From the NCBI RefSeq assembly GCF_022968795.1, contig NZ_JALJRB010000001.1:186001-250000 (forward strand): DNA of 64,000 nt. The letters are read 5' to 3'. Numbering within the stretch: the stretch's first letter is position 1; each line of letters starts with the position of its first letter. The translations under genes and the position numbers were made by a program. The notes beneath the pieces are model-generated. The model was not told the origin of the DNA, searched no databases, and saw only the letters and a list, made by a program, of their open reading frames with translations. Positions 1 to 64,000 of this stretch are shown one piece after another. Source of the stretch: Desulfatitalea alkaliphila (GTDB taxonomy: Bacteria; Desulfobacterota; Desulfobacteria; Desulfobacterales; Desulfosarcinaceae).

Positions 1-1
1 G

Positions 2-328
2 GACCCCATCTTCATTTACGCCCCGACCACCGACGCGGCGCGCATGGCGCAGATCAATGCCCATGCCCGGGGTTTTGTCTACTGCGTGGCACGCAAGGGG
101 GTTACCGGCCAACAGACCGACTTTACCGCGACGCTGGAGGACTATCTGGCCCGCTGCCGCCGCGCCACACAGCTTCCGCTGGCCCTGGGCTTCGGGGTGA
201 AAGACAAGGCCGATATTGATTTTCTGACCGGCAAGGTGGATATTGCGGTGATCGGCACCCAGACCCTGCGGATCGTTGAAACCCAAGGACCGTCCGCCGT
301 CCAATCGTTCATCGCGCAGTTGCGCTGA
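2..328 (+). CDS. trpA: Tryptophan synthase alpha subunit, C-terminal part (cut by window start)
   Basis: The alpha subunit cleaves indole-3-glycerol phosphate to indole and glyceraldehyde 3-phosphate in the last steps of tryptophan synthesis, working with TrpB in the cytoplasm. The frame is open from base 2 and runs to a TGA at 326-328, giving about 108 C-terminal residues. It shows the APTT loop, the GFVYCVARKGVTG strand-loop that binds the substrate phosphate in this TIM barrel, GFGVKDKAD, and a closing helix. The usual GS(A)LV phosphate loop is replaced by VIGTQTLR, which is somewhat divergent. The N-terminal part and the true start lie upstream of the window. truD begins 11 bases after the stop and may be cotranscribed. 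Confidence 0.93.
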   Translation, partial: DPIFIYAPTTDAARMAQINAHARGFVYCVARKGVTGQQTDFTATLEDYLARCRRATQLPLALGFGVKDKADIDFLTGKVDIAVIGTQTLRIVETQGPSAVQSFIAQLR

Positions 329-339
329 AGGGCAATTCG

Positions 340-1416
340 ATGACGCCTCCGGCGGATACGCCATCCATCGCGGAACGCTTCCGGCAGTGCATGACCCGGC
401 TGCCTTACGCCACCGCCGGGCTCCCCGGCGTAGGGGGCGCCATCAAAGCGATCCCTGAGCACTTTGAAGTGGCAGAGCTGCTGCCATACGCCGCCTGCGG
501 CGAAGGCGAACACCTGTTCGTCACCCTGCGGCGCAAAGGCTGGAACACAACCGACGTGGCGGCGACCCTGGCCGAACCGTTCGGCCTGCGGCCCGGGGAG
601 GTCGGCTGGGGCGGCCGCAAGGACAAGCAGGCCGTCACCACCCAAACCTTCTCCATCCCCCTGCCCCTGCGTACCGACCTGGCGACGGCCGAGGCCCGAC
701 TGGCCGCCCTGCCTTTCGAGATGCTGAGCATTGCAAGGCATCGCAACAAAATCAAAACCGGCCATGTGGCCGCCAACCGTTTTCGCATCGTCCTGTCCGG
801 GGTCACGACCGATCACGCCCTGGCGCCGGCCCTGGCCATTGCCGACCGGCTGCGCCGGGACGGGCTGCCCAACTTCTATGGCGAACAGCGCTTCGGCATT
901 GACATGGGCAATCTGGAACGGGCCATGGCCTTGGTGCAGCGGCAACGGCCGGCCAGGGGCAAACAGAACGCCTTTCAAGTATCTGTCCTGCAAAGCGCTT
1001 TGTTCAACGTCTGGCTTGCCGAACGCATCCGGCGTGGAGACGGCGCCGCCATCCTGCAGGGCGATGTGGCCCAAAAGTGCGACACCGGCGGCCTGTTCGT
1101 GGTGGACGACGCCGCCGAGGCCTCCGAGCGCTTCGCCGGTCGGGCCATCGTCTACACCGGTCCCATCTACGGGCACAAAATGATGCCCGCCGCCGCGTCC
1201 GCGGCCCTGTATGAACAGCAAGTGCTGGCGGATTACGATCTGGCGGATCACGAGTTGTTCAAAAAGTTGCGTGCCCCCGGTTCCCGCCGGCGTGCCCTGC
1301 TCTACCTGGACGATCTTTTGATTGAACCCCATCCGGAAGGATTGTGTTTGCGCTTCACCTTGCCGACGGGCGCTTATGCCACAACGGTGCTGCGGGAGTT
1401 CACGCGAACGCCTTAG
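340..1416 (+). CDS. truD: tRNA pseudouridine(13) synthase TruD
   Basis: TruD isomerises U13 of certain tRNAs to pseudouridine. The 358-residue protein is close to the family length. It contains the signature GGRKDKQAVTTQTFS at about residues 91-105, whose aspartate (about D95) is the catalytic residue. Further on are NFYGEQRFG (about 182-190) and the family-specific insertion domain between about 200 and 300. The ATG at 340 is preceded by AAGGGC and lies 11 bases after trpA, so the two may share a transcript. No odd features were seen. A very long frame opposite this gene is a composition shadow. Confidence 0.95.
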   Translation: MTPPADTPSIAERFRQCMTRLPYATAGLPGVGGAIKAIPEHFEVAELLPYAACGEGEHLFVTLRRKGWNTTDVAATLAEPFGLRPGEVGWGGRKDKQAVTTQTFSIPLPLRTDLATAEARLAALPFEMLSIARHRNKIKTGHVAANRFRIVLSGVTTDHALAPALAIADRLRRDGLPNFYGEQRFGIDMGNLERAMALVQRQRPARGKQNAFQVSVLQSALFNVWLAERIRRGDGAAILQGDVAQKCDTGGLFVVDDAAEASERFAGRAIVYTGPIYGHKMMPAAASAALYEQQVLADYDLADHELFKKLRAPGSRRRALLYLDDLLIEPHPEGLCLRFTLPTGAYATTVLREFTRTP

Positions 1417-1614
1417 GGGTGGGGCATGCATCGCCGCGCCCTGTCACGGCGGCAACCATCTTTGGATGCTCACAATTCCTTGAAATCGGACAACCGCTGC
1501 CTTGTACATTGAACAACCGCCGACGCCCTCTTTCATTTAAACCCGGTTTCGGTTAAATAGCGTTGGTCAAAGAGTCCTGCGCCACCATCGGGGATCGCGT
1601 CGGAGGGGTTTTGC

Positions 1615-2781
1615 ATGGGTGATTTGAGCCGCTGGGCGGTGTTGATAGCAGTATTTCTCTGCATCTACGGAGCGCTGCATCTGTATCTGCTGATCAAGCT
1701 GCGCCGCTCTTTCTATGTGGAGGGTTGGAGCTACATCCTGCTTCTGCTGGTCCTGCTCTTTCTCATGTCGGCCCCGGTGCAAGCCCGTCTGATGCATCAC
1801 CAGGGATATGAACTATCGGCGCTGCTGATGTACTGGATCGGGTTTCTTTGGATGGGAAACCTGCTGCTGTTCACCTGCATCTCGATCCCCATCGACCTCT
1901 ATCACCTGACCATGGCGACCCTGCAACAGTTGCTCAACGCCGACTGGACCCACCTGATGCTGGCCCGCCGGCAAAATGTTTTTCTGACGGCCATGTTGGC
2001 CGGCGCTTTGATGATTTACGGCGCCGTGGCCGCTTACCGGGTACCCCTCCATCACTTCACCCTGACCACGGCCAAATTGCCCCATGGCATGGAGCGCTTG
2101 CGCATCGTTCATCTCGCCGATTTGCACTTGGGACCGATGACCTACCCCGGCCGACTGGGACCGGTTCTGACCGCCGTACGCACCGCCCAACCGGACCTCC
2201 TGGTATCCACCGGCGACCTGGTGGACGGCCCACTGTGGAATGCCCACGCCTTGGCCGGCCAGCTCAAAGCACTGCCGACCCCCATGGGCAAATTCGCCGT
2301 GACGGGCAACTTTGAATTTCACAATGACATTGAAGGCGCCCTGCAATTCACCCAATCGGCCGGCTTCGTGGCGCTGCGCGGCACGGCCGTTGCCCTGAAC
2401 GACACCCTGGTGGTGGCAGGGGTCGACGATCCGGCCGGCAACAGCGGCCATGGCCAGATGGCGGAAGCCCGCCTGCTCAGTGAGTTGCGGGACAACCAAT
2501 TCGCCATCCTGCTCAAGCATCGCCCCGCTCTCGGCTCATCCGAAGGCCGGCGCTTCGATCTACAACTTTCGGGGCACACCCATGCCGGGCAGATCTTCCC
2601 ATTCACACTGTTGGCCCGATGGTTCTCCGCCCACCCCGCCGGGGTGCACCGGATCGGACCGCAACACCATCTGCACGTCAGTCGGGGCACAGGCACCTGG
2701 GGCCCGCCCATCCGTATCGGGGCGGCTCCCGAAATCACCATCATCGACCTGACTGCAACCACCACGGAAACCGTACCATGA
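1615..2781 (+). CDS. Membrane-anchored metallophosphoesterase (YkuE-like)
   Basis: Calcineurin-like phosphoesterase fold on a multi-pass membrane anchor; the substrate is unknown, and relatives have been linked to UDP-diacylglucosamine or phosphodiester hydrolysis at the membrane. The first ~145 residues contain about four hydrophobic segments. The catalytic domain follows with HLADLHLGP (about 167), STGDLVDGP (about 199) and LSGHTHAGQIFP (about 319), the metal-binding motifs of the family. The third motif, normally GNH(D/E), reads GNFEFH at about 231, so the conserved histidine is a phenylalanine. The start at 1615 has a good GGAGG site 8 bases upstream. It stands alone between truD and the NifU-like gene. 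Confidence 0.85.
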   Translation: MGDLSRWAVLIAVFLCIYGALHLYLLIKLRRSFYVEGWSYILLLLVLLFLMSAPVQARLMHHQGYELSALLMYWIGFLWMGNLLLFTCISIPIDLYHLTMATLQQLLNADWTHLMLARRQNVFLTAMLAGALMIYGAVAAYRVPLHHFTLTTAKLPHGMERLRIVHLADLHLGPMTYPGRLGPVLTAVRTAQPDLLVSTGDLVDGPLWNAHALAGQLKALPTPMGKFAVTGNFEFHNDIEGALQFTQSAGFVALRGTAVALNDTLVVAGVDDPAGNSGHGQMAEARLLSELRDNQFAILLKHRPALGSSEGRRFDLQLSGHTHAGQIFPFTLLARWFSAHPAGVHRIGPQHHLHVSRGTGTWGPPIRIGAAPEITIIDLTATTTETVP

Positions 2782-2859
2782 ATGCAAAGGTGACGTCGGT
2801 TCATACGGGCATTAGGAACCACCGGACCGATCGGGGTTGTCTTTGCCACCCCAAATCAA

Positions 2860-2896
2860 ATCGGCAGAATACCTCAACTTAAAACTTGAAACTTTT
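2860..2896 (+). repeat. Interspersed AT-rich intergenic motif, copy 1
   Basis: The segment begins ATCGGCAGAATACCTCAACTT and continues with AAAACTTGAAACTTTT. Closely similar strings recur at 45845, 49216 and 59695, always in gaps between genes. Here it lies just upstream of the NifU-like gene and covers the space where its promoter would be. Its function is unknown. Confidence 0.6.
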
Positions 2897-2927
2897 ATAT
2901 CAGTTCAATATTTTAAAGGACACCAAC

Positions 2928-3347
2928 ATGGCAGCACCCCCCGAAAACATCTGGCAATCCCACTCCCTCAAGTTCCTCGAAATGGCCTTCCGCACCGACC
3001 GCCAGGAACGCCTGCGCCGGCCGGACGGCTTCGGCGAAAAGACAGGTGATTGCAAGGACACCGTCGCGTTTTACCTACTCCTCGACGGTGACCGGATCAG
3101 CAATGTGGCTTACATGCTGGACGGCTGCATTCACACCAATGCCTGCGCCAACACCATCGCCACCCTGGCCGAAGGCAAAACCCTGGAACAAGCCTGGGAA
3201 ATCAAGCCGGAGGATGTGGCCACCTACCTGGAAACCCTGCCGGATGACCATTTCCACTGCGCCGAACTGGCCGTGGGGGCCTTCTACCTCGCCCTGGCCG
3301 ATGCCCGCCGCACCCGGCAAGCACCCTGGAAAAAGGTGTATCGGTAA
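2928..3347 (+). CDS. NifU-like iron-sulfur cluster assembly scaffold protein
   Basis: Predicted scaffold on which [2Fe-2S]/[4Fe-4S] clusters are built before transfer to apo-proteins. The 139-residue protein matches the N-terminal NifU/IscU fold. It has GDCKDT with C42 at the first ligand position, GCIHTNACAN with C67 and C73 near the second, and HCAELAV with C111 at the third. The ATG at 2928 is preferred over an earlier in-frame ATG at 2886 because AAAGGA lies 7 bases upstream and homology begins here. No cysteine desulfurase lies next to it. It sits immediately upstream of the dsrMKJOP operon, whose products need many iron-sulfur clusters, so a supporting role there is a reasonable inference. 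Confidence 0.85.
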   Translation: MAAPPENIWQSHSLKFLEMAFRTDRQERLRRPDGFGEKTGDCKDTVAFYLLLDGDRISNVAYMLDGCIHTNACANTIATLAEGKTLEQAWEIKPEDVATYLETLPDDHFHCAELAVGAFYLALADARRTRQAPWKKVYR

Positions 3348-3392
3348 GGCCGTGGCCACCGCCAAAGCCCTACACATTTCAGCCGTTTGTCC

Positions 3393-3421
3393 TTGACACG
3401 AAAACCCATCTTGACTATAGG
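3393..3421 (+). promoter_or_regulatory. Sigma-70 type promoter of the dsrMKJOP operon
   Basis: A perfect TTGACA (3393-3398) is separated by 17 bases from TATAGG (3416-3421). It is the strongest promoter-like string in the gap and points at the RsbRD-N protein and dsrM-P. The predicted start near 3428 leaves a leader of about 110 bases. Inside the leader is a GC-rich run (GCCGCCGCGGCGG, near 3487) that can fold. Confidence 0.7.
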
Positions 3422-3541
3422 ACCATCTTTGATGCGTGGGGGACAAGCTTTTGCCGCCGATGGGCGCTGCAAAGGCTTTCGGCATGCCGCCGCGGCGGCA
3501 CACGCGGACACTCACTTGCCTGCATTCTGGAAGCATATCTT

Positions 3542-4054
3542 ATGGGTTTGATGGCACAATTGGCGTTGCGCAAAGACGTTGTCGTCGATAAATGGTTCGC
3601 ACGGGTGGTCGACACCTATCCCGCCGAAACGGCACGCTTTCTGCGCAGCCAGAAAGATCCTTTCGCCAACCCTGTGGGTCGCACCACCCACCAACAGCTC
3701 GGCACACTGGTCGCACTGCTGGATGCCGACTGGAATCCCGATACCGCGCGCTCGGCCCTCGACCCCATCATGCGCATCCGCGCCGTTCAGGACTTTTCAG
3801 CCGCTCGCGCCACCGGTTTCGTCTTCGACCTGAAACAGGTGATCCGCGGCTTGATGAAGTCCCCCGACGACGCCCGCTGGATCGGCGACCTGAAACAGCT
3901 CGACCGGCTCATCGACGAAATGGCCCTGATCTCCTTCGATCTGTTCATGGGCTGCCGCGAAAAAGTGTATGAGCTGAAAGCCAACGAAATGAAGGACCGC
4001 ACATATAAGGCGTTTGCCAAAGCAGGTTTGATAAAGGAGGTTGACGATGAGTAG
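3542..4054 (+). CDS. RsbRD N-terminal domain protein preceding dsrM
   Basis: The 170-residue all-helical protein resembles the N-terminal domain of RsbR/RsbRD stressosome co-antagonists. It has no C-terminal STAS domain, so it is a stand-alone sensor-like module. Visible features are the amphipathic N-terminus (LRKDVVVDKWF), an ETARFLRSQKDPFANPVG stretch, and a long helix containing FSAARATGFVFDLKQ at about residues 84-98. No enzyme motif was seen. ATG 3542 has GGAAG 8 bases upstream. It lies between the promoter at 3393 and dsrM. The same kind of protein is known ahead of dsrMKJOP in other sulfate reducers, which suggests a role tied to this membrane complex, possibly sensing or assembly. 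The function is unproven. Confidence 0.75.
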   Translation: MGLMAQLALRKDVVVDKWFARVVDTYPAETARFLRSQKDPFANPVGRTTHQQLGTLVALLDADWNPDTARSALDPIMRIRAVQDFSAARATGFVFDLKQVIRGLMKSPDDARWIGDLKQLDRLIDEMALISFDLFMGCREKVYELKANEMKDRTYKAFAKAGLIKEVDDE

Positions 4055-4259
4055 GGCCGATGCCCGATGGCGGTTGCACACCCCCTCGTGCTTGGCGACA
4101 ACCGTCGACGGGGCATACCGGGGCCGCCACGAACCCGGTGAAGCCACCCTCGCCGCTATCGCCCGCCCCACTCCTTGCCGGCCACCGGATCGACATTCAA
4201 CCCTTTTTTATGGACCGGCCCTTGCCGCCGCGCCGGGGTCCGGAGTGAGGTGTGGCTAG
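4047..4259 (+). CDS. Possible 70-codon bridging ORF between the RsbRD-N gene and dsrM
   Basis: An ATG at 4047 is preceded by AAAGGAGG with a 6-base spacer, one of the best ribosome-binding sites in the window. It opens a frame of 70 residues whose TAG (4257-4259) directly abuts the dsrM ATG at 4260. The frame overlaps the end of the RsbRD-N gene by 8 bases. The product is rich in Arg, Pro and Ala and shows no recognisable domain. It may be a real small gene, or a leader whose translation delivers ribosomes to dsrM (dsrM also has its own GGAG/GAGG 9-15 bases upstream). Alternatively the frame may be fortuitous. Confidence 0.4.
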   Translation: MSRADARWRLHTPSCLATTVDGAYRGRHEPGEATLAAIARPTPCRPPDRHSTLFYGPALAAAPGSGVRCG

Positions 4260-5327
4260 ATGAATCAATTTTATTTGTCGTCACTGCTGGCAGTATTCGT
4301 GCTGGCCCTGATCGCGTGGCTGGGCGCTTTGGGATTGCCCTGGCTGTTCGGGATCGTGTTGCCGTATCTGGCCGTCCTGATCTTCATCGTGGGCGTGGTT
4401 CGGCGCATCGTGGGGTGGTCCCGGTCACCCGTTCCCTTTGCCATTCCCACCACCGCGGGCCAACAAAAAACGATGCCTTGGATCCAACAGGCCAAAATCG
4501 ACAACCCCTCCACCACCATCGGTGTCGTGGCCCGCATGGCGCTGGAAATTCTCACCTTCCGCTCGCTGTTCCGCAATACGCGCATGAAGATGAACGGTGA
4601 GGAAGGGCGCATCAGCTACCACCTGGAGGTGTTTTTGTGGCTGTTCGCCCTGGCGTTTCACTACGCTTTCCTCACCACCCTGGTGCGCCACCTGCGCTTC
4701 TTCCTGGAGCCGGTGCCCTGGTGCATCCAGATGCTGGGAACCCTCGACGGGTTCATGAAGATCGAAATCCTGTACAACCCCATCCAGGTCGGCCTGCCCG
4801 GCGTCTATCTTTCCGGCATCGTGCTGTTGGCCGCCGTGATATTCCTTTTCCTGCGGCGGCTGTTCGTGGCCAACGTACGCTACATCTCCCTGGCCTCCGA
4901 CTATTTTCCGCTTTTCTTGATCATGGGCATCGCCTTCACCGGCATCCTGATGCGCTACTTCATCAAAGCCGACGTGGCCGCCATCAAGGAGCTGACCATG
5001 GGGCTGGTCACCTTTTCGCCCTCGGTACCGGCCGGCATCAGCCCTTTGTTCTACATCCACCTGTTCTTTGTCTGTGTGCTGCTGGCCTACTTCCCGTACA
5101 GCAAGCTGATGCACATGGGCGGCATCTTTTTGAGCCCGACGCGGAACATGCGGACCAACACCCGCGAGGCGCGCCACGTCAATCCTTGGAACTATCCGGT
5201 CAAGGTGCACACCTACGAGGCTTACGAAGACGAATTCCGCGAAAAGATGGTCGAAGCCGGATTGCCCGTGGAAAAAATGCCGGCGCCTGCCGAAGCAGCC
5301 GCGACCGAGGAAGAGGAAAAGGAGTAA
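4260..5327 (+). CDS. dsrM: DsrM, cytochrome b-like membrane subunit of DsrMKJOP
   Basis: DsrM is the diheme cytochrome b of the DsrMKJOP complex, related to NarI, and exchanges electrons with the menaquinone pool and DsrK. The 355-residue protein has about six hydrophobic segments. Two lie at the N-terminus (about 7-27 and 28-50). After a cytoplasmic loop, the others begin with a segment of FLWLFALAFHYAF type near residue 125. Histidines suitable as heme ligands are in FHYAF and LVRHLRF. The C-terminal ~60 residues are charged and cytoplasmic, ending in a Glu-rich tail. dsrK follows after 6 bases. The 355-residue size agrees with known DsrM proteins. Confidence 0.93.
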   Translation: MNQFYLSSLLAVFVLALIAWLGALGLPWLFGIVLPYLAVLIFIVGVVRRIVGWSRSPVPFAIPTTAGQQKTMPWIQQAKIDNPSTTIGVVARMALEILTFRSLFRNTRMKMNGEEGRISYHLEVFLWLFALAFHYAFLTTLVRHLRFFLEPVPWCIQMLGTLDGFMKIEILYNPIQVGLPGVYLSGIVLLAAVIFLFLRRLFVANVRYISLASDYFPLFLIMGIAFTGILMRYFIKADVAAIKELTMGLVTFSPSVPAGISPLFYIHLFFVCVLLAYFPYSKLMHMGGIFLSPTRNMRTNTREARHVNPWNYPVKVHTYEAYEDEFREKMVEAGLPVEKMPAPAEAAATEEEEKE

Positions 5328-5333
5328 ACGACA

Positions 5334-6965
5334 ATGGCCGATGAAACACCCAAGCCCCAAGAGCTTCTGGATCGAATCGCGTATCAGCCGCCTGCCAAGC
5401 ATTGGATGGACGTACCGGTCAACATCCGCAAGGGGATGTACTGTTACGCCTCCAACCCCAAGAGCGTCGAATATTTGAGCATGCCCAATGCCCGGCCCTG
5501 GAATCCGTTGGAGGACGACTGGCAGTTGCCTGAAAACTGGCAGCAGATTCTGCACGAAGGGTTCAAGGAGCGGCTGGAAAAGTTCCGCTCCATCAAAGTC
5601 TTCATGGACATCTGCGTGCGCTGCGGCGCCTGCGCCGACAAGTGCCACTTTTTCATCGGCACCGGTGATCCCAAGAACATGCCGGTGCTGCGGGCCGAAT
5701 TGTTGCGCTCGGTCTACCGCAACGATTTCACGGCTTTGGGCAAGGTCCTGGGCCGCCTCAACGGCGCCCGCCCCATGACCCTCGATGTGCTCAAGGAGTG
5801 GTGGTACTATCTGTTTCAGTGCACCGAGTGTCGCCGCTGCTCCCTCTTTTGTCCCTACGGCATCGACACCGCCGAGATCACCATCTTCGGTCGCGAACTG
5901 CTCAACCTGCTGGGCCTGAACATCGACTGGGTGGCCACGCCGGTGGCCAACTGCTACCGCACCGGCAACCACTTGGGAATTCAACCCCATGCCTTCAAGG
6001 ACATGCTGGACTTCTTCGTGGACGACATCGAAGAGATCACCGGCCTGCGCTGCGAGCAGACCTTCAACGAGAAAGGCGCCGACATCCTGTTCATCACGCC
6101 CTCGGGCGACGTCTTCGCAGACCCCGGCACGTACACCTGCATGGGCTACATGATGCTGTTTCACTACCTCAAGGAGAAATACGGCCTGAAGGTCACCTGG
6201 AGCACCTACGCTTCGGAAGGCGGCAACTTCGGCTTTTTCACCTCCCACGAGACCATGAAGCGGCTCAATGCCAAGATGTACCTGGAAGCGCGGCGGCTGG
6301 GGGTCAAATGGATCCTGGGCGGCGAGTGCGGCCACATGTGGCGCGTAATCAACCAGTACATGGACACCATGAACGGCCCGGCCGACTTTCTGGAAACCCC
6401 GGTCAACCCGATCACAGGCACGGTGTACCAGAACGCCGCTTCCACCAAGATGGTGCACATTTCCGAATTCACCGCCGACTTGATCCGCCACGGCAAACTG
6501 GAGCTGGATCCGAGTCGTAACGACAATAAAATCATTACCTTCCACGATTCCTGCAACCCCGCCCGCGGCATGGGCATGTTTGAGGAGCCACGCTATGTGA
6601 TCAAGTCCGTGGCCAACCATTTTTACGAAATGCCGGCCAACACCATCCGTGAGCAGACCTTCTGCTGCGGCAGCGGCGCCGGCCTCAACGCCGGCGAAAA
6701 CATGGAGTTGCGCATGGCCGGCGGGTTGCCGCGCGCCAACGCCGTCAAGTACGTGCACGAAACGTTCGGTGTCAACATGCTGGCCTGTGTCTGCGCCATC
6801 GACCGGGCTGCCTTGCCCGCCTCCATGGAGTACTGGGTGCCGGAAGTGGATGTGACCGGCGTCACCGAATTGGTGGCCAACGCCTTGATCCTGCCGGGAG
6901 AACAAGAACGCACCATGGACCTGCGCAGCGAACCGCTGCCGGGAATGGAGGAAGCCGATGAATGA
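5334..6965 (+). CDS. dsrK: DsrK, iron-sulfur catalytic subunit of DsrMKJOP
   Basis: DsrK is a cytoplasm-facing HdrD-like protein thought to reduce the DsrC trisulfide made by DsrAB. Two [4Fe-4S] ferredoxin motifs are visible: CVRCGACADKCHF at about residues 96-108 and CTECRRCSLFCPYG at about 162-175. HdrD-type cysteine-rich segments follow, HDSCNPARGMGMF (about 402) and TFCCGSGAGLN (about 442). Together these bind the noncubane cluster that carries out disulfide chemistry. The length of 543 residues is normal. The gene is coupled to dsrM (6-base gap), and its stop overlaps the dsrJ start by 8 bases. Confidence 0.95.
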   Translation: MADETPKPQELLDRIAYQPPAKHWMDVPVNIRKGMYCYASNPKSVEYLSMPNARPWNPLEDDWQLPENWQQILHEGFKERLEKFRSIKVFMDICVRCGACADKCHFFIGTGDPKNMPVLRAELLRSVYRNDFTALGKVLGRLNGARPMTLDVLKEWWYYLFQCTECRRCSLFCPYGIDTAEITIFGRELLNLLGLNIDWVATPVANCYRTGNHLGIQPHAFKDMLDFFVDDIEEITGLRCEQTFNEKGADILFITPSGDVFADPGTYTCMGYMMLFHYLKEKYGLKVTWSTYASEGGNFGFFTSHETMKRLNAKMYLEARRLGVKWILGGECGHMWRVINQYMDTMNGPADFLETPVNPITGTVYQNAASTKMVHISEFTADLIRHGKLELDPSRNDNKIITFHDSCNPARGMGMFEEPRYVIKSVANHFYEMPANTIREQTFCCGSGAGLNAGENMELRMAGGLPRANAVKYVHETFGVNMLACVCAIDRAALPASMEYWVPEVDVTGVTELVANALILPGEQERTMDLRSEPLPGMEEADE

Positions 6966-7359
6966 TAAAAAATGGATCGTATTGGGCCTGGTGATTTTCC
7001 TGGGTCTATTCACCTTCCCTCTCTGGTACAATCTGCTGGTCCGACCGGGAACGGCGGCGCCGGCGCCGGAAGTGGTCCTGACGGACAAGGCCAAGGCGGC
7101 CCGACAGTGTGTCATGCCCACCGAATTCATGAAGACCGACCACATGCAGCTGCTCGACGAATGGCGGCTCAAGATGGTGCGCGAAGGCACCGGAACGTTC
7201 GTCAACCCCGAAGGGAAAATGTTCGCGGCCAGCCTGTCCAACACCTGCCTGGACTGCCACTCCAACAAGGCGGAGTTTTGCGACCGCTGTCATGACTACG
7301 TTTCCGTGGCCCCCTACTGCTGGGATTGCCACCTCGATAACCCCAAAGGAGAACGATAA
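6958..7359 (+). CDS. dsrJ: DsrJ, triheme periplasmic cytochrome c
   Basis: DsrJ is the small multiheme cytochrome c of the complex, anchored in the membrane and facing the periplasm. The N-terminus has a single signal-anchor helix (about residues 5-22) after a Lys-rich start. Three CXXCH heme sites occur close together near the C-terminus: CLDCH, CDRCH and CWDCH. A conserved cysteine in RQCVMPTEF is the candidate distal ligand for the unusual His/Cys-ligated heme reported for this family. The 133-residue length is typical. It overlaps dsrK by 8 bases and dsrO by one base (TAATG). Confidence 0.94.
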   Translation: MNDKKWIVLGLVIFLGLFTFPLWYNLLVRPGTAAPAPEVVLTDKAKAARQCVMPTEFMKTDHMQLLDEWRLKMVREGTGTFVNPEGKMFAASLSNTCLDCHSNKAEFCDRCHDYVSVAPYCWDCHLDNPKGER

Positions 7360-8147
7360 TGGAAAGCAGCCGCAGACGCTTTATGAAAATGGCGGGGATC
7401 GCCGCGGTGGGCCTCAGCGCCCAACCGGTGATCAAGGCTGTGGCCGCCGCCCCTACCAATGGAACGCATTCATTGCAGAAAGGCCCCAAGGCATTGATCG
7501 GCAGCCAGTGGGCCATGGTGATCGACACCCGCCGATTCAAGACGGAGCGGGACGTGGCGCCCCTGATCGAGGCGTGTCACAAGACCCACAACGTGCCCCA
7601 TTTCAGCGACCGGCGCCATGAAATCAAATGGCTCTGGGAAACCCATTTTCACAACGCCTTTCCGGACATCGTCAACCCGCACATGAGCGAAGAGGCCGAA
7701 CACCGCCCCTACCTGGTGCTTTGCAACCACTGCGAAAACCCGCCCTGCGTGCGGGCCTGCCCCACCAAGGCCACCTTCAAGCGCCAAAGCGACGGCATCG
7801 TGGTCATGGACATGCACCGCTGCATCGGCTGCCGCTTCTGCATGGCGGCCTGCCCCTACGGCGCCCGCAGCTTCAATTTCCGCGACCCGCGCCAGGGGCT
7901 GGTGGAAAAAGAGATGAACCCGCAATACCCCACCCGCATGAAAGGGGTGGTGGAAAAGTGCAATTTCTGCTCGGAGCGACTGTCCGAAGGGTTGATGCCG
8001 GCCTGCGTGGAAGCCTCCAAGGGCGCCATTGTCTTTGGCGATTTGCGCGATCCGAACTCCGAGGTGCGGCGGGTGCTGCGCGAGAATTTCACCATTCGAC
8101 GCAAATCGGGTCTGGGTACCGAACCGTGCGTCTACTACATCGTGTGA
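7359..8147 (+). CDS. dsrO: DsrO, periplasmic ferredoxin-like subunit of DsrMKJOP
   Basis: DsrO carries four [4Fe-4S] clusters and passes electrons between the periplasmic DsrJ side and membrane DsrP. The N-terminus has a twin-arginine signal, SRRRFMKMAGIAAVG, followed by an Ala-rich cleavage region, so the folded protein is exported. Cysteine motifs follow in DMSO-reductase beta-subunit order: CNHCENPPCVRACP (about 122-135), CIGCRFCMAACPYG (about 155-168) and CNFCSERLSEG with a distal PACVEAS (about 196-220). The 262-residue length is typical. The gene is coupled to dsrJ by a one-base overlap, and dsrP begins 7 bases after its stop. Confidence 0.95.
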   Translation: MESSRRRFMKMAGIAAVGLSAQPVIKAVAAAPTNGTHSLQKGPKALIGSQWAMVIDTRRFKTERDVAPLIEACHKTHNVPHFSDRRHEIKWLWETHFHNAFPDIVNPHMSEEAEHRPYLVLCNHCENPPCVRACPTKATFKRQSDGIVVMDMHRCIGCRFCMAACPYGARSFNFRDPRQGLVEKEMNPQYPTRMKGVVEKCNFCSERLSEGLMPACVEASKGAIVFGDLRDPNSEVRRVLRENFTIRRKSGLGTEPCVYYIV

Positions 8148-8154
8148 GGTGGGT

Positions 8155-9312
8155 ATGCTTGAAATAGCCTTGAAAGGAAGCAAAACGTATTACGCATGGA
8201 TCCTGGCCCTGCTGGCCATCATCGGCATGGGATTCCTGCTTTACATGTGGCAGTTGCAATACGGCTTGGGTATCACCGGCCTGAGCCGCGATGTCTCCTG
8301 GGGTTTTTACATCGCCAACTTCACCTACCTGGTCGGCGTGGCCGCCGGCGGCGTGATGGTGGTGTTGCCCTATTACCTGCACGACTACAAAGCCTACGGA
8401 CGCATCACCGTTCTCGGTGAATTTCTGGCCATCGCCGCCCTTGTGGTCTGCCTGCTGCTCATTTTCGTCGATCTCGGGCAGCCCATGCGCGGGCTCAACG
8501 TGATGCTCTATCCGACGCCCAACAGCGTGCTGTTCTGGGATGCGATGGTGCTCAACGGCTACCTGCTGCTGAACCTGATCGTCGGCTGGAATGTGATGGA
8601 AGCGGAACGCAACGGCATTCACTATCAGAAGTGGCTCAAGCCGCTGATATACCTTTCAATCCCCTTTGCCGTCAGCATCCACACCGTCACCGCCTTTTTG
8701 TACTCGGGCCTGCCCGGCCGGGGCTTCTGGCTGACGGCCATCCTGGCGCCGCGTTTTCTCAGCTCGGCCTTCGCCGCCGGTCCCGCTCTTTTGATCCTGC
8801 TGTGCCTGTTCATCCGCAACACCACCAAGTTCGATCCGGGCAAAAAACAGATCCAGACCCTGGGCATCACCGTAGCCTATGCCATCTGCATCAACGTGTT
8901 CTTTTTCCTGTGCGAAATTTTCGTGGTTTTCTACAGCCAAATGCCGGAACACATGGATCACTTCATCTATCTGTTCTTCGGCCTGAAGGGCTATAATTCC
9001 ATGGTGCCCTGGATGTGGTCCTCCATGGCGTTGATGGTCATCGGCATCATCCTGACCGTCAACCCCGCCACCCGCAAAAACGAGGTGACCCTGGCCGTGG
9101 CCTGTGTGGTGATTATTTTCGGCACCTGGATCGACAAGGCCCTGGGCATGATCGCCGGCGGTTTTGTACCCAACCCGCTGCACGAAGTGCATGAATACGT
9201 GCCCACCCTGCCGGAAATCGGGATCACCATCGGTGTGTATGCCATCGGTGCGCTGGTGCTCACCGTGCTCTATAAGATGGCCGTGGGTGTCAAAGAGGAA
9301 GTTCGGGCCTGA
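8155..9312 (+). CDS. dsrP: DsrP, NrfD-family membrane quinone-interacting subunit
   Basis: DsrP is an NrfD/PsrC-type integral membrane protein that interacts with quinones and partners DsrO. The 385-residue protein has about ten hydrophobic helices spread along its length. It carries NrfD-family features such as WGFYIANFTYLVGVAAGG (about 43-60) and a conserved DLGQPMRG loop (about 104-111). The frame is open further upstream, but ATG 8155 is chosen because it leaves a 7-base gap after dsrO, has GAGGTGGG just ahead, and begins the first helix properly. It is the last gene of the operon and is followed by the terminator at 9350-9388. Confidence 0.93.
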   Translation: MLEIALKGSKTYYAWILALLAIIGMGFLLYMWQLQYGLGITGLSRDVSWGFYIANFTYLVGVAAGGVMVVLPYYLHDYKAYGRITVLGEFLAIAALVVCLLLIFVDLGQPMRGLNVMLYPTPNSVLFWDAMVLNGYLLLNLIVGWNVMEAERNGIHYQKWLKPLIYLSIPFAVSIHTVTAFLYSGLPGRGFWLTAILAPRFLSSAFAAGPALLILLCLFIRNTTKFDPGKKQIQTLGITVAYAICINVFFFLCEIFVVFYSQMPEHMDHFIYLFFGLKGYNSMVPWMWSSMALMVIGIILTVNPATRKNEVTLAVACVVIIFGTWIDKALGMIAGGFVPNPLHEVHEYVPTLPEIGITIGVYAIGALVLTVLYKMAVGVKEEVRA

Positions 9313-9349
9313 TCGGCCGCCCGTTCCGCTTCCTTCCCGATTCAACTCG

Positions 9350-9388
9350 AAAAAAAAGGGGCGTACCGCAAGGTACGCCCCTTTTTTT
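9350..9388. terminator. Bidirectional intrinsic terminator after dsrP
   Basis: A 10-bp perfect stem, GGGGCGTACC (9358-9367) with GGTACGCCCC (9372-9381), closes a GCAA (GNRA) tetraloop. It has an A-run on its left (9350-9357) and a T-run on its right (9382-9388). It can end transcripts from dsrP on the plus strand and from the slyD-like gene on the minus strand. Confidence 0.92.
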
Positions 9389-9450
9389 CGTTCGCTCCGC
9401 CATGGGCGGCGGGTGAAAGCATCTTGAAGGGGCTAATAAGGCCCCTGAAC

Positions 9451-9900
9451 TCAGCTTTGCTCCGCCGGTGCGTCGCCGATGCGCACCACCCGGAGGTCGA
9501 ATTGCAACTGCTTGCCGGCCAGCGGGTGGTTCAGATCCAGAACGATGCCCTGTTCGTCGGCATCCGTCACACGGGCGGGAATCTGGTTGCCCTGCTGGGT
9601 GGTCAAGGCCACCATGTCGCCCACCTGGGGATTCATTTCAGGAGGAATCTGGCTGCGCTCGAATCGGCGCAACAATGACTCGTCACGCTCGCCATAGGCC
9701 TCTTCCGGTGCCAGGGAAACCGTTTTGGTTTCATTTTCGGCCATGCCCATCAGCGCCTGCTCGAACCCCGGAATCACCTGGCCGGCACCCATCTGAATCT
9801 CCAGGGGCGTGCGCCCTTCACTGGAATCGAACACCTCCCCGTCCGACAAGGTGCCGGTGTAGTCCACCTGTACATAGTGTCCATCTTCGATTTTCTGCAT
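9451..9900 (-). CDS. SlyD-like FKBP-type peptidyl-prolyl cis-trans isomerase
   Basis: Cytoplasmic isomerase and chaperone that speeds proline cis-trans isomerisation. The 149-residue protein has the FKBP core YTGTLSDGEVFDSS (about 14-27) and GAGQVIPGFEQAL (about 38-50). A flap domain (IF domain, about 70-120) is inserted before the closing strand, as in SlyD. It lacks the long His/Cys-rich metal tail of E. coli SlyD. The start at 9900 is preferred over an in-frame upstream start because GGAG precedes it by 6 bases and FKBP homology begins there. It converges on dsrP across the shared terminator. Confidence 0.9.
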   Translation of the reverse strand: MQKIEDGHYVQVDYTGTLSDGEVFDSSEGRTPLEIQMGAGQVIPGFEQALMGMAENETKTVSLAPEEAYGERDESLLRRFERSQIPPEMNPQVGDMVALTTQQGNQIPARVTDADEQGIVLDLNHPLAGKQLQFDLRVVRIGDAPAEQS

Positions 9901-10123
9901 GCTTGCTCCTAACGTTGAATTAAAAACGAGCTGAAAAGTTAAGACCTTATCGGCAGGTGTCAACCTTGGATGCCTTGTTTGCGCTTGGATGTTGGTCGCG
10001 CGAGCTAAAGATCCGCGCCAATGAACCGATATAACCCTGCAGAGGCCGATTCCAACCGGTACGCGACGGGTGTTGGCCACCCTTCGCCGTGCGGCGATCC
10101 AATGCAGTCATCAGAGGCAATAC

Positions 10124-10588
10124 ATGCGCATCAAACTCAGCGAACTGGAACCCTTTCGGGAAATATGCCGCAAAATCTGTCTCAATATTCCGCCCACCTG
10201 TCGCTGGCAATGGGACGCCAAGCGCAACATGGCCGTCATGGTTCTGGAGGGAGAGGATGCGGAGCTGGTCTTTTTCCCATTATTCAAAGAGTTCCGTCAC
10301 CATTGGAACTTCACCTCGCCGCCGCCGGAGAACGAATCGGTCTGTAAATGGGTCAACGGTCAATTCGGGTTAATGCCCGGACAGGTGTTGTTCACCTCTT
10401 ATCCCCTGTGCAACCTCGTGCTCTGTGTGGCCTGGTGGCCATGGGGCGAGGATCAGAAGGTTTCCATGCGGGTGGGATTGATTCCGTCCTACCGCGCCAA
10501 GCTGCGCGAAGGTGTCGCTTTTCAATGTCTTTCCAGGTGGCTGCCCATCACGCCGATTGCACCTAATCGTCCTGATGAAACCGCTTGA
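10124..10588 (+). CDS. Conserved-looking protein of unknown function, Trp-rich
   Basis: I do not recognise this 154-residue protein. It looks soluble and mixed alpha/beta, without signal peptide or membrane helix. It is unusually rich in tryptophan and cysteine for its size, with WQWD, HHWNFTSPPP, CKWVNGQF and a WWPWGED cluster around residue 103. ATG 10124 is chosen over an in-frame ATG at 10070 because GAGGC lies about 8 bases ahead. Its last 26 bases overlap the 3' end of the NYN gene on the other strand. Codon use resembles its neighbours, so it is probably a real gene. Confidence 0.6.
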   Translation: MRIKLSELEPFREICRKICLNIPPTCRWQWDAKRNMAVMVLEGEDAELVFFPLFKEFRHHWNFTSPPPENESVCKWVNGQFGLMPGQVLFTSYPLCNLVLCVAWWPWGEDQKVSMRVGLIPSYRAKLREGVAFQCLSRWLPITPIAPNRPDETA

Positions 10589-11414
10589 TGATGTAGCCTC
10601 CCGATTTCTCGTCCGGTTCCAGTTCCATCAGGTCCCTTGCGGCCGCCTCTTCCAGTAACCGATTGAATGACCGAAACCCGTAGTAGGATTCGTTGAAGCC
10701 CGGCCGCCGCCGTTTGAGGGTCTGCTTGACCATGGACCCCCAGATCTTCTCCTCGGAACCGCGCTCTTCAGCCAGAGCCTCCAAAGTGCCCATGATCAAA
10801 TCCAGCGCCTCCTGAGTCCTTTCTTCGGCCTCCTTCTCGGACAAGGCGCAACCACTGCTCGCGGTGGTGGTGGTGGCGGCTTTTCCGCCTTGGCGAGCGG
10901 CGGAGGCCTTGCGCGGCGCTTTTTTGCGCGGCTTCTTTTTGCGCACCAGATCGTCGTAATAGATGAATTCGTCGCAATTGGCGATCAACAGGTCGGAGCT
11001 GGAATTTTTCACCCCCACGCCGATGACGATCTTGTTGTTCTCGCGCAGCTTGCTGACCAGCGGGGAGAAGTCGGAATCACCACTGACAATCACGAAGGTG
11101 TCCACATGGGACTTGGTATAGCAAAGGTCGAGGGCATCGACCACCATGCGAATATCTGCGGAGTTCTTGCCCGATTGGCGCACATGGGGAATCTCGATCA
11201 ACTCGAAGGCCGCCTCGTGCATAGCGGCTTTGAACTCTTTGTAACGCTCCCAGTCGCAGTAGGCCTTTTTGACCACGATGCTCCCCTTGAGCAGCAACCG
11301 TTCCAACACCTTGTCGATGTCGAACTGATCATAGCGGGCGTCACGCACACCCAGGGCGATGTTTTCAAAATCGCAGAATACGGCCAGGTTTTCAATTTCG
11401 GTATTCTTGTTCAT
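10563..11414 (-). CDS. NYN-domain (LabA/DUF88-type) protein with C-terminal LOTUS-like domain
   Basis: Predicted RNA-binding or RNase-like protein. The N-terminal PIN-like NYN domain (about residues 10-160) carries the acidic residues expected of a metal-dependent nuclease: AVFCDFENIA (about 9-18), SADIRMVVDALD (about 88-99) and VSGDSDFSPL (about 110-119). A Lys/Arg-rich linker (KKKPRKKAPRKAS) leads to a C-terminal winged-helix/OST-HTH-like domain (about 210-283, with YGFRSFNRLLEEA). ATG 11414 is chosen with GGGGGTG just upstream. The DNA, RNA or protein substrate is unknown. The 3' end overlaps the convergent gene at 10124-10588 by 26 bases. Confidence 0.85.
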   Translation of the reverse strand: MNKNTEIENLAVFCDFENIALGVRDARYDQFDIDKVLERLLLKGSIVVKKAYCDWERYKEFKAAMHEAAFELIEIPHVRQSGKNSADIRMVVDALDLCYTKSHVDTFVIVSGDSDFSPLVSKLRENNKIVIGVGVKNSSSDLLIANCDEFIYYDDLVRKKKPRKKAPRKASAARQGGKAATTTTASSGCALSEKEAEERTQEALDLIMGTLEALAEERGSEEKIWGSMVKQTLKRRRPGFNESYYGFRSFNRLLEEAAARDLMELEPDEKSGGYIIKRFHQDD

Positions 11415-11496
11415 GCACACCCCCCTGCCGCAACTGGACTTGAAGCGCACTTTTCAATCAAAAACAAACCTCCATGGATATTATCTGTCCTTCGCA

Positions 11497-12006
11497 CTAT
11501 TGCTCCGGAACCTCTTCCACCACCTGGGCCTTGAGGATCACCACCGCCTCCTTGGGCACATCATCATGCATGCCCTGGCGCCCGGTAGGCACTCCCTTGA
11601 TCTTATTGACCACACCATGGCCCTTGACCACTTTCCCGAAGACGGTATATCCCCAGCCACGCTCGTTTTTGGCGCTGTGGTTCAAAAAATCGTTCTTCTT
11701 GACATTGATGAAAAACTGGGCGGTGGCACTGTGAGGATCCATGGTCCGCGCCATGGCAACGGTGTAAGGGTCGTTGGTCAGGCCGTTGTCGGCCTCGTTC
11801 TCGATGGGTGATCCCGTGGCCTTCTCTTGCATGTCGGCGGTCATGCCGCCACCCTGAATCATGAAGCCGTCGATCACACGATGAAAAATGGTGCCGTCAT
11901 AATGACCGCTGGTGACGTAGTTGAGAAAGTTGGCAACGGTTTTGGGGGCCTTCTCTTCATTCAGGGCCAGAAAAATATCACCCATGTCGGTTTCCAGTTT
12001 GACCAC
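11497..12006 (-). CDS. Cyclophilin-type peptidyl-prolyl cis-trans isomerase, cytoplasmic (PpiB-like)
   Basis: Cytoplasmic cyclophilin that isomerises X-Pro bonds. The core is complete: [14 protein letters not shown] (about 41-54, with the catalytic Arg), ATAQFFINV (about 96-104) and [11 protein letters not shown] (about 121-131). The start is set at GTG 12006 because AAAGGAGC lies 6 bases upstream (12013-12020) and the protein then begins [10 protein letters not shown] like other family members. An in-frame ATG at 12033 would add nine residues but places the ribosome site inside the gene. No signal peptide is present. Confidence 0.92.
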
Positions 12007-12239
12007 GTTGAAGCTCCTTTGCGACGCAGGCATGATCCTGCGCTGGTATGTATTGATTATAAATGGTTCGTTGCAGCGCGGGAACCAACGCCCGGCACCT
12101 GTTCAACGTGTTCGAATATACACCAAATGAGCGGCGATGACCATACCGTTGCCGATTTGTCATTTGACATCGGCCCCTTGAAATTGCATTTTGTTTTCCT
12201 CACAGGTGCCAAACTTAATTGGATAACGGAGCGAGCCCC

Positions 12240-13079
12240 ATGATCATCGATTTTCATACCCATATTTTTCCGCCCGATGTGCGGCAACACCGCGAACGCT
12301 ATCTGGACAACGAACCGGCCTTCGAATTGCTGTATGCCTCCCCCAAATCCAAAATGGTGGGCGCCAATCAACTTGTGGCGGCCATGGACGCCCACGGCGT
12401 GGACAAGTCGGTGACCTTCGGTTTTCCGTGGTCCACTATGGAAACCGCCCGTCGCCACAACGACTACATCATCGAAGCGGTGGCCCGCCATCCCGACCGA
12501 CTGATCGGCTTTGCCTGCATGGATGCCGCCCATCCCCGCGCGGCGGAAGAAGCGGACCGCTGCCTGGCGGTCGGTCTTAGCGGCGTCGGCGAGCTGGCCT
12601 TCTATTGTTCCGACATGGATCGGCAATGTTTGGGCGACCTGGACGGCATCATGGCCGTGGCCCGCCAATACGGCCGCCCCGTGATGATCCATACCAACGA
12701 GCCCATCGGTCACCGCTATGCGGGCAAAACCGACAACACCCTGGCCCAGATTTACGCAATGATCCGACAGTACCCGGACAATGATTTGGTGTTGGCCCAC
12801 TGGGGCGGCGGCATCTTCTGGTACAACCTGCTCAAGAAAGAGGTTACCGGTGCCCTGCAACGGGTCTGGTTCGATACGGCCGCCTCCCCCTATCTCTATC
12901 GCCACGACATCTACCCCATGGCCATGGCACTGGCCGGAGCGGACAAAATCCTGTTCGGCACGGACTATCCTTTGCTGCCGCCACGCCGTTATCTGGAAGA
13001 GATGGCGGCGGCAGGGCTCGATGAGGATCAGATGGCGGCCATTTGCTACGGCAATGCCGCCAAGCTATTGGGTTTGTAA
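12240..13079 (+). CDS. Amidohydrolase-family (TIM-barrel metal-dependent hydrolase) protein
   Basis: Member of the amidohydrolase/ACMS-decarboxylase-like group (amidohydrolase 2). Metal ligands are visible: DFHTHIFPP at residues 4-12, MIHTNEPIGH (about 149-158), LAHWGGG (about 185-191) and FGTDYPLLPP near the C-terminus (about 240-249). The actual substrate cannot be told. ATG 12240 has GGAG 8 bases upstream; a frame-extended start at 12219 lacks this. The 279-residue length is normal. Its 3' end overlaps the convergent rlmN by 15 bases. Confidence 0.85.
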   Translation: MIIDFHTHIFPPDVRQHRERYLDNEPAFELLYASPKSKMVGANQLVAAMDAHGVDKSVTFGFPWSTMETARRHNDYIIEAVARHPDRLIGFACMDAAHPRAAEEADRCLAVGLSGVGELAFYCSDMDRQCLGDLDGIMAVARQYGRPVMIHTNEPIGHRYAGKTDNTLAQIYAMIRQYPDNDLVLAHWGGGIFWYNLLKKEVTGALQRVWFDTAASPYLYRHDIYPMAMALAGADKILFGTDYPLLPPRRYLEEMAAAGLDEDQMAAICYGNAAKLLGL

Positions 13080-14096
13080 GGCCGATCCCAGCTGACCGCA
13101 TGCCGCCTGGATGTCGCACCCTTTGGAACGGCGCAGCCGCACGAACAGGCGCCGATCGATGAGGTATTGTCGGAAACGGGCCACATCCGCCGCGGAGGGT
13201 GCGTCATAGGATGAATGGGGCCCCGGGTTGCAGGGAATCAGGTTGAGCCGCACGGGCAACCCCTCAATAAATGCGGCAATGCGGTCCGCATGGGCCTCTT
13301 GATCGTTGACACCCCGTATCAGCACATACTCCACCAACAACACATTGCCCCGTGCCAGGGGGTATGTCGTCAGCGCCTCACGCAAAGCGGCCAGTCCGTA
13401 GCGCCGGTTGATGGGCATCAGGGTGCTGCGCAAATCATCGTCGGCGGCGTTGAGGCTGACCGCTAGTTTCAATTGGGGCCATCCCAAAGCGGCCAGGCGT
13501 GCGATGCCCGGCACAATGCCCACGGTGGAAACGGTGATGCGCCGCAGGGCGATATTCAATCCCCGCTGGTCGGAAAGCACCCGGATGGCCTGGATCACGT
13601 TGTCGAAGTTGTCCAGCGGTTCTCCCATTCCCATGAAGACCACATTGCGCACCGTCGGCCCCGGCGCCGTCCGGACGGCGTGCACCTGGGCCACGATTTC
13701 CGCCGGCGTCAGGTTCCGCCGGAATCCCATCCGGCCGGTCTCGCAAAATCGGCATCCCATGCGGCAGCCCACCTGGCAGGAAACGCACACCGTGGTGTGG
13801 CGCGCCATGGGGATCACCACCGTTTCCACCGGCAAACCATCCGGCAAGGCGAAAACCTTCTTGGCCACCCCATCGCGCACCTCTTGGCCGACAGGCACCA
13901 GCGGACGCGGCGCCAGGTCGTCGGCCACCGCTTGCGCCAGGCGCGATGCGGCAAGAAAAGGGGGCAAGTCCCGCCATTGATTGTCGGCCAGCCTGTGAAA
14001 GCCGCGGTAGAAGGCCGCGGCATGGTGATCGCCCCGGCCGTACCGTAAACGGAACAGGGCGACGGTCTCGGCATATGTGAGGGCCAGAGGGTTCAC
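13065..14096 (-). CDS. rlmN: RlmN-type radical SAM methyltransferase (23S rRNA A2503 / tRNA)
   Basis: RlmN methylates C2 of A2503 in 23S rRNA, and A37 of some tRNAs, using two SAM molecules. The radical-SAM motif is CRMGCRFC (C111, C115, C118), preceded by C104 in TVCVSCQVG. MGMGEPLDN (about 155-163) and the C-terminal SKGCDIQAACGQL follow, where C333 matches the mono-methylated cysteine of RlmN. An extra C107 and C327 are present. The start is GTG at 14096, overlapping the metW stop as GTGA. It is the last gene of the riboswitch-controlled met operon. Cfr-like activity cannot be excluded from sequence, but the overall form is RlmN. Confidence 0.9.
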   Translation of the reverse strand: MNPLALTYAETVALFRLRYGRGDHHAAAFYRGFHRLADNQWRDLPPFLAASRLAQAVADDLAPRPLVPVGQEVRDGVAKKVFALPDGLPVETVVIPMARHTTVCVSCQVGCRMGCRFCETGRMGFRRNLTPAEIVAQVHAVRTAPGPTVRNVVFMGMGEPLDNFDNVIQAIRVLSDQRGLNIALRRITVSTVGIVPGIARLAALGWPQLKLAVSLNAADDDLRSTLMPINRRYGLAALREALTTYPLARGNVLLVEYVLIRGVNDQEAHADRIAAFIEGLPVRLNLIPCNPGPHSSYDAPSAADVARFRQYLIDRRLFVRLRRSKGCDIQAACGQLGSALQTQ

Positions 14097-14719
14097 GATG
14101 CGCGGGTGATCACAAAGAGCCCGATGTGGGCCAGCAGATTGGTCAATACCATGCCCGGGAACCGCTGCACCCAGCGACCGGCCATCAGGTAACGCGCCTG
14201 GACCACGTCGATGCGCTGTTGACGGCAGTAGTCAAAGAAATCGCGGATCGAAAGCACCCGGATGTTGGGCGTGTCGTACCACTCAAAAGGCAAAGAGGGC
14301 GATTTGGGCGCCCGGCCGCCGAAAAACAAGCCGCGACGCAGTTGCCATTGAGCGAAGTTGGGAAACCCCACGATACCGTAGCGCCCGATGCGCAACATCT
14401 CATTGAGCACCAGCAGCGGGTTTTTCACCACCTGCAAGGTCTGGTTCAATATGACGTAGTCGTAGGACTGGTCGGGAAAATCCACCAGGCCCTCGTCCAA
14501 ATCCCCCTGGTATACATTGATGCCGTGCACCAAACCGTTGACCAGCTGTTCGCCGTTGATATCCACGCCGGTGCCCCGCACCTGGCGCTTGGCCACCAAC
14601 TCACCCAGCAGACTGCAGTCACCGCAGCCCAGGTCCAGCACCCGGACTGCCTCGGGCACCAAGGTCAAGATCATGTCGCGATCGGTTCGGCTGAGCCGAT
14701 CCACATATTGGGTATTCAT
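14093..14719 (-). CDS. metW: Methionine biosynthesis protein MetW
   Basis: MetW is a SAM-methyltransferase-fold protein that works with MetX, probably as its activator or partner in homoserine acetylation. The 208-residue protein shows VLDLGCGDCSLL (about 27-38, the SAM-binding glycine loop), GVDINGEQL and DYVILNQTLQVV (about 86-97), features of the family. The ATG at 14719 overlaps the metX stop in ATGA, and its own stop overlaps the rlmN start. The metX-metW pairing is common in proteobacteria and supports the call. Confidence 0.94.
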   Translation of the reverse strand: MNTQYVDRLSRTDRDMILTLVPEAVRVLDLGCGDCSLLGELVAKRQVRGTGVDINGEQLVNGLVHGINVYQGDLDEGLVDFPDQSYDYVILNQTLQVVKNPLLVLNEMLRIGRYGIVGFPNFAQWQLRRGLFFGGRAPKSPSLPFEWYDTPNIRVLSIRDFFDYCRQQRIDVVQARYLMAGRWVQRFPGMVLTNLLAHIGLFVITRAS

Positions 14720-15843
14720 CGGGCCACCCCCTCGAGGAACCCGGAGACGATGCGGGTCAACTTCTCTTCCTCCACCAGAAAGGCGTCGTGGCCATAGGGA
14801 GAGTCGACCTCGATGAAAGAAACCGGCTTGCTGTTGCAAAGCATGGCCCGCACCATCTCCTTGGTCTGGCTGGTTGGAAAGAGCCAATCACTGCTGTAGG
14901 AGACGAACAGGCAGCGGGCCGCCACGCGGGCGAAGGCCTGCTTCAGGGGACCGTAACTGCGGCTGATGTCGAAGTAGTCCATGGCCTTGGTGATGTAGAG
15001 GTAGCTGTTGGCGTCGAACCGCTCGGTAAAGGCGCTGCCCTTGTAGTTGAGGTAGCTTTCGATGGCGAATTCGTTGGTGAAGTTGTAACAAAAACGATCG
15101 GCGGACTGCAACCGCCGGCCGAACTTGGCATCCAGCAGAATCTCCGACAGGTAGGTGATGTGGCCCACCATACGGGCCGTGGCCAACCCCTGTTCGGGCC
15201 CCCTGCCTTCGTAGCCGCCCGCATGCCACTCCGGATCGCGGGTGATGGCGCTGCGCCCGACCGTGTTGAAAGCGATGGCCTGGGCCGACAGGCGGGCGGC
15301 CGAGGCAATGCAGATGGCCGAACGGACCCTTTCCGGATAGCGCAGGGCCCACTCCAAAACCTGGAAGCCGCCCATGGAGCCCCCTGCCATGCTGTACAAG
15401 CGGCGCACCTGCAGGTGATCCAGCAGCCGTTTTTGGGCCTCCACCATGTCACCGATGGTCACCACCGGAAAAGCGAGCCGATAAGGCTCGCCGGTGGCCG
15501 GGTGAATGCTCACCGGACCGGTGGAGCCTTTGCAACCACCGATGATGTTGGAACAGATGACCCAATAGCGATTGGTGTCGAACCCTTTGCCCGGCCCGAT
15601 CATATTGTCCCACCAGCCGGACCGGCGATCATGGGGATCGTGATGGCCGGCGGCGTGGTGATCACCCGAAAGGGCGTGGCAAATCAAAATGGCATTGGAG
15701 CGATCGGCATTGGGTTCGCCATAGGTTTCGTAGACGATATCGACCGGCCCCAAGGTGCGGCCCGATTCCAGCACCATGGGTTCTTCGACGCTGCCGAAGG
15801 TGAATGTTCGGGGCGTTACCAGCCCGACGGAATTTGATTCCAT
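14716..15843 (-). CDS. metX: Homoserine O-acetyltransferase MetX
   Basis: MetX transfers an acyl group (usually acetyl) to homoserine, making the substrate for direct sulfhydrylation by MetY. The alpha/beta-hydrolase fold is clear. CHALSGDHHAAG lies at about 55-66, the nucleophile elbow GGSMGGFQ has S156, the acid is in SSDWLFP, and the histidine is in YGHDAFL near the C-terminus. The length is 375 residues. ATG 15843 is chosen one base after the metY stop; an upstream in-frame start would run deep into metY. Acetyl versus succinyl specificity is assigned by family resemblance. Confidence 0.95.
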   Translation of the reverse strand: MESNSVGLVTPRTFTFGSVEEPMVLESGRTLGPVDIVYETYGEPNADRSNAILICHALSGDHHAAGHHDPHDRRSGWWDNMIGPGKGFDTNRYWVICSNIIGGCKGSTGPVSIHPATGEPYRLAFPVVTIGDMVEAQKRLLDHLQVRRLYSMAGGSMGGFQVLEWALRYPERVRSAICIASAARLSAQAIAFNTVGRSAITRDPEWHAGGYEGRGPEQGLATARMVGHITYLSEILLDAKFGRRLQSADRFCYNFTNEFAIESYLNYKGSAFTERFDANSYLYITKAMDYFDISRSYGPLKQAFARVAARCLFVSYSSDWLFPTSQTKEMVRAMLCNSKPVSFIEVDSPYGHDAFLVEEEKLTRIVSGFLEGVAR

Positions 15844-15844
15844 T

Positions 15845-17143
15845 TTATAATTTACACCCCACTCCCTGCTGCAGCGCCTGATCCAGGTCGGCAAGAATAT
15901 CGTCGATATCCTCGATACCGACACTCAGGCGGATGAAGTCGGGGGTGACCCCGGCCGCCTGCTGCTCGGCCGCGGTCAACTGCTCGTGGGTGGTGGAAGC
16001 CGGGTGAATCACCAGGCTCTTGGCATCGCCGATGTTGGCCAAGTGACTGAACAAGCGACAGCTTTCAATGAACTTGACCGCCGCATCCCGGCCGCCCTTG
16101 ATGCCGAATCCCACCAGAGCCCCCTGGCCCTTGGGCAGGTAGCGCGCGAGCAAATCATAGGTGGGCGATTCCGGCAGGCCGGGGTAGCGCACCCATTCTA
16201 CGCACGGATGCTGTTGCAGCCATCGGGCAACGGCCAAGCCGTTTGCACTGTGACGTTCCATGCGCAAGGCCAGGGTCTCCAGCCCCTGCAACAACAACCA
16301 GGCATTGAAAGGACTGATGGCCGCGCCCATGTCCCGCAGCCCCAGCACCCGGGCGCGCAGGATAAAGGCCAACTCCCCGAAGCTTTCCACGAATTTGAGG
16401 CCGTGGTAGGCGGGATCGGGCGCCAGGAAAGACGCGAAACGGCCGGATCCGGCCCAATCGAATTTGCCGCTGTCGACGATGATACCGCCGATGGAGGTCC
16501 CGTGGCCGCCGATGAATTTGGTGGCCGAATGGACCACAACGGCGGCGCCATGTTCGAAGGGACGCAACAGATAGGGGCTGGTGACTGTGTTGTCCACCAC
16601 CAGGGGCACCCCGTGGGCCTTGCCGATGTCGGCAAGCCGTCCGATGTCCACGATATCCAGTTTGGGGTTGCCGATGGACTCCACGAAAAAGGCTTTGGTT
16701 TTGCCGTTGACCGCCTTTTCCCAGGCATCGAAATCATTGGGCGGCACGAAACGCACCGTGATGCCCAACTTGGGCAAGGTGTGGGCGAAGAGGCTGACGG
16801 TGCCGCCGTAAAGATCGGTGGACGCCACGATCTCGTCGCCGGCGGCGGCCAAGGTCAATATGGTCAAGGTTTCGGCCGCCTGGCCGGAGGCCGTCGCCAG
16901 CGCGCCAACGCCCCCTTCCAATGCCGCCACCCGCTGTTCCAGCACGTCGGTGGTGGGATTCATGATGCGGGTGTAGATGTTGCCGAACTTGCGCAGACCG
17001 AAAAGGTCGGCGGCATGGGTGGTGTCTTCGAAAGTGTAGGAGGTGGTCTGATACAGGGGCACGGCCCGGGAGCGGGTGTCGCTGTCCGGTGTATGCCCGC
17101 CGTGAATGGCTGTCGTGGAAAATCCCTTGTATGTATCGGTCAT
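15845..17143 (-). CDS. metY: O-acetylhomoserine sulfhydrylase MetY (PLP enzyme)
   Basis: MetY makes homocysteine from O-acetylhomoserine and sulfide, an economical route in a sulfide-producing cell. It is a 432-residue Cys/Met-metabolism PLP enzyme. Visible are YQTTSYTFED (about 31-40), YTRIMNPTTDVLEQR (about 57-71), ASGQAAETL (about 85-93), and the PLP lysine in VHSATKFIGG (K209). AGAGGAGAG stands 6 bases ahead of ATG 17143. It is the first gene of the metYXW-rlmN operon, directly downstream of the SAM-I riboswitch. Confidence 0.95.
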   Translation of the reverse strand: MTDTYKGFSTTAIHGGHTPDSDTRSRAVPLYQTTSYTFEDTTHAADLFGLRKFGNIYTRIMNPTTDVLEQRVAALEGGVGALATASGQAAETLTILTLAAAGDEIVASTDLYGGTVSLFAHTLPKLGITVRFVPPNDFDAWEKAVNGKTKAFFVESIGNPKLDIVDIGRLADIGKAHGVPLVVDNTVTSPYLLRPFEHGAAVVVHSATKFIGGHGTSIGGIIVDSGKFDWAGSGRFASFLAPDPAYHGLKFVESFGELAFILRARVLGLRDMGAAISPFNAWLLLQGLETLALRMERHSANGLAVARWLQQHPCVEWVRYPGLPESPTYDLLARYLPKGQGALVGFGIKGGRDAAVKFIESCRLFSHLANIGDAKSLVIHPASTTHEQLTAAEQQAAGVTPDFIRLSVGIEDIDDILADLDQALQQGVGCKL

Positions 17144-17173
17144 AGGTCACTCTCCTCTTCTGGTTGCGGGCCA

Positions 17174-17200
17174 CAAAAAAACCTCTCACAATGGAGAGGT
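17174..17200 (-). terminator. Riboswitch-controlled attenuator upstream of metY
   Basis: On the minus strand ACCTCTC (17200-17194) and GAGAGGT (17187-17181) form a 7-bp stem with a 6-base loop, followed directly by a U-run (17180-17175). Its 5' arm overlaps GACCTC (17201-17196), which can pair instead with GAGGTC (17231-17226) at the end of the SAM aptamer. The stem is therefore a switchable terminator. Confidence 0.88.
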
Positions 17201-17230
17201 CGTCGGACACCAGGTTGTCTTTAAAGACCT

Positions 17231-17319
17231 CATGTGTTCCCTTGCGGGCTGGAATTGGCACCTTGTCGGTCAGGTTGCCGGGCGGTCATCAGGCCAGTTC
17301 CCTCGCGCCGCTCCACATG
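17231..17319 (-). promoter_or_regulatory. SAM-I (S-box) riboswitch aptamer controlling metYXW-rlmN
   Basis: On the minus strand the 89-base element is closed by P1, CATGTG (17319-17314) with CACATG (17236-17231). Inside, in order, are the S-box hallmarks GAGGGAACTGGCC, a K-turn-like TGATGA, CCCGGCAACC, and GGTGCCAATTCC. The P1 3' strand shares its last base with the antiterminator GAGGTC, so SAM binding should free the terminator and switch the methionine genes off. This is the standard SAM-OFF logic. Confidence 0.92.
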
Positions 17320-17336
17320 ATTATGTAGTGCCTGAA

Positions 17337-17365
17337 TGGATAAGACAATCGGCACCGATTGTCAA
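17337..17365 (-). promoter_or_regulatory. Promoter of the metYXW-rlmN operon
   Basis: On the minus strand TTGACA (17365-17360) is followed after 17 bases by TATCCA (17342-17337). Transcription would begin just ahead of the SAM-I aptamer, as expected for a riboswitch leader. The spacer contains an inverted repeat, ATCGGTGCCGAT (17348-17359), which may be incidental or an operator. Confidence 0.7.
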
Positions 17366-17412
17366 CTGTGCCCGAATAAGGCGTCATGGTTCCGCCCGCC
17401 ACAGCCTATTCT

Positions 17413-18849
17413 TCAGGTATTTTCGGCGCGGCCTTCGGCGAACGCCCGGGCTCGGGCCACCAGGGCCGGCGCCCATTGGGGGGTGCCCAGCGCGTGGATG
17501 TGGCTGTAGGTGGCCAGGACATTGCCTTGGCACAGCCCGTCGCGGCCTTCCACCAACCCGCTGCCGCGGGTCATGTCAAAGGCCATCCGATCCGGATCGG
17601 CCGCGCAGGACTGAACGGTGGAGTAGTGAAACTCGTGCCCTTTGAGGGTGTCCCCCACGGCGAAAAAAGGGTTGGGGCGCGCCACCCGCAGCATGGTGTA
17701 ACCATGTCCCTGGGGTCGCCTGGAAAAACCGAAGGAGACCGGCAGCACACCGGCCATGGGAAAAGTGCCGTCGTCCAGAATCAGCTCCCGCCCCAGATAC
17801 ATCAAGCCGCCGCACTCGGCATAGACGGGCAGGCCTTGCTCTGCCAACCGCTTGATTTGATCCCGATAGGTCACATTGCGGGACAGTCGCGCGGCATGGG
17901 TTTCGGGAAACCCACCGCCGATGTAAAGACCGTCCACCGGTGGCAAATTGTCTTCGAACAGCGGACTTGTCACCACCAGTTCGGCACCGGCCTCCACCAA
18001 TGCTTCCAGATTTTCCGGATAGTAAAATTGAAAGGCTGAATCCCGGACGATACCGATGCGCGGTCGCCGACCGGCGCTGTGTTCCGTGCCCGATGCCGAA
18101 ACACCCGATGCGCTGGACGCATCACAAGGCCCTGACGGCCGATCGGCCGACGCAACGTTCGAGCGGCAAAGCTTGGCGATGGCCGTCAGGTCCACATACT
18201 TCTCGGCCAACTCACCCATGGCACCGACGGCCTCCTGGGCCCATTGGTGCTCGTAGGTGGGTACCAGCCCCATGTGGCGTTCGGGAAAGATCTGTTTGCG
18301 CAACTTGGGCACCGCCCCCAGTACGGGGATGCCGGCATGCTGCTCGATGCTGTCGCGCAATATCTTTTCGTGGCGGGCACCGGCCACATGATTGAGCAGC
18401 ACCCCGGCGATTTTCAGTGCCGGATCGAATGCCGCGCAGCCGGCCACCACCGCCGCCATGGTGCGGGTGGTTTTGGTGGCGTCAAGGCACAGCAGCACCG
18501 GCAATTCGAGCAGCTTGGCCAGCTCTGCCGTGGAGGTCAACCCCTGGGTGTTGATGCAATCGTACAATCCGCGATTGCCTTCGATAACCGCCATCTGCAC
18601 ATCACGGGTGTGTCGTTGATAGGAGTTGCAAATGATCGGTGTGTCGATCAGGAAGGAGTCCAGGTTGTAGCAAGGGCGACCGGCGGCCATGGCCAGCCAT
18701 CCGGCGTCGATGTAATCGGGCCCCTTCTTGAACGGCGCAACCGTAACCCCCCGGTTGCGCAAGGCACCGATGAGACCGACGGAAAAGATGGTTTTGCCCG
18801 ACCCGCCGCGCAGGGCGGCGATCACCACTCCTGGGCAGCGGGGGGGCAT
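17413..18849 (-). CDS. Cobyrinate a,c-diamide synthase family, probable siroheme amidase (DsrN/CbiA-like)
   Basis: Glutamine-dependent amidase with an N-terminal P-loop domain, IAALRGGSGKT (about 10-20), and a C-terminal class I glutaminase domain whose nucleophile is in VYAECGGLMYLG. In the cobalamin pathway such enzymes amidate cobyrinic acid. Next to dsrAB the homologue DsrN is proposed to amidate the siroheme of sulfite reductase, giving the siroamide found in DsrAB. It follows dsrA-dsrB-dsrD on the same strand after a 198-base gap, which favours the DsrN reading. Whether it also serves cobamide synthesis is open; no other cobalamin genes are seen here. The start is uncertain: ATG 18849 is used, while an in-frame TTG at 18873 has no better ribosome site. 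Confidence 0.82.
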   Translation of the reverse strand: MPPRCPGVVIAALRGGSGKTIFSVGLIGALRNRGVTVAPFKKGPDYIDAGWLAMAAGRPCYNLDSFLIDTPIICNSYQRHTRDVQMAVIEGNRGLYDCINTQGLTSTAELAKLLELPVLLCLDATKTTRTMAAVVAGCAAFDPALKIAGVLLNHVAGARHEKILRDSIEQHAGIPVLGAVPKLRKQIFPERHMGLVPTYEHQWAQEAVGAMGELAEKYVDLTAIAKLCRSNVASADRPSGPCDASSASGVSASGTEHSAGRRPRIGIVRDSAFQFYYPENLEALVEAGAELVVTSPLFEDNLPPVDGLYIGGGFPETHAARLSRNVTYRDQIKRLAEQGLPVYAECGGLMYLGRELILDDGTFPMAGVLPVSFGFSRRPQGHGYTMLRVARPNPFFAVGDTLKGHEFHYSTVQSCAADPDRMAFDMTRGSGLVEGRDGLCQGNVLATYSHIHALGTPQWAPALVARARAFAEGRAENT

Positions 18850-19047
18850 CAGCTGTGATGGAAACGGATTCAAAAATCTAAGCAGTCAACAACCGGGCAA
18901 TTGAATGGGTGGATCGATTCTCATGGGAGATGGCGGTCAAGACGGCATTTCCCATGAAGACATTGCACTTCATGGGCTGCCCTGCGGAATGCTTGCGGGC
19001 CCCGAGGGCCCCGCCAGGGAATTTGTCCTCTTGATCACACTACGGAA

Positions 19048-19287
19048 TCAATCTTCGCCTTCGGAATGCGCTTGTTTACCGGTCCCCGGAAGGCCGTACA
19101 TCGAGGTGCTGCCGCTGGACCAATACTCCAGGACCCGCTCCTCCACCAGCTTGTTGACGATCTTCTTGGCGTCGCGCGGTTTGGCTTCCAGAATCTTTGC
19201 CAGATCGTTGAAATAAAATTTTGATTTTGTCTTGCCCTTCTTGGTCAACTCGTCGACGATCTTCTGTTTTGCCTCTTCGTATTCCAT
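19048..19287 (-). CDS. dsrD: DsrD, dissimilatory sulfite reductase activator
   Basis: DsrD is a small winged-helix-like protein found in sulfate reducers, where it stimulates DsrAB. The 79-residue sequence matches the family: MEYEEAKQKIVDELTKK, KSKFYFNDLAKIL, RDAKKIVNKLVEE and a C-terminal YWSSGSTSMYGLPG. It is the best marker that this Dsr operates in the reductive direction. A strong GGAGGAAAGGGG site precedes ATG 19287. It lies 107 bases downstream of dsrB on the same transcript. Confidence 0.96.
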   Translation of the reverse strand: MEYEEAKQKIVDELTKKGKTKSKFYFNDLAKILEAKPRDAKKIVNKLVEERVLEYWSSGSTSMYGLPGTGKQAHSEGED

Positions 19288-19394
19288 GACCGTAATCCCC
19301 TTTCCTCCGATGCGGTTCCAAGGGTCGCAGGGGGCGTAACGTGCGCCCCCTGCGCAGCGCGAGTCGCTGTTGTGACCACAAGAACCCTTTTGAA

Positions 19395-20540
19395 TTAGAA
19401 CTTGAACTGGGTGGTCTGGCGCCAGGTGTAGTACGCCGGATCACGGAAATCATCGATCAGGTGATGCGAGAAATCCAGCTTGCACTTGTCGAAGAAGCGC
19501 TCCCAACCGATCCGCTCGGCCCACTCGCCGAAGCGCTCGTACTTACGGGCGTCCGCGGCGTACACCTCGATCATGTTCTTGATGGTCTTGGCCGTGGTCG
19601 GCCACCGGGGCGCCTCGTTGGGGATAAAGGCCACCACGACCTTGGAGAACTTGGGAGCGGTGATGCGGTTGGACACCTTGCCGCCGGCCATGATGACGAT
19701 GCCGTCACCTTCGGTGTCGGCCAAGGGCATGGAGGGACACATGGTGTAGCAGTTGCCGCAGTACATGCAGCGGTCGTTGTTCACTGCCACGGAGTTGAGT
19801 TTCTGACCGCCGATCTCCACCTTGGCCGGCTTGATGGCGGCGGTGGGGCAGGAGGCGATGGCCAGGGGAATCTCACACATCTTGTCCAGGTACTCGTGAT
19901 CCAGCATGGGCGGTTTGCGATGGTAGCCCAGGATGGCGATGTCCGAGCAGTGCACGGCGCCGCACATGTTGAGGCAGCAGGCCAGGGAGACGCGCACGTG
20001 GGCCGGCATGCGATGGTTCTGAAAATCGGCGAACACTTCGTCCATGACCGCCTTGACCGGGCCGGAGGCGTCGGTGGCGGGCGTGTGGCAGTGAATCCAG
20101 CCCTGGGTGTGCACGATGTTGGAGACGCCGGCGCCGGTGCCGCCGACGGGGAACTTGAAGGAGCCGCCGGCGAACTTGCGGCCAGCCAGGTCGTCCAGCA
20201 GGGGCTGCACCTTGGACTTGTCGTCCACCATGAATTCCACGTTGTTACGGGTGGTCCAGCGCACGTGGCCGCCGCAGTGTTTGTCGGCGATTTCGCAGAT
20301 CTCGCGGATCAGGCCGGTGCTCATCAGGCGGGCGCCGCCGCAGCGCACGGTGTACACTTCGTCGCCGGATTCGGCCACATGGACCAGCACGCCCGGTTGC
20401 AGATATTCATGATAGAGCCACTTGCCCTTGTTCTTGGCGATGACGGGCGGATAAAATTCGTCGTATTTGCGCGGACCGATATCGGTGATCCGGTTCTCCA
20501 TCGGTTTTTCCGGATTGTATCCTGAAGAAACAAATGCCAT
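19395..20540 (-). CDS. dsrB: Dissimilatory sulfite reductase beta subunit DsrB
   Basis: DsrB carries the catalytic siroheme-[4Fe-4S] site of the alpha2beta2 enzyme that reduces sulfite on the DsrC carrier. The 381-residue protein contains the siroheme cluster motif region [14 protein letters not shown] (about 151-164) and a ferredoxin domain, [15 protein letters not shown] (about 239-253). The C-terminus, with YYTWRQT, is typical. AGGAGGGGG lies 5 bases before ATG 20540, and the gap to dsrA is 12 bases. The size and motifs are fully normal. Confidence 0.97.
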
Positions 20541-20552
20541 GGTGTCCCCCTC

Positions 20553-21869
20553 CTATCTCTGATGGTATTTTCTGAACTCGTTGATGTCGCGATCAAAACC
20601 GCCCTCGACCTCTTCTTCTTTCCAGAAGATGTAGGGGTTGTGACGCGGCTCTTGCACCATGCGCGGATCAGGATCGACGCCCAGCACTTCGATGACCCTC
20701 TGCAGGCCCTGGCGTTTCATCAGCTCGCCCAAGCGCTCACGGTTCTTGCCCTCTTCCATCCACCAATCCCAGATGGGCTCGATGACCTCTTCCTTGATCT
20801 TGGTGTAGGGGGCTTCGGCTTCGATGAAGGGGACGATCAGGGTGCCCATCTGGGCGCCGTCGAGGATCGGGGCCTTGGCGCCGGCGAGAATGGACAGACC
20901 ACGCTCGTCACCGATGCGCAGGGCGCGCGGCATGACGTTGATGCAGTGCATGCAACGGGTGCACTCGCGATTGTCGATCTTCAGGGTCTTGCCGTCCATC
21001 CACATACACTCGGTGGGGCAGCGGTCGATGACCTCTTTTTGAATGTCGAACTTGCCCCAGTCACGACCCGAGTGGGCGCCGGCGTTGGGCGGCAGCTCGC
21101 CGCCGATGTAAGCCTGTACCGCTTCCTGGTCGATCTTGATGTCGTCTTTCCAGGTGCCGATGAAGGAGAGGTCGGAGCGCGCGATAGAGGCCACGCAGCA
21201 GTTGGGGCAGCCGTCGAACTTGAACTTGAACTTGTAGGGAAAGGCCGGACGGTGCAGCTCGTCCTGGTACTCCTGGGTAAGGTCGTAACACAGGTCCTGG
21301 GTGTCGTAGCAGGCGTATTCACAGCGCGCCTGGCCGATACAGTCGGCCGGGGTGCGCAGGTTGGAGCCGGAGCCGCCCAGATCCTGATTCATGTTGTGGG
21401 TCAGCTCGAAGAAGACCTCTTCCAGCTGCGGCGTGGTGGTGCCCAGGAAGATGATGTCCCCGGTGGAGCCGTGCATGTTGGTGATGCCGCTGCCGCGCAT
21501 GTCCCAGATGTCGCAGATCTGGCGCAGATAGTCGGTGGTGTAGAACTTGCCGCCCGGTTGGGCGACGCGCATGGTGTGGAAATGGGCCACGCCCGGGAAC
21601 TGCTGGGGCTGGTCGCAGTAGCGACCGATGACGCCGCCGCCGTAACCGAAGACGCCCACGATGCCGCCGTGCTTCCAGTGGGTCCGGCCATGTTTGTAGG
21701 AGAGCTCGAGCACCCCCAGCAGATCGTCGACCACATCCACGGGAATCTGAAAATTGATACCCTCTTCGTTTTTGGCCCTCTTCTCGGCCTGCGCCTTCAA
21801 GTCGGACACAAAGCTTGGCCACGGTCCGGATTCAAGCTGGTCCAACATCGGGGTTTCATGTTTTGCCAT
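20553..21869 (-). CDS. dsrA: Dissimilatory sulfite reductase alpha subunit DsrA
   Basis: DsrA pairs with DsrB in the cytoplasmic sulfite reductase, the terminal enzyme of sulfate respiration. Key segments are the siroheme/[4Fe-4S] cysteine regions, RCEYACYDTQDLCYD (about 185-199) and DGCPNCCVASIARSD (about 222-236). A ferredoxin domain with RECTRCMHCINVMPRAL follows (about 307-323). The length of 438 residues is standard. GGAGG stands 7 bases ahead of ATG 21869. Transcription probably starts at the TTGACA/TATAAG promoter near 22050, leaving a leader of roughly 170 bases. Confidence 0.97.
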   Translation of the reverse strand: MAKHETPMLDQLESGPWPSFVSDLKAQAEKRAKNEEGINFQIPVDVVDDLLGVLELSYKHGRTHWKHGGIVGVFGYGGGVIGRYCDQPQQFPGVAHFHTMRVAQPGGKFYTTDYLRQICDIWDMRGSGITNMHGSTGDIIFLGTTTPQLEEVFFELTHNMNQDLGGSGSNLRTPADCIGQARCEYACYDTQDLCYDLTQEYQDELHRPAFPYKFKFKFDGCPNCCVASIARSDLSFIGTWKDDIKIDQEAVQAYIGGELPPNAGAHSGRDWGKFDIQKEVIDRCPTECMWMDGKTLKIDNRECTRCMHCINVMPRALRIGDERGLSILAGAKAPILDGAQMGTLIVPFIEAEAPYTKIKEEVIEPIWDWWMEEGKNRERLGELMKRQGLQRVIEVLGVDPDPRMVQEPRHNPYIFWKEEEVEGGFDRDINEFRKYHQR

Positions 21870-21939
21870 CTTTTTACCTCCATTGGGTTATTGAAACAGG
21901 TATGGGAACTCATCCACGCTAAAGGCTAAACAGGGAAAG

Positions 21940-21948
21940 TCACCTCCT
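21940..21948 (-). promoter_or_regulatory. Unused perfect Shine-Dalgarno sequence in the dsrA leader
   Basis: On the minus strand the leader contains AGGAGGTGA, a full anti-16S match, about 70 bases before the dsrA start. No start codon lies at a usable distance followed by a meaningful frame: the nearest GTG overlaps it and stops after five codons. dsrA has its own site next to its ATG. This one may be a ribosome standby site, a stabilising element, or chance. Confidence 0.45.
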
Positions 21949-22047
21949 CTCGATCCGTTTATTTATGAAACTGGTTCCTTTTCCGTATATCGATGTCCAC
22001 GTTTGGGTGTCGGCAATCCTGACCGCAGCATTCTATCAAAGGATGGA

Positions 22048-22076
22048 CTTATAGAAAGATTCGCTTGGTTTGTCAA
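22048..22076 (-). promoter_or_regulatory. Sigma-70 type promoter of dsrABD
   Basis: On the minus strand TTGACA (22076-22071) and TATAAG (22053-22048) are separated by exactly 17 bases. It sits immediately after the terminator of the upstream gene and is the strongest promoter-like string ahead of dsrA. Confidence 0.78.
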
Positions 22077-22127
22077 TAAAAAAGCCCTGCCGCCGCGGGA
22101 CAATGAAGGCTGTTCAGGCGGCAAAGC
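22077..22127 (-). terminator. Intrinsic terminator between the kinase-fold-like gene and dsrA
   Basis: On the minus strand GCTTTGCCGCC (22127-22117) pairs with GGCGGCAGGGC (22094-22084), 11 pairs with two G-U, around a 22-base loop. It is followed by a U-run (22083-22077). It would insulate dsrABD from the genes upstream and directly abuts the dsr promoter. Confidence 0.7.
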
Positions 22128-22162
22128 GGGCGCTTCCGGCCGACGGCGCGGAAGGTAAGGCA

Positions 22163-23386
22163 TCACTCGACACGGTCGGTCACCGGCCGCTGTTGCGACA
22201 GCGCACCAAAAGCGGACGCGGACCGAACCGCCGCCGCCAGGCAGGCGATGTGATCGACAAGGTGGTGTTTGATGATCAGCGCCTCCGGCAGCGCGGCCGG
22301 ATAACTGTCCAGGATTTGATACCCGATCCGCTCCCAATCGTGGGGTTCGTGGGCGGCCAGATAGCGCAATGTGCCCTCCTCGAACACCCCCGGCAGGCGA
22401 TGCACTTGCGCCATGGCCGCAATGCCCTGCACGAACCCTTCCCACATGGGCGCCACCCACCGATCCTCTGCCCATACCAGTTCTCCCACGCCTTCCAGAC
22501 GGTCGATGCGCATCCAAAGGGTGGTGCGCAATAGAAAAAGGGCCAGGGCATCCAGGATGGTTTGCACCGAGGGCGAAGCGTCCGCGGGTAGCTGCAGCAT
22601 CGGGGCGTAGCGGCGGACGGTGATCAGTCGGACATCAATGGCGCCATCGGGATCGGCCTTGACGATGAAATCGCCGGCGGCATGGTGCCACTCCATGATG
22701 GCCGCCAGGGTGCGGGGGTCAAAGTAGTAGGTCAGGATAAAAACCATGCGGCGGAACAAGTCCGTTGTTTGGCGGTCCGAAAGGCACCAAGGGCCGCGCT
22801 CCGCGTCCCAAACCAGCCGGCGTTCCGCTTCACTGCCGTCGCGGGCGGTGCGGTGGTACTCATGGTAATCGTCGAGCCATTGGACGGCGAACATGGGCAA
22901 CGACGGCAATCGCCGGGTCGCCCCCTCGCCGGCGCCGAAAACGCACGGCACATAGCGCTCGGGAAAGGCGCTGCACAGATGCGTCAGGTGACGCACCTCG
23001 TCGGACAATCGCTCCCGGCCGGCATTGCCGACGGCCACATTGACCGCCAAAGGCAAAGGCGGACCGCCGGTTATGGCCAGGGTGACCCTGGACGGATGGT
23101 AGAGCGCGCCGTGCTTGACCAGATGGATATCGATGGATTGCGGCTGCCGGCAAGCAGCGCCTGCACGGCACCGGCCGATGGCGTATTTGGGCAAAGCCAG
23201 ATCATCGGCCGCCAGAAAGGCCTGCACGGCGGTGAAATAGTGACCATAGGTGACGCAGGTGTCATCTTTGTCAATCCCACCGGGTGTCGCCGCCCGGTGG
23301 TAAGGAATGGGCGTATCCCATTGGGTGTCCCCCGGGCGGAGCGGGACCGGTGGATGCCCCACGAAATAGTGGAAGGTCTCGGGCAT
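22163..23386 (-). CDS. Protein of unknown function upstream of dsrAB, possibly a degenerate kinase fold
   Basis: I do not recognise this 407-residue protein. No signal peptide or membrane helix is visible. Its layout recalls aminoglycoside-phosphotransferase-like or protein-kinase folds. There is a beta-rich N-lobe with LAVNVAVGN near 113, an acidic helix with LSDEVRHL, a hinge-like FAVQWLDDYHEYH (about 166-178), a possible catalytic loop WHHAAGDFIVKAD (about 233-245), and a strand DVRLITVRRYAP (about 251-262). The usual N-lobe lysine and HxD triplet are not clearly conserved, so catalysis is doubtful. It begins 14 bases after a TPR gene, so the two form an operon. A terminator separates it from dsrA. 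Confidence 0.65.
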   Translation of the reverse strand: MPETFHYFVGHPPVPLRPGDTQWDTPIPYHRAATPGGIDKDDTCVTYGHYFTAVQAFLAADDLALPKYAIGRCRAGAACRQPQSIDIHLVKHGALYHPSRVTLAITGGPPLPLAVNVAVGNAGRERLSDEVRHLTHLCSAFPERYVPCVFGAGEGATRRLPSLPMFAVQWLDDYHEYHRTARDGSEAERRLVWDAERGPWCLSDRQTTDLFRRMVFILTYYFDPRTLAAIMEWHHAAGDFIVKADPDGAIDVRLITVRRYAPMLQLPADASPSVQTILDALALFLLRTTLWMRIDRLEGVGELVWAEDRWVAPMWEGFVQGIAAMAQVHRLPGVFEEGTLRYLAAHEPHDWERIGYQILDSYPAALPEALIIKHHLVDHIACLAAAVRSASAFGALSQQRPVTDRVE

Positions 23387-23400
23387 GACCGCCTACCGGA

Positions 23401-24015
23401 TCACAGATCCAGCTCCTTCAAAATTTCGGGCGCCACCTCGTAACCCAACTCCCGGGCTTTACGAATGTGCTCGCGGGCCTTTTCGCGTTCGCCCTTTTCA
23501 AGGTAGGCGATGCCCAGATTGTTGTGCGCCACGGGAAAATCGGGAACCGCTTCGATGGCCTTCAAACAGGCCTCGATGGCATCGTCCACCTGGCCCTTGA
23601 GCATGTAGGCGGTGGCCAGGGTGGTGTATCCCTGGACGAAACGGAAGTTGAACGCCGTTGCCCGTTTCAAGGCCTTGATGGCCAGGTCCAGCTCCCCTTT
23701 CTGCATGTGCACGAAGCCGATATTGCCGTAACCTTCCGAAAAACCGGGGCGCGCCTTGACCGCCCGCTGGTTCCAATCCAGGCAACCGTCCAGATCACCG
23801 CGCTTCAAGCACAAACCGCCCAGTTGGACATAGGCTTCGGCCAAGCTGGGGCTGCAATCGATGGCCTGCAAGAAAGCATGCTCCGCTTCGGCGTCCTGCT
23901 GCTTGCCCAGTAAGGCGACCCCCAGGTTGTAATGGGTGGTGCCGCATTCGGGGTTGCTTGCCAGCGCCTGGCGCTGTCGGGCGATGTATTCTTCGATGTT
24001 GCGAGCTTTGGTCAT
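23401..24015 (-). CDS. Tetratricopeptide repeat protein
   Basis: The 204-residue soluble protein is almost entirely TPR helices. About five repeats can be followed, with signature positions such as YNLGVALLGKQQDAEAE (about 28-44), YVQLGGLCLKRGDLDG, YGNIGFVHMQKGELDLA, YTTLATAYMLKGQVDDA and NNLGIAYLEKGEREKA. TPR proteins are protein-binding scaffolds. No signal peptide is present, so it is cytoplasmic. It is the first gene of a two-gene unit with the kinase-fold-like protein and is divergent from dapA. Its partner is unknown; closeness to dsrAB is the only clue. Confidence 0.88.
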   Translation of the reverse strand: MTKARNIEEYIARQRQALASNPECGTTHYNLGVALLGKQQDAEAEHAFLQAIDCSPSLAEAYVQLGGLCLKRGDLDGCLDWNQRAVKARPGFSEGYGNIGFVHMQKGELDLAIKALKRATAFNFRFVQGYTTLATAYMLKGQVDDAIEACLKAIEAVPDFPVAHNNLGIAYLEKGEREKAREHIRKARELGYEVAPEILKELDL

Positions 24016-24058
24016 GATCGCTATTGCGCTCCCTCTACCTGATATTTAAAAATGGATA

Positions 24059-24110
24059 TGGTTATGCGCCGGACTCTCACTTGTCAAGCCAATTCAATAA
24101 GCGCTTGACA
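24059..24110. promoter_or_regulatory. Divergent promoter region between the TPR gene and dapA
   Basis: On the minus strand TTGACA (24087-24082) is followed after 17 bases by TAACCA (24064-24059), serving the TPR gene. On the plus strand another TTGACA (24105-24110) points to dapA, but its -10 hexamer is poor (ACTTAT at 18 bases). The two perfect -35 boxes lie back to back. Confidence 0.5.
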
Positions 24111-24179
24111 CAAATCGGCGGCTTCTCTACTTATGGGACCTGAATCTCGTTCACACAACCATCAAACAAGGGGGGCACA

Positions 24180-25220
24180 ATGAAACCCGGATGTTATACC
24201 GCACTGGCGACACCCTTCACACCGGACGGTCTGCGCATCGACCAGAAGGGCCTTGAACAGTTGATCGATTTTCAAATCGCCAACGGCATCACCGGCATCC
24301 TGGCCGTGGGCACCACCGGCGAGAGCCCGACCCTGGGCTGGAGCGAGCACAACGCGGTGGTGGACACGGTGGCCCGCCTCTGCCGGGACCACTGCCTGTC
24401 CATTGCAGGTGCCGGCAGCAACAATACCCAGGAGGCCCTCAATGCCACCGCGCATGCGGTCAAACGCCAAGTGGATGCGGTGCTGCTGGTGGACCCCTAT
24501 TACAATGGCCCGAGTTCCCTTGAGATCCGACGGGAATACGTGGCGCCCATAGCGGCCCGCTTCCCCGGCATGGAAATCATCCCCTACGTCATTCCCGGCC
24601 GCACCGGCGCCCAACTGCTGCCCGAAGACCTGGCCCTGCTGAATCAGGCCCATCCCAATGTCAGCGGCGTCAAGGAGGCCACTGCCGACCCGAATAACAT
24701 GCGCCGCACCCGAGCCTGCTGCGGTCCCGATTTTTTGATCCTCTCGGGCGACGATGCCATGACCTTCGAGATGATGACCGATCCGGCCATCGCCGGCGGC
24801 GGTGTGATATCGGTGCTCAGTAACATCGCCCCCGCGGCGGTCACGCAACTGGTGCAAAAGCTCGCGGCCGGAGATCGCGAAAGCGCTTCGACCCTGCTCG
24901 AGGCGTTGACGCCGTTGTTCGGCTTGGTGACGGTCAAAACCACCGAAACCACGCCCCACGGCGATGTGGTGTGTCGGGCGCGCAACCCGCTGGCCCTGAA
25001 GACCCTGATGCGCCTTCTGGGGATGCCCGCCGGACCCTGCCGGCCCCCGTTGGGCAAAATGACCCGCAAGGGTCTGGATGTGGTCCTGGCGGCCGCCCGT
25101 CAAGTGTGGACGGAAAATCCGGACATTCTCAAACCCATCGAGCGCTTCTTCGGCGTTCGGATTGAGGAACGGCTGGATGATCCCCGGTACCGGGAAGAGC
25201 TGTTCTACAGCGATTACTAA
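24180..25220 (+). CDS. dapA: 4-hydroxy-tetrahydrodipicolinate synthase family protein (DapA-like)
   Basis: Class I TIM-barrel aldolase of the DapA/NAL family; the likely reaction is condensation of pyruvate with aspartate semialdehyde in lysine and diaminopimelate synthesis. Visible are AVGTTGESPTL (about 42-52), the catalytic tyrosine in IPYVIPGRTG (about 138-147), and the Schiff-base lysine in SGVKEATAD (about 161-169). At 346 residues it is about 50 longer than the usual enzyme; the extra length is a C-terminal tail after the barrel. Other family members act on different 2-oxo acids, so the substrate is a family-based guess. GGGG precedes ATG 24180. Confidence 0.82.
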   Translation: MKPGCYTALATPFTPDGLRIDQKGLEQLIDFQIANGITGILAVGTTGESPTLGWSEHNAVVDTVARLCRDHCLSIAGAGSNNTQEALNATAHAVKRQVDAVLLVDPYYNGPSSLEIRREYVAPIAARFPGMEIIPYVIPGRTGAQLLPEDLALLNQAHPNVSGVKEATADPNNMRRTRACCGPDFLILSGDDAMTFEMMTDPAIAGGGVISVLSNIAPAAVTQLVQKLAAGDRESASTLLEALTPLFGLVTVKTTETTPHGDVVCRARNPLALKTLMRLLGMPAGPCRPPLGKMTRKGLDVVLAAARQVWTENPDILKPIERFFGVRIEERLDDPRYREELFYSDY

Positions 25221-25242
25221 ACGATCGAACACCATATAATAA

Positions 25243-25274
25243 GGCCGATGGCGCAACTACTGCCGCCATCGGCC
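25243..25274. terminator. Hairpin terminator between convergent dapA and ykgJ-like genes
   Basis: A perfect 11-bp stem, GGCCGATGGCG (25243-25253) with CGCCATCGGCC (25264-25274), has a 10-base loop. On the minus strand it is followed by TTATTATAT, a weak U-tract; on the plus strand there is no U-run. It lies exactly between two convergent genes. Confidence 0.65.
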
Positions 25275-25303
25275 GGACGCCTTCCTTTCAGGCGGTTTTC
25301 AGC

Positions 25304-26119
25304 TTACTGCACGTTGTCGCCCCCCGCGGCGGCGGCTTGGGCGTGGGGATCGCGCTGTTTGTACAACACGTCCTTGAACCAGCGCAAACCGAACTGCAGC
25401 AGCGCCACATCGTCCGATGCCAACTGTTGCCGCACATCTTCCGCAACCGGCATGCGCTGCAAAAAACTGCTCTCGAAAACAAAGCGGCGCAGCTTGTCGA
25501 CATCGTAGCTGACCATGAAAAACATCTGCTTGGCCTTTTCGGTCAGCTTGATGCTGGACGGAAAGGAGCGTTTGCGTACCAGCAGATCGGTCCACTCCGC
25601 GTTTACGGCGTCCCGCACATCCACCCCCTGATCCGTACGCCACTCGGCCACGGTCCAATCGCAAGCTTCCTCGAAGCCCTTGCAATGCGGCTCGTTGACG
25701 AAAAAGAAAAACCCTTGGTCATCGGCGCCCTCCTGATGCTGCAACGAAGCGACCCCCAGGGGGTAATAGCGGCAGGCCGTGGGGCGATCTTCATAGACCA
25801 GGCATCCGGTATCGCGGACAAAGGGGCACGATGCCTGCTCATCGTCCATCTTCTTGAGGGTGACCATGGGCAGGTCGGTCTTCTCCAGCAGATGGGGCTC
25901 GGTGTAAATGGCCAAAAATTCGGCCGAAGACAACTCCAGGCGGGTTTTGAGCCGAATGATGTCATAGGGGGTCAAAAGAATATCGATCCCCCGGCAGCAA
26001 AGGGTGAAACACGATACGCCGGGGTGGCATTTGAATTGAAAGCGGCTGTCGTACCCTAAACGGACCGGGTTGATACGGGCCATCGCCGGGCTGTTGTTGT
26101 CGGTATTTTGATTTTCCAT
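25304..26119 (-). CDS. YkgJ-type cysteine-cluster protein (UPF0153)
   Basis: The family binds zinc or an iron-sulfur cluster through a conserved set of cysteines; its function is not established. Residues 30-44 hold CHPGVSCFTLCCRGI, and further cysteines come at SCPFVRDTGCLVY (about 97-109), RPTACRYYPLG (about 112-122) and PHCKGF. This gives the eight-Cys pattern of the family. The C-terminal third is helical. ATG 26119 is preferred over GTG 26122 because AAGGAA is 8 bases ahead. It lies 12 bases after a 110-residue unknown gene, probably in one operon. Similar proteins are encoded at 35682 and 47774. Confidence 0.85.
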   Translation of the reverse strand: MENQNTDNNSPAMARINPVRLGYDSRFQFKCHPGVSCFTLCCRGIDILLTPYDIIRLKTRLELSSAEFLAIYTEPHLLEKTDLPMVTLKKMDDEQASCPFVRDTGCLVYEDRPTACRYYPLGVASLQHQEGADDQGFFFFVNEPHCKGFEEACDWTVAEWRTDQGVDVRDAVNAEWTDLLVRKRSFPSSIKLTEKAKQMFFMVSYDVDKLRRFVFESSFLQRMPVAEDVRQQLASDDVALLQFGLRWFKDVLYKQRDPHAQAAAAGGDNVQ

Positions 26120-26131
26120 CACTTGTATTCC

Positions 26132-26464
26132 TTATTTGATCGAAGGGCGCCGTTGCGACACCGCGGCGTGCACCCGATCCAGTTCGGGAAGGGTGAGTCC
26201 GTCAATGGACGCCGGTGGACGCAAAAAATCGGACGGCAACATGAATTTCATCATCATGGCGGTGAATTGCTCGATATCGCTGAACGCGCCCTTGGGGTAA
26301 CTTTTCAATCGTCTGAGTCGTCCTTTGCGCGTCAATTGAAAGAACAGGTAGGCCCCTTCATCCACCAGGCAGCCACGATAACCACCGGCATAGGCCCGCA
26401 ACGCAATCAGTTCCATCATCCACCCATACCCGAACCGGCCGCCTTGGCCGCCGGGATCCGCCAT
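26132..26464 (-). CDS. Small protein of unknown function
   Basis: The 110-residue sequence has no recognised domain. It has a glycine-rich N-terminus (GGQGGRFGYGW), a core with LRAYAGGYRGCLVDEGAYLFFQL that looks like paired strands, and a basic stretch, RKGRLRRLKSYPKG. The start is uncertain: ATG 26464 has AAGG directly against it, and an internal ATG about 16 codons in is also possible. It is followed 12 bases later by the ykgJ-like gene. Codon use is like its neighbours. Confidence 0.5.
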   Translation of the reverse strand: MADPGGQGGRFGYGWMMELIALRAYAGGYRGCLVDEGAYLFFQLTRKGRLRRLKSYPKGAFSDIEQFTAMMMKFMLPSDFLRPPASIDGLTLPELDRVHAAVSQRRPSIK

Positions 26465-26526
26465 CCTTAAAAAGGGGGAAGCTTATGCGCAATACGGGGG
26501 TTGGGTCAAGGGTAAAAGCGGACGGC

Positions 26527-27135
26527 TTATCGCGTATAGCGCCCCGGCACGGCGTGGTCGCCTTCCTTGAAATCGAAGTCGACCGCGCGGATGTCGACCA
26601 GGGAGCAGAGCGTGTAGGTGACCGACTGAATGAAACCGGTCGCCCCGGCACTACCCATGGACTGGGTCAACTGGGTTTCGTTGTCGATGCGCACACGAGC
26701 GACACCGTTTTCGACGCCCACCAGGATCACCTTGGGCAACCCCTCCGCCGCGAAACGCGCGTTGAGCAGGGCCACCAATTTTGTGGGGGTGGCCTTGGCC
26801 ACAGAGTGCAACGGCAACGGTTTGTCATCCGGCCCCACATACCAGAGGCTGGGTCCGAAGCGGTCCGCCAGCCGGCGCGCCCAATGATTCAGTCGCTCCT
26901 CCTGCAGTCGGAGTTGTTCATAGGCGATTTTGAGTTCCTCGACCCGATCGGCCAATTGATCGCACTGCGTCCTCAAGCGGGCGTTCTCCTCCGCCAAGGC
27001 GCCCAGTTCCATCCGGGCTTCCGCCAGTTCGGACCGCAAGCGTTCGTCTTCGCCTTTACCGCATCCCAAAGGCAACACGAGCAATGCGGTCAAGACGACG
27101 GCATACCGGAGGGGCAATCTCCATCCAGCCAACAC
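26527..27135 (-). CDS. Lipoprotein with coiled coil, unknown function
   Basis: The start is taken as GTG 27135 because GGGAGG lies 9 bases upstream and a normal lipoprotein signal then follows: basic RYAV, a hydrophobic core LTALLVLPL, and lipobox LGC. The mature protein starts with charged residues and a heptad-rich coiled coil (about 25-85, LRSELAEARMELGALAEEN and beyond). A mixed alpha/beta domain follows (about 100-200, with KVILVGVENGVARVRI). It is likely anchored in the outer or inner membrane facing the periplasm. It is the second gene of a pair with the exported TPR protein 20 bases upstream. Confidence 0.7.
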   Translation of the reverse strand: MLAGWRLPLRYAVVLTALLVLPLGCGKGEDERLRSELAEARMELGALAEENARLRTQCDQLADRVEELKIAYEQLRLQEERLNHWARRLADRFGPSLWYVGPDDKPLPLHSVAKATPTKLVALLNARFAAEGLPKVILVGVENGVARVRIDNETQLTQSMGSAGATGFIQSVTYTLCSLVDIRAVDFDFKEGDHAVPGRYTR

Positions 27136-27155
27136 TGCCGCGTACCTCCCCTCAC

Positions 27156-27623
27156 CTATTTGCTTTCCAGGTACTGCAAAAACATGCGGGCATCCAGACT
27201 GCCCATTTCGCCGGCCTTGCGGAGCACCGTAAGCGCCTCGTCGCTGCGCCCGGCCAGGGTGAGGACCCACCCGCGGCCGTAGTGGTAACGATCATTGTCC
27301 GCATCCATGGCAATGGCCTGATCGATGCGGGCCAGCGCATCGTTGAAATCCCCCATGGACCCCAAAGCCACACCGATACCGAAATGGGCTTCGCTCAGGC
27401 CGGGCTCGCGATCCAACGCTTTTTGATAGGCGCGCAATGCCGCCGGATAGTTGCCGTAGGCGGACAATAGACCGCCCTGATCCAGCCAGTAGGCCGCCGA
27501 ATCGTCGTTCGGAATGCTGGGGTTTACATACCTGGTCTGTTCCGCCAGGGCTTGCGTGGCGAAGACCAGTAACAAGGCCAGGATGACCATCGCGAGGGTT
27601 TTTCGTGGGGTTGCATTTGGCAT
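27156..27623 (-). CDS. Exported TPR protein
   Basis: The 155-residue protein begins with a clear signal peptide (basic PRKT, hydrophobic LAMVILALLLVFA, cleavage after QALA). At least two to three TPR units follow: AYGNYPAALRAYQKALDREP, AHFGIGVALGSMGDFNDA and YHYGRGWVLTLAGRSDEA. It is predicted periplasmic and to bind protein partners. AAAGGAG lies 6 bases before ATG 27623. The lipoprotein gene follows after 20 bases, so the two products may act together at the cell envelope. Confidence 0.82.
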   Translation of the reverse strand: MPNATPRKTLAMVILALLLVFATQALAEQTRYVNPSIPNDDSAAYWLDQGGLLSAYGNYPAALRAYQKALDREPGLSEAHFGIGVALGSMGDFNDALARIDQAIAMDADNDRYHYGRGWVLTLAGRSDEALTVLRKAGEMGSLDARMFLQYLESK

Positions 27624-27839
27624 GGCGTGCTCCTTTCCCCTGCCGAGGGGAATGTGTGCAAGTATAGGGTGGCCGGTCGACGAGCAGGCCGGTGTGTTTC
27701 CCAACCGAATGCCGGCCTGATATCCGCTGGTTGGTCATCGGTCACACCGAATCCTGCTTCGGATTTCACCGCACGTATTTCATCATAATACCAGATGGTT
27801 TGACAACCCCTTTTTCCACTCGAAGGCAAGATACCCAAT

Positions 27840-27866
27840 AAAAAAGGGGTGCACAAAGTGCACCCC
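27840..27866 (-). terminator. Intrinsic terminator after the small membrane protein gene
   Basis: On the minus strand GGGGTGCAC (27866-27858) pairs with GTGCACCCC (27854-27846) around a 3-base loop, followed by a U-run (27845-27840). It lies 50 bases after the stop of the 52-residue membrane protein at 27916. Confidence 0.85.
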
Positions 27867-27915
27867 CGCTCAAGCAGGACCCGCGCGCTCGGGTCGGCGG
27901 CCGCTGACGGCGGAT

Positions 27916-28074
27916 CTATTTCAATACCAGATCCGGCGACCGAAACCAGCCCATGCAGCGTCGGACACAAAGGGCGAAAGAATAGACGATCCCGATGGTG
28001 ACAAAGGATATGCAAAAGAAGAGAACGAACATCAGCACAATGTAGAGCGCTCCGGCGACAATGAAATCGAACAT
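27916..28074 (-). CDS. Small single-pass or hairpin membrane protein (52 aa)
   Basis: A 52-residue protein whose first ~38 residues are one long hydrophobic stretch (FIVAGALYIVLMFVLFF, then ISFVTIGIVYSFAL). It ends with a short basic-aromatic tail, RRCMGWFRS. It has its own strong GGGAGGGG site 6 bases ahead of ATG 28074 and its own terminator at 27840-27866, so it is very likely a real monocistronic gene. The function is unknown. Longer in-frame extensions upstream lack ribosome sites. Confidence 0.68.
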   Translation of the reverse strand: MFDFIVAGALYIVLMFVLFFCISFVTIGIVYSFALCVRRCMGWFRSPDLVLK

Positions 28075-28344
28075 GACAATCCCCTCCCTCAAGTTCAGAT
28101 CTAACGGATGATAAAGCAATATGCCTGCCAGACCGTTGAGATTGGGATCAAACAACTCACAACCCACTGTAGCCAAAGCATTTTTAAGCCACCTGCCGAA
28201 TAGGCGGCGATCCAACGGAATGGTGCCTGCACGCCTCAAATTGAGAGTTCCAGGCAACAAAGATCAGGAAATCAATTTCATAATGAGAGGTCGGCGCCGG
28301 CATCGAGAGCATGACATCCCACGCACGGCACCCGCAAGATCCGT

Positions 28345-28842
28345 TCAATGCCCGTTGCCGGGCCGCAGACTCTCGTAAAGCGCAATGCCCACGGCCGTGG
28401 AAAGGTTCAAGCTGCGAATCCGGGATGTGATGGGAATGTAATAGGTTTGAGCGGCGAAGGTGGACAGAAGGTCCGGGGGCAGCCCCCTGGTCTCGGATCC
28501 GAATATCAGAAACAAACGGATCGGGGTCGGTATCCGCCAATGGGGACGCCGGCCCGCCTTGCTGAACAGCGCCAACTCGCCCGCCTGCGGCTGCAAGGCG
28601 TCCATCCACTCTTGAAAATCGTCCCAAACAGACAGGGGCACGCGAGGCCAGTAATCGAGGCCGGCACGTTTAACCTGGCGACTGTCCAGGGAAAAACCCA
28701 GCGGCCGGATCAAATGAAGCCGTGCGCCGGCGCCCAGGCAGGTGCGCCCGATGTTGCCGGTGTTCCAGTGCACCTCGGGCGCCACCAGCACCACGTGGCG
28801 TTCCACACCATCGTCGGGGCTCCAATGTGGCAACTGATCCAT
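28345..28842 (-). CDS. trmL: tRNA (cytidine(34)-2'-O)-methyltransferase TrmL
   Basis: TrmL is a SPOUT-fold enzyme that methylates the ribose of the wobble base of leucine tRNAs. The 165-residue protein contains the family pattern: APEVHWNTGNIGRTC (about 21-35), LHLIRPLGF (about 42-50), FLIFGSETRGLP (about 113-124) and the knot motif IRSLNLSTAVGIALYE (about 143-158). The start at 28842 has GGGAG 9 bases upstream. A longer upstream frame adds residues that do not belong to the family. Confidence 0.93.
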   Translation of the reverse strand: MDQLPHWSPDDGVERHVVLVAPEVHWNTGNIGRTCLGAGARLHLIRPLGFSLDSRQVKRAGLDYWPRVPLSVWDDFQEWMDALQPQAGELALFSKAGRRPHWRIPTPIRLFLIFGSETRGLPPDLLSTFAAQTYYIPITSRIRSLNLSTAVGIALYESLRPGNGH

Positions 28843-29040
28843 AGTTACGCGCTCCCTGGTTCTGCTATTGACGACGGCCGCAAAAAGGGCAATATGAAGC
28901 AATCCGGGCTTGCCGTCAATGCGCCATGCTTTCGGGGGCACAGGCGAATGCGGTAAAAATCGGCGGCGAAACCTCAAGTTTTCACCACGACAGCCGATAG
29001 GCTTATCTGACTGTACAAGAATTAGCCAAAGGAGTTACCC

Positions 29041-29214
29041 ATGGAAATCGCCCCCATCGCCACCGACGCCGCCATGCTGTCCATCGTGCGCCAGATGGAA
29101 ACCGCCACCGCACTGCAGACCGAGGTAATGAAGACCATGGCCGAAGGCCAGCAAGAGATGGCCGACATGCTGTATACTTTAGGGGTGGGTGAAAACGTGG
29201 ACGTCCGCGCCTGA
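29041..29214 (+). CDS. Small YjfB-like putative motility protein (57 aa)
   Basis: A 57-residue frame starts at ATG 29041 with AAAGGAG 6 bases upstream and ends with TGA at 29212. The product (MEIAPIATDAAMLSIVRQ at its start, LQTEVMKTMAEGQQEMADML further on) resembles the short YjfB family called putative motility proteins, which are about 55-65 residues with this helical pattern. It seems to be a single gene, without other flagellar genes in the window. Its function is unknown. Confidence 0.7.
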   Translation: MEIAPIATDAAMLSIVRQMETATALQTEVMKTMAEGQQEMADMLYTLGVGENVDVRA

Positions 29215-29492
29215 CGGCCCGGTCGGCGTTTCCTGCCGTCGGCCTTCATCCATGCTTCCCTGCATCTGCAACCCTGCAGGTGCGCTTGCCCCCTGCCGTT
29301 TCTTCACCCCCCTAATGGTCGGCGCCTCAATATCAGCCCGTCAATCGACCGTATTGCGTCCGGCTTGTGTATTCGTTCCGCACAAGGCGCACCTCCCGAC
29401 GATCTGCAGGACAACTCAATCGCCGGTAACCCTAAAGTTTCCGGCCCACCCGTCGATAGCATCCATAGGATATTGTACACGAGGTTGTATCG

Positions 29493-31310
29493 ATGACGGA
29501 AACCATGGACCAAGATCGCCTCTTCGGCGACAAAGCAATCGAAAACGGACTCATCAGTGAGGCGAAGTTCCAACGCGCACTGGTGCTCCAGCGGGTTATC
29601 GCCAAGCGCAGCAAGGTGCAGATGCCCATCGGCGCGGTATTGGTCAAGATGGATTTGCTCAGCCAGGAACAGGTCGACGCCATCAACGGCACCGCAACGG
29701 AGAATGTCACGGCCGAGACAGACACCTCCCCCAGCGTGGACGACCTGTTGTGCCCCTTGACGCTCACCGTCGCTCCCGACAAGCTCAGTGCGACCCTCGA
29801 ACCTTTCGAAGAGCATCAGCCCCCCCCCGGCCTGGCATCCGTCCAGCTGCTGCTACAGGAAAAAGGCATCGTCCATGGCGTTATCGAACAGCCGCTGATG
29901 GAGGCCTACCTTGGCCAAAACCCGTTGCCCATGGCTCCTTTCGTCGTCGCCGAGGGCACCCCTTGTGAGCCGGGACACCCGCCCGACATTCAATACCATT
30001 TCGACACCGACCCCATGCGCATCGGCACCTTATTGGCCGATGGCACCATGGACTGGAAAAATCGAGGCGATATTCCCCAGGTGGTGGCCGGCGACCTGTT
30101 GGCTGAAAAGGTCGGCGGTGCGCCGGGCAACCCCGGCACCAATGTGTACGGACAGACGGTGCCCCCGCCACGGGTCAAGGATCCGCCGCTAAAAGCGACC
30201 AAAGGGGCCGAACGGTCCGAAGACGGTCGCCGGATCCTGGCCAAGATCAACGGCACGCCCAAACTCGGTTTGGATGGGCGCATCGGTGTCTTCGCAATCC
30301 TGCCCATCGACACCGATATCGGCATCGAAACCGGCCACGTCGATTTCGACGGCCACATCGATGTCAACGGCGGCGTGGAGAGCGGCTACCAGGTCAAAGG
30401 CCGCAGCCTGAGCACCCGCGAAATCCAGAGCGCGCAGATCGACATCGAGGAGAACCTGTTCAGCCAGGGCGGTATCTACAACAGCACCGTCCAGGTGGGC
30501 GGCAACCTCAAGGCCAGCCACATTCACAACAGCACCGTGGAGGTGGCCGGCGACCTGGTGGTGGAGCGGGAATTGTTCGGCTGCACCATCGAGGTCAACG
30601 GCCGCTGCCTGATCGACAGCGGCAAGATCATCGCGTCCCGGATCTCCGCCAAAAAGGGCATCCAGGTCAAGGATGTGGGCACCATAGCCGCCCGGCCCAG
30701 CGAATTGACCGTGGGGGTCGATTTCAAATTCGCCAAGGACATGCAAGCCCTCAAGACGTCCCTGACCGAACTGGAGACCCGCAAAGCGGAAGCCGAAACG
30801 ACCATTGCGCAGCTCGGCGAACGGGTGGATGCGCTGGCGTCGGAACTGGGCCAAGTGGCGCAGGAGCAGGATGGGTGCATGGTCCAAAAGCGGCAACTGG
30901 AGGCGAAACGGCAACAGCCGGCCATTGCCGCCAACCCTGAAAAGAGCGGTTTGCTGACGGAGTTGATCGATGATCTGGGCGTCAAGTACGAGGCAATGGA
31001 CGCACAGGTGCACAGCATCATGGAGCTGGACGACCAGCTGCGCGCGCAGATCGACCAGGCCCGGCAAGCTGTGTTGACGGCAGAAAAACAGATGCAGGAG
31101 ATCCAGCAGGAGATGGAAGATTTGCGGGAAGCCGCCGAAGTGGACAGCGGCATCCCCGTGGTGAAAGTCAGCGGCACGATTTTCGCCAAAACCCGCATCG
31201 CCGGCCCGCACCGCAGTATCGTGATCGAGCAGGACATGCAACGGGTGCGCATCGCCGAATCCCAAGAGGACGCCAAAGAGTTCGCCATGAAGGTCTCCAG
31301 CCTGCGATAA
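29493..31310 (+). CDS. FapA-type (DUF342) protein with N-terminal MshEN-like helical region
   Basis: The central and C-terminal part (about 90-600) is the FapA/DUF342 beta-helical domain of polymer-forming cytoskeletal-type proteins. Hallmark stretches are GTLLADGTMDWK, TVPPPRVKDPP, and the repeated strands VDFDGHIDVNGGVE, VQVGGNLKASHIHNST and VEVAGDLVVERELFGC. A coiled coil (about 405-540) interrupts it near the end, as is usual. The first ~65 residues (FGDKAIENGLISEAKFQRAL, then IGAVLVKMDLLSQEQV) look like the MshEN/T2SSE-N helical module found on type II secretion or pilus ATPases. It is probably a cytoplasmic assembly or regulatory protein. GAGG precedes ATG 29493 by 10 bases. No neighbour explains its role. 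Confidence 0.82.
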   Translation: MTETMDQDRLFGDKAIENGLISEAKFQRALVLQRVIAKRSKVQMPIGAVLVKMDLLSQEQVDAINGTATENVTAETDTSPSVDDLLCPLTLTVAPDKLSATLEPFEEHQPPPGLASVQLLLQEKGIVHGVIEQPLMEAYLGQNPLPMAPFVVAEGTPCEPGHPPDIQYHFDTDPMRIGTLLADGTMDWKNRGDIPQVVAGDLLAEKVGGAPGNPGTNVYGQTVPPPRVKDPPLKATKGAERSEDGRRILAKINGTPKLGLDGRIGVFAILPIDTDIGIETGHVDFDGHIDVNGGVESGYQVKGRSLSTREIQSAQIDIEENLFSQGGIYNSTVQVGGNLKASHIHNSTVEVAGDLVVERELFGCTIEVNGRCLIDSGKIIASRISAKKGIQVKDVGTIAARPSELTVGVDFKFAKDMQALKTSLTELETRKAEAETTIAQLGERVDALASELGQVAQEQDGCMVQKRQLEAKRQQPAIAANPEKSGLLTELIDDLGVKYEAMDAQVHSIMELDDQLRAQIDQARQAVLTAEKQMQEIQQEMEDLREAAEVDSGIPVVKVSGTIFAKTRIAGPHRSIVIEQDMQRVRIAESQEDAKEFAMKVSSLR

Positions 31311-31533
31311 CCCCCGCCCCGCGTGAAAGAGCGCTTTACAATCCGCTCGCCTTTTTGGTAGCATTGCCCTTTCATCCAAGTTTCCACCGGGTTGACCACA
31401 GCACCACCAATTTGCAGCACCCAAAAACAGGCAACACCATCCGCCACGATTTTCCCGGCGAAACCGTGACGGCCGGACCGAATTCGGGCCTGCTGCAGAT
31501 CTGCGGCCATGCAAACCATGGGAGGAAAGACAG

Positions 31534-33342
31534 ATGGCACAAATCATCGCGGACCGGCGGGATATCGATTTCGTCCTTTTCGAACAACTGGACACCGAAG
31601 CGCTGACCAAAGAAGAGAAGTACAAAGGCTTCAACCGCAAAACCTTCGACCTGATCATCAACGAAGCCCGCGCTTTCGCCCTCAAGGAACTGCTGCCGAT
31701 CAACGCCGAGGGCGATCGTGAGGGGGTGACGCTGGAAGACGGGGTGGTCAAGGTGCCCGCCTGCTACCACCGGGCCCACAAGCTCTACCTGGAAGGCGAA
31801 TGGACCTCGCTGGAAGAACCGGAAGCGCTGGGCGGTCAGGGACTGCCGCCCAATGTGGCCCGCGCGGCCCAGGAGTACATGATCGGCGGCAACTACACCT
31901 GCGTCAACTACGCCAATTTCGGCCACGGCACGGGAAAAATGATCCATCTTTTCGGCACCGAAGAACAAAAACAGCTCTTCGTCAAAAAACTCTACACCGC
32001 TCAGTGGGCCGGCGGCATGCTGTTGACCGAGCCCGAGGCCGGATCGGATGTGGGCGCCCTGACCACCGAGGCGATTCCCAACGAAGACGGCACCTATTCG
32101 CTGACCGGCACCAAGATCTTCATCACCAACGGCGATCACGACTTGTCCGAAAACATCATCTCGCCCGTGCTGGCCCGCATCAAGGGCGCCCCGGCCGGCA
32201 CCAAGGGCATCTCCATTTTCATCGTGCCCAAATTCTGGGTCAACCCGGACGGCTCTCTGGGCGACCGCAATGACATTGTTTGCACCGGCATCGAAGAGAA
32301 GATGGGCATCCACGGCAGCGCCTGCTGCACCATGACCCTGGGCGGCAAGGGGCAGTGCCGCGGCCTGCTGTTGGGCCAGGAGAACCAGGGTATGAAAATC
32401 ATGTTCCACATGATGAACGAAGCACGCCTGGGGGTCGGTTTCCAGGCCTTCATGCACGCCTCGGTGTCCTATCTGTACGCCCTCAACTACGCCCGCGAGC
32501 GGGTGCAGGGCAAGGAGATCGGCGGCGCCAAGGATGCGCCCCCGGTGCCCATCATCCGCCACCCCGACGTGCGCCGCATGCTCACCTGGATGAAAGCCCA
32601 CGTGGACGGGCTGCGCAGCTTCATCTACTACACCCAGACCCTCATCGCCAAAGTCGGCCTGGCCTGCAGCGACGAGGAGTGCCGATACCATCAGGGCCTG
32701 CTCGATCTGTTCACCCCGTTGGTCAAAGCCTACTGCGCCCAACGCGGTTTCGACGTCACCGTCCAGGCCATGCAGGTGTACGGCGGCTATGGTTACATCA
32801 AGGAGTATCCGGTGGAGCAGCAGTTGCGGGATTGCAAGATCGCCTCCATCTACGAAGGCACCGACGGCATCCAATCCATGGACTTGTTGGCCCGCAAAAT
32901 CGTCATGGACGGCGGCAAGGCCTTCGGCAACTTCATCGCCAAGGTGCAGGAAACCATCGTTGCGGCCAAGGGCAGCGAAGCCATTGCCCCCATGGCCGCA
33001 TCCCTGGAAGAGGCCGCCGGCCGATTGGCCGAAACCGCCGCGGTGCTGGGCAAAGCCGTGGTGTCCCCCAATGTCAAAGCCGCCTTTGCCCACAGCTTTC
33101 CCTTCCTGGAAGTCATGGGCGATGTGATCATGGGCTGGATGCTGTTGTGGCGGGCCAAGGTGGCCAGCGACAAGCTTGCTGCCGGCGCCAAGGGCAAAGA
33201 TGCACCGTTCTACCAGGGCCAACTCCAGACGGCCGAATTCTTCATCCAGACCGTGTTGCCCTGTACCCTGGGCAAGATGGCTTCCATCGCCCGGATGAAC
33301 GATGCCGCCGTCCGGATGCCTGAGGAGGGCTTCAGTTCCTGA
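31534..33342 (+). CDS. Acyl-CoA dehydrogenase, long (~600 aa) form
   Basis: FAD-dependent acyl-CoA dehydrogenase of the long group that includes DmdC-type enzymes with a C-terminal extension. It shows the N-terminal helical domain, MLLTEPEAGSDVGAL (about 164-178), a middle beta domain, and GYGYIKEYPVEQQLRD (about 416-431) followed by IYEGTDGIQSMDLL, which normally holds the catalytic glutamate. The extra C-terminal helical domain runs from about 450 to 600. The substrate cannot be told; electron transfer to ETF is the family rule. GGAGG precedes ATG 31534 by about 10 bases. A PGPGW membrane protein follows with a one-base overlap. Confidence 0.9.
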   Translation: MAQIIADRRDIDFVLFEQLDTEALTKEEKYKGFNRKTFDLIINEARAFALKELLPINAEGDREGVTLEDGVVKVPACYHRAHKLYLEGEWTSLEEPEALGGQGLPPNVARAAQEYMIGGNYTCVNYANFGHGTGKMIHLFGTEEQKQLFVKKLYTAQWAGGMLLTEPEAGSDVGALTTEAIPNEDGTYSLTGTKIFITNGDHDLSENIISPVLARIKGAPAGTKGISIFIVPKFWVNPDGSLGDRNDIVCTGIEEKMGIHGSACCTMTLGGKGQCRGLLLGQENQGMKIMFHMMNEARLGVGFQAFMHASVSYLYALNYARERVQGKEIGGAKDAPPVPIIRHPDVRRMLTWMKAHVDGLRSFIYYTQTLIAKVGLACSDEECRYHQGLLDLFTPLVKAYCAQRGFDVTVQAMQVYGGYGYIKEYPVEQQLRDCKIASIYEGTDGIQSMDLLARKIVMDGGKAFGNFIAKVQETIVAAKGSEAIAPMAASLEEAAGRLAETAAVLGKAVVSPNVKAAFAHSFPFLEVMGDVIMGWMLLWRAKVASDKLAAGAKGKDAPFYQGQLQTAEFFIQTVLPCTLGKMASIARMNDAAVRMPEEGFSS

Positions 33343-33788
33343 TGTCCTCACCGCCAATGTTTACAGAAGGCAACACCGCTGCGGTGATTGACTTTCTGCA
33401 AGGCATCGGATTGGGCGGAGGGGTTGTTGTTGTCCTGGCTGTACTTTTCTGGATCGGCACCCTATTCGCCCTTCCCATCATCATCATTGCATTGCCCCCC
33501 GGTTATCTGACCCGGGACGAAAAACCGGGGGCGGATCGGCCCGGCTATACCTTTTGGCACTTTCCCTACCTTATTTTCAAGAACCTCATGGGCGCCATTT
33601 TCGTTCTGGCCGGCATTGCCATGCTGGTCCTGCCCGGCCAGGGACTGTTGACCCTCGCCCTGGGCATGGCCCTGCTCAATTTCCCCGGCAAACGGCGGCT
33701 CATCCGCCGCATTCTCACCCAAAAACACATTTTCAAGTCCATCAATCGATTGCGCGTCAAGGCGGGCAAGCGCCCATTGGAAATGTAG
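33342..33788 (+). CDS. PGPGW-type transmembrane protein
   Basis: The 148-residue protein has two long hydrophobic segments, one near residues 20-50 and one near 82-112. The second contains LVLPGQGLLTLALGMALLNFPG, which matches the short membrane family named for a PGPGW-like motif, here PGQGLL. The C-terminal tail is strongly basic (KRRLIRRIL, then RVKAGKRP). ATG 33342 overlaps the stop of the acyl-CoA dehydrogenase (TGATG), so the two are translationally coupled. The function is unknown. Confidence 0.75.
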   Translation: MSSPPMFTEGNTAAVIDFLQGIGLGGGVVVVLAVLFWIGTLFALPIIIIALPPGYLTRDEKPGADRPGYTFWHFPYLIFKNLMGAIFVLAGIAMLVLPGQGLLTLALGMALLNFPGKRRLIRRILTQKHIFKSINRLRVKAGKRPLEM

Positions 33789-33858
33789 CCGACTTGACAA
33801 TTTCACTGCAAATTGAAATTTTGGTGTTCATTGCGTCTTTTGCAGAGGAACACACGAA

Positions 33859-34638
33859 ATGACAATGGCCGGCTTATCAAGCAATGACAAACGAACAACA
33901 ACCACTAACCTTGCCCTCATGTGCCAGAAGGCCAAGGCGGGTCGCTCGCGAACTTGTATGGCCTGCGGCAGCGCTTTACCGCCCCGCCGGCGGCGCTATT
34001 GCGACAACAATTGCCGGTTGCAACTGCTGCGCTCCCTCAATCGACGCACCGGCCTGTTGCGCGCGCTGAACACCCGCTACGCCACCTTCTACTTCACCGA
34101 CCGAATGGTCATCATGGACTTGCTGCCCTACGACATGGAGCAGATCTACAGCTACATGCTGCCCCGAAGCGCCAACCGCAAGCCGGTGGACGATTTCTGC
34201 CACCTTTCCAACTCGTTGGGGTCACAATGGTGGCGCGAGCGCGAGCGTACCAAGAAACGTTACCTGGCCTCCCGCCATGTTTTGGCCCAGGCCGTGCGAG
34301 GCAATCGGCCCAAGGAGGCGGTGATACCCGTCTCTTTCGCCGTGCCCTCGGTGCGCATGAGCAGCCTGGTCACCTTGGCGCTGCGCGCCGACGACCTCAC
34401 ACCGGAAAACATCCACAGCCGCATCAAACAGGCCTACCGTTGCCAGGTGAAACAACACCACCCCGACTTGGGCGGAACGGCCCGGGCCTTTGTCAAGATA
34501 CAGGAAGCTTATGAGGCGCTGATCCGCTGGGCCGATCACCCGACCTACGTGTTCCGTGGCGGATTCACCGACAAATGGCTTTATGAAGGCGCCAACAACC
34601 GCTGGATTCAGCCGGCGACCCGTTCCCACACCCCTTGA
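33859..34638 (+). CDS. Protein with N-terminal zinc-knuckle-like motif and C-terminal J-domain
   Basis: An unusual 259-residue protein. Near the N-terminus CMACGSALPPRRRRYCDNNC (about 33-52) looks like a four-cysteine zinc site. The middle is helical and basic. The C-terminal part (about 176-236) is a J-domain with the diagnostic HHPDLGG at about 199-205 and KIQEAYEALIRW. J-domains stimulate DnaK. Having the J-domain at the C-terminus, rather than at the N-terminus as in DnaJ, suggests a specialised DnaK recruiter acting on some client or nucleic acid. GAGGA lies 9 bases before ATG 33859. Confidence 0.78.
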   Translation: MTMAGLSSNDKRTTTTNLALMCQKAKAGRSRTCMACGSALPPRRRRYCDNNCRLQLLRSLNRRTGLLRALNTRYATFYFTDRMVIMDLLPYDMEQIYSYMLPRSANRKPVDDFCHLSNSLGSQWWRERERTKKRYLASRHVLAQAVRGNRPKEAVIPVSFAVPSVRMSSLVTLALRADDLTPENIHSRIKQAYRCQVKQHHPDLGGTARAFVKIQEAYEALIRWADHPTYVFRGGFTDKWLYEGANNRWIQPATRSHTP

Positions 34639-34650
34639 AATCCCGCCGAC

Positions 34651-35526
34651 TCAAGGCACCCGCAGCAAGTAGTCCGCATCGGCGGACGTCACCGTGTCCG
34701 TCTCGAACACCCCCGGCGTCTCCGGCAGGATGACCGCCATGGACCAGGGGCCGTGGTGCGCCACCCGGGCGGGAATGCCCATTTTGCGGGCGTGGGCGCT
34801 GCCTGTGAGAATCACCAAAGTGCGATCCGGATGTGCGGCGAGATAGCGGATCGCATGCTTGGCCATGGCTTCATCCCAGAGCAACTGGGCCTGACAGAAG
34901 TGTTCGAAATCCATATGACCGTGTGCATGGGCTTCGTAGGCCCTGCGAATGAACACCCGGTAAGCGGGTGCCACATCGCAAACGATGTCATCCAATTCGC
35001 CCCGCTGGGCGGGCGTCAGGGACGCGAACCCGTGGCGCGCCACCTGGCGGGAGATCTCCCTGGCGACATTCAACCCGACCATGGGCAGGGCGTGATCCCG
35101 TGCATAATGAAAAATGGGCGCGTACAACGCCCAATCGTAGTTCCAATGCGCCAGGTAAATGTCCTGAAAATCCGCTGCATCCACTTTCCCCGCCACCCAG
35201 CGCTCCAGATCGGCCTGCCCGTCGTGACGAAACATCTCCAGGCCGATGGCCACCCGTGTGCCGGATTGGTGCAACGCTCGAATCACCGCCAACTGGGCCT
35301 GGTGATGCCATGGATTGGTGTGCTGCTCGCCCACCAACACGATACGCGCCTGCTGCAGCGCCGCCACCGCCTCCGGCCCGACCAGGGTGCGGCCCCGATC
35401 CAGGTCCAGCATCTGCAACGGTGCTTGGGTGGGCATGGAACTACACGCGCCGAGGCCCAGCAGCAAGATTGCCGCCATCATCCATTTACACACCGCAACC
35501 CCCTCGAATTGCCGTCTCCTTGGCAT
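34651..35526 (-). CDS. ChaN-like (iron/heme-regulated) lipoprotein
   Basis: The 291-residue exported lipoprotein has the N-terminal signal MMAAILLLGLGAC with its lipobox cysteine, then the ChaN/DUF399 fold. Conserved patches are IVLVGEQHTNPWHHQAQL (about 62-79), GLEMFRHDGQADL (about 94-106), NYDWALYAPIFHYAR, and TGSAHARKMGIP. ChaN-like proteins are iron-regulated lipoproteins that bind heme in some species. ATG 35526 is used; GTG 35493, with GAGG 8 bases ahead, is an equally good start and would give a shorter, more usual signal peptide. Confidence 0.85.
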   Translation of the reverse strand: MPRRRQFEGVAVCKWMMAAILLLGLGACSSMPTQAPLQMLDLDRGRTLVGPEAVAALQQARIVLVGEQHTNPWHHQAQLAVIRALHQSGTRVAIGLEMFRHDGQADLERWVAGKVDAADFQDIYLAHWNYDWALYAPIFHYARDHALPMVGLNVAREISRQVARHGFASLTPAQRGELDDIVCDVAPAYRVFIRRAYEAHAHGHMDFEHFCQAQLLWDEAMAKHAIRYLAAHPDRTLVILTGSAHARKMGIPARVAHHGPWSMAVILPETPGVFETDTVTSADADYLLRVP

Positions 35527-35605
35527 TTTCGTGCATCTCTAACGCCGGTACAGGTGGGTAATGATTGTTGTTGACCGTTCCGTTGATCGGAAAGATGATT
35601 TGCCT

Positions 35606-35628
35606 GCAACTTAACACTTAAAACCGGG
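35606..35628 (+). repeat. Short AACTTAACACTTAAAACC segment in the ChaN-ycgN gap
   Basis: This AT-rich run resembles the AACTTAAAACTT islands at 2860, 49216 and 59695 but lacks their ATCGACAG start. It may be a decayed copy or part of a promoter. Confidence 0.35.
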
Positions 35629-35681
35629 TTTCATCTCTGTTAAATAGTGGCCATTGTGCAGCAGATATCAAGACGGAGCCC

Positions 35682-36125
35682 GTGAACGTGATCCCTTTCT
35701 GGCAAGACACCCCCCTGGCAGCGCTTAGCACCGAGCAGTGGGAAGCGTTGTGCGACGGCTGCGGCCGCTGCTGTTTGCAGAAGCTGCGCAACCCCACCAC
35801 AGGCAAGGTGCAATACACCAGCGTGGCCTGCATGCTGTTGGATATCGACACCTGCCGCTGCACCGACTACGCCATGCGTCACATTCGGGTGCCCGAATGC
35901 CTCGAACTCTCCGCCACCACCATACCCGCCTTGCGTTGGTTGCCCCGCACTTGCGCCTACCGCCTGGTGGCCGAGAAAAAACCGCTGCCCCCTTGGCATC
36001 CGCTGGTCAGCGGCGACCCCCAATCGGTGCATGAGGCGGGCATATCGGTCCGCCGGCGCGCCATCCCGGAACAGTGCGTCCATCCGGACGATCTTGTCAA
36101 CTTCATCATAAAGGACAGATTCTAA
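35682..36125 (+). CDS. YcgN-type cysteine-cluster protein (UPF0260)
   Basis: The 147-residue protein matches E. coli YcgN across its length: WQDTPLAALSTEQWEALCDGCGRCCLQKL at the start (with CDGCGRCC at about 24-31), CMLLDIDTCRCTDYAMRH (about 50-67), ALRWLPRTCAYRLVAEKKPLPPWHPL, and HEAGISVRRRAI. The cysteines probably bind zinc or an iron-sulfur cluster. Its role is unknown. Start choice: GTG 35682 has GGAG only 3 bases away, while GTG 35688 has better spacing. Confidence 0.88.
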   Translation: MNVIPFWQDTPLAALSTEQWEALCDGCGRCCLQKLRNPTTGKVQYTSVACMLLDIDTCRCTDYAMRHIRVPECLELSATTIPALRWLPRTCAYRLVAEKKPLPPWHPLVSGDPQSVHEAGISVRRRAIPEQCVHPDDLVNFIIKDRF

Positions 36126-36142
36126 GTGGTCGTGGGATGCGC

Positions 36143-38608
36143 TTACATCGTCGCCTGATAGGTGGTGATTTCCGGATCGAGCAACACGCGGCGGCCATAA
36201 GGAGTTGGTGCCAGGGCCGGCCAGTGGGATGGATACAAAGTGGCGAATACCCGCTGAAACATCGCCTCCAGTAGTTGATCCGCCTGCATGGTGGCGCGGG
36301 GGGCGCTGAGAGCCGCCAAAGTCAGCGCCTTCTCTTCCTGGCGGGTTTTGAGCTTTTCGAACAGTTCGAAAAAGAGCAGGATCGGGTCCCGAGCGAGCTG
36401 CGCATCCCGGAGCAAACGGTTTTTCATCTGGCCGATTTTCTCCGCGGAAGCCTCCTTGAGGAAACGGCGCTTGTCACCGCTGTTGAAAAAAGACTGTTCA
36501 CCGACCGCACGCACAACGGCCTTGTCGATCTCGGCCATGTCGGCCCGCAGGCCGGTGGTCATCTCGGCCACGAAATTGTCCGGCACGGCGATGGACAATC
36601 GGGCGAAGGCCTGGCCGTGACGCGCCATACCCTCCTGGAATTCGGCCACGGCGCTGTTCCAAAACAGCCGCTGAATCCGCATCACCTCGTCGACCAGATC
36701 GGGCCCGCCGGGATCCAACACCTTCAAACGGTCGATCATTTCGGGGAAAACGTGGGCGGTGGCGGAAAACAGGTGCTCACCGGTCATCAGTTTGTACAAG
36801 AGGGCGATGGTGGCATGCCAATCCTGAAGGTGCAGCACCAGCGCCAGATCATCGTACACCTCCAGCAAGATCGCATTGGACATCAGATGGGCCGGGGTGG
36901 CATACAGCGGCGTGCCGGCCAATTGGGGCTGCGCGATCCGCACGGGGTCCGCCGCATCGATGGCAACGGCGGTCTCCACATCGATCAGGCCGATGGAAAA
37001 TTTGTCCGGGTTGTTGAGAAAGCCGGGATAGTCATCGGGGTTGCCCGCCACGAACAGGTTCTCCGGCTTCAGATCGCGCATGGCCAACCCCTTTTGGCCG
37101 ATCCAGGCCAGCAAGTCGAGCAGATTGGCGGCGAGGGCTTCCACGGGGCGCCGGTAGCGGGAAAACCGTGTTTCGCGGATGTAGCTGCGCAAATGGCTGC
37201 GGTAACGCTCCACCAGCCGTCGGTTCTCTTGCACCACCGTCTCCAACAACTGATTGACCTGCTCCATAGCCGGCCGGGGCAAGCTCTGCTCCTCGACCGC
37301 AGGCGGATCACCCACCAAGTGCCCCAAGAACCACTGCTTGAGGTGGTATGACGGCACCTCCCCGTGACCCGGTTGGGACGCCAGCCGACGCAACCGCCCC
37401 TCGCACCGGTAGTACACCTCCTGCAGGGCAAGGCATTCCGGCGCCGCCGACTCCCCGTAACGGCAGACAAAGCCGTGCTGATCCCACAACAATTCGGGAT
37501 GCTGGCGCGCTTCTTCGTTCAAACGGCCGTAGCCGCCATGGATCTCCTCCAAAACGGTGCTGAGAAAGTAGTGCTTGGCCAGATCCATGAAAAAAGCAAA
37601 AGAGTCCCCCAATTGCAGGTGGGCCTGCAGTTCCGGCTGTTCCTCCAGCATCCGCATGTAGCGGGTTTCCAGCACCTCGGCCGGCAACCGGTCGCTGTCC
37701 GCGATGACGTGCACCGCCTCCAGAATCACCGACACCCGGGGCACGATGCACTCACGGGGGGCCAACCGCGCCAGGATCCGACCTTCGGCGGCGATTTGAC
37801 GTCTGTAGTCGCTGAAGCGCACCACCGGCTGCGCGGGAATCTTGATCACCATGTGGGTGTCGTAGATCACATAGAAACACTGGCTGCGGCTACCGCCGCC
37901 CTGGCCCAACAGGCCGATGGACATCCGCCGCGTTTCCCACTCCTGCCCATGGAAAATACGCATCTCATAGATCTCGTCCGGACAGACGGATCGGGTTTCC
38001 ACCAGATAGATCTGGGCCAAGGCATCCGCGGCGGCACCCAACTGGTGACGGAACAGCTCAAGAAAAAACGCCAGAATCAGCTGCCCCCCCGGCAAAGGGA
38101 CCGGCGGTTGCGACGTCGACGGCACCTTTCGGGATCGGGGCGGCCGGACAACGGGCGCAAGCGGCATCTCCGCCTGCGATGGCGGGGGGGCGGTGGCATC
38201 GCCGGGACGCCCAAACGGCCGCAAGGCAACCATCTTGCGCCGCGGGCGCAGCAGGAGCACCAGCACAATCAACACCACCAGGGTCGGTGCACCCACCACC
38301 CATTTGGCATAAAGGAGGACGGCCTCGCCATCGAGCCCCACCCGTGCCGCCAAGGTGTCCAGCAAAGAAGAGCGCGGCCGCTGGGTCCCGTCCGCTGAAC
38401 GGGTCATTGCATCCCCGTCCGCCGGCCGCCGGTCCGGCGGCAGGACCCAATCTTGGGCGTCGGGCGCCGTCGCGGGCGCGGCAGCGGCCACCGGCCAAGC
38501 CACGGCCAACCCCAGGACCAAGACCGCCATCCACAATCCTGTCGTTCCGATCATTCGCAAATTGCCGGCAACCCCCTTAGGATCGCCGGTCCCGCTGAAC
38601 TTCGGCAT
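36143..38608 (-). CDS. Membrane-anchored Hanks-type protein kinase with a large insertion
   Basis: The 821-residue protein has a signal-like helix near residues 22-44, a Pro-rich periplasmic stretch, a transmembrane helix (about 102-121), and then a cytoplasmic kinase-like domain. The glycine loop is LLGQGGGSRSQ (about 233-243), the lysine is in VIKIP (K256), and the alpha-C glutamate is near 275. The catalytic loop is MRDLKPENLF with D512, the metal aspartate is in LIDVETAV (DVE in place of DFG, D543), and TPLYATPAH stands near the APE site. About 235 residues separate the alpha-C glutamate and catalytic loop, far more than the usual 70-90. ATG 38608 is used, with AAAGG ahead. The substrate is unknown. 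It is divergent from clpB. Confidence 0.75.
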   Translation of the reverse strand: MPKFSGTGDPKGVAGNLRMIGTTGLWMAVLVLGLAVAWPVAAAAPATAPDAQDWVLPPDRRPADGDAMTRSADGTQRPRSSLLDTLAARVGLDGEAVLLYAKWVVGAPTLVVLIVLVLLLRPRRKMVALRPFGRPGDATAPPPSQAEMPLAPVVRPPRSRKVPSTSQPPVPLPGGQLILAFFLELFRHQLGAAADALAQIYLVETRSVCPDEIYEMRIFHGQEWETRRMSIGLLGQGGGSRSQCFYVIYDTHMVIKIPAQPVVRFSDYRRQIAAEGRILARLAPRECIVPRVSVILEAVHVIADSDRLPAEVLETRYMRMLEEQPELQAHLQLGDSFAFFMDLAKHYFLSTVLEEIHGGYGRLNEEARQHPELLWDQHGFVCRYGESAAPECLALQEVYYRCEGRLRRLASQPGHGEVPSYHLKQWFLGHLVGDPPAVEEQSLPRPAMEQVNQLLETVVQENRRLVERYRSHLRSYIRETRFSRYRRPVEALAANLLDLLAWIGQKGLAMRDLKPENLFVAGNPDDYPGFLNNPDKFSIGLIDVETAVAIDAADPVRIAQPQLAGTPLYATPAHLMSNAILLEVYDDLALVLHLQDWHATIALLYKLMTGEHLFSATAHVFPEMIDRLKVLDPGGPDLVDEVMRIQRLFWNSAVAEFQEGMARHGQAFARLSIAVPDNFVAEMTTGLRADMAEIDKAVVRAVGEQSFFNSGDKRRFLKEASAEKIGQMKNRLLRDAQLARDPILLFFELFEKLKTRQEEKALTLAALSAPRATMQADQLLEAMFQRVFATLYPSHWPALAPTPYGRRVLLDPEITTYQATM

Positions 38609-38818
38609 GACCACCTTTACACCGGACGGGGGCGCGGCGCCCCACGATCAGTTCGCAACCCAAGAGAAAATAGACCACCGGCCGGATGTCGATGCGGCAT
38701 TGGCAACGCGCGGCGGCAGTGACGAAAATTGTTTGGCCGCTACCGATCCGATGGTTCGGGGATATCCCGCAAAGCTTTGTTATTCCGGCTATACCACACT
38801 TTTTTGCCGGAAATGGAT

Positions 38819-38846
38819 TTGACAACGAATGGGCCATGGTTAAATT
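38819..38846 (+). promoter_or_regulatory. Promoter of clpB (sigma-70 like)
   Basis: TTGACA (38819-38824), a 16-base spacer and TAAATT (38841-38846) lie 38 bases ahead of the clpB start. No clear CIRCE element or sigma-32-type CCCCAT box was seen in the gap. Confidence 0.55.
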
Positions 38847-38883
38847 TCATGCAAAAATCAGACCATTGAAACCAGGAGGCGTC

Positions 38884-41475
38884 ATGCGTTTCGACAAGTT
38901 TACCATCAAATCCCAAGAGTTGATCCAAAATGCCCAGGCCCTTGCCGGTCGCCTGCACAACCAGCAGATCGAACCGGAGCACGCGCTGGCCGCCATGCTG
39001 GCGGAGAAGGAAGGGGTCGCCCGTTCCATTCTGCGCAAGCTGGGGGTATCCCCCGACGCCATCGCCCAGGAAACGGCGGTGGCCCTGGATCGGCTGCCCA
39101 AGGTGACCGGCGGCACCGATGTCTATCTCTCCCCCCGGACCCGCACCCTGCTGGAGAAGGCCTTTGCTGAAGCCGACAAGATGAAGGACGAGTATGTGAG
39201 CATCGAGCACATCCTGCTGGCGGTGGTGGATGAAAAGGGCGGCGCGGCCCAAAAGCTGCTCGAACGCAACGGCGTAACGCGGGATGTGCTGCTCAAGGTG
39301 CTGATGGAGATCCGGGGGCATCAGCGCATCACGGACCCCAACCCCGAGGAGAAGTACCAGGCCCTGGAAAAGTTCAGCCGCGACCTGACCGAGCTGGCGC
39401 GCCTGGGCAAGCTGGACCCGGTAATCGGTAGGGATGAGGAAATCCGGCGCATCGTGCAGGTCCTTTCCCGGCGCACCAAGAACAATCCGGTGCTCATCGG
39501 CGAACCGGGCGTGGGCAAAACCGCCATCGTCGAGGGGCTGGCCCAGCGCATCGTGGCCGGCGACGTGTCCGAAACCCTTAAAAACCGTCGGCTGGTGGCC
39601 CTGGACATGGGCGCCCTGATCGCCGGCGCCAAGTACCGCGGCGAGTTCGAGGATCGGCTCAAGGCGGTGCTTAAAGAGGTGGAAAAGGCCGAGGGCGAAA
39701 TCATTCTCTTCATCGACGAGCTGCACACCCTGGTGGGTGCCGGCGCCGCCGAAGGGGCCATGGACGCCTCCAACATGCTCAAGCCGGCCCTGGCCCGGGG
39801 CACCCTGCGCTGTGTGGGGGCCACCACCATCAACGAATACCGCAAGCACATCGAAAAGGACGCCGCCCTGGAACGCCGCTTCCAGCCGGTGCTGGTCAGC
39901 GAACCCACGGTGGAAGACACCATCTCCATCCTGCGCGGACTCAAGGAGAAATATGAGGTGCACCACGGGGTGCGCATCAAGGATTCGGCCATCGTGGCCG
40001 CCGCCACCCTCTCGGACCGCTATATCGCCGACCGCTTCCTGCCGGACAAAGCCATCGACCTGGTCGACGAGTGCGCCTCCAAGCTGCGCATCGAGATCGA
40101 CTCCATGCCCGTGGAAATCGACGAGGTGCAGCGCAAGATCACCCAGGCGGAGATCGAACGCCAGGCGCTGAAAAAGGAGACCGACGACGCCTCCCGCGAA
40201 CGCCTGGCAAAACTGGAAAACGACCTGGAGCTGCTGCGGGCCGACCTGACCCGCATGAAGGCCCACTGGGACCAGGAAAAAGAGCTGATTCAGAAGATCC
40301 GCAAGATCAAAGAGGACCAGGAACAGGTCAACATCGAGCAGCAGAAGGCCGAGCGGGAGGGCGACCTGGCCCGCGTGGCCGAACTGCGGTACGGCCGGGC
40401 CATCGAACTGAACCGAGCCCTCGAACAGGCGCGCAACGACCTTACGGATCTGCAGACCGAGCGCAAGATGCTCAAAGAGGAGGTGGACGACGAGGACATC
40501 GCCGAGGTGGTCTCCCGCTGGACCGGTATTCCGGTCAGCCGGATGATGGAGAGCGAGCGGGACAAGCTGGTGCACATGGAGGAGCGGCTGGGTCGCCGCG
40601 TCATCGGGCAGCAAAAAGCCATCGAGGCCGTGTCCAACGCCGTGCGCCGCGCCCGCTCGGGCTTGCAGGACCCCAACCGGCCCATCGGCTCCTTCATTTT
40701 CATGGGCCCCACCGGCGTGGGCAAGACGGAGCTGGCCAAGGCCCTGGCCCAATTCATCTTCGATGACGAGCAGGCCATGGTGCGGGTGGACATGTCCGAA
40801 TACATGGAAAAGCACGCCGTGGCCCGCTTGATCGGCGCACCGCCGGGCTATGTGGGCTACGAAGAGGGCGGCTACCTGACGGAAGCGGTCCGCCGGAGGC
40901 CTTATTCGGTGATCCTGTTCGATGAAATCGAAAAGGCCCACCCCGAGGTGTTCAACGTCCTGCTGCAAATCCTGGACGACGGCCGCATGACCGACGGCCA
41001 CGGGCGCACGGTGGACTTCAAGAACACCATCGTGATCATGACCTCCAACGTGGGCAGCCAATGGATCCAGGAGCTGGGCAACGAACAGCGCAGCGAAATG
41101 GAACGCCGGGTCACCGACGCCCTGCGGGCGCAGTTCAAGCCGGAGTTTCTCAACCGCATCGACGAAATCATCATCTTTTTGAACCTCACCGCCGACCAGA
41201 TCGGTGCCATCGTGGAGATCCAACTGCAGCACCTGTTACGGCGGTTGGCGGACCGTAAAATCACCCTGACACTGACGCCGGCGGCGCGGCAAGTGCTGAT
41301 CGACCGCGGCTACGATCCGGTTTACGGTGCCCGCCCCCTTAAACGGGCGATTCAGCAGTTGATCGAAAACCCCCTCTCCATGGAGATGCTCAAAGGCAAC
41401 GTGCGGGAAGGGGCCAACCTGCAAGTGGATGCCCAAGGCGACGCCGTGGTGTTCGTGGAGGTGGAGGCGTCCTGA
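38884..41475 (+). CDS. clpB: ATP-dependent chaperone ClpB
   Basis: ClpB is a hexameric disaggregase that works with DnaK to rescue aggregated proteins. The 863-residue protein has the double Clp-N domain (to about 145), AAA-1 with Walker [14 protein letters not shown] (about 204), and the long middle coiled-coil domain (about 410-525) that distinguishes ClpB from ClpA/C. AAA-2 follows with [14 protein letters not shown] (about 608) and FDEIEKAHP as Walker B. The start is ATG 38884 with AGGAGG 6 bases upstream; an in-frame extension upstream is not part of the family. Confidence 0.97.
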
Positions 41476-41605
41476 GCGGCCCATGCAGCGGCTGCCGATT
41501 CGTGAAAACGGTCACGGTCGCAGCAACGTCGAAAGTGAGCGGACGAACAGCGCCGAGGGATAGGCGAACAGCGACCGGATCGGACCCCAAAAACCGCAAC
41601 GGCAA

Positions 41606-42574
41606 TTATGGCGCCGCCGGCTTCAAGGAAGACGTCCGGCGCCAGTCGTCCGCCATTCGATCCACGGCCGCCGGCAACGGCAAGGGATCGTAGCCCAGCG
41701 CGTAAGCGCGGCGGCTGTCCAGGGAGCAGTCGGGGGCGCGTTGATAGGGCAGCGGAATCTCATCAATGGTCACCGAGCGGATGGCGCCGGCCGGCAGCGC
41801 CATCCGCTCGGCCACCATCAGGCCCAGTTCGTAACGGGAGATGCGGCTGCGGCCGCCCAGGTGCAACAACCCCCGTGCTCGGCCCGTCAGCGCCAGCAGC
41901 CCCCGGGCCGCACTGTGGATGTCCACCGGCGTGCGAAACTCGTCCACGAACAGATGGAGGGGCCGGCCTTGAACGATGGCCGACACCATCTGCCGAGTGA
42001 AATGGTCTTGGCCGTGGGGCGGCGGGGCCAAGCCGACCAGCAACGGCAAGCGGCACACCAGGGCTTGGCGGCAGCGCGTGCGCACCGCATCCTCGGCCCG
42101 GGCCTTCTGCGCGCCATACACACAGACCGGATCCGGCGCCGCGGTTTCATCATAGGGTGCCTGCCGACCGCCGAAAACCAGATCGGTGGAAGTGAAGGTC
42201 AGTGCGATCCCGTAGTGCTCGCACAACTCGGCCAGCCGGGCCGGCACCTGCACATTGATCACCTCGGCCGCCGCCGGCCCTTTTTGGCAAACCCCCACAC
42301 GGGCCTCCGCGGCGGCATGGACCACCGCATGGGGCGCCAGGCGGCGCATCAGGCCTTCCAAACCGCTCAGATCGGTCAGGTCGGCCTGAATGCAGCACAC
42401 CCCCGCCACCGCAGGCTTTGGCTTTCTGTACAAGGCGGTCACCGACCACTGCCGCCGGGCGGACCGACACAGGGCATATCCCAAATACCCGCCGGCGCCG
42501 GTGATCAGCAGACGCGGTTTCGCCCCCGGATCAGCCCTATCGTTGCGGCAGGCGGTTTCCATGGACGCACTCAT
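41606..42574 (-). CDS. SDR-family NAD(P)-dependent reductase, RfbD/NAD-epimerase type
   Basis: Extended short-chain dehydrogenase with an NAD(P) loop LLITGAGGYLGYAL (about 22-35), the strand LTFTSTDLVFGG with active-site Ser/Thr (about 122-133), and YGAQKARAED with the catalytic YxxxK (about 150-159). The pattern is that of dTDP-4-dehydrorhamnose reductase-like proteins. No sugar-nucleotide genes lie nearby, so the substrate is open. It starts 8 bases after the 3-hydroxyacyl-CoA dehydrogenase and is probably in one operon. ATG 42574 is used; ATG 42562 is a possible alternative. Confidence 0.8.
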   Translation of the reverse strand: MSASMETACRNDRADPGAKPRLLITGAGGYLGYALCRSARRQWSVTALYRKPKPAVAGVCCIQADLTDLSGLEGLMRRLAPHAVVHAAAEARVGVCQKGPAAAEVINVQVPARLAELCEHYGIALTFTSTDLVFGGRQAPYDETAAPDPVCVYGAQKARAEDAVRTRCRQALVCRLPLLVGLAPPPHGQDHFTRQMVSAIVQGRPLHLFVDEFRTPVDIHSAARGLLALTGRARGLLHLGGRSRISRYELGLMVAERMALPAGAIRSVTIDEIPLPYQRAPDCSLDSRRAYALGYDPLPLPAAVDRMADDWRRTSSLKPAAP

Positions 42575-42582
42575 CCCGAGTG

Positions 42583-43440
42583 CTATTTGCTGTCGTAAGT
42601 GTAAACACCCTTGCCGGTTTTCCGGCCGAACCGCTTCGCCCGCACCAATTTCTTGAGCAGAGGGGCCGGGCGGTATTTGTCCCCCAGCTCCGCATGCAGG
42701 TTTTCGATGACGTGCAAGAGGGTTTCCAGCCCGATCAGGTCCGCCAGGGCCAGGGGGCCGATGGGATGGTTGCATCCCAGCACCATGCCCTTGTCGATGT
42801 CCTCGGGGGTGGCGATGCCTTCGCCCAGGGCGTAGAACGCCTCATTCAACATGGAACACAGCAGCCGGTTCACCGCAAAGGCCGGCGCCTCTTCCACCAC
42901 GATGATCTCCTTGCCGATGGAAGCACCCCAGGTTTTGGCCGCCTGCAAGGTCTCTTCGGACGTCTCCTGGCCCTTGATAATCTCCAGCAGCCGCATCACC
43001 GGCACGGGGTTGAAGAAGTGGGTGCCGATGAATTTATCGGGCCTCTTGGTGGCCGCGGCGATTTCAGTGATGCTCAGGCCCGATGTGTTGGTGAAAAAGA
43101 GACAATCATCGGAGACGATCCGCTCCAGCTCGCTGAACAGTTCCTTCTTGGGCGTCAACACCTCGATGATCACCTCCACCACGAAGTCCGCATCCCGCGC
43201 GGCAGCCTCCAGATCCACCAAGGGCGTGACGCGCCGCAACACCGCGTCCATCTCCTCCTGACTGCTCTTTCCCTTCTCCACCGCCCGCGCCAGGTTTTTG
43301 CGGATGATCCCCATGCCGTTGTCGACGAACCGCTGCTCGATGTCCCGCAACGTGACGTTGTACCCCGCCTGGGCGCACACCTGGGCAATACCGCTGCCCA
43401 TCAACCCGGCCCCCACCACACATACGTTCTTCTTCTCCAT
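42583..43440 (-). CDS. 3-hydroxyacyl-CoA (3-hydroxybutyryl-CoA) dehydrogenase
   Basis: NAD(P)-dependent enzyme that interconverts 3-hydroxyacyl-CoA and 3-oxoacyl-CoA. The Rossmann loop is VVGAGLMGSGIAQV (about 7-20), the serine is in TNTSGLSI, and the catalytic histidine is in GTHFFNPVPVMRLLEI (about 138-153). The C-terminal dimerisation domain has GCNHPIGPLALADLIGL and FGRKTGKGVYTY. The length of 285 residues is typical of the single-domain form. AAAGGA is 10 bases ahead of ATG 43440. A second paralogue lies at 51273-52121, about 8 kb away. Confidence 0.92.
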   Translation of the reverse strand: MEKKNVCVVGAGLMGSGIAQVCAQAGYNVTLRDIEQRFVDNGMGIIRKNLARAVEKGKSSQEEMDAVLRRVTPLVDLEAAARDADFVVEVIIEVLTPKKELFSELERIVSDDCLFFTNTSGLSITEIAAATKRPDKFIGTHFFNPVPVMRLLEIIKGQETSEETLQAAKTWGASIGKEIIVVEEAPAFAVNRLLCSMLNEAFYALGEGIATPEDIDKGMVLGCNHPIGPLALADLIGLETLLHVIENLHAELGDKYRPAPLLKKLVRAKRFGRKTGKGVYTYDSK

Positions 43441-43584
43441 CGCTACCCGATCCTTTCCTGTTGTTGAAACAATTGCCATGATGGCGCGCAAACCATCGCA
43501 GTCAGAAACTGAACCCGATTAATCGACGGCAAGATGCCCATAAACAACCGGGGAAGTCAATGGGAGCAGGCGTATCGGGTTTGT

Positions 43585-43662
43585 TGGATATGTTGGATTG
43601 ATCGCGCATTTGTTGGGTTGGAAGGGGTTGGGAGAAAATAGTTTTAAGTTTCAAGTTTAAAC
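43585..43662 (-). repeat. GTTGG-rich and AAGTTTCAAGTTT intergenic repeat
   Basis: The gap before the 3-hydroxyacyl-CoA dehydrogenase holds several GTTGGAT/GTTGGGTT units (43580-43632), followed by GTTTTAAGTTTCAAGTTTAA (from 43641). Read on the minus strand these are the AACTTGAAACTTAAAAC and CAACCCAAC motifs seen in other intergenic spaces, here in the opposite orientation. No gene or terminator is seen in this stretch. Confidence 0.5.
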
Positions 43663-43683
43663 TATCCTTTTAATAACAAAAAT

Positions 43684-45516
43684 TTACACGCCATTGCCTC
43701 TACTTCTATGCCGTTGTCCGGCCGACAGGATGGTTTTGCGCAGGCGGATCGATTTGGGAGTCACTTCAACCATTTCGTCCTCGCGGATGAAATGGATGGC
43801 CCACTCCAGGGTCATGGGCTTGACCGGCGCGAGAATCACGTTCTCGTCATGGCCGGAAGCCCGCATGTTGGTGAGCTTTTTCTCCTTGCAGGGGTTGGCG
43901 TTCAGATCGACGGCGCGATTGTGCTCGCCGAAGATCATGCCTTCGTACACCGGCTCGCCGGGTCGCACGAACATCTGCCCCCGCGGCTCCAGATTGAACA
44001 GGGCATAGGCCACGGCCGCGCCCTGGCGGTCGGAAACGATGGAACCGGTGAAGCGGCCGGGAATATCGCCGCGGAAGGTATCGTAGCCGGCGAAGATGGT
44101 GTTGAGCAAGCCGGTGCCCTTGGTGTCGGTGAGAAATTCATCCCGGTAACCGATCAAGCCCCTGGCGGGGATGGTGAACTCGATGCGCACGCGCCCGCTG
44201 CCGTGGTTGATCAGGTTGGTCATCTGCCCTTTGCGCAGGGACAGCTTTTCTGTCACGGCACCCAGGAAGCCCTCATCGCAATCGACGAAGAGTCGCTCCA
44301 TCGGCTCCAGGCGCACGCCGTCACGCTCTTTGTAAATCACCTCCGGGCGGCCCACGGCCAGCTCGAACCCTTCCCTGCGCATGGTCTCGATGAAGATGGC
44401 CAGCTGAAACTCACCCCGGCCCTTGACCAGAAACACCTCCCGGTTGTCGGTCTCCTCCACCTGGAGGGCCACGTTGCGCAGGGTCTCCTTGAACAACCGT
44501 TCACGCAGATGGCGCGATTGCGAGTACCGCCCTTCCCGTCCGGCGAAGGGTGACGTGTTGATGGTGAAACGCATGGCCACGGTCGGCTCGTCCACCCGGA
44601 TGCGGGGCAGTGCTTTGTGACCACCGGCGGTGCCGATGGTATCGCCGATGCGCACTTCTTCGATGCCCGCCAGCACCACGATGTCGCCCGGATCGGCATC
44701 GGCCGTTTCCACCAAGGCGGTCCCCTGGTAGGTTTGCAGGCAGGCCACTTTCAGCGGACGCGCGACACCGTCGGCGCCGATGCACACCAGGTTTTCTTTG
44801 ATACGCGCCCGGCCATTGGCCACGCGCCCCACCGCCAAGCGCCCCAGGTATTCCGAATAGCCCAAATCGGACACCAGCATCTGAAACGGCGCGTCCGGCC
44901 GGTGGGTGGGGGGCGGAATCTTTTCCAGAATTTGATCCAACAGCGGATCGAGGTTGTCGTTGTCATCGTCGGCATGCAAACGGGCGATGCCGTCACGGCC
45001 GATGGCGTAAAGGAAGGGGAAATCGAGCTGCACATCGTCGGCATCCAGATCGATGAACAGATCGTACACCTGATCCAACACCACCGCGGCACGGGCGTCC
45101 TTGCGGTCGATTTTGTTGATCACCACGATCACCGGCAACCCGGCCGCCAGGGTTTTCTCCAAAACGAAGCGGGTCTGGGGCAAAGGCCCTTCGGACGCGT
45201 CCACCAGCAACAAAGCGCCGTCGGCCATGGAGAGGGCCCGTTCCACCTCTCCGCCGAAATCGGCATGGCCCGGCGTGTCGATGATGTTGATCTTGACCCC
45301 CCGCCACTGCACCGAGCAGTTTTTGGCGGCGATGGTGATGCCCCGCTCCCGCTCCAGATCCATGTTGTCCATGAGCCGCTCATCGACGGCCTGGCCTTCC
45401 CGGAACACGCCGCTGCGGCGGAACATGGCATCCACCAGGGTGGTCTTGCCGTGATCCACATGGGCGATGATGGCCACATTACGGATCTTATCGTTGGCGA
45501 TGGTTGCAAGCGGCAT
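43684..45516 (-). CDS. typA: Ribosome-associated GTPase TypA/BipA
   Basis: TypA is a translational GTPase needed for ribosome assembly and stress or low-temperature growth. GTP motifs are AHVDHGKTTLVDAM (about 18-31), DTPGHADFGGEVE (about 82-94) and NKIDRKDAR (about 136-144). EF-G-like domains and the BipA-specific C-terminal domain follow. The total is 610 residues, as expected. ATG 45516 is chosen with AGGAG about 11 bases ahead. It is flanked on both sides by repeat-containing gaps. Confidence 0.96.
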   Translation of the reverse strand: MPLATIANDKIRNVAIIAHVDHGKTTLVDAMFRRSGVFREGQAVDERLMDNMDLERERGITIAAKNCSVQWRGVKINIIDTPGHADFGGEVERALSMADGALLLVDASEGPLPQTRFVLEKTLAAGLPVIVVINKIDRKDARAAVVLDQVYDLFIDLDADDVQLDFPFLYAIGRDGIARLHADDDNDNLDPLLDQILEKIPPPTHRPDAPFQMLVSDLGYSEYLGRLAVGRVANGRARIKENLVCIGADGVARPLKVACLQTYQGTALVETADADPGDIVVLAGIEEVRIGDTIGTAGGHKALPRIRVDEPTVAMRFTINTSPFAGREGRYSQSRHLRERLFKETLRNVALQVEETDNREVFLVKGRGEFQLAIFIETMRREGFELAVGRPEVIYKERDGVRLEPMERLFVDCDEGFLGAVTEKLSLRKGQMTNLINHGSGRVRIEFTIPARGLIGYRDEFLTDTKGTGLLNTIFAGYDTFRGDIPGRFTGSIVSDRQGAAVAYALFNLEPRGQMFVRPGEPVYEGMIFGEHNRAVDLNANPCKEKKLTNMRASGHDENVILAPVKPMTLEWAIHFIREDEMVEVTPKSIRLRKTILSAGQRHRSRGNGV

Positions 45517-45752
45517 GGCGACAGGAACTCCTCGTTCCCCCGAAAGGGAATTGATGAATGAACGCAAGATGCATGTTTCAGGGAAATGGTTGTGCGGCTT
45601 TCAGAAAAAACGAAAGGGGCTGGTCACACTCCGAGCATGCTGATCCGGTTACCCGACCCCCGAACGGGGTCGAAAGCCAGATCTTGTACGCCATCCCCGC
45701 CCAAAAGTCCAATCAATTCCAACCAACACCATCAATCCAACCAACCCAAAAA

Positions 45753-45852
45753 GTGGATCGGGTCCTATTGGGCACGGCGTGCCGTGCCCCTACGGGTTGG
45801 TGCGTGGAAGGACGCATCCGCTCGTCCACCCCCACCCCCATACAATCGACAG
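45753..45852 (+). repeat. 100-bp interspersed repeat, copy A, in a 372-base gap
   Basis: The element runs from GTGGATCGG to ATCGACAG and differs from copy B (49124-49223) at about five positions. It contains a hairpin, GGGCACGG CGTG CCGTGCCC, followed by CTACGGGTTGGTGCGTGG. The rest of the gap 45517-45888 holds a second hairpin (CGACCCC/GGGGTCG, 45654-45672), a CAACC-rich run (45721-45750), and the ATCGACAGAATACC motif at 45845. I see no gene in it. Confidence 0.8.
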
Positions 45853-45888
45853 AATACCTTAACTAGAAACACGCTTAACACTATCTTT

Positions 45889-47661
45889 TTACAGCGGCCA
45901 AAACACGGGAATCAGCAAAGTACCTCCCACCAGCACCATGAAGTTGAGAGGGATGCCCAGCTTGAGATAGTCGCTGAATTTGTAGCCGCCGGGACCGTAA
46001 ACCATGAGGTTGGTCTGATAGCCGATGGGCGTGGCGAAGCAGGCGCTGGCGCCGAAGCAGACCGCAATGATGAAAGGTTTGGGATTGACCCCCAGACCCA
46101 GGGCGGTGGAGACGGCGATGGGCAGCAACAGAACGGCGGTAGCGTTGTTGCTCAAGACCTGGGTGCTGATGCTGGTCAGCAATAGGAAACCGGCCATAAT
46201 CATTACCGGCGGCCAGCCTTGGAACAACCCCAGGTATAAATCGGCATAGTACTGACTGGCGCCGGTTTGTTCCATGGCGCGCCCCAGGGCGATGGTACCG
46301 GCGATGAGCATCAGCACGTTGCTTTGCAGCGCCCGGTAGGCCTCCTTCAACGGCAGGCAGCCGGTGACCAGCATCAGGAAGACGGCGGTCAAGGCGCACA
46401 CCATGATATCGGCCAGGCCGGTGGCGGCGGCGGCCACCATGGCGGCAAAGATCAAGCCGGCAAGGGGGGCCTTGCGCTGAAACACGATCTCGTCATGGAC
46501 ATCCTCCACCACGATCCAATCACTGCGCCCACGGAATTTTTCCATACGGTCGGCGCGGCACCACACCAACAGAATATCGCCGATGCGCAGGCGGATGTCT
46601 TTGATCTTGCGCTCCGTGTAGTGCAGTCCACTGCGCTCCACCGCCACCACATGCAAATCCTCTTCCCGCTCCAGATAAGTCTCGCGCAAACGCCAGCCGA
46701 GCAAGCTGGACTGGGGGGGAATAATCAGCTCCACCACAAAGGCTTCATCCGGTTTGCGGAAATCAATCCCCTTTTCGCTCAGAGGCAGATCCACATCCTT
46801 GCCCTGCAGGATGTGCGTCAGGTCATTGGGCGAGCCTTTGACCAGCAACAGATCGTCGGGCGCAATGGCCACCGCATCCCGACAAGGATGAAAGATGTGG
46901 GAGTAACGGATCAACTCCACCACCTCGAGGCCGGGATAGCGCGTTGGCAGATCGGCACAGGGATCGAGCCCCACCAAGGCGCTGCCCCGTGGCACGATCA
47001 GTTCGGCCAGGTAACGCCGTTTGCGCTGGCCATCCAGTTCACAGGTCGGGTGATCCAGATCGGGCAGCCAACGCGGCCCGGCGACCATGATGAAAGCGAA
47101 TCCGACCAGCGCCAAGGGCAGGCCGACCCATGCCAATTCGAACATGCCCAGGGCGCCGTACCCGCTGCGCGCGGACAGATCGCTGATGATGATGTTGGTG
47201 GAGGTGCCGATGAGGGTGCAGGTGCCGGCCAGAATGGAGACATAGGAGATGGGAATCAAATATTTGGAAGGGCTGACGCCCAGGCGGCACCCCATCGAGA
47301 TAATCACCGGAATGAACAGCACCACCACCGGTGTGTTGTTGATAAAGGCCGAGGCCAGGCCCACGATGGCCAGCACCACCAACAACGCCAGCCAGGCCCG
47401 ACCGCGGGTCAGATCCATCACCCGCCGCGCAATCAGCCCCACCACGCCGGTGCGCACCATCCCCTGGCTGAGCAGAAACATGGCCCCCACCGTGATCACG
47501 GCCGGGTTGGCAAATCCCGCAACCGCCTCCGGGGGTGTGAGAATGCCGCTGAGCATCAGCGCCACCATGATGCCGATGGCGGTCAGGTCCACAGGCAGCC
47601 GTTCGCTGATCAACAGAAAGATGGTGGCCAGCAGAATTAGCGAAACGATGACGATTTCCAT
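45889..47661 (-). CDS. SLC13/DASS-family anion permease with two TrkA-C (RCK-C) domains
   Basis: A membrane transporter of the divalent-anion:sodium symporter group (substrates such as sulfate, dicarboxylates or citrate). The 589-residue protein has two halves of membrane helices, each with its SNT-type signature (SAFINNTPVVVLFIP in the first half, LSNNATAVLLLP in the second). Between them are two cytoplasmic RCK-C domains (about 200-365) with LELVELIRY-like and LLVKG/DILLVWC strands. This arrangement is common in bacterial sulfate or dicarboxylate permeases. In a sulfate reducer, sulfate is an obvious candidate but cannot be proven. AAGGA precedes ATG 47661 by 7 bases. Confidence 0.88.
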   Translation of the reverse strand: MEIVIVSLILLATIFLLISERLPVDLTAIGIMVALMLSGILTPPEAVAGFANPAVITVGAMFLLSQGMVRTGVVGLIARRVMDLTRGRAWLALLVVLAIVGLASAFINNTPVVVLFIPVIISMGCRLGVSPSKYLIPISYVSILAGTCTLIGTSTNIIISDLSARSGYGALGMFELAWVGLPLALVGFAFIMVAGPRWLPDLDHPTCELDGQRKRRYLAELIVPRGSALVGLDPCADLPTRYPGLEVVELIRYSHIFHPCRDAVAIAPDDLLLVKGSPNDLTHILQGKDVDLPLSEKGIDFRKPDEAFVVELIIPPQSSLLGWRLRETYLEREEDLHVVAVERSGLHYTERKIKDIRLRIGDILLVWCRADRMEKFRGRSDWIVVEDVHDEIVFQRKAPLAGLIFAAMVAAAATGLADIMVCALTAVFLMLVTGCLPLKEAYRALQSNVLMLIAGTIALGRAMEQTGASQYYADLYLGLFQGWPPVMIMAGFLLLTSISTQVLSNNATAVLLLPIAVSTALGLGVNPKPFIIAVCFGASACFATPIGYQTNLMVYGPGGYKFSDYLKLGIPLNFMVLVGGTLLIPVFWPL

Positions 47662-47773
47662 GGCGCGATCCTTCGTGGCAGTGCCGCTGGTGCCTCTGAA
47701 CAAGCCTGTCCCGGCGGGCCGCACCCACCGGTTTCCTATCGCCATCGTAAACGTTTGGTGCTATGTGTCAACC

Positions 47774-48439
47774 ATGCCGATCAATGACGCCTTACAACGA
47801 CTGCAACGCATCTATGACTTGCACGAGCGCTTCTGCGCCGATCAAACCTTTGCCTGCCGCCGCGGGTGCGCCCCGTGCTGCACCGCCAACGTAACCCTCA
47901 CCACCCTGGAGGCCCGCGCCATTGATCGCCACTGGGCCCGAACGGGCGAAAAGCCGCCGACCGCGCGTTTGCAGCAAGCCGCGCGTCACCCCCGGTTCCG
48001 GCCGCGGCTGACCACCAATCAACTGGCTGCCATCTGCGCCGCGGGCGGCGAACCGCCCGACGAAGCGTCTGATCCGGCGGCAGGACCTTGTCCACTGCTG
48101 AACGATACGATCTGCACCATATACCCGGCCCGACCCTTCGGCTGCCGCGCCATGGTGTCGCACACCGATTGCGCCCGCCACGGAACGGCCGACATGCCGG
48201 ACCGCGTCCTGGCGGCCAACACCCTGTTTTTGCAATTCATCGAAGCCTTGGACCAGAATGGCCGCACGGGCAACTTGACCGACCTGCTGCTGTGGCTTCT
48301 GTCCGGCAGCACCGCGCCGCCGACGGACCTGGCCGCCAATCGGACCATCCCCGTGCTCATGGTGCCCCCCGAACACCACACCGCGCTGCTGCCGCTGCTG
48401 GGCGACCTGCGACCGATCCTGGCGGATCTCACCGGATAG
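47774..48439 (+). CDS. YkgJ-type cysteine-cluster protein (UPF0153), second copy
   Basis: The 221-residue protein carries CRRGCAPCCTANVTLTT (about 28-44), GPCPLLNDTICTIYPARPFGCRAM (about 105-128) and DCARHG, the cysteine layout of the YkgJ family. Its function is unknown; metal or cluster binding is predicted. ATG 47774 is chosen though its ribosome site is weak; a GTG at 47765 is in frame. Codon use is normal. It is divergent from the SLC13 permease. Confidence 0.82.
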   Translation: MPINDALQRLQRIYDLHERFCADQTFACRRGCAPCCTANVTLTTLEARAIDRHWARTGEKPPTARLQQAARHPRFRPRLTTNQLAAICAAGGEPPDEASDPAAGPCPLLNDTICTIYPARPFGCRAMVSHTDCARHGTADMPDRVLAANTLFLQFIEALDQNGRTGNLTDLLLWLLSGSTAPPTDLAANRTIPVLMVPPEHHTALLPLLGDLRPILADLTG

Positions 48440-48515
48440 CGGCCGGCCGTAGGGGAGCCCGCCCTACCCCGGAAAACACCCGCCATGTCCTGCCAACGGC
48501 AATCGTCCGCTTTGC

Positions 48516-49013
48516 CTATGGCCCTTCTTCCTTGAACACCTTGGCGGCCCGCTCGAGATCTTCGGGGCAGAACACGAAAAGGCATTCCTCGTCCGGGCCG
48601 GCCACCGAACCGTACACATAGTTGATATTGATGCCCTCGTTGCCCAAACGGGTGGCCATCTTGGCCAATTCACCGGGCCGATTGCCGATCTTGACGGCAA
48701 TCACCGGCTGGATATCGTACAAGTAGTCGTGCTCCGACAACAGGTCCATGGTCTTATCGGTCATCCCGTCGCTAGGCAGCAGTCGCACCAGGGCGAAATC
48801 GGCCGAATCCTTGCTCATGGAGTTGTAGCTGGCGGCCGAGGCGATGCGCTTGAGGGACTTGCCCCGGGCCTTGAACAGTTCCCGCACGTAGCTGGAAGCA
48901 TCCTGAATGGTAATGGCATCGATATTGATCCCGGCCTGACCGAACAAAGCGGTCAGCTTGCCCAACTCACCGGGCGCATTCTGCATGAACAAAGATATCT
49001 CGGTTCGCACCAT
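48516..49013 (-). CDS. ACT-domain protein (two ACT domains)
   Basis: The 165-residue protein consists of two ACT domains: ISLFMQNAPGELGKLTALF (about 6-24) and IAVKIGNRPGELAKMATRLG (about 105-124), each with the GxL/GEL helix start. ACT domains bind amino acids and regulate enzymes or transcription. No catalytic part is attached, so it is a stand-alone regulatory module, like those beside amino-acid or CoA metabolism genes. GGGGAGGG is 5 bases before ATG 49013. Confidence 0.85.
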   Translation of the reverse strand: MVRTEISLFMQNAPGELGKLTALFGQAGINIDAITIQDASSYVRELFKARGKSLKRIASAASYNSMSKDSADFALVRLLPSDGMTDKTMDLLSEHDYLYDIQPVIAVKIGNRPGELAKMATRLGNEGININYVYGSVAGPDEECLFVFCPEDLERAAKVFKEEGP

Positions 49014-49081
49014 ATCAACCCTCCCCTATTCGGTGACAAATAATGTTTACGACCCGCGGCGAGGCACACCCGCCCCTGCGG

Positions 49082-49267
49082 GTGGATCGCGTCTTATCGG
49101 GCACGGCGTGCCGTGCCCCACGGGTGGATCGGACCTTATTGGGCACGGCGTGCCGTGCCCCTACGGGTTGGTGCGTGGAAGGACGCATCCGCTCGTCCAC
49201 CCCCATCCCCATACCATCGACAGCATTCCTTGCTTTAAACTTTAAACTTTCAACTTTAAACTATTTC
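49082..49267 (+). repeat. 100-bp interspersed repeat, copy B, with a partial copy and AACTTTAAAC island
   Basis: The 304-base gap 49014-49317 is mostly repeat. A truncated unit (GTGGATCGCGTCTTATC with the GGGCACGG hairpin) fills 49082-49119. The full 100-bp unit fills 49124-49223 and matches copy A at 45753. It runs into ATCGACAGCATTCC and then CTTTAAAC units (to 49267). No gene is visible. The start of the ACT-domain gene adjoins it. Confidence 0.8.
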
Positions 49268-49317
49268 ACACCCCGCCGCCCAAGCATAGCAACCGCAAGA
49301 TCTCCTAGAACCGGACA

Positions 49318-50472
49318 TCACCCTTTCCGCTTATCTTTCAATATATGATTGGAAATCACCACCCGCTGTATCTCCGATGTTCCTTCGTAGATGGTGAACA
49401 CCCGCGCATCGCGGTAAAAGCGTTCCACGGGGTAATCTTTGGTGAAACCGTAGCCGCCGTGGAGCTGAATCGCCTTGCCGGTGATCCGGTTGACCATCTC
49501 CGAGGCGAACAACTTGGCCGTGGCGGCCTGCAACGTGTAGGTCTCCCCCCGGTCCTTGAGCGTTGCAGCCGCCAGGGTGAGCTGCCGTGCGGCCTCGATA
49601 TCCACCGCCATATCGGCCACCATCCAGCGCACCCCCTGGAACTTGCTGACGCTCTGGCCGAACTGGGAACGGTTCTTGATGTAATGCACCGCCGCATCCA
49701 AGGCCGCCTGGGCCACCCCCACGCTCTGGGCCGCAATGCCGATGCGGCCGCTGTCCAGTCCCCGCATGGCGATTTCGAACCCTTGGCCCTCGGCGCCCAG
49801 CAGGTGATCGGCCGGCACACGGCATTGCTCGAAGATCAGATCGGTGGTGTCCGAGGCCCGCAGACCCATCTTGTCCTCCTGATGGCCGACCTTGAATCCC
49901 GGCGTGTCCTTCGGCACGACGAAGGTGCTGATCCCTTTGTGGCGTGCGGCCGGCTCGGTCTTGGCGGTCACCAGGACGACGCCCGCATGGTTGCCGGAGG
50001 TGATGAACCGTTTTGTTCCGTCGATGATATAGGCATCGCCTTCCCGCACGGCGGTGGTCTGCTGGCTCACCGGGTCGGAACCGGCTTCCGGTTCGGTCAT
50101 GGCAAAGGCGCCGATCATCTCTCCTTCGGCCAAGGGGGTGAGAAACCGTTTTTTCTGTTCCTCGGTGCCGAAGTGCAGCAGGCTTTCACACACGATGGAG
50201 TTTTGCACCGACATGACAACGGCCGTGGAGGCGCAGGCATAGGCAATTTCCGACAAAGCCGAAACATAGCTGACCGCATCGCTGCCGCTGCCGCCGTATT
50301 CAGGCGGCACCATCATGCCCATCAGGCCCAACTCTCCCATCTGGTTTAAAATGTCGGCGGGAAAAACCTTGGTGCGATCCCGTTCGGCGGCGCCCGCGGC
50401 CACCACCTTGCGGGCGAACTCCCGGACCATGCTTCGGATCATGAGCTGTTCTTCGGTCAATGGCATCGTCAT
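49318..50472 (-). CDS. Short-chain acyl-CoA dehydrogenase (butyryl-CoA-type)
   Basis: FAD enzyme that introduces the 2,3 double bond in short acyl-CoAs and passes electrons to ETF. The 384-residue protein has family signatures: GAFAMTEPEAGSDPVS (about 120-135), KRFITSGNHAGVV, and GGYGFTKDYPVERFYRDARV followed by IYEGTSEIQRVVIS, where the glutamate is the catalytic base. The start is ATG 50472 with AGGAG 6 bases ahead. It is the last gene of a minus-strand unit with thiolase, 3-hydroxybutyryl-CoA dehydrogenase and a regulator. Confidence 0.93.
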   Translation of the reverse strand: MTMPLTEEQLMIRSMVREFARKVVAAGAAERDRTKVFPADILNQMGELGLMGMMVPPEYGGSGSDAVSYVSALSEIAYACASTAVVMSVQNSIVCESLLHFGTEEQKKRFLTPLAEGEMIGAFAMTEPEAGSDPVSQQTTAVREGDAYIIDGTKRFITSGNHAGVVLVTAKTEPAARHKGISTFVVPKDTPGFKVGHQEDKMGLRASDTTDLIFEQCRVPADHLLGAEGQGFEIAMRGLDSGRIGIAAQSVGVAQAALDAAVHYIKNRSQFGQSVSKFQGVRWMVADMAVDIEAARQLTLAAATLKDRGETYTLQAATAKLFASEMVNRITGKAIQLHGGYGFTKDYPVERFYRDARVFTIYEGTSEIQRVVISNHILKDKRKG

Positions 50473-50577
50473 GGACAACTCCTGGGTTTGGGATTTGGCA
50501 GGCAATCAACTGTCCGCTGCGCAAGGGAGCCGCCATAGGGGCGGCACCGGAGCCGGAAGCGACGATTGTGAAACGGC

Positions 50578-51129
50578 TCAGGGATTGTAGACCACCACCA
50601 GCAGTTGCGCATCGGCATCGCCGATATTGCGCATGTGGTGCTGGATACCCGAGTTGAAGTGCAGCGATTGGCCCGGTACCAGGCGATTGACATTTTCACC
50701 CACGGTCAATTCGATCTCGCCATCCAGCACGTAGACAAACTCCTCGCCTTCGTGCTGATAGCCGACGCCCTTGTGGGCTTGTCCGGCTTCGATCGCGATG
50801 CGAAAGGCCTTCAGGTGCTTGTGTTCGGCTCCCGGCGTGAGAGTGGTGTAGGCGTAGTTGCGGGTGCGCTTGGCGTAGGCATCGGCCCGTTGATCCAGGG
50901 CCTCCTGTTCGTCGCGCAGCAGTTCGCCCGAATCGATGTGCAGCGAACGGGAAATTTGCAGCAGGGTGCCCACCGGAGGCATCTCCTTGCCGCTCTCGAT
51001 ACTCTTTAAGTAATCGATGCTGAAACCCGTATCGTTGGCGATCTGATCGAGGGTCATTTTCTTTTTGGTGCGGACCGCCTTGATGCGTTTGCCGATGGGG
51101 GTTGGGGTCTTGGCTTTGGGACGCGGCAT
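50578..51129 (-). CDS. XRE-family regulator with C-terminal cupin domain
   Basis: The 183-residue protein has a helix-turn-helix (about 12-65, IGKRIKAVRTKKKMTLDQIA, then TGFSIDYLKSIESG) joined to a cupin sensor domain (about 107-180, HEGEEFVYVLDGEIEL and PGQSLHFNSGIQHHMRN). It probably represses or activates the surrounding CoA genes in response to a small ligand bound by the cupin. It lies between 3-hydroxybutyryl-CoA dehydrogenase and acyl-CoA dehydrogenase on the same strand. AAAGGAG is 6 bases before ATG 51129. Confidence 0.9.
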   Translation of the reverse strand: MPRPKAKTPTPIGKRIKAVRTKKKMTLDQIANDTGFSIDYLKSIESGKEMPPVGTLLQISRSLHIDSGELLRDEQEALDQRADAYAKRTRNYAYTTLTPGAEHKHLKAFRIAIEAGQAHKGVGYQHEGEEFVYVLDGEIELTVGENVNRLVPGQSLHFNSGIQHHMRNIGDADAQLLVVVYNP

Positions 51130-51272
51130 GTCGGCTCCTTTGGTTGTGGTTGCGGCACTGCGGCCACCCCGTGTCCGCATGCCCGCCGGCGGGCCCGGTC
51201 ACTTGCCGGGCCGGCAATGCCGGGGGCCGTGGACAACGGAACAAGGCGGGGGGCGCAAAGCCCCCCGAAACG

Positions 51273-52121
<849 letters not shown>

Positions 52122-52268
52122 GCTTTGTGCTCCTTTTTCCTCATTGGTGTCCATCCGGCAGCGGCATCATGCAACTTTGGCAACGAACTGCAAGCAATCC
52201 TCGCCGGATGGGCACCGGTTGAAAATCGTTGACTGCTGCCGTCGACCGGTGTCGATGGCAACCGGCCA

Positions 52269-53444
52269 TTATCGTTTGATCACCAGGGCCACCGCCTCGC
52301 CGCCGCCCAGACAGAGGGAGGCCACGCCGGTCTTGCTGTCGCGACGCATCATCTCGTAGAGCAGGGTGACCAGCACCCGGCAGCCGCTGGCGCCGATGGG
52401 ATGCCCCAGGGCCACACTGCCGCCATTGACGTTGGTCTTGGCCGGATCGAGCTTGAGCTCCTGCATCACGGCGCACGTCGATCCGGAAAAGGCCTCGTTG
52501 ATCTCGAACAGATCCACCCGGTCCAACCCGATGCCCTCCTTCTTCAGGGCCTTGGGTACCGCCCAGATGGGCGCCACGAGCACATACTTCATATCGATGC
52601 CGTAGGAGGCCTGGGCACCGATGGTGGCCAAAACAGTGCAGCCCAGGGCATCCGCCTTTTCGCGGGACATCACCACCACCGCGGCGGCGCCGTCGCTGAT
52701 CACCGACGCATTGCCGGCCGTGGTGACGCCGCCCTTTTTGAAAGCCCCGCCCATCTTGGCCAACATCTCGTAACTGGTCGCCCGCGGGCACTCGTCGGTG
52801 TCGAAAATTTTGGGATCGCCCTTGCGCTGGGGGATGCTCACCGGCATGATTTCGTCCTTGAAACGACCATCGGCGATGGCGGCCAAGGCCCGCTCGTAGG
52901 ATTGCAGGGCATAGCGGTCCTGGGTTTCCCGGGAGATGCCGTACTTTTCCGAGCACAGCTCATTGGAGATGCCCATGTGAAAATCGTTGACGATATCCCA
53001 CAGGCCGTCATGAACCATGTGGTCCTGCAGCTGTCCCGGCCCCATGCGGTAGCCGAAGCGGGCTTTTTCCAGATAATAGGGGGCCATGCTCATGGTTTCC
53101 ATACCGCCGGCCACCACCACGTCGGCATCGCCCAACTGGACCGCCTGGGCCGCCAGCATCACCGATTTCAAGGCCGAACCGCACACCTTATTGATGGTGA
53201 AGCACTCGGTCTCCCAGGGCAGCCCCGCCTTGATGGCGGCCTGCTTGGCCGGGTTCTGGCCATAACCGCAAGGCAACACCAGCCCCATGATCGCTTCGTT
53301 GACCTCACTGGTGGCGATCCCGGCCCGCTTGACCGCCTCGGCGATCACCATGCCCCCCAAATCGGTGGCGCCGATCCCTGCCAGGGTCCCGTTGAACCCC
53401 CCCAGGGGCGTCCGCACCGCACTCACAATCACCGCTTCACGCAT
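52269..53444 (-). CDS. Acetyl-CoA acetyltransferase (thiolase)
   Basis: Thiolase joins or cleaves two acetyl units on CoA. The 391-residue protein has the active-site cysteine in [16 protein letters not shown] (about 85-100). The conserved [17 protein letters not shown] lies at about 338-354, and the second cysteine is in [14 protein letters not shown] near the end. The start is ATG 53444 with AAAGGAG 8 bases ahead, preferred over GTG 53447. It is the first gene of the operon with 3-hydroxybutyryl-CoA dehydrogenase, the regulator and acyl-CoA dehydrogenase. Confidence 0.95.
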
Positions 53445-53561
53445 CACTTCTTCTCCTTTTGTGGTCGAGGGTCACGGCCGAATCCCGCCATGGCCTTTAC
53501 GGCCGCAATATCGCGGCGAGCCGACCTGTTCGTCCCTCTTCGTTCAATATGTGGAAAAAAC

Positions 53562-53567
53562 ATTATA
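53562..53567 (-). promoter_or_regulatory. TATAAT -10 element upstream of thiolase
   Basis: On the minus strand a perfect TATAAT (53567-53562) lies about 118 bases before the thiolase ATG. No good -35 sits at 16-18 bases, so it may need an activator. The XRE-cupin protein of the same operon is a natural candidate, though no operator repeat was seen. Confidence 0.45.
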
Positions 53568-53619
53568 GCCGTTTTACGGACCCCCGCAGCACAATGCAAG
53601 CGCCTTTTCCCACCCCCAC

Positions 53620-53694
53620 CCCAAACAACCCAACAAACTCAATAAACGCAACAAACCCAACAAACTCAATAAACCCAACCAACTCACCCGACAC
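53620..53694 (+). repeat. CAACAAACTCAATAAAC short tandem motif
   Basis: The gap between the response regulator and thiolase contains repeats of CAACAAACTCAATAAAC(C/G) and CAACAAACCCAAC. The units are short and imperfect, without spacers of constant length, so this is not a CRISPR. The same CAACCC theme appears at 45721 and, inverted, at 43580. Confidence 0.6.
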
Positions 53695-53697
53695 GCC

Positions 53698-54336
53698 TCA
53701 CGCTTCGATCAACCCGTTTTGGATCGCGAAACGCGACAGCTCGGCATTGTTGCGCAGGTTGAGCTTCTTCAACAAACGAAAACGGTAGGTGTCCACGGTT
53801 TTGATGCTGATGTTATAGGCTGAGGCGATTTCGCGGTTGGTGTGGCCCAATGCCAACCGACGCAGGACCTGTAATTCACGGGTGGATAGCGCGTCCAGGG
53901 CGCTGCGATGCAGCCCGCCTTTGGAAACCCGCAAGGCCAGGGATTCAGCGGCATCGTCGGTCAAAAAGCGCGCGCCGCCGAGTACCTTGCGAATCGCGCG
54001 CACCAACTGCTCCGGCGCCGACTGTTTGGTGATGTAACCCATGGCGCCGGCCTCGATGGCCCGAATCACGTACTGGTTCTCCGCGTGCATGGTCAGTACC
54101 AAAATCGGTAATCGAGGCAGTTCGGGGTGGATGCGGTGAATCACTTCCAAACCATCGATCCGAGGCATGGAAAGATCGATCACCGCCACGTCGGGCTCAA
54201 GTTCGCGAATCCGGCGAATCGCCTCGTCGCCGTCGGCCGCCTCGGCCACCACGGTCATATCACCGCTCTCTTCCACCAGGCGCCGCAACCCCGCCCGCAC
54301 AATGCTGTGGTCATCAGCTAAAAGCACCCGGATCAT
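53698..54336 (-). CDS. NarL/FixJ-type two-component response regulator
   Basis: The 212-residue protein has a receiver domain with phospho-acceptor D54 in VIDLSMPRIDG and acidic DD at 8-9. A LuxR-type helix-turn-helix follows (about 142-205, LSTRELQVLRRLALGHTNREIA then KTVDTYRFRLLKK). Its ATG overlaps the histidine kinase stop by 4 bases (ATGA), so the pair is one unit. The targets are unknown. Confidence 0.93.
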   Translation of the reverse strand: MIRVLLADDHSIVRAGLRRLVEESGDMTVVAEAADGDEAIRRIRELEPDVAVIDLSMPRIDGLEVIHRIHPELPRLPILVLTMHAENQYVIRAIEAGAMGYITKQSAPEQLVRAIRKVLGGARFLTDDAAESLALRVSKGGLHRSALDALSTRELQVLRRLALGHTNREIASAYNISIKTVDTYRFRLLKKLNLRNNAELSRFAIQNGLIEA

Positions 54337-56804
54337 GCTGCGTTCCCCATTGCTGCGGCCAGGGGAACCCGCAGGGCCACCACGGTGCCGCGCCCCGGCG
54401 AGGAAACCACCGACAACACACCCCCCACCAGGGCCGCCCTTTCGCGCATGCCGACCAATCCCAACATTTGGCCCTGATGCAGGCGGTCGGGATCAAACCC
54501 CCGACCGTCATCGCCCACCTTGAGCAACAAGGCGCCCTGTTTAACCGTCAACCGCACCTCGGCCCGCGTCGCATCGGCGTGCCGCGCCACGTTGGTCAAG
54601 GCCTCCTGGGCGATACGATAGGCCGCAGTGGCGGTACCACCGTCCACGGCCGGCACATCCTGATGGGTGAAAATACAGGCCATGGGCACCCGCCGTTCGA
54701 ATTCCGTGGTGTACATCTCCAAGGCTTCCACCAGCCCCAAATCATCCAGCACGCCGGGCCGCAGTCGCAACGCCATGGCGCGCACCTCTTCGATGGTGGT
54801 GTCTACCAGGCGACAGATGGCCGCCGCCCGCTCCGCGGCCTTGAAGTCCTTCGCCCGCAAACGTTCCTGCAGCCATACCGCATCCATGCGAATGGCAGTG
54901 AGCAATTGCCCCAGTTCGTCGTGCAGCTCCCGCGCCAGGGCAGCGCGCTCTTTCTCCTGATTGGCCATGATCGAACCCGAAAGCTGGCGCAGCTGCTCCT
55001 GGGCGCTCTTGAGGGCGGTGATGTCGGTGGCGATGCCGCACACCCCCATCATGCGTTGTGTGCCCTCCTCGAACAGAGGAAACTTGACCGACAAGTAGAT
55101 GTGGACACCGTCCGGCTGCCCGATTTGCTCCTCCACTTGCATGGAACGGCCTTCGGCCAACACCTGCGCGTCATGCATGCGCATGGGGCCTGCAATTGCT
55201 TCCGGCAGCAACGCCTCGTCGGTTTTGCCCTGCACCGTATCGCCATCGATGCCATAGACTTTTTCGAACCGCGAGTTGACCATCAGGTAGCGCCCCTGCA
55301 CATCCTTCATATAGACCACGGCCGGCGTGTTTGTGAGAATGGCGCTGATTTCGCTGGTGCGCTCGCGCACCTGCCGTTCCAGCTCCTTGGAGTAGCGATC
55401 CAGGGCCTCCTTGGCCACGCGCAGAGCGGCTTCGGCCCGGTTGCGTTCGGTCATGTCCACACAGACGGCCAAAGAGCGTTGGATGTTGCCTTGGGCATCG
55501 CGATCCGCGATGGCCGAAAGGGTCACCTCCATGATGGTGCCGTCCTTTTTGACCATCCGATAGGGCACCCCCTTGATATAGCCATCCTTGAAAAACCGCG
55601 GAATACCTTCGTTGGCAGCAAAGTGTTTGGATTCGGCGGTGAAGAAATCGGTCAACGGGCGACCCAGCACTTCTTCCCGCTGGTAGCCCATGGTTTCCAA
55701 CCAGAAATTGCTGACGCTCAGCAGGCGGGCATCCCGGCCGATGGAGTGAAGCATGGCCGGCGTGTGATGGTACAGGGAGCGGTAGCGCGCCTCGCTGTGG
55801 CGCAAAGCCTCCTCGGCACTGCGCCGCCGCGCGATCTCGCTGATAGCCTTGTTGTAAAGCACCAACACGGCGAGCCCCACCATGATGGAGAGCACAACGG
55901 CGGCCGGCCCGACGATACGCACCAACGGGCCGGAGATGGATTGAGCGATCAGGCGGGAACTGCGCAGATAGACGATTTCCCAACCCGGAAAACGATCAAC
56001 CCCGGCGCGATGCATCAGGTAACGCACCCCTTGGGAATCCCTCACATGGGTGGCATCGGTCTGGTGCAACCCCACCCACTGCCAGGGGCCGTTGCCGAAC
56101 TGCCGCTCGCGGGCGACCTGCGCCACCTGCTCGGCCGTCGGTTGCCAGGCGAATTGAAACAGCCATTGGGGGTCGCTGGAGATGAAAATGATCCCCTGTT
56201 CGTTGGTCACCAGCACGATGTCGTCCGAGGGCAGGTCCAACTCTTTCTCGATTTCATCGATGGAGGCCTTGATCACGGCCACGCCGATGGGTTGGATCGG
56301 GGGTGCCGCATGCACCGGGCTGCTGTGATAAACCCCCCGTTTGCCCGAGGTGACCCCCAGCGCCAGGTAGACTCCCTTGGCGTCTTCACGGGCCGCTTGA
56401 AAATAGGGTCGGAAGGCGAAGTTCTGACCGACGAAACTGTCCGGTTGCCGGCGGTTGCTGGAAGCGATGGTATCGCCCTGGAGATCCATTACATAACTGA
56501 CATCCGCATCCTGGGTGGCCACGAACAGATCCAGTACGGCATCGGTCTGCGCCCTTGCCGCCTGGGTGCCCGTCTGCAACAGATCGCGCAATGGCCCCAT
56601 TCCCGCCAAGGTGGCGACGCTCTTGCGATGCTCATGCAACAATGCAGTGAGCCGTTTATGGATCAATGTGGTCTTGGTGGCGGTTTGTTGTTTGGCCTCT
56701 TGGAAAGCGGCGCGTCGCAGGGCGCCGTAATAGAGCACGCCACCGGCCGAAACGGACAAAAAGGCCAGCAGGGAGAGGGCCAGCAGGATATGGCGCAGGT
56801 TCAT
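54333..56804 (-). CDS. Sensor histidine kinase with Cache domain, two PAS domains and HisKA_3
   Basis: The 823-residue membrane sensor has a first helix (about 5-25), a periplasmic Cache-type domain (about 30-290), a second helix (about 298-318), and PAS domains (about 340-455 and 485-600). The NarL-type phospho-acceptor region is RELHDELGQLLTAIRMD with H628, and an HATPase domain with GDDGRGFDPD and GLVGMRERA follows. It likely detects a periplasmic ligand and phosphorylates the following response regulator. Start: ATG 56804 with GGGA 7 bases ahead fits the membrane topology; an in-frame ATG at 56870 has a ribosome site with no spacing. Confidence 0.9.
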   Translation of the reverse strand: MNLRHILLALSLLAFLSVSAGGVLYYGALRRAAFQEAKQQTATKTTLIHKRLTALLHEHRKSVATLAGMGPLRDLLQTGTQAARAQTDAVLDLFVATQDADVSYVMDLQGDTIASSNRRQPDSFVGQNFAFRPYFQAAREDAKGVYLALGVTSGKRGVYHSSPVHAAPPIQPIGVAVIKASIDEIEKELDLPSDDIVLVTNEQGIIFISSDPQWLFQFAWQPTAEQVAQVARERQFGNGPWQWVGLHQTDATHVRDSQGVRYLMHRAGVDRFPGWEIVYLRSSRLIAQSISGPLVRIVGPAAVVLSIMVGLAVLVLYNKAISEIARRRSAEEALRHSEARYRSLYHHTPAMLHSIGRDARLLSVSNFWLETMGYQREEVLGRPLTDFFTAESKHFAANEGIPRFFKDGYIKGVPYRMVKKDGTIMEVTLSAIADRDAQGNIQRSLAVCVDMTERNRAEAALRVAKEALDRYSKELERQVRERTSEISAILTNTPAVVYMKDVQGRYLMVNSRFEKVYGIDGDTVQGKTDEALLPEAIAGPMRMHDAQVLAEGRSMQVEEQIGQPDGVHIYLSVKFPLFEEGTQRMMGVCGIATDITALKSAQEQLRQLSGSIMANQEKERAALARELHDELGQLLTAIRMDAVWLQERLRAKDFKAAERAAAICRLVDTTIEEVRAMALRLRPGVLDDLGLVEALEMYTTEFERRVPMACIFTHQDVPAVDGGTATAAYRIAQEALTNVARHADATRAEVRLTVKQGALLLKVGDDGRGFDPDRLHQGQMLGLVGMRERAALVGGVLSVVSSPGRGTVVALRVPLAAAMGNAA

Positions 56805-57118
56805 CGTGCGATCCCGTAGGGGGGCGTGGTGCTCATGGCGGTCATGATGATGACGTGAAAAGCCGGTCATCCTTTTTGTCGATCCGCTGGGTTGGATGTG
56901 GCTGTTTGCCGTCGCCTATAAACGTATATTGCTTTCATTTCGGCGGGTTGTCACCAATATAGGACCGGTGCAACCGGCATTGGCGCACCCCCGCCACTAA
57001 AGACTCATTCATAACCTATATCATATTCAGGGTCAAGCCACCGTTGCAGCGCCGCGCATTGCCCTGCAAAGTGACGCATGATCGACAGTGCGGCCCTGGT
57101 GTTGTGCCGTGCGGCCTA
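56805..57118. other. Gene-free gap between penicillin-binding protein and histidine kinase
   Basis: No convincing gene, terminator or promoter was found in these 314 bases. A small palindrome, CCGGT GCA ACCGG, lies at 56965-56977. Any promoter for the kinase would lie here, but no TTGACA/TATAAT pair with good spacing was seen. Confidence 0.6.
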
Positions 57119-59524
57119 CTACAGGTCCTGCTTGAAGAACTGCTCCGGCTCGGTGACGGTGCCCGGACGGGGGGTGTATTCCACCGGTGCGGAATCCTCC
57201 TTGAAAACCTCGAAGACGGTGTTCTTGGATTCCGGTATGGGCAACAGTCCGGTATCGGCATCGATCTTGGCGAAAACCACCCCTTCGGGAACGGGGAAAA
57301 TGCGCACCGGTTCGTTCTGCAAAATTTTGTCCATGAAGCCGAACCAAATGGGGCCGGCGGCGCCGGCGCCCGTCTCTCCCCGGCCCAAGGTCTGCTCCTG
57401 GTCGTACCCCACCCAGACCCCCGTGACATACCGGGGTGTGTAGCCGACGAACCAGGCATCGAACAGGTTGTTGGTGGTGCCGGTTTTACCCGCCACCGGT
57501 CGCTTGAGGGCGCGCATGCGCTGCCCGGTGCCGTACTTGACCACCCCTTCCAGCAGATTGGTCATGATGTAGGCGGTGCTTGCTTCGATCACCTTGCGCC
57601 GCTCCGGGTTCATCTCCTCCAACAAATTGCCGTGGCGGTCTTCAATTTTGGTGATGAAGGCCGGTTCCACCAGGTGCCCTTGATTGGCGAAGACGGTATA
57701 GGCACGCACCAACTCCAGCAGCGAAACACCCGAAGATCCCAGAGCGATGGAAAGGTCGCGGTTCAAGTTGGATTCGATGCCCATTTTGCGGGCGTAGTCG
57801 ATGGCATAATCGATGCCGATATCCTGCAGGATTTTAATGGTCACCACATTGCGCGAATGGGCCAAGGCGTCTCTGAAGAGGGTCGGACCGTAAAACCGCT
57901 CCCCGTAATTTTTGGGTTTCCAGGTGAAGTCCTGTTCGGGATCCTGGAAAACAATGGGGGAGTCGATAATCACGCTGGCGGCCGTGTAGCCGTGATCCAG
58001 CGCGGCCGCGTAGATGATCGGCTTGAAAGCCGATCCGGGTTGCCGCCGGGACTGAATGGCCCGGTTGAACTGGCTCTCGGAAAAATCCCGTCCGCCCATC
58101 ATGGCCTTGACCAGGCCGGTGTCGGCCTCGATGCACATCAAGGCGGCCTGCACCCGGGGCGTCTGGTCCAACTGCAATTGCCAGCGGCCGCTGTCCGGAT
58201 CGCGATCCCCCAACGCCACCAAAATCACATCTCCCGAGGCCAAGGCCTGGGAAGGGCGCGTCAAGCGGGCGGCCGAATGGTGCACGTCGGGGTTGGGCTT
58301 GCGTGCCCAGCGCATGTCGTCCAAAAGCATGACGCCCTGCTCGCCGCCCAGGTCCACCCTTACCCGGCCCGCCCTGTCGTCCACCTCGACAACCACGCCG
58401 CGGGCGGTCCTGCCCGGCTCGAGGGGATTGGCCACCAGTGTTTCCGCCTGCACCGCCAGAAAAGCGTCGATCTCTTCCGCCGCAAGTTGCTTCAAGGGGC
58501 CACGATACCCTTCCCGCCGATCGAGATCTTTGAGGCCCTTTTCAATCTCTGCCATGGCCGCTTGTTGAAAATCGATATTGACCGCCGTGTGGACCTTCAG
58601 CCCCTGGCTGTAAAGCGCATCCATGCCGTAACGCTGCTCCAGATAGCGCCGCACATGTTCGCTGTAGACCGGCACCTGTTCCAGATAAAGGTTGCGCCGT
58701 GGATGAATATCCAGAACCGTTTCGATGGCCTCGGAAGCCTCGATCTGATCGATGTAACCTTCTTCCACCATCCGGTTGAGCACATAAATCTGACGCTGCT
58801 TGGCCCGGTCGGGATGGCGAAAGGGCGAATAGCGACTGGGGGCCTGGGGCAGACCGGCCAACATGGCGCACTCGGCCAGGTTGAGGGTATCCACCGATTT
58901 ACCGAAATAGTTCTGGGCGGCTGCCTCCACGCCATAAGCGCCGTGGCCCAGATAGATCTGGTTCAGATAGAGAAACAGGATCTCATCCTTGCTGAAGCTG
59001 CGGTCGATTTGATAAGCGAGAATGGCTTCCTTGATTTTGCGTTCGTAACTGCGCTCGGGGGTCAACAGAAAACTCTTGGTCACCTGCTGTGTGATGGTGC
59101 TGCCGCCCTGGACGATGGTGCCGGCTTCCAGATTTTTATACATGGCGCGTATGATGCTGATCAGATCGATGCCTTTGTGCTTGTAGAAACGGGCATCCTC
59201 GGCGGCGATGAAAGCCTGTTGCAGGGTAAGCGGAATTTGCGCCAGGGGCAGCACAATGCGCCGCTCCCTGAAGAATTCGGCGATGACGTTGCCGTCGTCG
59301 GCATGCACCGTGGTGATGATGGGGGGATCATAATCCTGAAGGGAGCTGATCTTGGGCAGATCCCTTCCGATATACCAAAATACGCCGACGGTGCCGGCCA
59401 CCGCCAGCACCATGAGCAGCAAAACACTCCACAGAGACCATTTCAGGATCCGCAGCCAAGGACCGCGCTGCTGTTTGCGGGCCCGTTTTTTCAGTATCTG
59501 GGAGGTGGTTGTCGGTTTCTTCAT
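57119..59524 (-). CDS. mrcA: Class A penicillin-binding protein 1A (transglycosylase/transpeptidase)
   Basis: Bifunctional peptidoglycan synthase. The 801-residue protein has an N-terminal anchor helix (about 28-51) and a GT51 domain with FIAAEDARFYKHKG (about 105-118) and GGSTITQQVTKSF (about 140-152). An OB-like insert follows. The transpeptidase domain has PGSAFKP (the SxxK serine), SRN in AHSRNVVTIKI, and KTGTTNN. A conserved C-terminal tail ends the protein. ATG 59524 is used because the anchor starts there; an in-frame upstream extension adds 23 residues. It probably sits in the inner membrane facing the periplasm. Confidence 0.93.
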   Translation of the reverse strand: MKKPTTTSQILKKRARKQQRGPWLRILKWSLWSVLLLMVLAVAGTVGVFWYIGRDLPKISSLQDYDPPIITTVHADDGNVIAEFFRERRIVLPLAQIPLTLQQAFIAAEDARFYKHKGIDLISIIRAMYKNLEAGTIVQGGSTITQQVTKSFLLTPERSYERKIKEAILAYQIDRSFSKDEILFLYLNQIYLGHGAYGVEAAAQNYFGKSVDTLNLAECAMLAGLPQAPSRYSPFRHPDRAKQRQIYVLNRMVEEGYIDQIEASEAIETVLDIHPRRNLYLEQVPVYSEHVRRYLEQRYGMDALYSQGLKVHTAVNIDFQQAAMAEIEKGLKDLDRREGYRGPLKQLAAEEIDAFLAVQAETLVANPLEPGRTARGVVVEVDDRAGRVRVDLGGEQGVMLLDDMRWARKPNPDVHHSAARLTRPSQALASGDVILVALGDRDPDSGRWQLQLDQTPRVQAALMCIEADTGLVKAMMGGRDFSESQFNRAIQSRRQPGSAFKPIIYAAALDHGYTAASVIIDSPIVFQDPEQDFTWKPKNYGERFYGPTLFRDALAHSRNVVTIKILQDIGIDYAIDYARKMGIESNLNRDLSIALGSSGVSLLELVRAYTVFANQGHLVEPAFITKIEDRHGNLLEEMNPERRKVIEASTAYIMTNLLEGVVKYGTGQRMRALKRPVAGKTGTTNNLFDAWFVGYTPRYVTGVWVGYDQEQTLGRGETGAGAAGPIWFGFMDKILQNEPVRIFPVPEGVVFAKIDADTGLLPIPESKNTVFEVFKEDSAPVEYTPRPGTVTEPEQFFKQDL

Positions 59525-59694
59525 TGTTTTCCAATCTCGTTCGATCGTTCGATTGCCGCGGCGCCCGCTGCGGCAATCGGTATTGACCGCCACATGATAA
59601 CATCCTGAACCTTTGGGGCCGAGCCTACCAAACTTGCATCATAACGGCAAGCTGAAGCCGTACGGGTGTCAAGGCAATCGCGTATAGAAATCAA

Positions 59695-59798
59695 ATCGAT
59701 AGAATTCCTTCAACTTAAAACTTAAAACTTAAAACTTAAAACTTTAAACTTAAAACTGGCCCGCTAGGGCCCTAAAACCGGCCCGCCAGGGCCCTATG
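59695..59798 (+). repeat. Interspersed AACTTAAAACTT island plus two GGCCCGC(T/C)AGGGCCCTA units
   Basis: The 380-base gap 59525-59904 contains ATCGATAGAATTCC at 59695, then AACTTAAAACTT-type units (59711-59757), and then two direct ~22-base copies of GGCCCGCTAGGGCCCTA (59757-59798). The latter hold the GGGCCC palindrome. The first ~170 bases of the gap hold nothing I recognise. No gene is seen. Confidence 0.7.
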
Positions 59799-59813
59799 GC
59801 GGCAAAAATTGAT

Positions 59814-59842
59814 TTGACTGCATGCGCGATAATCGGTATGCG
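59814..59842 (+). promoter_or_regulatory. Promoter of hisI-hisG
   Basis: TTGACT (59814-59819), a 17-base spacer and TATGCG (59837-59842) lie 62 bases before the hisI start. The pair is the best promoter-like string in the gap, directly after the repeat block. Confidence 0.55.
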
Positions 59843-59904
59843 TTGGTGTTTTAACGTTGATCAAGCCCCGCAAGCGGGAAGCTTCGGGGTGAAAGGAGTT
59901 TTCG

Positions 59905-60288
59905 ATGGCACCAACACTCGATTTCGACAAGCTGGACGGCCTGGTGCCGGCGATCGTGCAAGATCATGCCAGCGGCGACGTACTGATGGTGGGGTTCATG
60001 AACCCCGAAGCATGGCAAACCACCCTGCGCACCGGCAAGGCCACCTTCTACAGCCGGACCCGGCAGACCCTCTGGACCAAAGGGTTGACATCGGGCAACG
60101 TGCAGCTGGTCAAGGAGATCCGCATCGACTGCGACGACGACACCGTCCTGCTCAAGGTGGAACAGGTGGGCGGTGCCGCCTGCCACACCGGCCATCGCAG
60201 CTGTTTCTACAAACAAGTGAATGCGGACGGCACGCTCACGGAAGTCGGCCGGCCACTGTTCGATCCCAAGGAGGTTTACAAAAAATGA
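59905..60288 (+). CDS. hisI: Phosphoribosyl-AMP cyclohydrolase HisI
   Basis: HisI opens the adenine ring of phosphoribosyl-AMP in histidine synthesis. The 127-residue single-domain protein has [13 protein letters not shown] (about 46-58) and the zinc/magnesium site [14 protein letters not shown] plus [10 protein letters not shown] (about 72-98). It is the stand-alone cyclohydrolase without the HisE part. AAAGGAG is 7 bases before ATG 59905. Its stop overlaps the hisG start (ATGA). Confidence 0.95.
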
Positions 60289-61160
60289 CGCTACCTTTGA
60301 AGCTGGGGGTGCCCAAGGGCAGCCTGCAAAACGCCACCATCGCCCTGTTCAAACGTTCGGGATGGACCATCAATGTCAACGGCCGCAGCTATTTTCCCGA
60401 AATCAACGACGACACCATCGAGTGCGCCATCTGCCGCGCCCAGGAAATGTCCCGCTACGTGGAAAACGGTACCCTGGACGCCGGGTTGACCGGCAAAGAC
60501 TGGATCGCCGAAAACAGCTCGGATATCCACGTGGTCGAGGACCTGGTCTACTCCAAGGTCAGCGCCCGCCCGGCCCGCTGGGTGCTGGCGGTGCCCTACG
60601 ATTCCAACATCAAAACGCTGGAAGATCTCAACGGCAAGAAAATCGCCACCGAGCTGGTGGAATACACCCGGCGCTTTTTCACCGAGCGCAACATCGACGT
60701 GCAGGTGGAGTTCTCCTGGGGCGCCACCGAGGCCAAGGTGGTGTCGGGCCTGGCCGACGCCATCGTGGAAGTGACCGAAACCGGCAGCACCATCAAAGCC
60801 CACGGCTTGCGCATCATCTACGAGCTGATGCAGACCAACACCCAGTTGATCGCCAACCACACCGCCTGGCAGGATCCGGCCAAGCGGGAGAAAATCGAAC
60901 AGATCGCATTGCTGCTGCAAGGGGCCTTGCGCGGCGAAAAGTTGGTGGGCCTCAAGATGAACGTCTCCCAACAAAACCTGCAGAAGGTGGTGGACCTGCT
61001 GCCCAGCCTCAACGCGCCGACGGTTTCGCCACTGTACCAGTCCGACTGGTTCGCCGTGGAAAGCGTGGTGGACACCAAGGTGGTCCGCGACTTGATTCCT
61101 GGACTGCTCAAGGCGGGGGCCGAAGGGATCATCGAATATCCGCTGAACAAGGTCGTTTAG
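60285..61160 (+). CDS. hisG: ATP phosphoribosyltransferase HisG, long form
   Basis: HisG commits ATP and PRPP to histidine synthesis. The 291-residue protein is the long form with a C-terminal ACT-like regulatory domain (about 215-291), so it should need no HisZ and be feedback-inhibited by histidine. Visible are [16 protein letters not shown] (about 7-22), [13 protein letters not shown] (about 65-77), and [19 protein letters not shown] (about 158-176, the PRPP loop). The start overlaps the hisI stop. The aminotransferase follows after 3 bases. Confidence 0.94.
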
Positions 61161-61163
61161 CTT

Positions 61164-62402
61164 ATGACCCAAGCAACCACCGGCAACGAGAATCCCTCCT
61201 GCCACCGACAGTGCGCCCCCGATTTCGGACCGGCGGCCACCGGGCAAGGGCACCGGGTGGCCCGCCGGGCCGAAGAGATGACCTCCTTCATCGTGATGGA
61301 TGTCCTGGAGCGGGCCTGCGAGCTGGAATGCCAAGGCGTGGATGTGGTCCATCTGGAGGTGGGCGAGCCCGATTTCGATGCCCCGGCCTGTGTCACCGAA
61401 GCGGCCACCCGGGCCATGGCCGAGGGGTTCACCCACTACACCCACAGCCTGGGTATCCTGCCGTTGCGCGAAGCCATCAGCGACTATTACCGGGAAACTT
61501 ACCGGGTGGCGGTGGACCCCGACCGGATCGTGGTGACCGCCGGCTGCTCGCCGGCCATCTTCATGACCTGCGCCGTTCTGCTGGAAGCCGGCGACGAGGT
61601 GATCCTGCCCGATCCTTATTACGCCTGCTACCCCAATTTCATCCAATTCGTTCAAGGTCGCTGCGTCACGGTACCGGTCATGGAGGCGGACGGTTTTCAA
61701 TACACCCCGGAAGCCATTCAGTCCCGCATGACATCCCGCAGCCGGGCCATCTTCATCAATTCGCCGTCCAACCCCACCGGCACGCTGCTGTCGGCCGAGC
61801 GCATGCAAGCCATCGCCGGGCTGGGCCCCCTCATCATATCGGATGAAATTTACCACGGCCTGGTGTACGAAGGCCGGGCCCACAGCATCCTGGAGTTCAC
61901 CGACCGGGCCTTCGTCATCAACGGTTTTTCAAAGCTCTTTGCCATGACCGGGCTGCGCCTGGGCTATGTGATCGCCCCCAAGCCGTTCATGCGCGGTTTG
62001 CAGAAGATCCACCAGAACTTCTTCATTTCGGCCAATGCCGCCGTACAAAAAGCCGGTATCGCCGCCTTGAGCGGCGCCCATGCGGATGTGGCCCGCATGA
62101 AGGCCACCTACGACCAGCGGCGGCGCTTCATGATCGAGCGGCTGCGGCGCATCGGTTTCACCATTTCCGTGGAACCCACCGGCGCCTTTTACATCTTCGT
62201 CAACGCACGGCATTTGTCCGACGACTCATACGCCCTGGCCTTCGACATCCTGGAAAAGGCCCACGTGGGGGTCACCCCCGGCATTGACTTCGGCCCCAAC
62301 GGCGAAGGCTACCTGCGCTTCTCCTACGCCAACTCCCTGGAGAACATCCGGGAAGGCCTCGATCGGCTGGAACGCTACGTGCGTCAACACCACAGGACCT
62401 GA
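61164..62402 (+). CDS. PLP-dependent class I/II aminotransferase
   Basis: Fold-type I aminotransferase, 412 residues, with VVHLEVGEPDFDAP (about 61-74), INSPSNPTGTLLS (about 194-206), SDEIYHGLVY (about 222-231), and the PLP lysine in VINGFSKLFAMTGLRLGY (about 252-269). Substrates in this branch include aspartate, alanine and aromatic amino acids. In the his operon it might serve as the histidinol-phosphate aminotransferase, though the sequence looks more like the aspartate/alanine group than HisC. hisG is 3 bases upstream and sfsA 5 bases downstream, so it is cotranscribed. Confidence 0.85.
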   Translation: MTQATTGNENPSCHRQCAPDFGPAATGQGHRVARRAEEMTSFIVMDVLERACELECQGVDVVHLEVGEPDFDAPACVTEAATRAMAEGFTHYTHSLGILPLREAISDYYRETYRVAVDPDRIVVTAGCSPAIFMTCAVLLEAGDEVILPDPYYACYPNFIQFVQGRCVTVPVMEADGFQYTPEAIQSRMTSRSRAIFINSPSNPTGTLLSAERMQAIAGLGPLIISDEIYHGLVYEGRAHSILEFTDRAFVINGFSKLFAMTGLRLGYVIAPKPFMRGLQKIHQNFFISANAAVQKAGIAALSGAHADVARMKATYDQRRRFMIERLRRIGFTISVEPTGAFYIFVNARHLSDDSYALAFDILEKAHVGVTPGIDFGPNGEGYLRFSYANSLENIREGLDRLERYVRQHHRT

Positions 62403-62407
62403 TCGCC

Positions 62408-63148
62408 ATGCCGCAAGCAACACCGAACGCCGCCCCTGCAACGGCCGCCCTGGAGTGGCCGCCCCTGGTGCGCGGCCGCCTGATCAAGCGCTACAAGCGT
62501 TTCCTGGCGGATGTGGAACTGGACGATGGCCGCGCCATCACTGCCCACTGCCCCAACTCGGGCAGCATGACCGGCTGCAAAACTCCCGGTCAACCGGTTT
62601 TCCTCTCGCAAAACGACAACCCCAAGCGCAAACTCAAATTCACCTGGCACATGATCGAAATGCCCACCTCCCTGGTGGGTATCAACACCCAGGTGCCCAA
62701 TCGCCTAGTGACCCGGAGCATCACCGCCGGTTGCATCGACGCCCTGCAGGGCTATGAAAAGATCACGGCCGAAGTGACGGTCAACACCCATAGCCGTCTG
62801 GATTTGAAACTGACCGGCCCCGAAAAACCGGACTGCTATGTCGAAATCAAAAACTGCACCCTGGTGGAAGAAGGGGTGGCGCTCTTTCCGGACGCCCCCA
62901 CCGCACGCGGCCGCAAACATCTACAGGAGCTGATACGCCTTAAGGCGGCCGGACACCGGGCCGTGATCTTCTTTCTGGTACAGCGCACCGATGCCCGCGC
63001 CTTCGCCCCCGCCGTCCATATCGACCCCGAATACGGCCGCGGTCTCTGGGAGGCCGCCGACGCCGGCGTCGAGATCCTGGTCTACGACGTCATCATCGAC
63101 CCGCACACCATCACTCTGAACAAGCCGCTGCCCTACGATCCGGCTTGA
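62408..63148 (+). CDS. sfsA: SfsA DNA-binding/nuclease-like protein
   Basis: SfsA family protein, 246 residues. Motifs include LIKRYKRFLADVELDDG (about 25-41), HCPNSGSMTGCKTPGQ (about 47-62), SRLDLKL-type and CYVEIKNCTLVEEG (about 142-155, the nuclease-like E-x-K site), and DAPTARGRKHLQEL (about 161-174). First seen in sugar-fermentation regulation in E. coli, it belongs to the PD-(D/E)XK-type nuclease fold. It is the last gene of the hisI-hisG-aminotransferase unit. Confidence 0.93.
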   Translation: MPQATPNAAPATAALEWPPLVRGRLIKRYKRFLADVELDDGRAITAHCPNSGSMTGCKTPGQPVFLSQNDNPKRKLKFTWHMIEMPTSLVGINTQVPNRLVTRSITAGCIDALQGYEKITAEVTVNTHSRLDLKLTGPEKPDCYVEIKNCTLVEEGVALFPDAPTARGRKHLQELIRLKAAGHRAVIFFLVQRTDARAFAPAVHIDPEYGRGLWEAADAGVEILVYDVIIDPHTITLNKPLPYDPA

Positions 63149-63187
63149 CGCTGCACCGCGCCCGGTCGAATTTGCGGCGCCCGATCA

Positions 63188-63216
63188 TTGACTTTGGCGC
63201 GGGGGTCGGATAATTT
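63188..63216 (+). promoter_or_regulatory. Promoter ahead of the sigma-54 activator gene
   Basis: TTGACT (63188-63193) with TAATTT (63211-63216) at 17 bases, or ATAATT one base earlier, stands about 103 bases before the start. The leader between them holds nothing else recognised. Confidence 0.45.
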
Positions 63217-63318
63217 TCACGACTTGGACCTGCAGTTGCGCGACCCATTGGGGTGTGCCCATGTGATGCTGGGCGCGCCCTGTACATTGACCGCCAACCC
63301 CGTGACCCGTGACCCGAC

Positions 63319-64000
63319 ATGACGGAAAGCGCTTCAGTCACCACCATCGCCGGCAAAGAGAACCTGATCCGCATTCTGGACAATCTCAAAGAGGGCATCA
63401 TTGCCCACGATCTGCAGCGGCGCATCTTTTTCTTCAACGCCGAAGCCGAACGCATCACCGGGTATGGCCGCGACGAAGTCCTCAACCGCGATTGCCACGA
63501 AGTGTTCGACGGCCCCTTCTGCGGCCGGCGCTGCAGCTTCTGCGACGGCGCGCCGCCGCCGGACGACCACGCCCACTACCCACTGACCATCATCAACAAG
63601 CGCGGGGAGCCCCGCCGGGTGGAGTTCCGGGCGACCCTGATGCGCGACGCGCTGGGCCGACCGGCAGGGGTGCTGGCGGCCTTCAGCGACGTCACCCAAC
63701 TGTTCGAACTGCAGCAGCGCAGCGACGACATCGACCGTTTCGCCAACATCATCGGCGGCGACCGCAAGATGCGCGCCGTCTATCAACAGATCATCGACGT
63801 GGCCCAGTACGATTTCCCCGTGCACATCCATGGCGAAACCGGCACCGGCAAGGAGTTGGTGGCCAACGCCATCCACAATGAAAGCCGCCGCGGCGGCGCG
63901 CCCTTTGTGCCCATCAATTGCGGCGCCCTGCCCGAAGGTTTGATCGAAAGCGAGCTTTTCGGCCACGTCAAAGGCGCCTTCTCCGGCGCCATCCGCGACA
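63319..64000 (+). CDS. PAS-containing sigma-54-dependent transcriptional activator, N-terminal part (cut by window end)
   Basis: The 227 visible residues begin with a PAS domain (about 10-125). A linker with [18 protein letters not shown] follows, then the AAA+ domain with Walker A GETGTGKE (about 174-181) and the sigma-54 contact loop, here GAFSGA (about 220-225). The PAS domain carries a cysteine group: [20 protein letters not shown] (about 56-75). Cysteine-bearing PAS sensors of this type may bind a metal, heme or iron-sulfur cluster and sense redox state. The C-terminal DNA-binding part is outside the window. The start is weakly supported (no strong ribosome site). Confidence 0.85.

Follow-up and report, generated by a model that had tools for sequence, protein, structure and literature searches.

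The window, a stretch of 64,000 nucleotides from Desulfatitalea alkaliphila, carries on its minus strand an open reading frame at 36143-38614 that reads as a real gene. Translated from the ATG at 38608 (an in-frame GTG lies at 38614), the gene at 36143..38608 encodes a protein of 821 residues, of which residues ~177-800 were delimited by homologue search and alignment as the core of a kinase family. The nearest named relative, L002, belongs to a Desulfatitalea metagenome-assembled genome (Desulfosarcinaceae), shares 80% core identity with the window kinase and was found by a single-protein search of genome contigs, which reaches close relatives only. Together with 60 loci among the matches in 194 sampled genomes of the order, L002 made up 61 loci for alignment, and the family alignment (n=61) consists of the window kinase and 60 of them, with L075 left out.

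Ahead of the core, hydropathy only was used to recognize two hydrophobic segments, residues 19-42 (38483..38554, as all features below on the minus strand), a signal anchor or signal peptide, and residues 102-121 (38246..38305), with positive residues after it. Residues 43-101 (38306..38482) are predicted from hydropathy and the positive-inside pattern to be extracytoplasmic, and residues 122-177 (38078..38245) are predicted to form a cytoplasmic juxtamembrane linker. The kinase is thus probably membrane-anchored, as the sequence-only reading had proposed, with a topology predicted from hydropathy and positive-inside reasoning only. The same reading had placed a Pro-rich stretch mainly outside the cytoplasm, which is not supported, since Pro reaches 27% in the predicted cytoplasmic linker versus 10% in the extracytoplasmic segment and 5% in the core.

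Across the alignment, the N-terminus of 38 of 61 kinases is extended by 70 residues or more, and simple scanning for hydropathy shows two hydrophobic segments in 29 of these 38; the remaining 23 of the 61 kinases were taken as soluble-type. The median Pro content of these 29 relatives is 3% in the extracytoplasmic segment and 8% in the linker. Membrane-type and soluble-type kinases cluster on a tree built by a quick method, with 3 label changes against a mean of 18.6 in shuffles. Alignment of 20 hand-picked extracytoplasmic pieces, 17 of them from outside the close relatives of the window, revealed a piece of ~90 residues (L..G..I...W..G....Y) common to most of the 17, which is shorter and degenerate in the window kinase, L002 and L033.

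Within the core, residues 210-296 (37721..37981) form a putative N-lobe assigned from motifs and conservation, its profile match not being significant, with a Gly-rich stretch at ~232-242 starting from G232, K256 within VIKIP, E275 and the putative β4 strand VSVIL. An enlarged middle region follows at residues 297-488 (37145..37720), recognized from motifs, spacing and conservation, and comprises a piece around E314, a hinge-like FFMDL at 339-343 and a stretch leading to αE. The C-lobe core at residues 489-620 (36749..37144) contains αE, the catalytic loop MRDLKPEN at 510-517 (M510-R511-D512-LKPEN517), the metal motif D543-V544-E545, GTPLYATPAH at 565-574, in which T571-P572-A573 stands at the expected place of APE, and D596 of αF. 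Residues 621-796 (36221..36748) continue the family core beyond the C-lobe as a C-terminal extension that is conserved in the family alignment, and tail comparison set apart residues 797-821 (36146..36220), a C-terminal tail ending in YQATM, with its Thr at position 820. The Gly loop, Lys, catalytic Asp and metal Asp named by the sequence-only reading are therefore all present, and its MRD, DVE and TPA motifs were read correctly. Its estimate of about 235 residues separating the αC Glu and the catalytic loop is likewise borne out, as E275 and D512 lie 237 residues apart versus 75 for E91-D166 in PKA numbering.

The family alignment extends these features beyond a single protein. K256, D512, K514, N517, D543, E545, T546, T566, P572 and D596 are invariant in 61/61 sequences, as are the further columns R227, R228, S242, Y268 and P290, and E314 of the middle region is kept in 60 of 61. 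The αC-Glu column is more relaxed (E in 44, D in 13, G in 3 and Y in 1), and the first position of HRD is M in 32, I in 18, L in 7, V in 3 and A in 1. In most aligned members xRD, DxE and TP[SAT] replace HRD, DFG and APE, and in every one of the 61 sequences 233-242 residues lie between the αC-Glu column and the catalytic Asp. The conservation of residues and spacing is far beyond chance, and since the altered motifs recur and the spacing is fixed throughout, they represent family signatures rather than decay. The survey for the same layout that had been suggested beforehand therefore returned a protein present in 100 of 194 genomes with its layout fixed in all aligned members.

Assignment to the kinase superfamily draws on profile comparisons of unequal strength. 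The window protein itself scores 22.8 bits against Pfam Pkinase (PF00069), below the gathering cut-off of 31.7, and 31 of 32 family members scanned match it at E<=0.01 (best 8e-9). The best NCBIfam model for the window protein is LanL with 27.4 bits versus a cut-off of 650, and at E<=0.01 the 32 members match LanL (30 members), LanKC (6), TOMM kinase/cyclase (5), MAD6 (4) and PglW (4). No dedicated Pfam or NCBIfam model for the family was matched by the window protein or the 32 members, which, with the fixed layout, makes the earlier description as a new architecture a fair one. For an hhalign comparison, the family profile was set against 27 segments of canonical kinases taken from relatives, and the comparison was repeated with a larger set; the C-lobe aligned with a probability of 97-98 and E values of 4e-11 to 4e-13 (for one-template comparison), spanning αE, the catalytic loop, the metal motif, the activation segment and αF, with ~13 additional residues separating the catalytic loop and DxE in the family. 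Best rows in a PDB profile search were GCN2 (E 4e-4) and LanKC (E 1e-3, the third row), both over the C-lobe only.

For the N-lobe, the profile probability against canonical kinases stayed below 5% and was not significant; a low-stringency local alignment at this probability placed K256 on the β3 Lys and E275 on the αC Glu, and a forced global alignment instead matched the canonical N-lobe to the middle region, starting near residue 383. Structure models were built with AlphaFold from two sequences each, the window kinase and L002. The model of the core had a mean pLDDT of 38.7 and was discarded, its middle region being mostly helical at this low confidence, and the model of residues 173-350 had a mean pLDDT of 56.9 and an order of strands and helices that fits a kinase N-lobe. 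Foldseek gave 487 matches for the latter at E<=10, not one of which reached E<=0.001, and the best VIA-align Z was 4.9, with no protein kinase domain among the matches listed. As the N-lobe profile is not significant and the models are poor, the kinase call rests on the C-lobe and the invariant motifs, by which membership of the window protein in the protein kinase superfamily, as claimed before, is supported. The large insertion that had also been claimed is supported, with the qualification that, from motif positions, the extra length is probably split into ~30 residues from β4 to the hinge and ~120 from the hinge to αE.

Departures from HRD and DFG have precedents among active kinases. According to passages of PMC1821047, PKA has Tyr at H164, and the majority of kinase-like families that do not belong to the ePK cluster lack the DFG Gly, with Glu in its place in the FadE and choline-kinase subfamilies. 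Excerpts of PMC10604976 describe the DFE-bearing LanKC kinase ThurKC as ATP-binding and active, and its E384A variant as impaired. Thus neither DxE nor the loss of the HRD His means inactivity.

The Desulfosarcinaceae and their relatives are anaerobes that carry out sulfate reduction. Within their order the kinase family covers 68 of 120 sampled genera, and some genomes give 2-4 matches. In a sample of the phylum, 15 of 395 genomes had a match at E<=1e-3; the strong ones came from 6 genomes of the order (the window's own included) and from G324 of another order, where the match is in two pieces, and the remaining 8 were weak matches to generic kinases over 36-89 positions. The family is hence nearly confined to one order within the phylum sample, and it had no match in viral contigs, plasmids or phages. 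Such a kinase family is unnamed among the matches listed in the open-access literature, nothing on Ser/Thr phosphorylation in Desulfosarcinaceae and relatives appeared among the open-access matches listed, and the term Ser/Thr kinase is absent from the part of PMC2702500 consulted. Judged by its motifs, the family appears to be competent, with fixed inserts.

Several known systems resemble the family. It shares with Hanks-type kinases (PknB-like, PF00069) the profile order of αE, RDLKPxN, DxE, GTPxYATP and αF Asp, the N-terminal hydrophobic segments and, in some relatives, FHA and PP2C neighbours, and differs in the substitution of the His in HRD, the Gly in DFG and the Glu in APE, the Pkinase score below cut-off, an N-lobe unrecognized by profile and, in the window kinase, ~160 extra residues from αC to the catalytic loop. 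Membership in LanKC/LanL was rejected, because the lyase and cyclase domains are missing and the LanL score is far below cut-off. LIDVETAV of the window protein does resemble IIDFETAM of the lanthionine synthetase kinase domains, GVAMxDLxPxN occurs in both, and the DF(E) kinase is active with ATP bound according to the excerpts of PMC10604976, whereas the window protein has large inserts and no Pfam lyase or cyclase match. The choline-kinase/FadE branch has the same change of DFG Gly to Glu, but the passages of PMC1821047 give it Lys72 changed to Arg and an insert between VIa and VIb, while the window kinase keeps the Lys and has its insert earlier. GCN2 and the eIF2alpha kinases are the top PDB profile rows over αE and the catalytic loop, in a match of ~50 residues. 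An insert between β4 and β5 is a further likeness, but the larger insert of the window kinase seems to lie past the hinge.

Gene neighbourhoods vary among the kinase loci, and the gene of an FHA protein is one recurring partner. This protein of ~240 residues consists of an FHA domain, a linker and a second half that looks FHA-like in the authors' reading of the alignment; Pfam assigns the first half to FHA in all three FHA proteins scanned. The FHA profile was run on the same 194 genomes and its coordinates were compared with those of 125 kinase loci (5 short rows left out), which placed, among the matches listed, an FHA-protein gene within 3 kb of 18 loci in 18 of the 100 kinase-bearing genomes, against 0.28 expected for 4.5-Mb genomes. 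The other 107 of the 125 loci, that of the window kinase included, have no FHA-protein gene at this distance in the matches listed. The FHA-linked kinases come from nine taxonomic families (f1, f10, f18, f30, f38, f59, f62, f65 and f68) and include membrane-type and soluble-type members. The two genes have the same orientation at some loci and opposite orientations at others, which speaks against a single frozen operon and in favour of repeated arrangement.

A PP2C gene stands in line with the kinase and FHA genes in L161 and L167, and none was found at the rest of the 88 kinase loci checked, duplicates and short flanks among them. In the two kinase-less genomes scanned, L142 and L151, the FHA gene is in line with genes for PP2C and a CHASE2-Pkinase protein; the FHA family is found with canonical kinases as well. 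FHA proteins at E<=1e-50 occur in 86 of 100 kinase-bearing genomes versus 29 of 94 kinase-less ones, in counts that ignore kinship. The 14 kinase genomes without a strong FHA protein and the 29 kinase-less genomes with it demonstrate that the pairing is not exclusive.

In the lineage of the window the linkage is patchy. The window kinase, L002 and L032 have no adjoining FHA gene, and one lies near the kinase in L033 of the window's genus and in L034, L037 and L167 of its taxonomic family. On the quick tree, the missing neighbour would be explained most easily as loss, at least 2 times, with gain in some lineages possible. An FHA paralogue whose linker carries DQTIVLE is encoded on a different contig of the window's own genome (G000:C9:88115-88810). 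The same genome gives one PP2C_2 hit and eight matches to canonical Pkinase domains at E<=1e-15. Since the window kinase is without an FHA neighbour, its partner would be this paralogue or something else, and the FHA model is weakest for the window's own gene.

Short Thr motifs recur on both sides of the proposed pair. The linker of 45 of 56 distinct FHA proteins contains TM.[MIVL][DNK][TSP], a TMxMDT-type motif, and the linker Thr of the L033 protein stands in TMVVK. The kinase tails are otherwise variable in sequence, and [EDQ].T[IMVL] occurs 46 times in 30 of 52 tails (9 of the 61 tails shorter than 12 residues were left out), whereas 1000 shuffles gave 7.0 on average and 18 at most, an excess that relatedness inflates; in the kinase core the same pattern is rarer than in shuffles (39 vs 80). 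The motif is missing from 22 of 52 tails, including 5 of the 10 aligned FHA-adjacent kinases (L037 and L088-L091), so the tail motif and FHA adjacency do not go together. Nine canonical kinases at FHA loci were chosen by length and HRD pattern, and 8 of them carry SETM[VI][FY]GD ahead of the kinase domain; of the nine, L151 and L142, the latter without the SETM stretch, were Pfam-checked.

These observations bear on what the protein does. The best reading, given even odds, is an active membrane-anchored Ser/Thr kinase in a phosphothreonine/FHA circuit. It is built on the conserved catalytic residues, the C-lobe homology, the FHA gene linkage in some lineages and the motif conservation, from which catalysis, substrate, docking, the order of steps and topology are predicted. 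A possible but rather doubtful competitor is an active Ser/Thr kinase with other substrates, for which the FHA link would be lineage-limited and would not describe the window protein. The 107 loci without a close FHA gene, the empty neighbourhoods of the window, L002 and L032, the location of the paralogue on a different contig and the motif-less tails of half the FHA-adjacent kinases all fit it. It is opposed by a linkage of 18 loci where 0.28 are expected, by the FHA link in L033, L034, L037 and L167 of the window's own taxonomic family, and by DQTIVLE in the paralogue linker together with YQATM in the window tail.

Less probable is a kinase-fold enzyme with a different reaction, either AMPylation, glutamylation or phosphorylation of small molecules or peptides as in LanKC and choline kinases. 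DxE is present in LanKC and choline-kinase-type families (excerpts of PMC10604976 and PMC1821047), LanL and LanKC rank high among the resemblances and the αC Glu is relaxed, but Pfam matches include no lyase or cyclase domain, D512, K514 and N517 are invariant, and the linked FHA and PP2C genes speak for phosphothreonine on proteins. A pseudokinase acting as a non-catalytic scaffold for FHA partners is unlikely: HRD, DFG and APE are altered and E275 is not strictly kept, while the β3 Lys, HRD Asp and DFG Asp, loss of any of which marks a pseudokinase in the portion of PMC12599244 consulted, are kept in 61/61. Hardly credible is a proteostasis kinase functionally tied to ClpB. The divergent orientation from clpB, which the sequence-only reading had pointed out, is confirmed and recurs in close relatives; clpB was found near the kinase at just 5 of the 62 loci, none of them outside the taxonomic family of the window (the contig end of L002 is probably a sixth clpB-adjacent locus), so a meaning of this neighbour is not supported and a functional link was rejected in favour of local synteny.

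In the preferred phosphothreonine/FHA circuit, the kinase would autophosphorylate on Thr, possibly in a C-terminal tail motif of the EATI/QATM type, and the FHA protein would dock on the kinase phosphothreonine. The kinase would then phosphorylate the Thr of the TMxMDT-type linker and thereby switch the binding of the FHA protein, PP2C would undo the phosphorylation, and the enlarged middle region may shape regulation or substrate choice. A parallel is offered by PknG-GarA. There, according to excerpts of PMC8546545, the kinase autophosphorylates its N-terminus, which serves the FHA protein as docking site, and a conserved ETTS motif of the FHA protein is phosphorylated; in GarA/OdhI, too, the conserved Thr motif lies beyond the FHA fold. 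The present system differs in the FHA-like second half, the motif in the linker instead of an N-terminal ETTS, the predicted docking on the tail and the lack of a Pfam rubredoxin or TPR match, and the likeness would be one of working, not of descent.

A broader and more tentative proposal, favoured less than its negation, is that an undescribed offshoot of the kinase superfamily, with fixed inserts, DxE and a C-terminal extension, serves as the writer of an FHA circuit in one order. A short Thr-hydrophobic motif in acidic surroundings, shared by kinase tails, pre-kinase linkers and FHA linkers, would let kinases of separate origin act on a single FHA switch, and the family would occupy the place of the canonical CHASE2 kinase seen elsewhere, as judged from two genomes. 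What is new and testable lies in the FHA linkage and the Thr motifs. A broad unnamed bacterial kinase family is marked out in Desulfosarcinaceae and relatives, which offers candidates for the substrate, the phosphosite and the docking motif; should a phosphothreonine motif and its FHA reader indeed be common to kinases of separate origin, this would bear on how signalling circuits swap their enzymes.

The C-terminal tails of the window's kinase family are enriched in the threonine motif [EDQ]xT[IMVL], which occurs in 30 of 52 tails and in tandem copies in some of them (from homologue loci L080 and L084); in the window's kinase itself, the tail comprises residues 797-821 (window 36146-36220). 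Membrane-type relatives of this kinase (e.g., at L047, L050 and L059) share a common pattern in an extracytoplasmic segment of ~90 aa, possibly a small sensor domain, and this pattern is degenerate in the window's kinase.

Elsewhere in the window, a 259-aa protein (33859-34638, + strand) has a J-domain-like piece at its C-terminus (PF00226, E 9.5e-7) and weakly resembles a zinc ribbon (E no better than 0.03), and a relative of it is found near the kinase at 5 of 62 loci. Two long frames overlap on opposite strands at 57044-59608 (+) and 57119-59593 (-), the former giving no match at E<=1e-8 in a Pfam scan.

Two Desulfobacterales genomes that lack the window's kinase each have a canonical module of kinase, phosphatase and FHA protein: genes for a CHASE2-Pkinase, a PP2C and an FHA protein stand in line at L142:4987-9067 and L151:8367-12788. 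In the canonical kinases at FHA loci L143, L145, L146, L148, L151, L153, L170 and L171, SETM[VI][FY]GD precedes the kinase domain and resembles a TMxMDT-type motif in the linker of FHA proteins. This linker motif, present in 45 of 56 FHA proteins (56 open frames; e.g., L033:8049-8807), may serve as a phosphothreonine switch. The window's own genome encodes an FHA paralogue with DQTIVLE in its linker (G000:C9:88115-88810, corresponding to L140:9116-9811, - strand), which is a candidate partner of the window's kinase.
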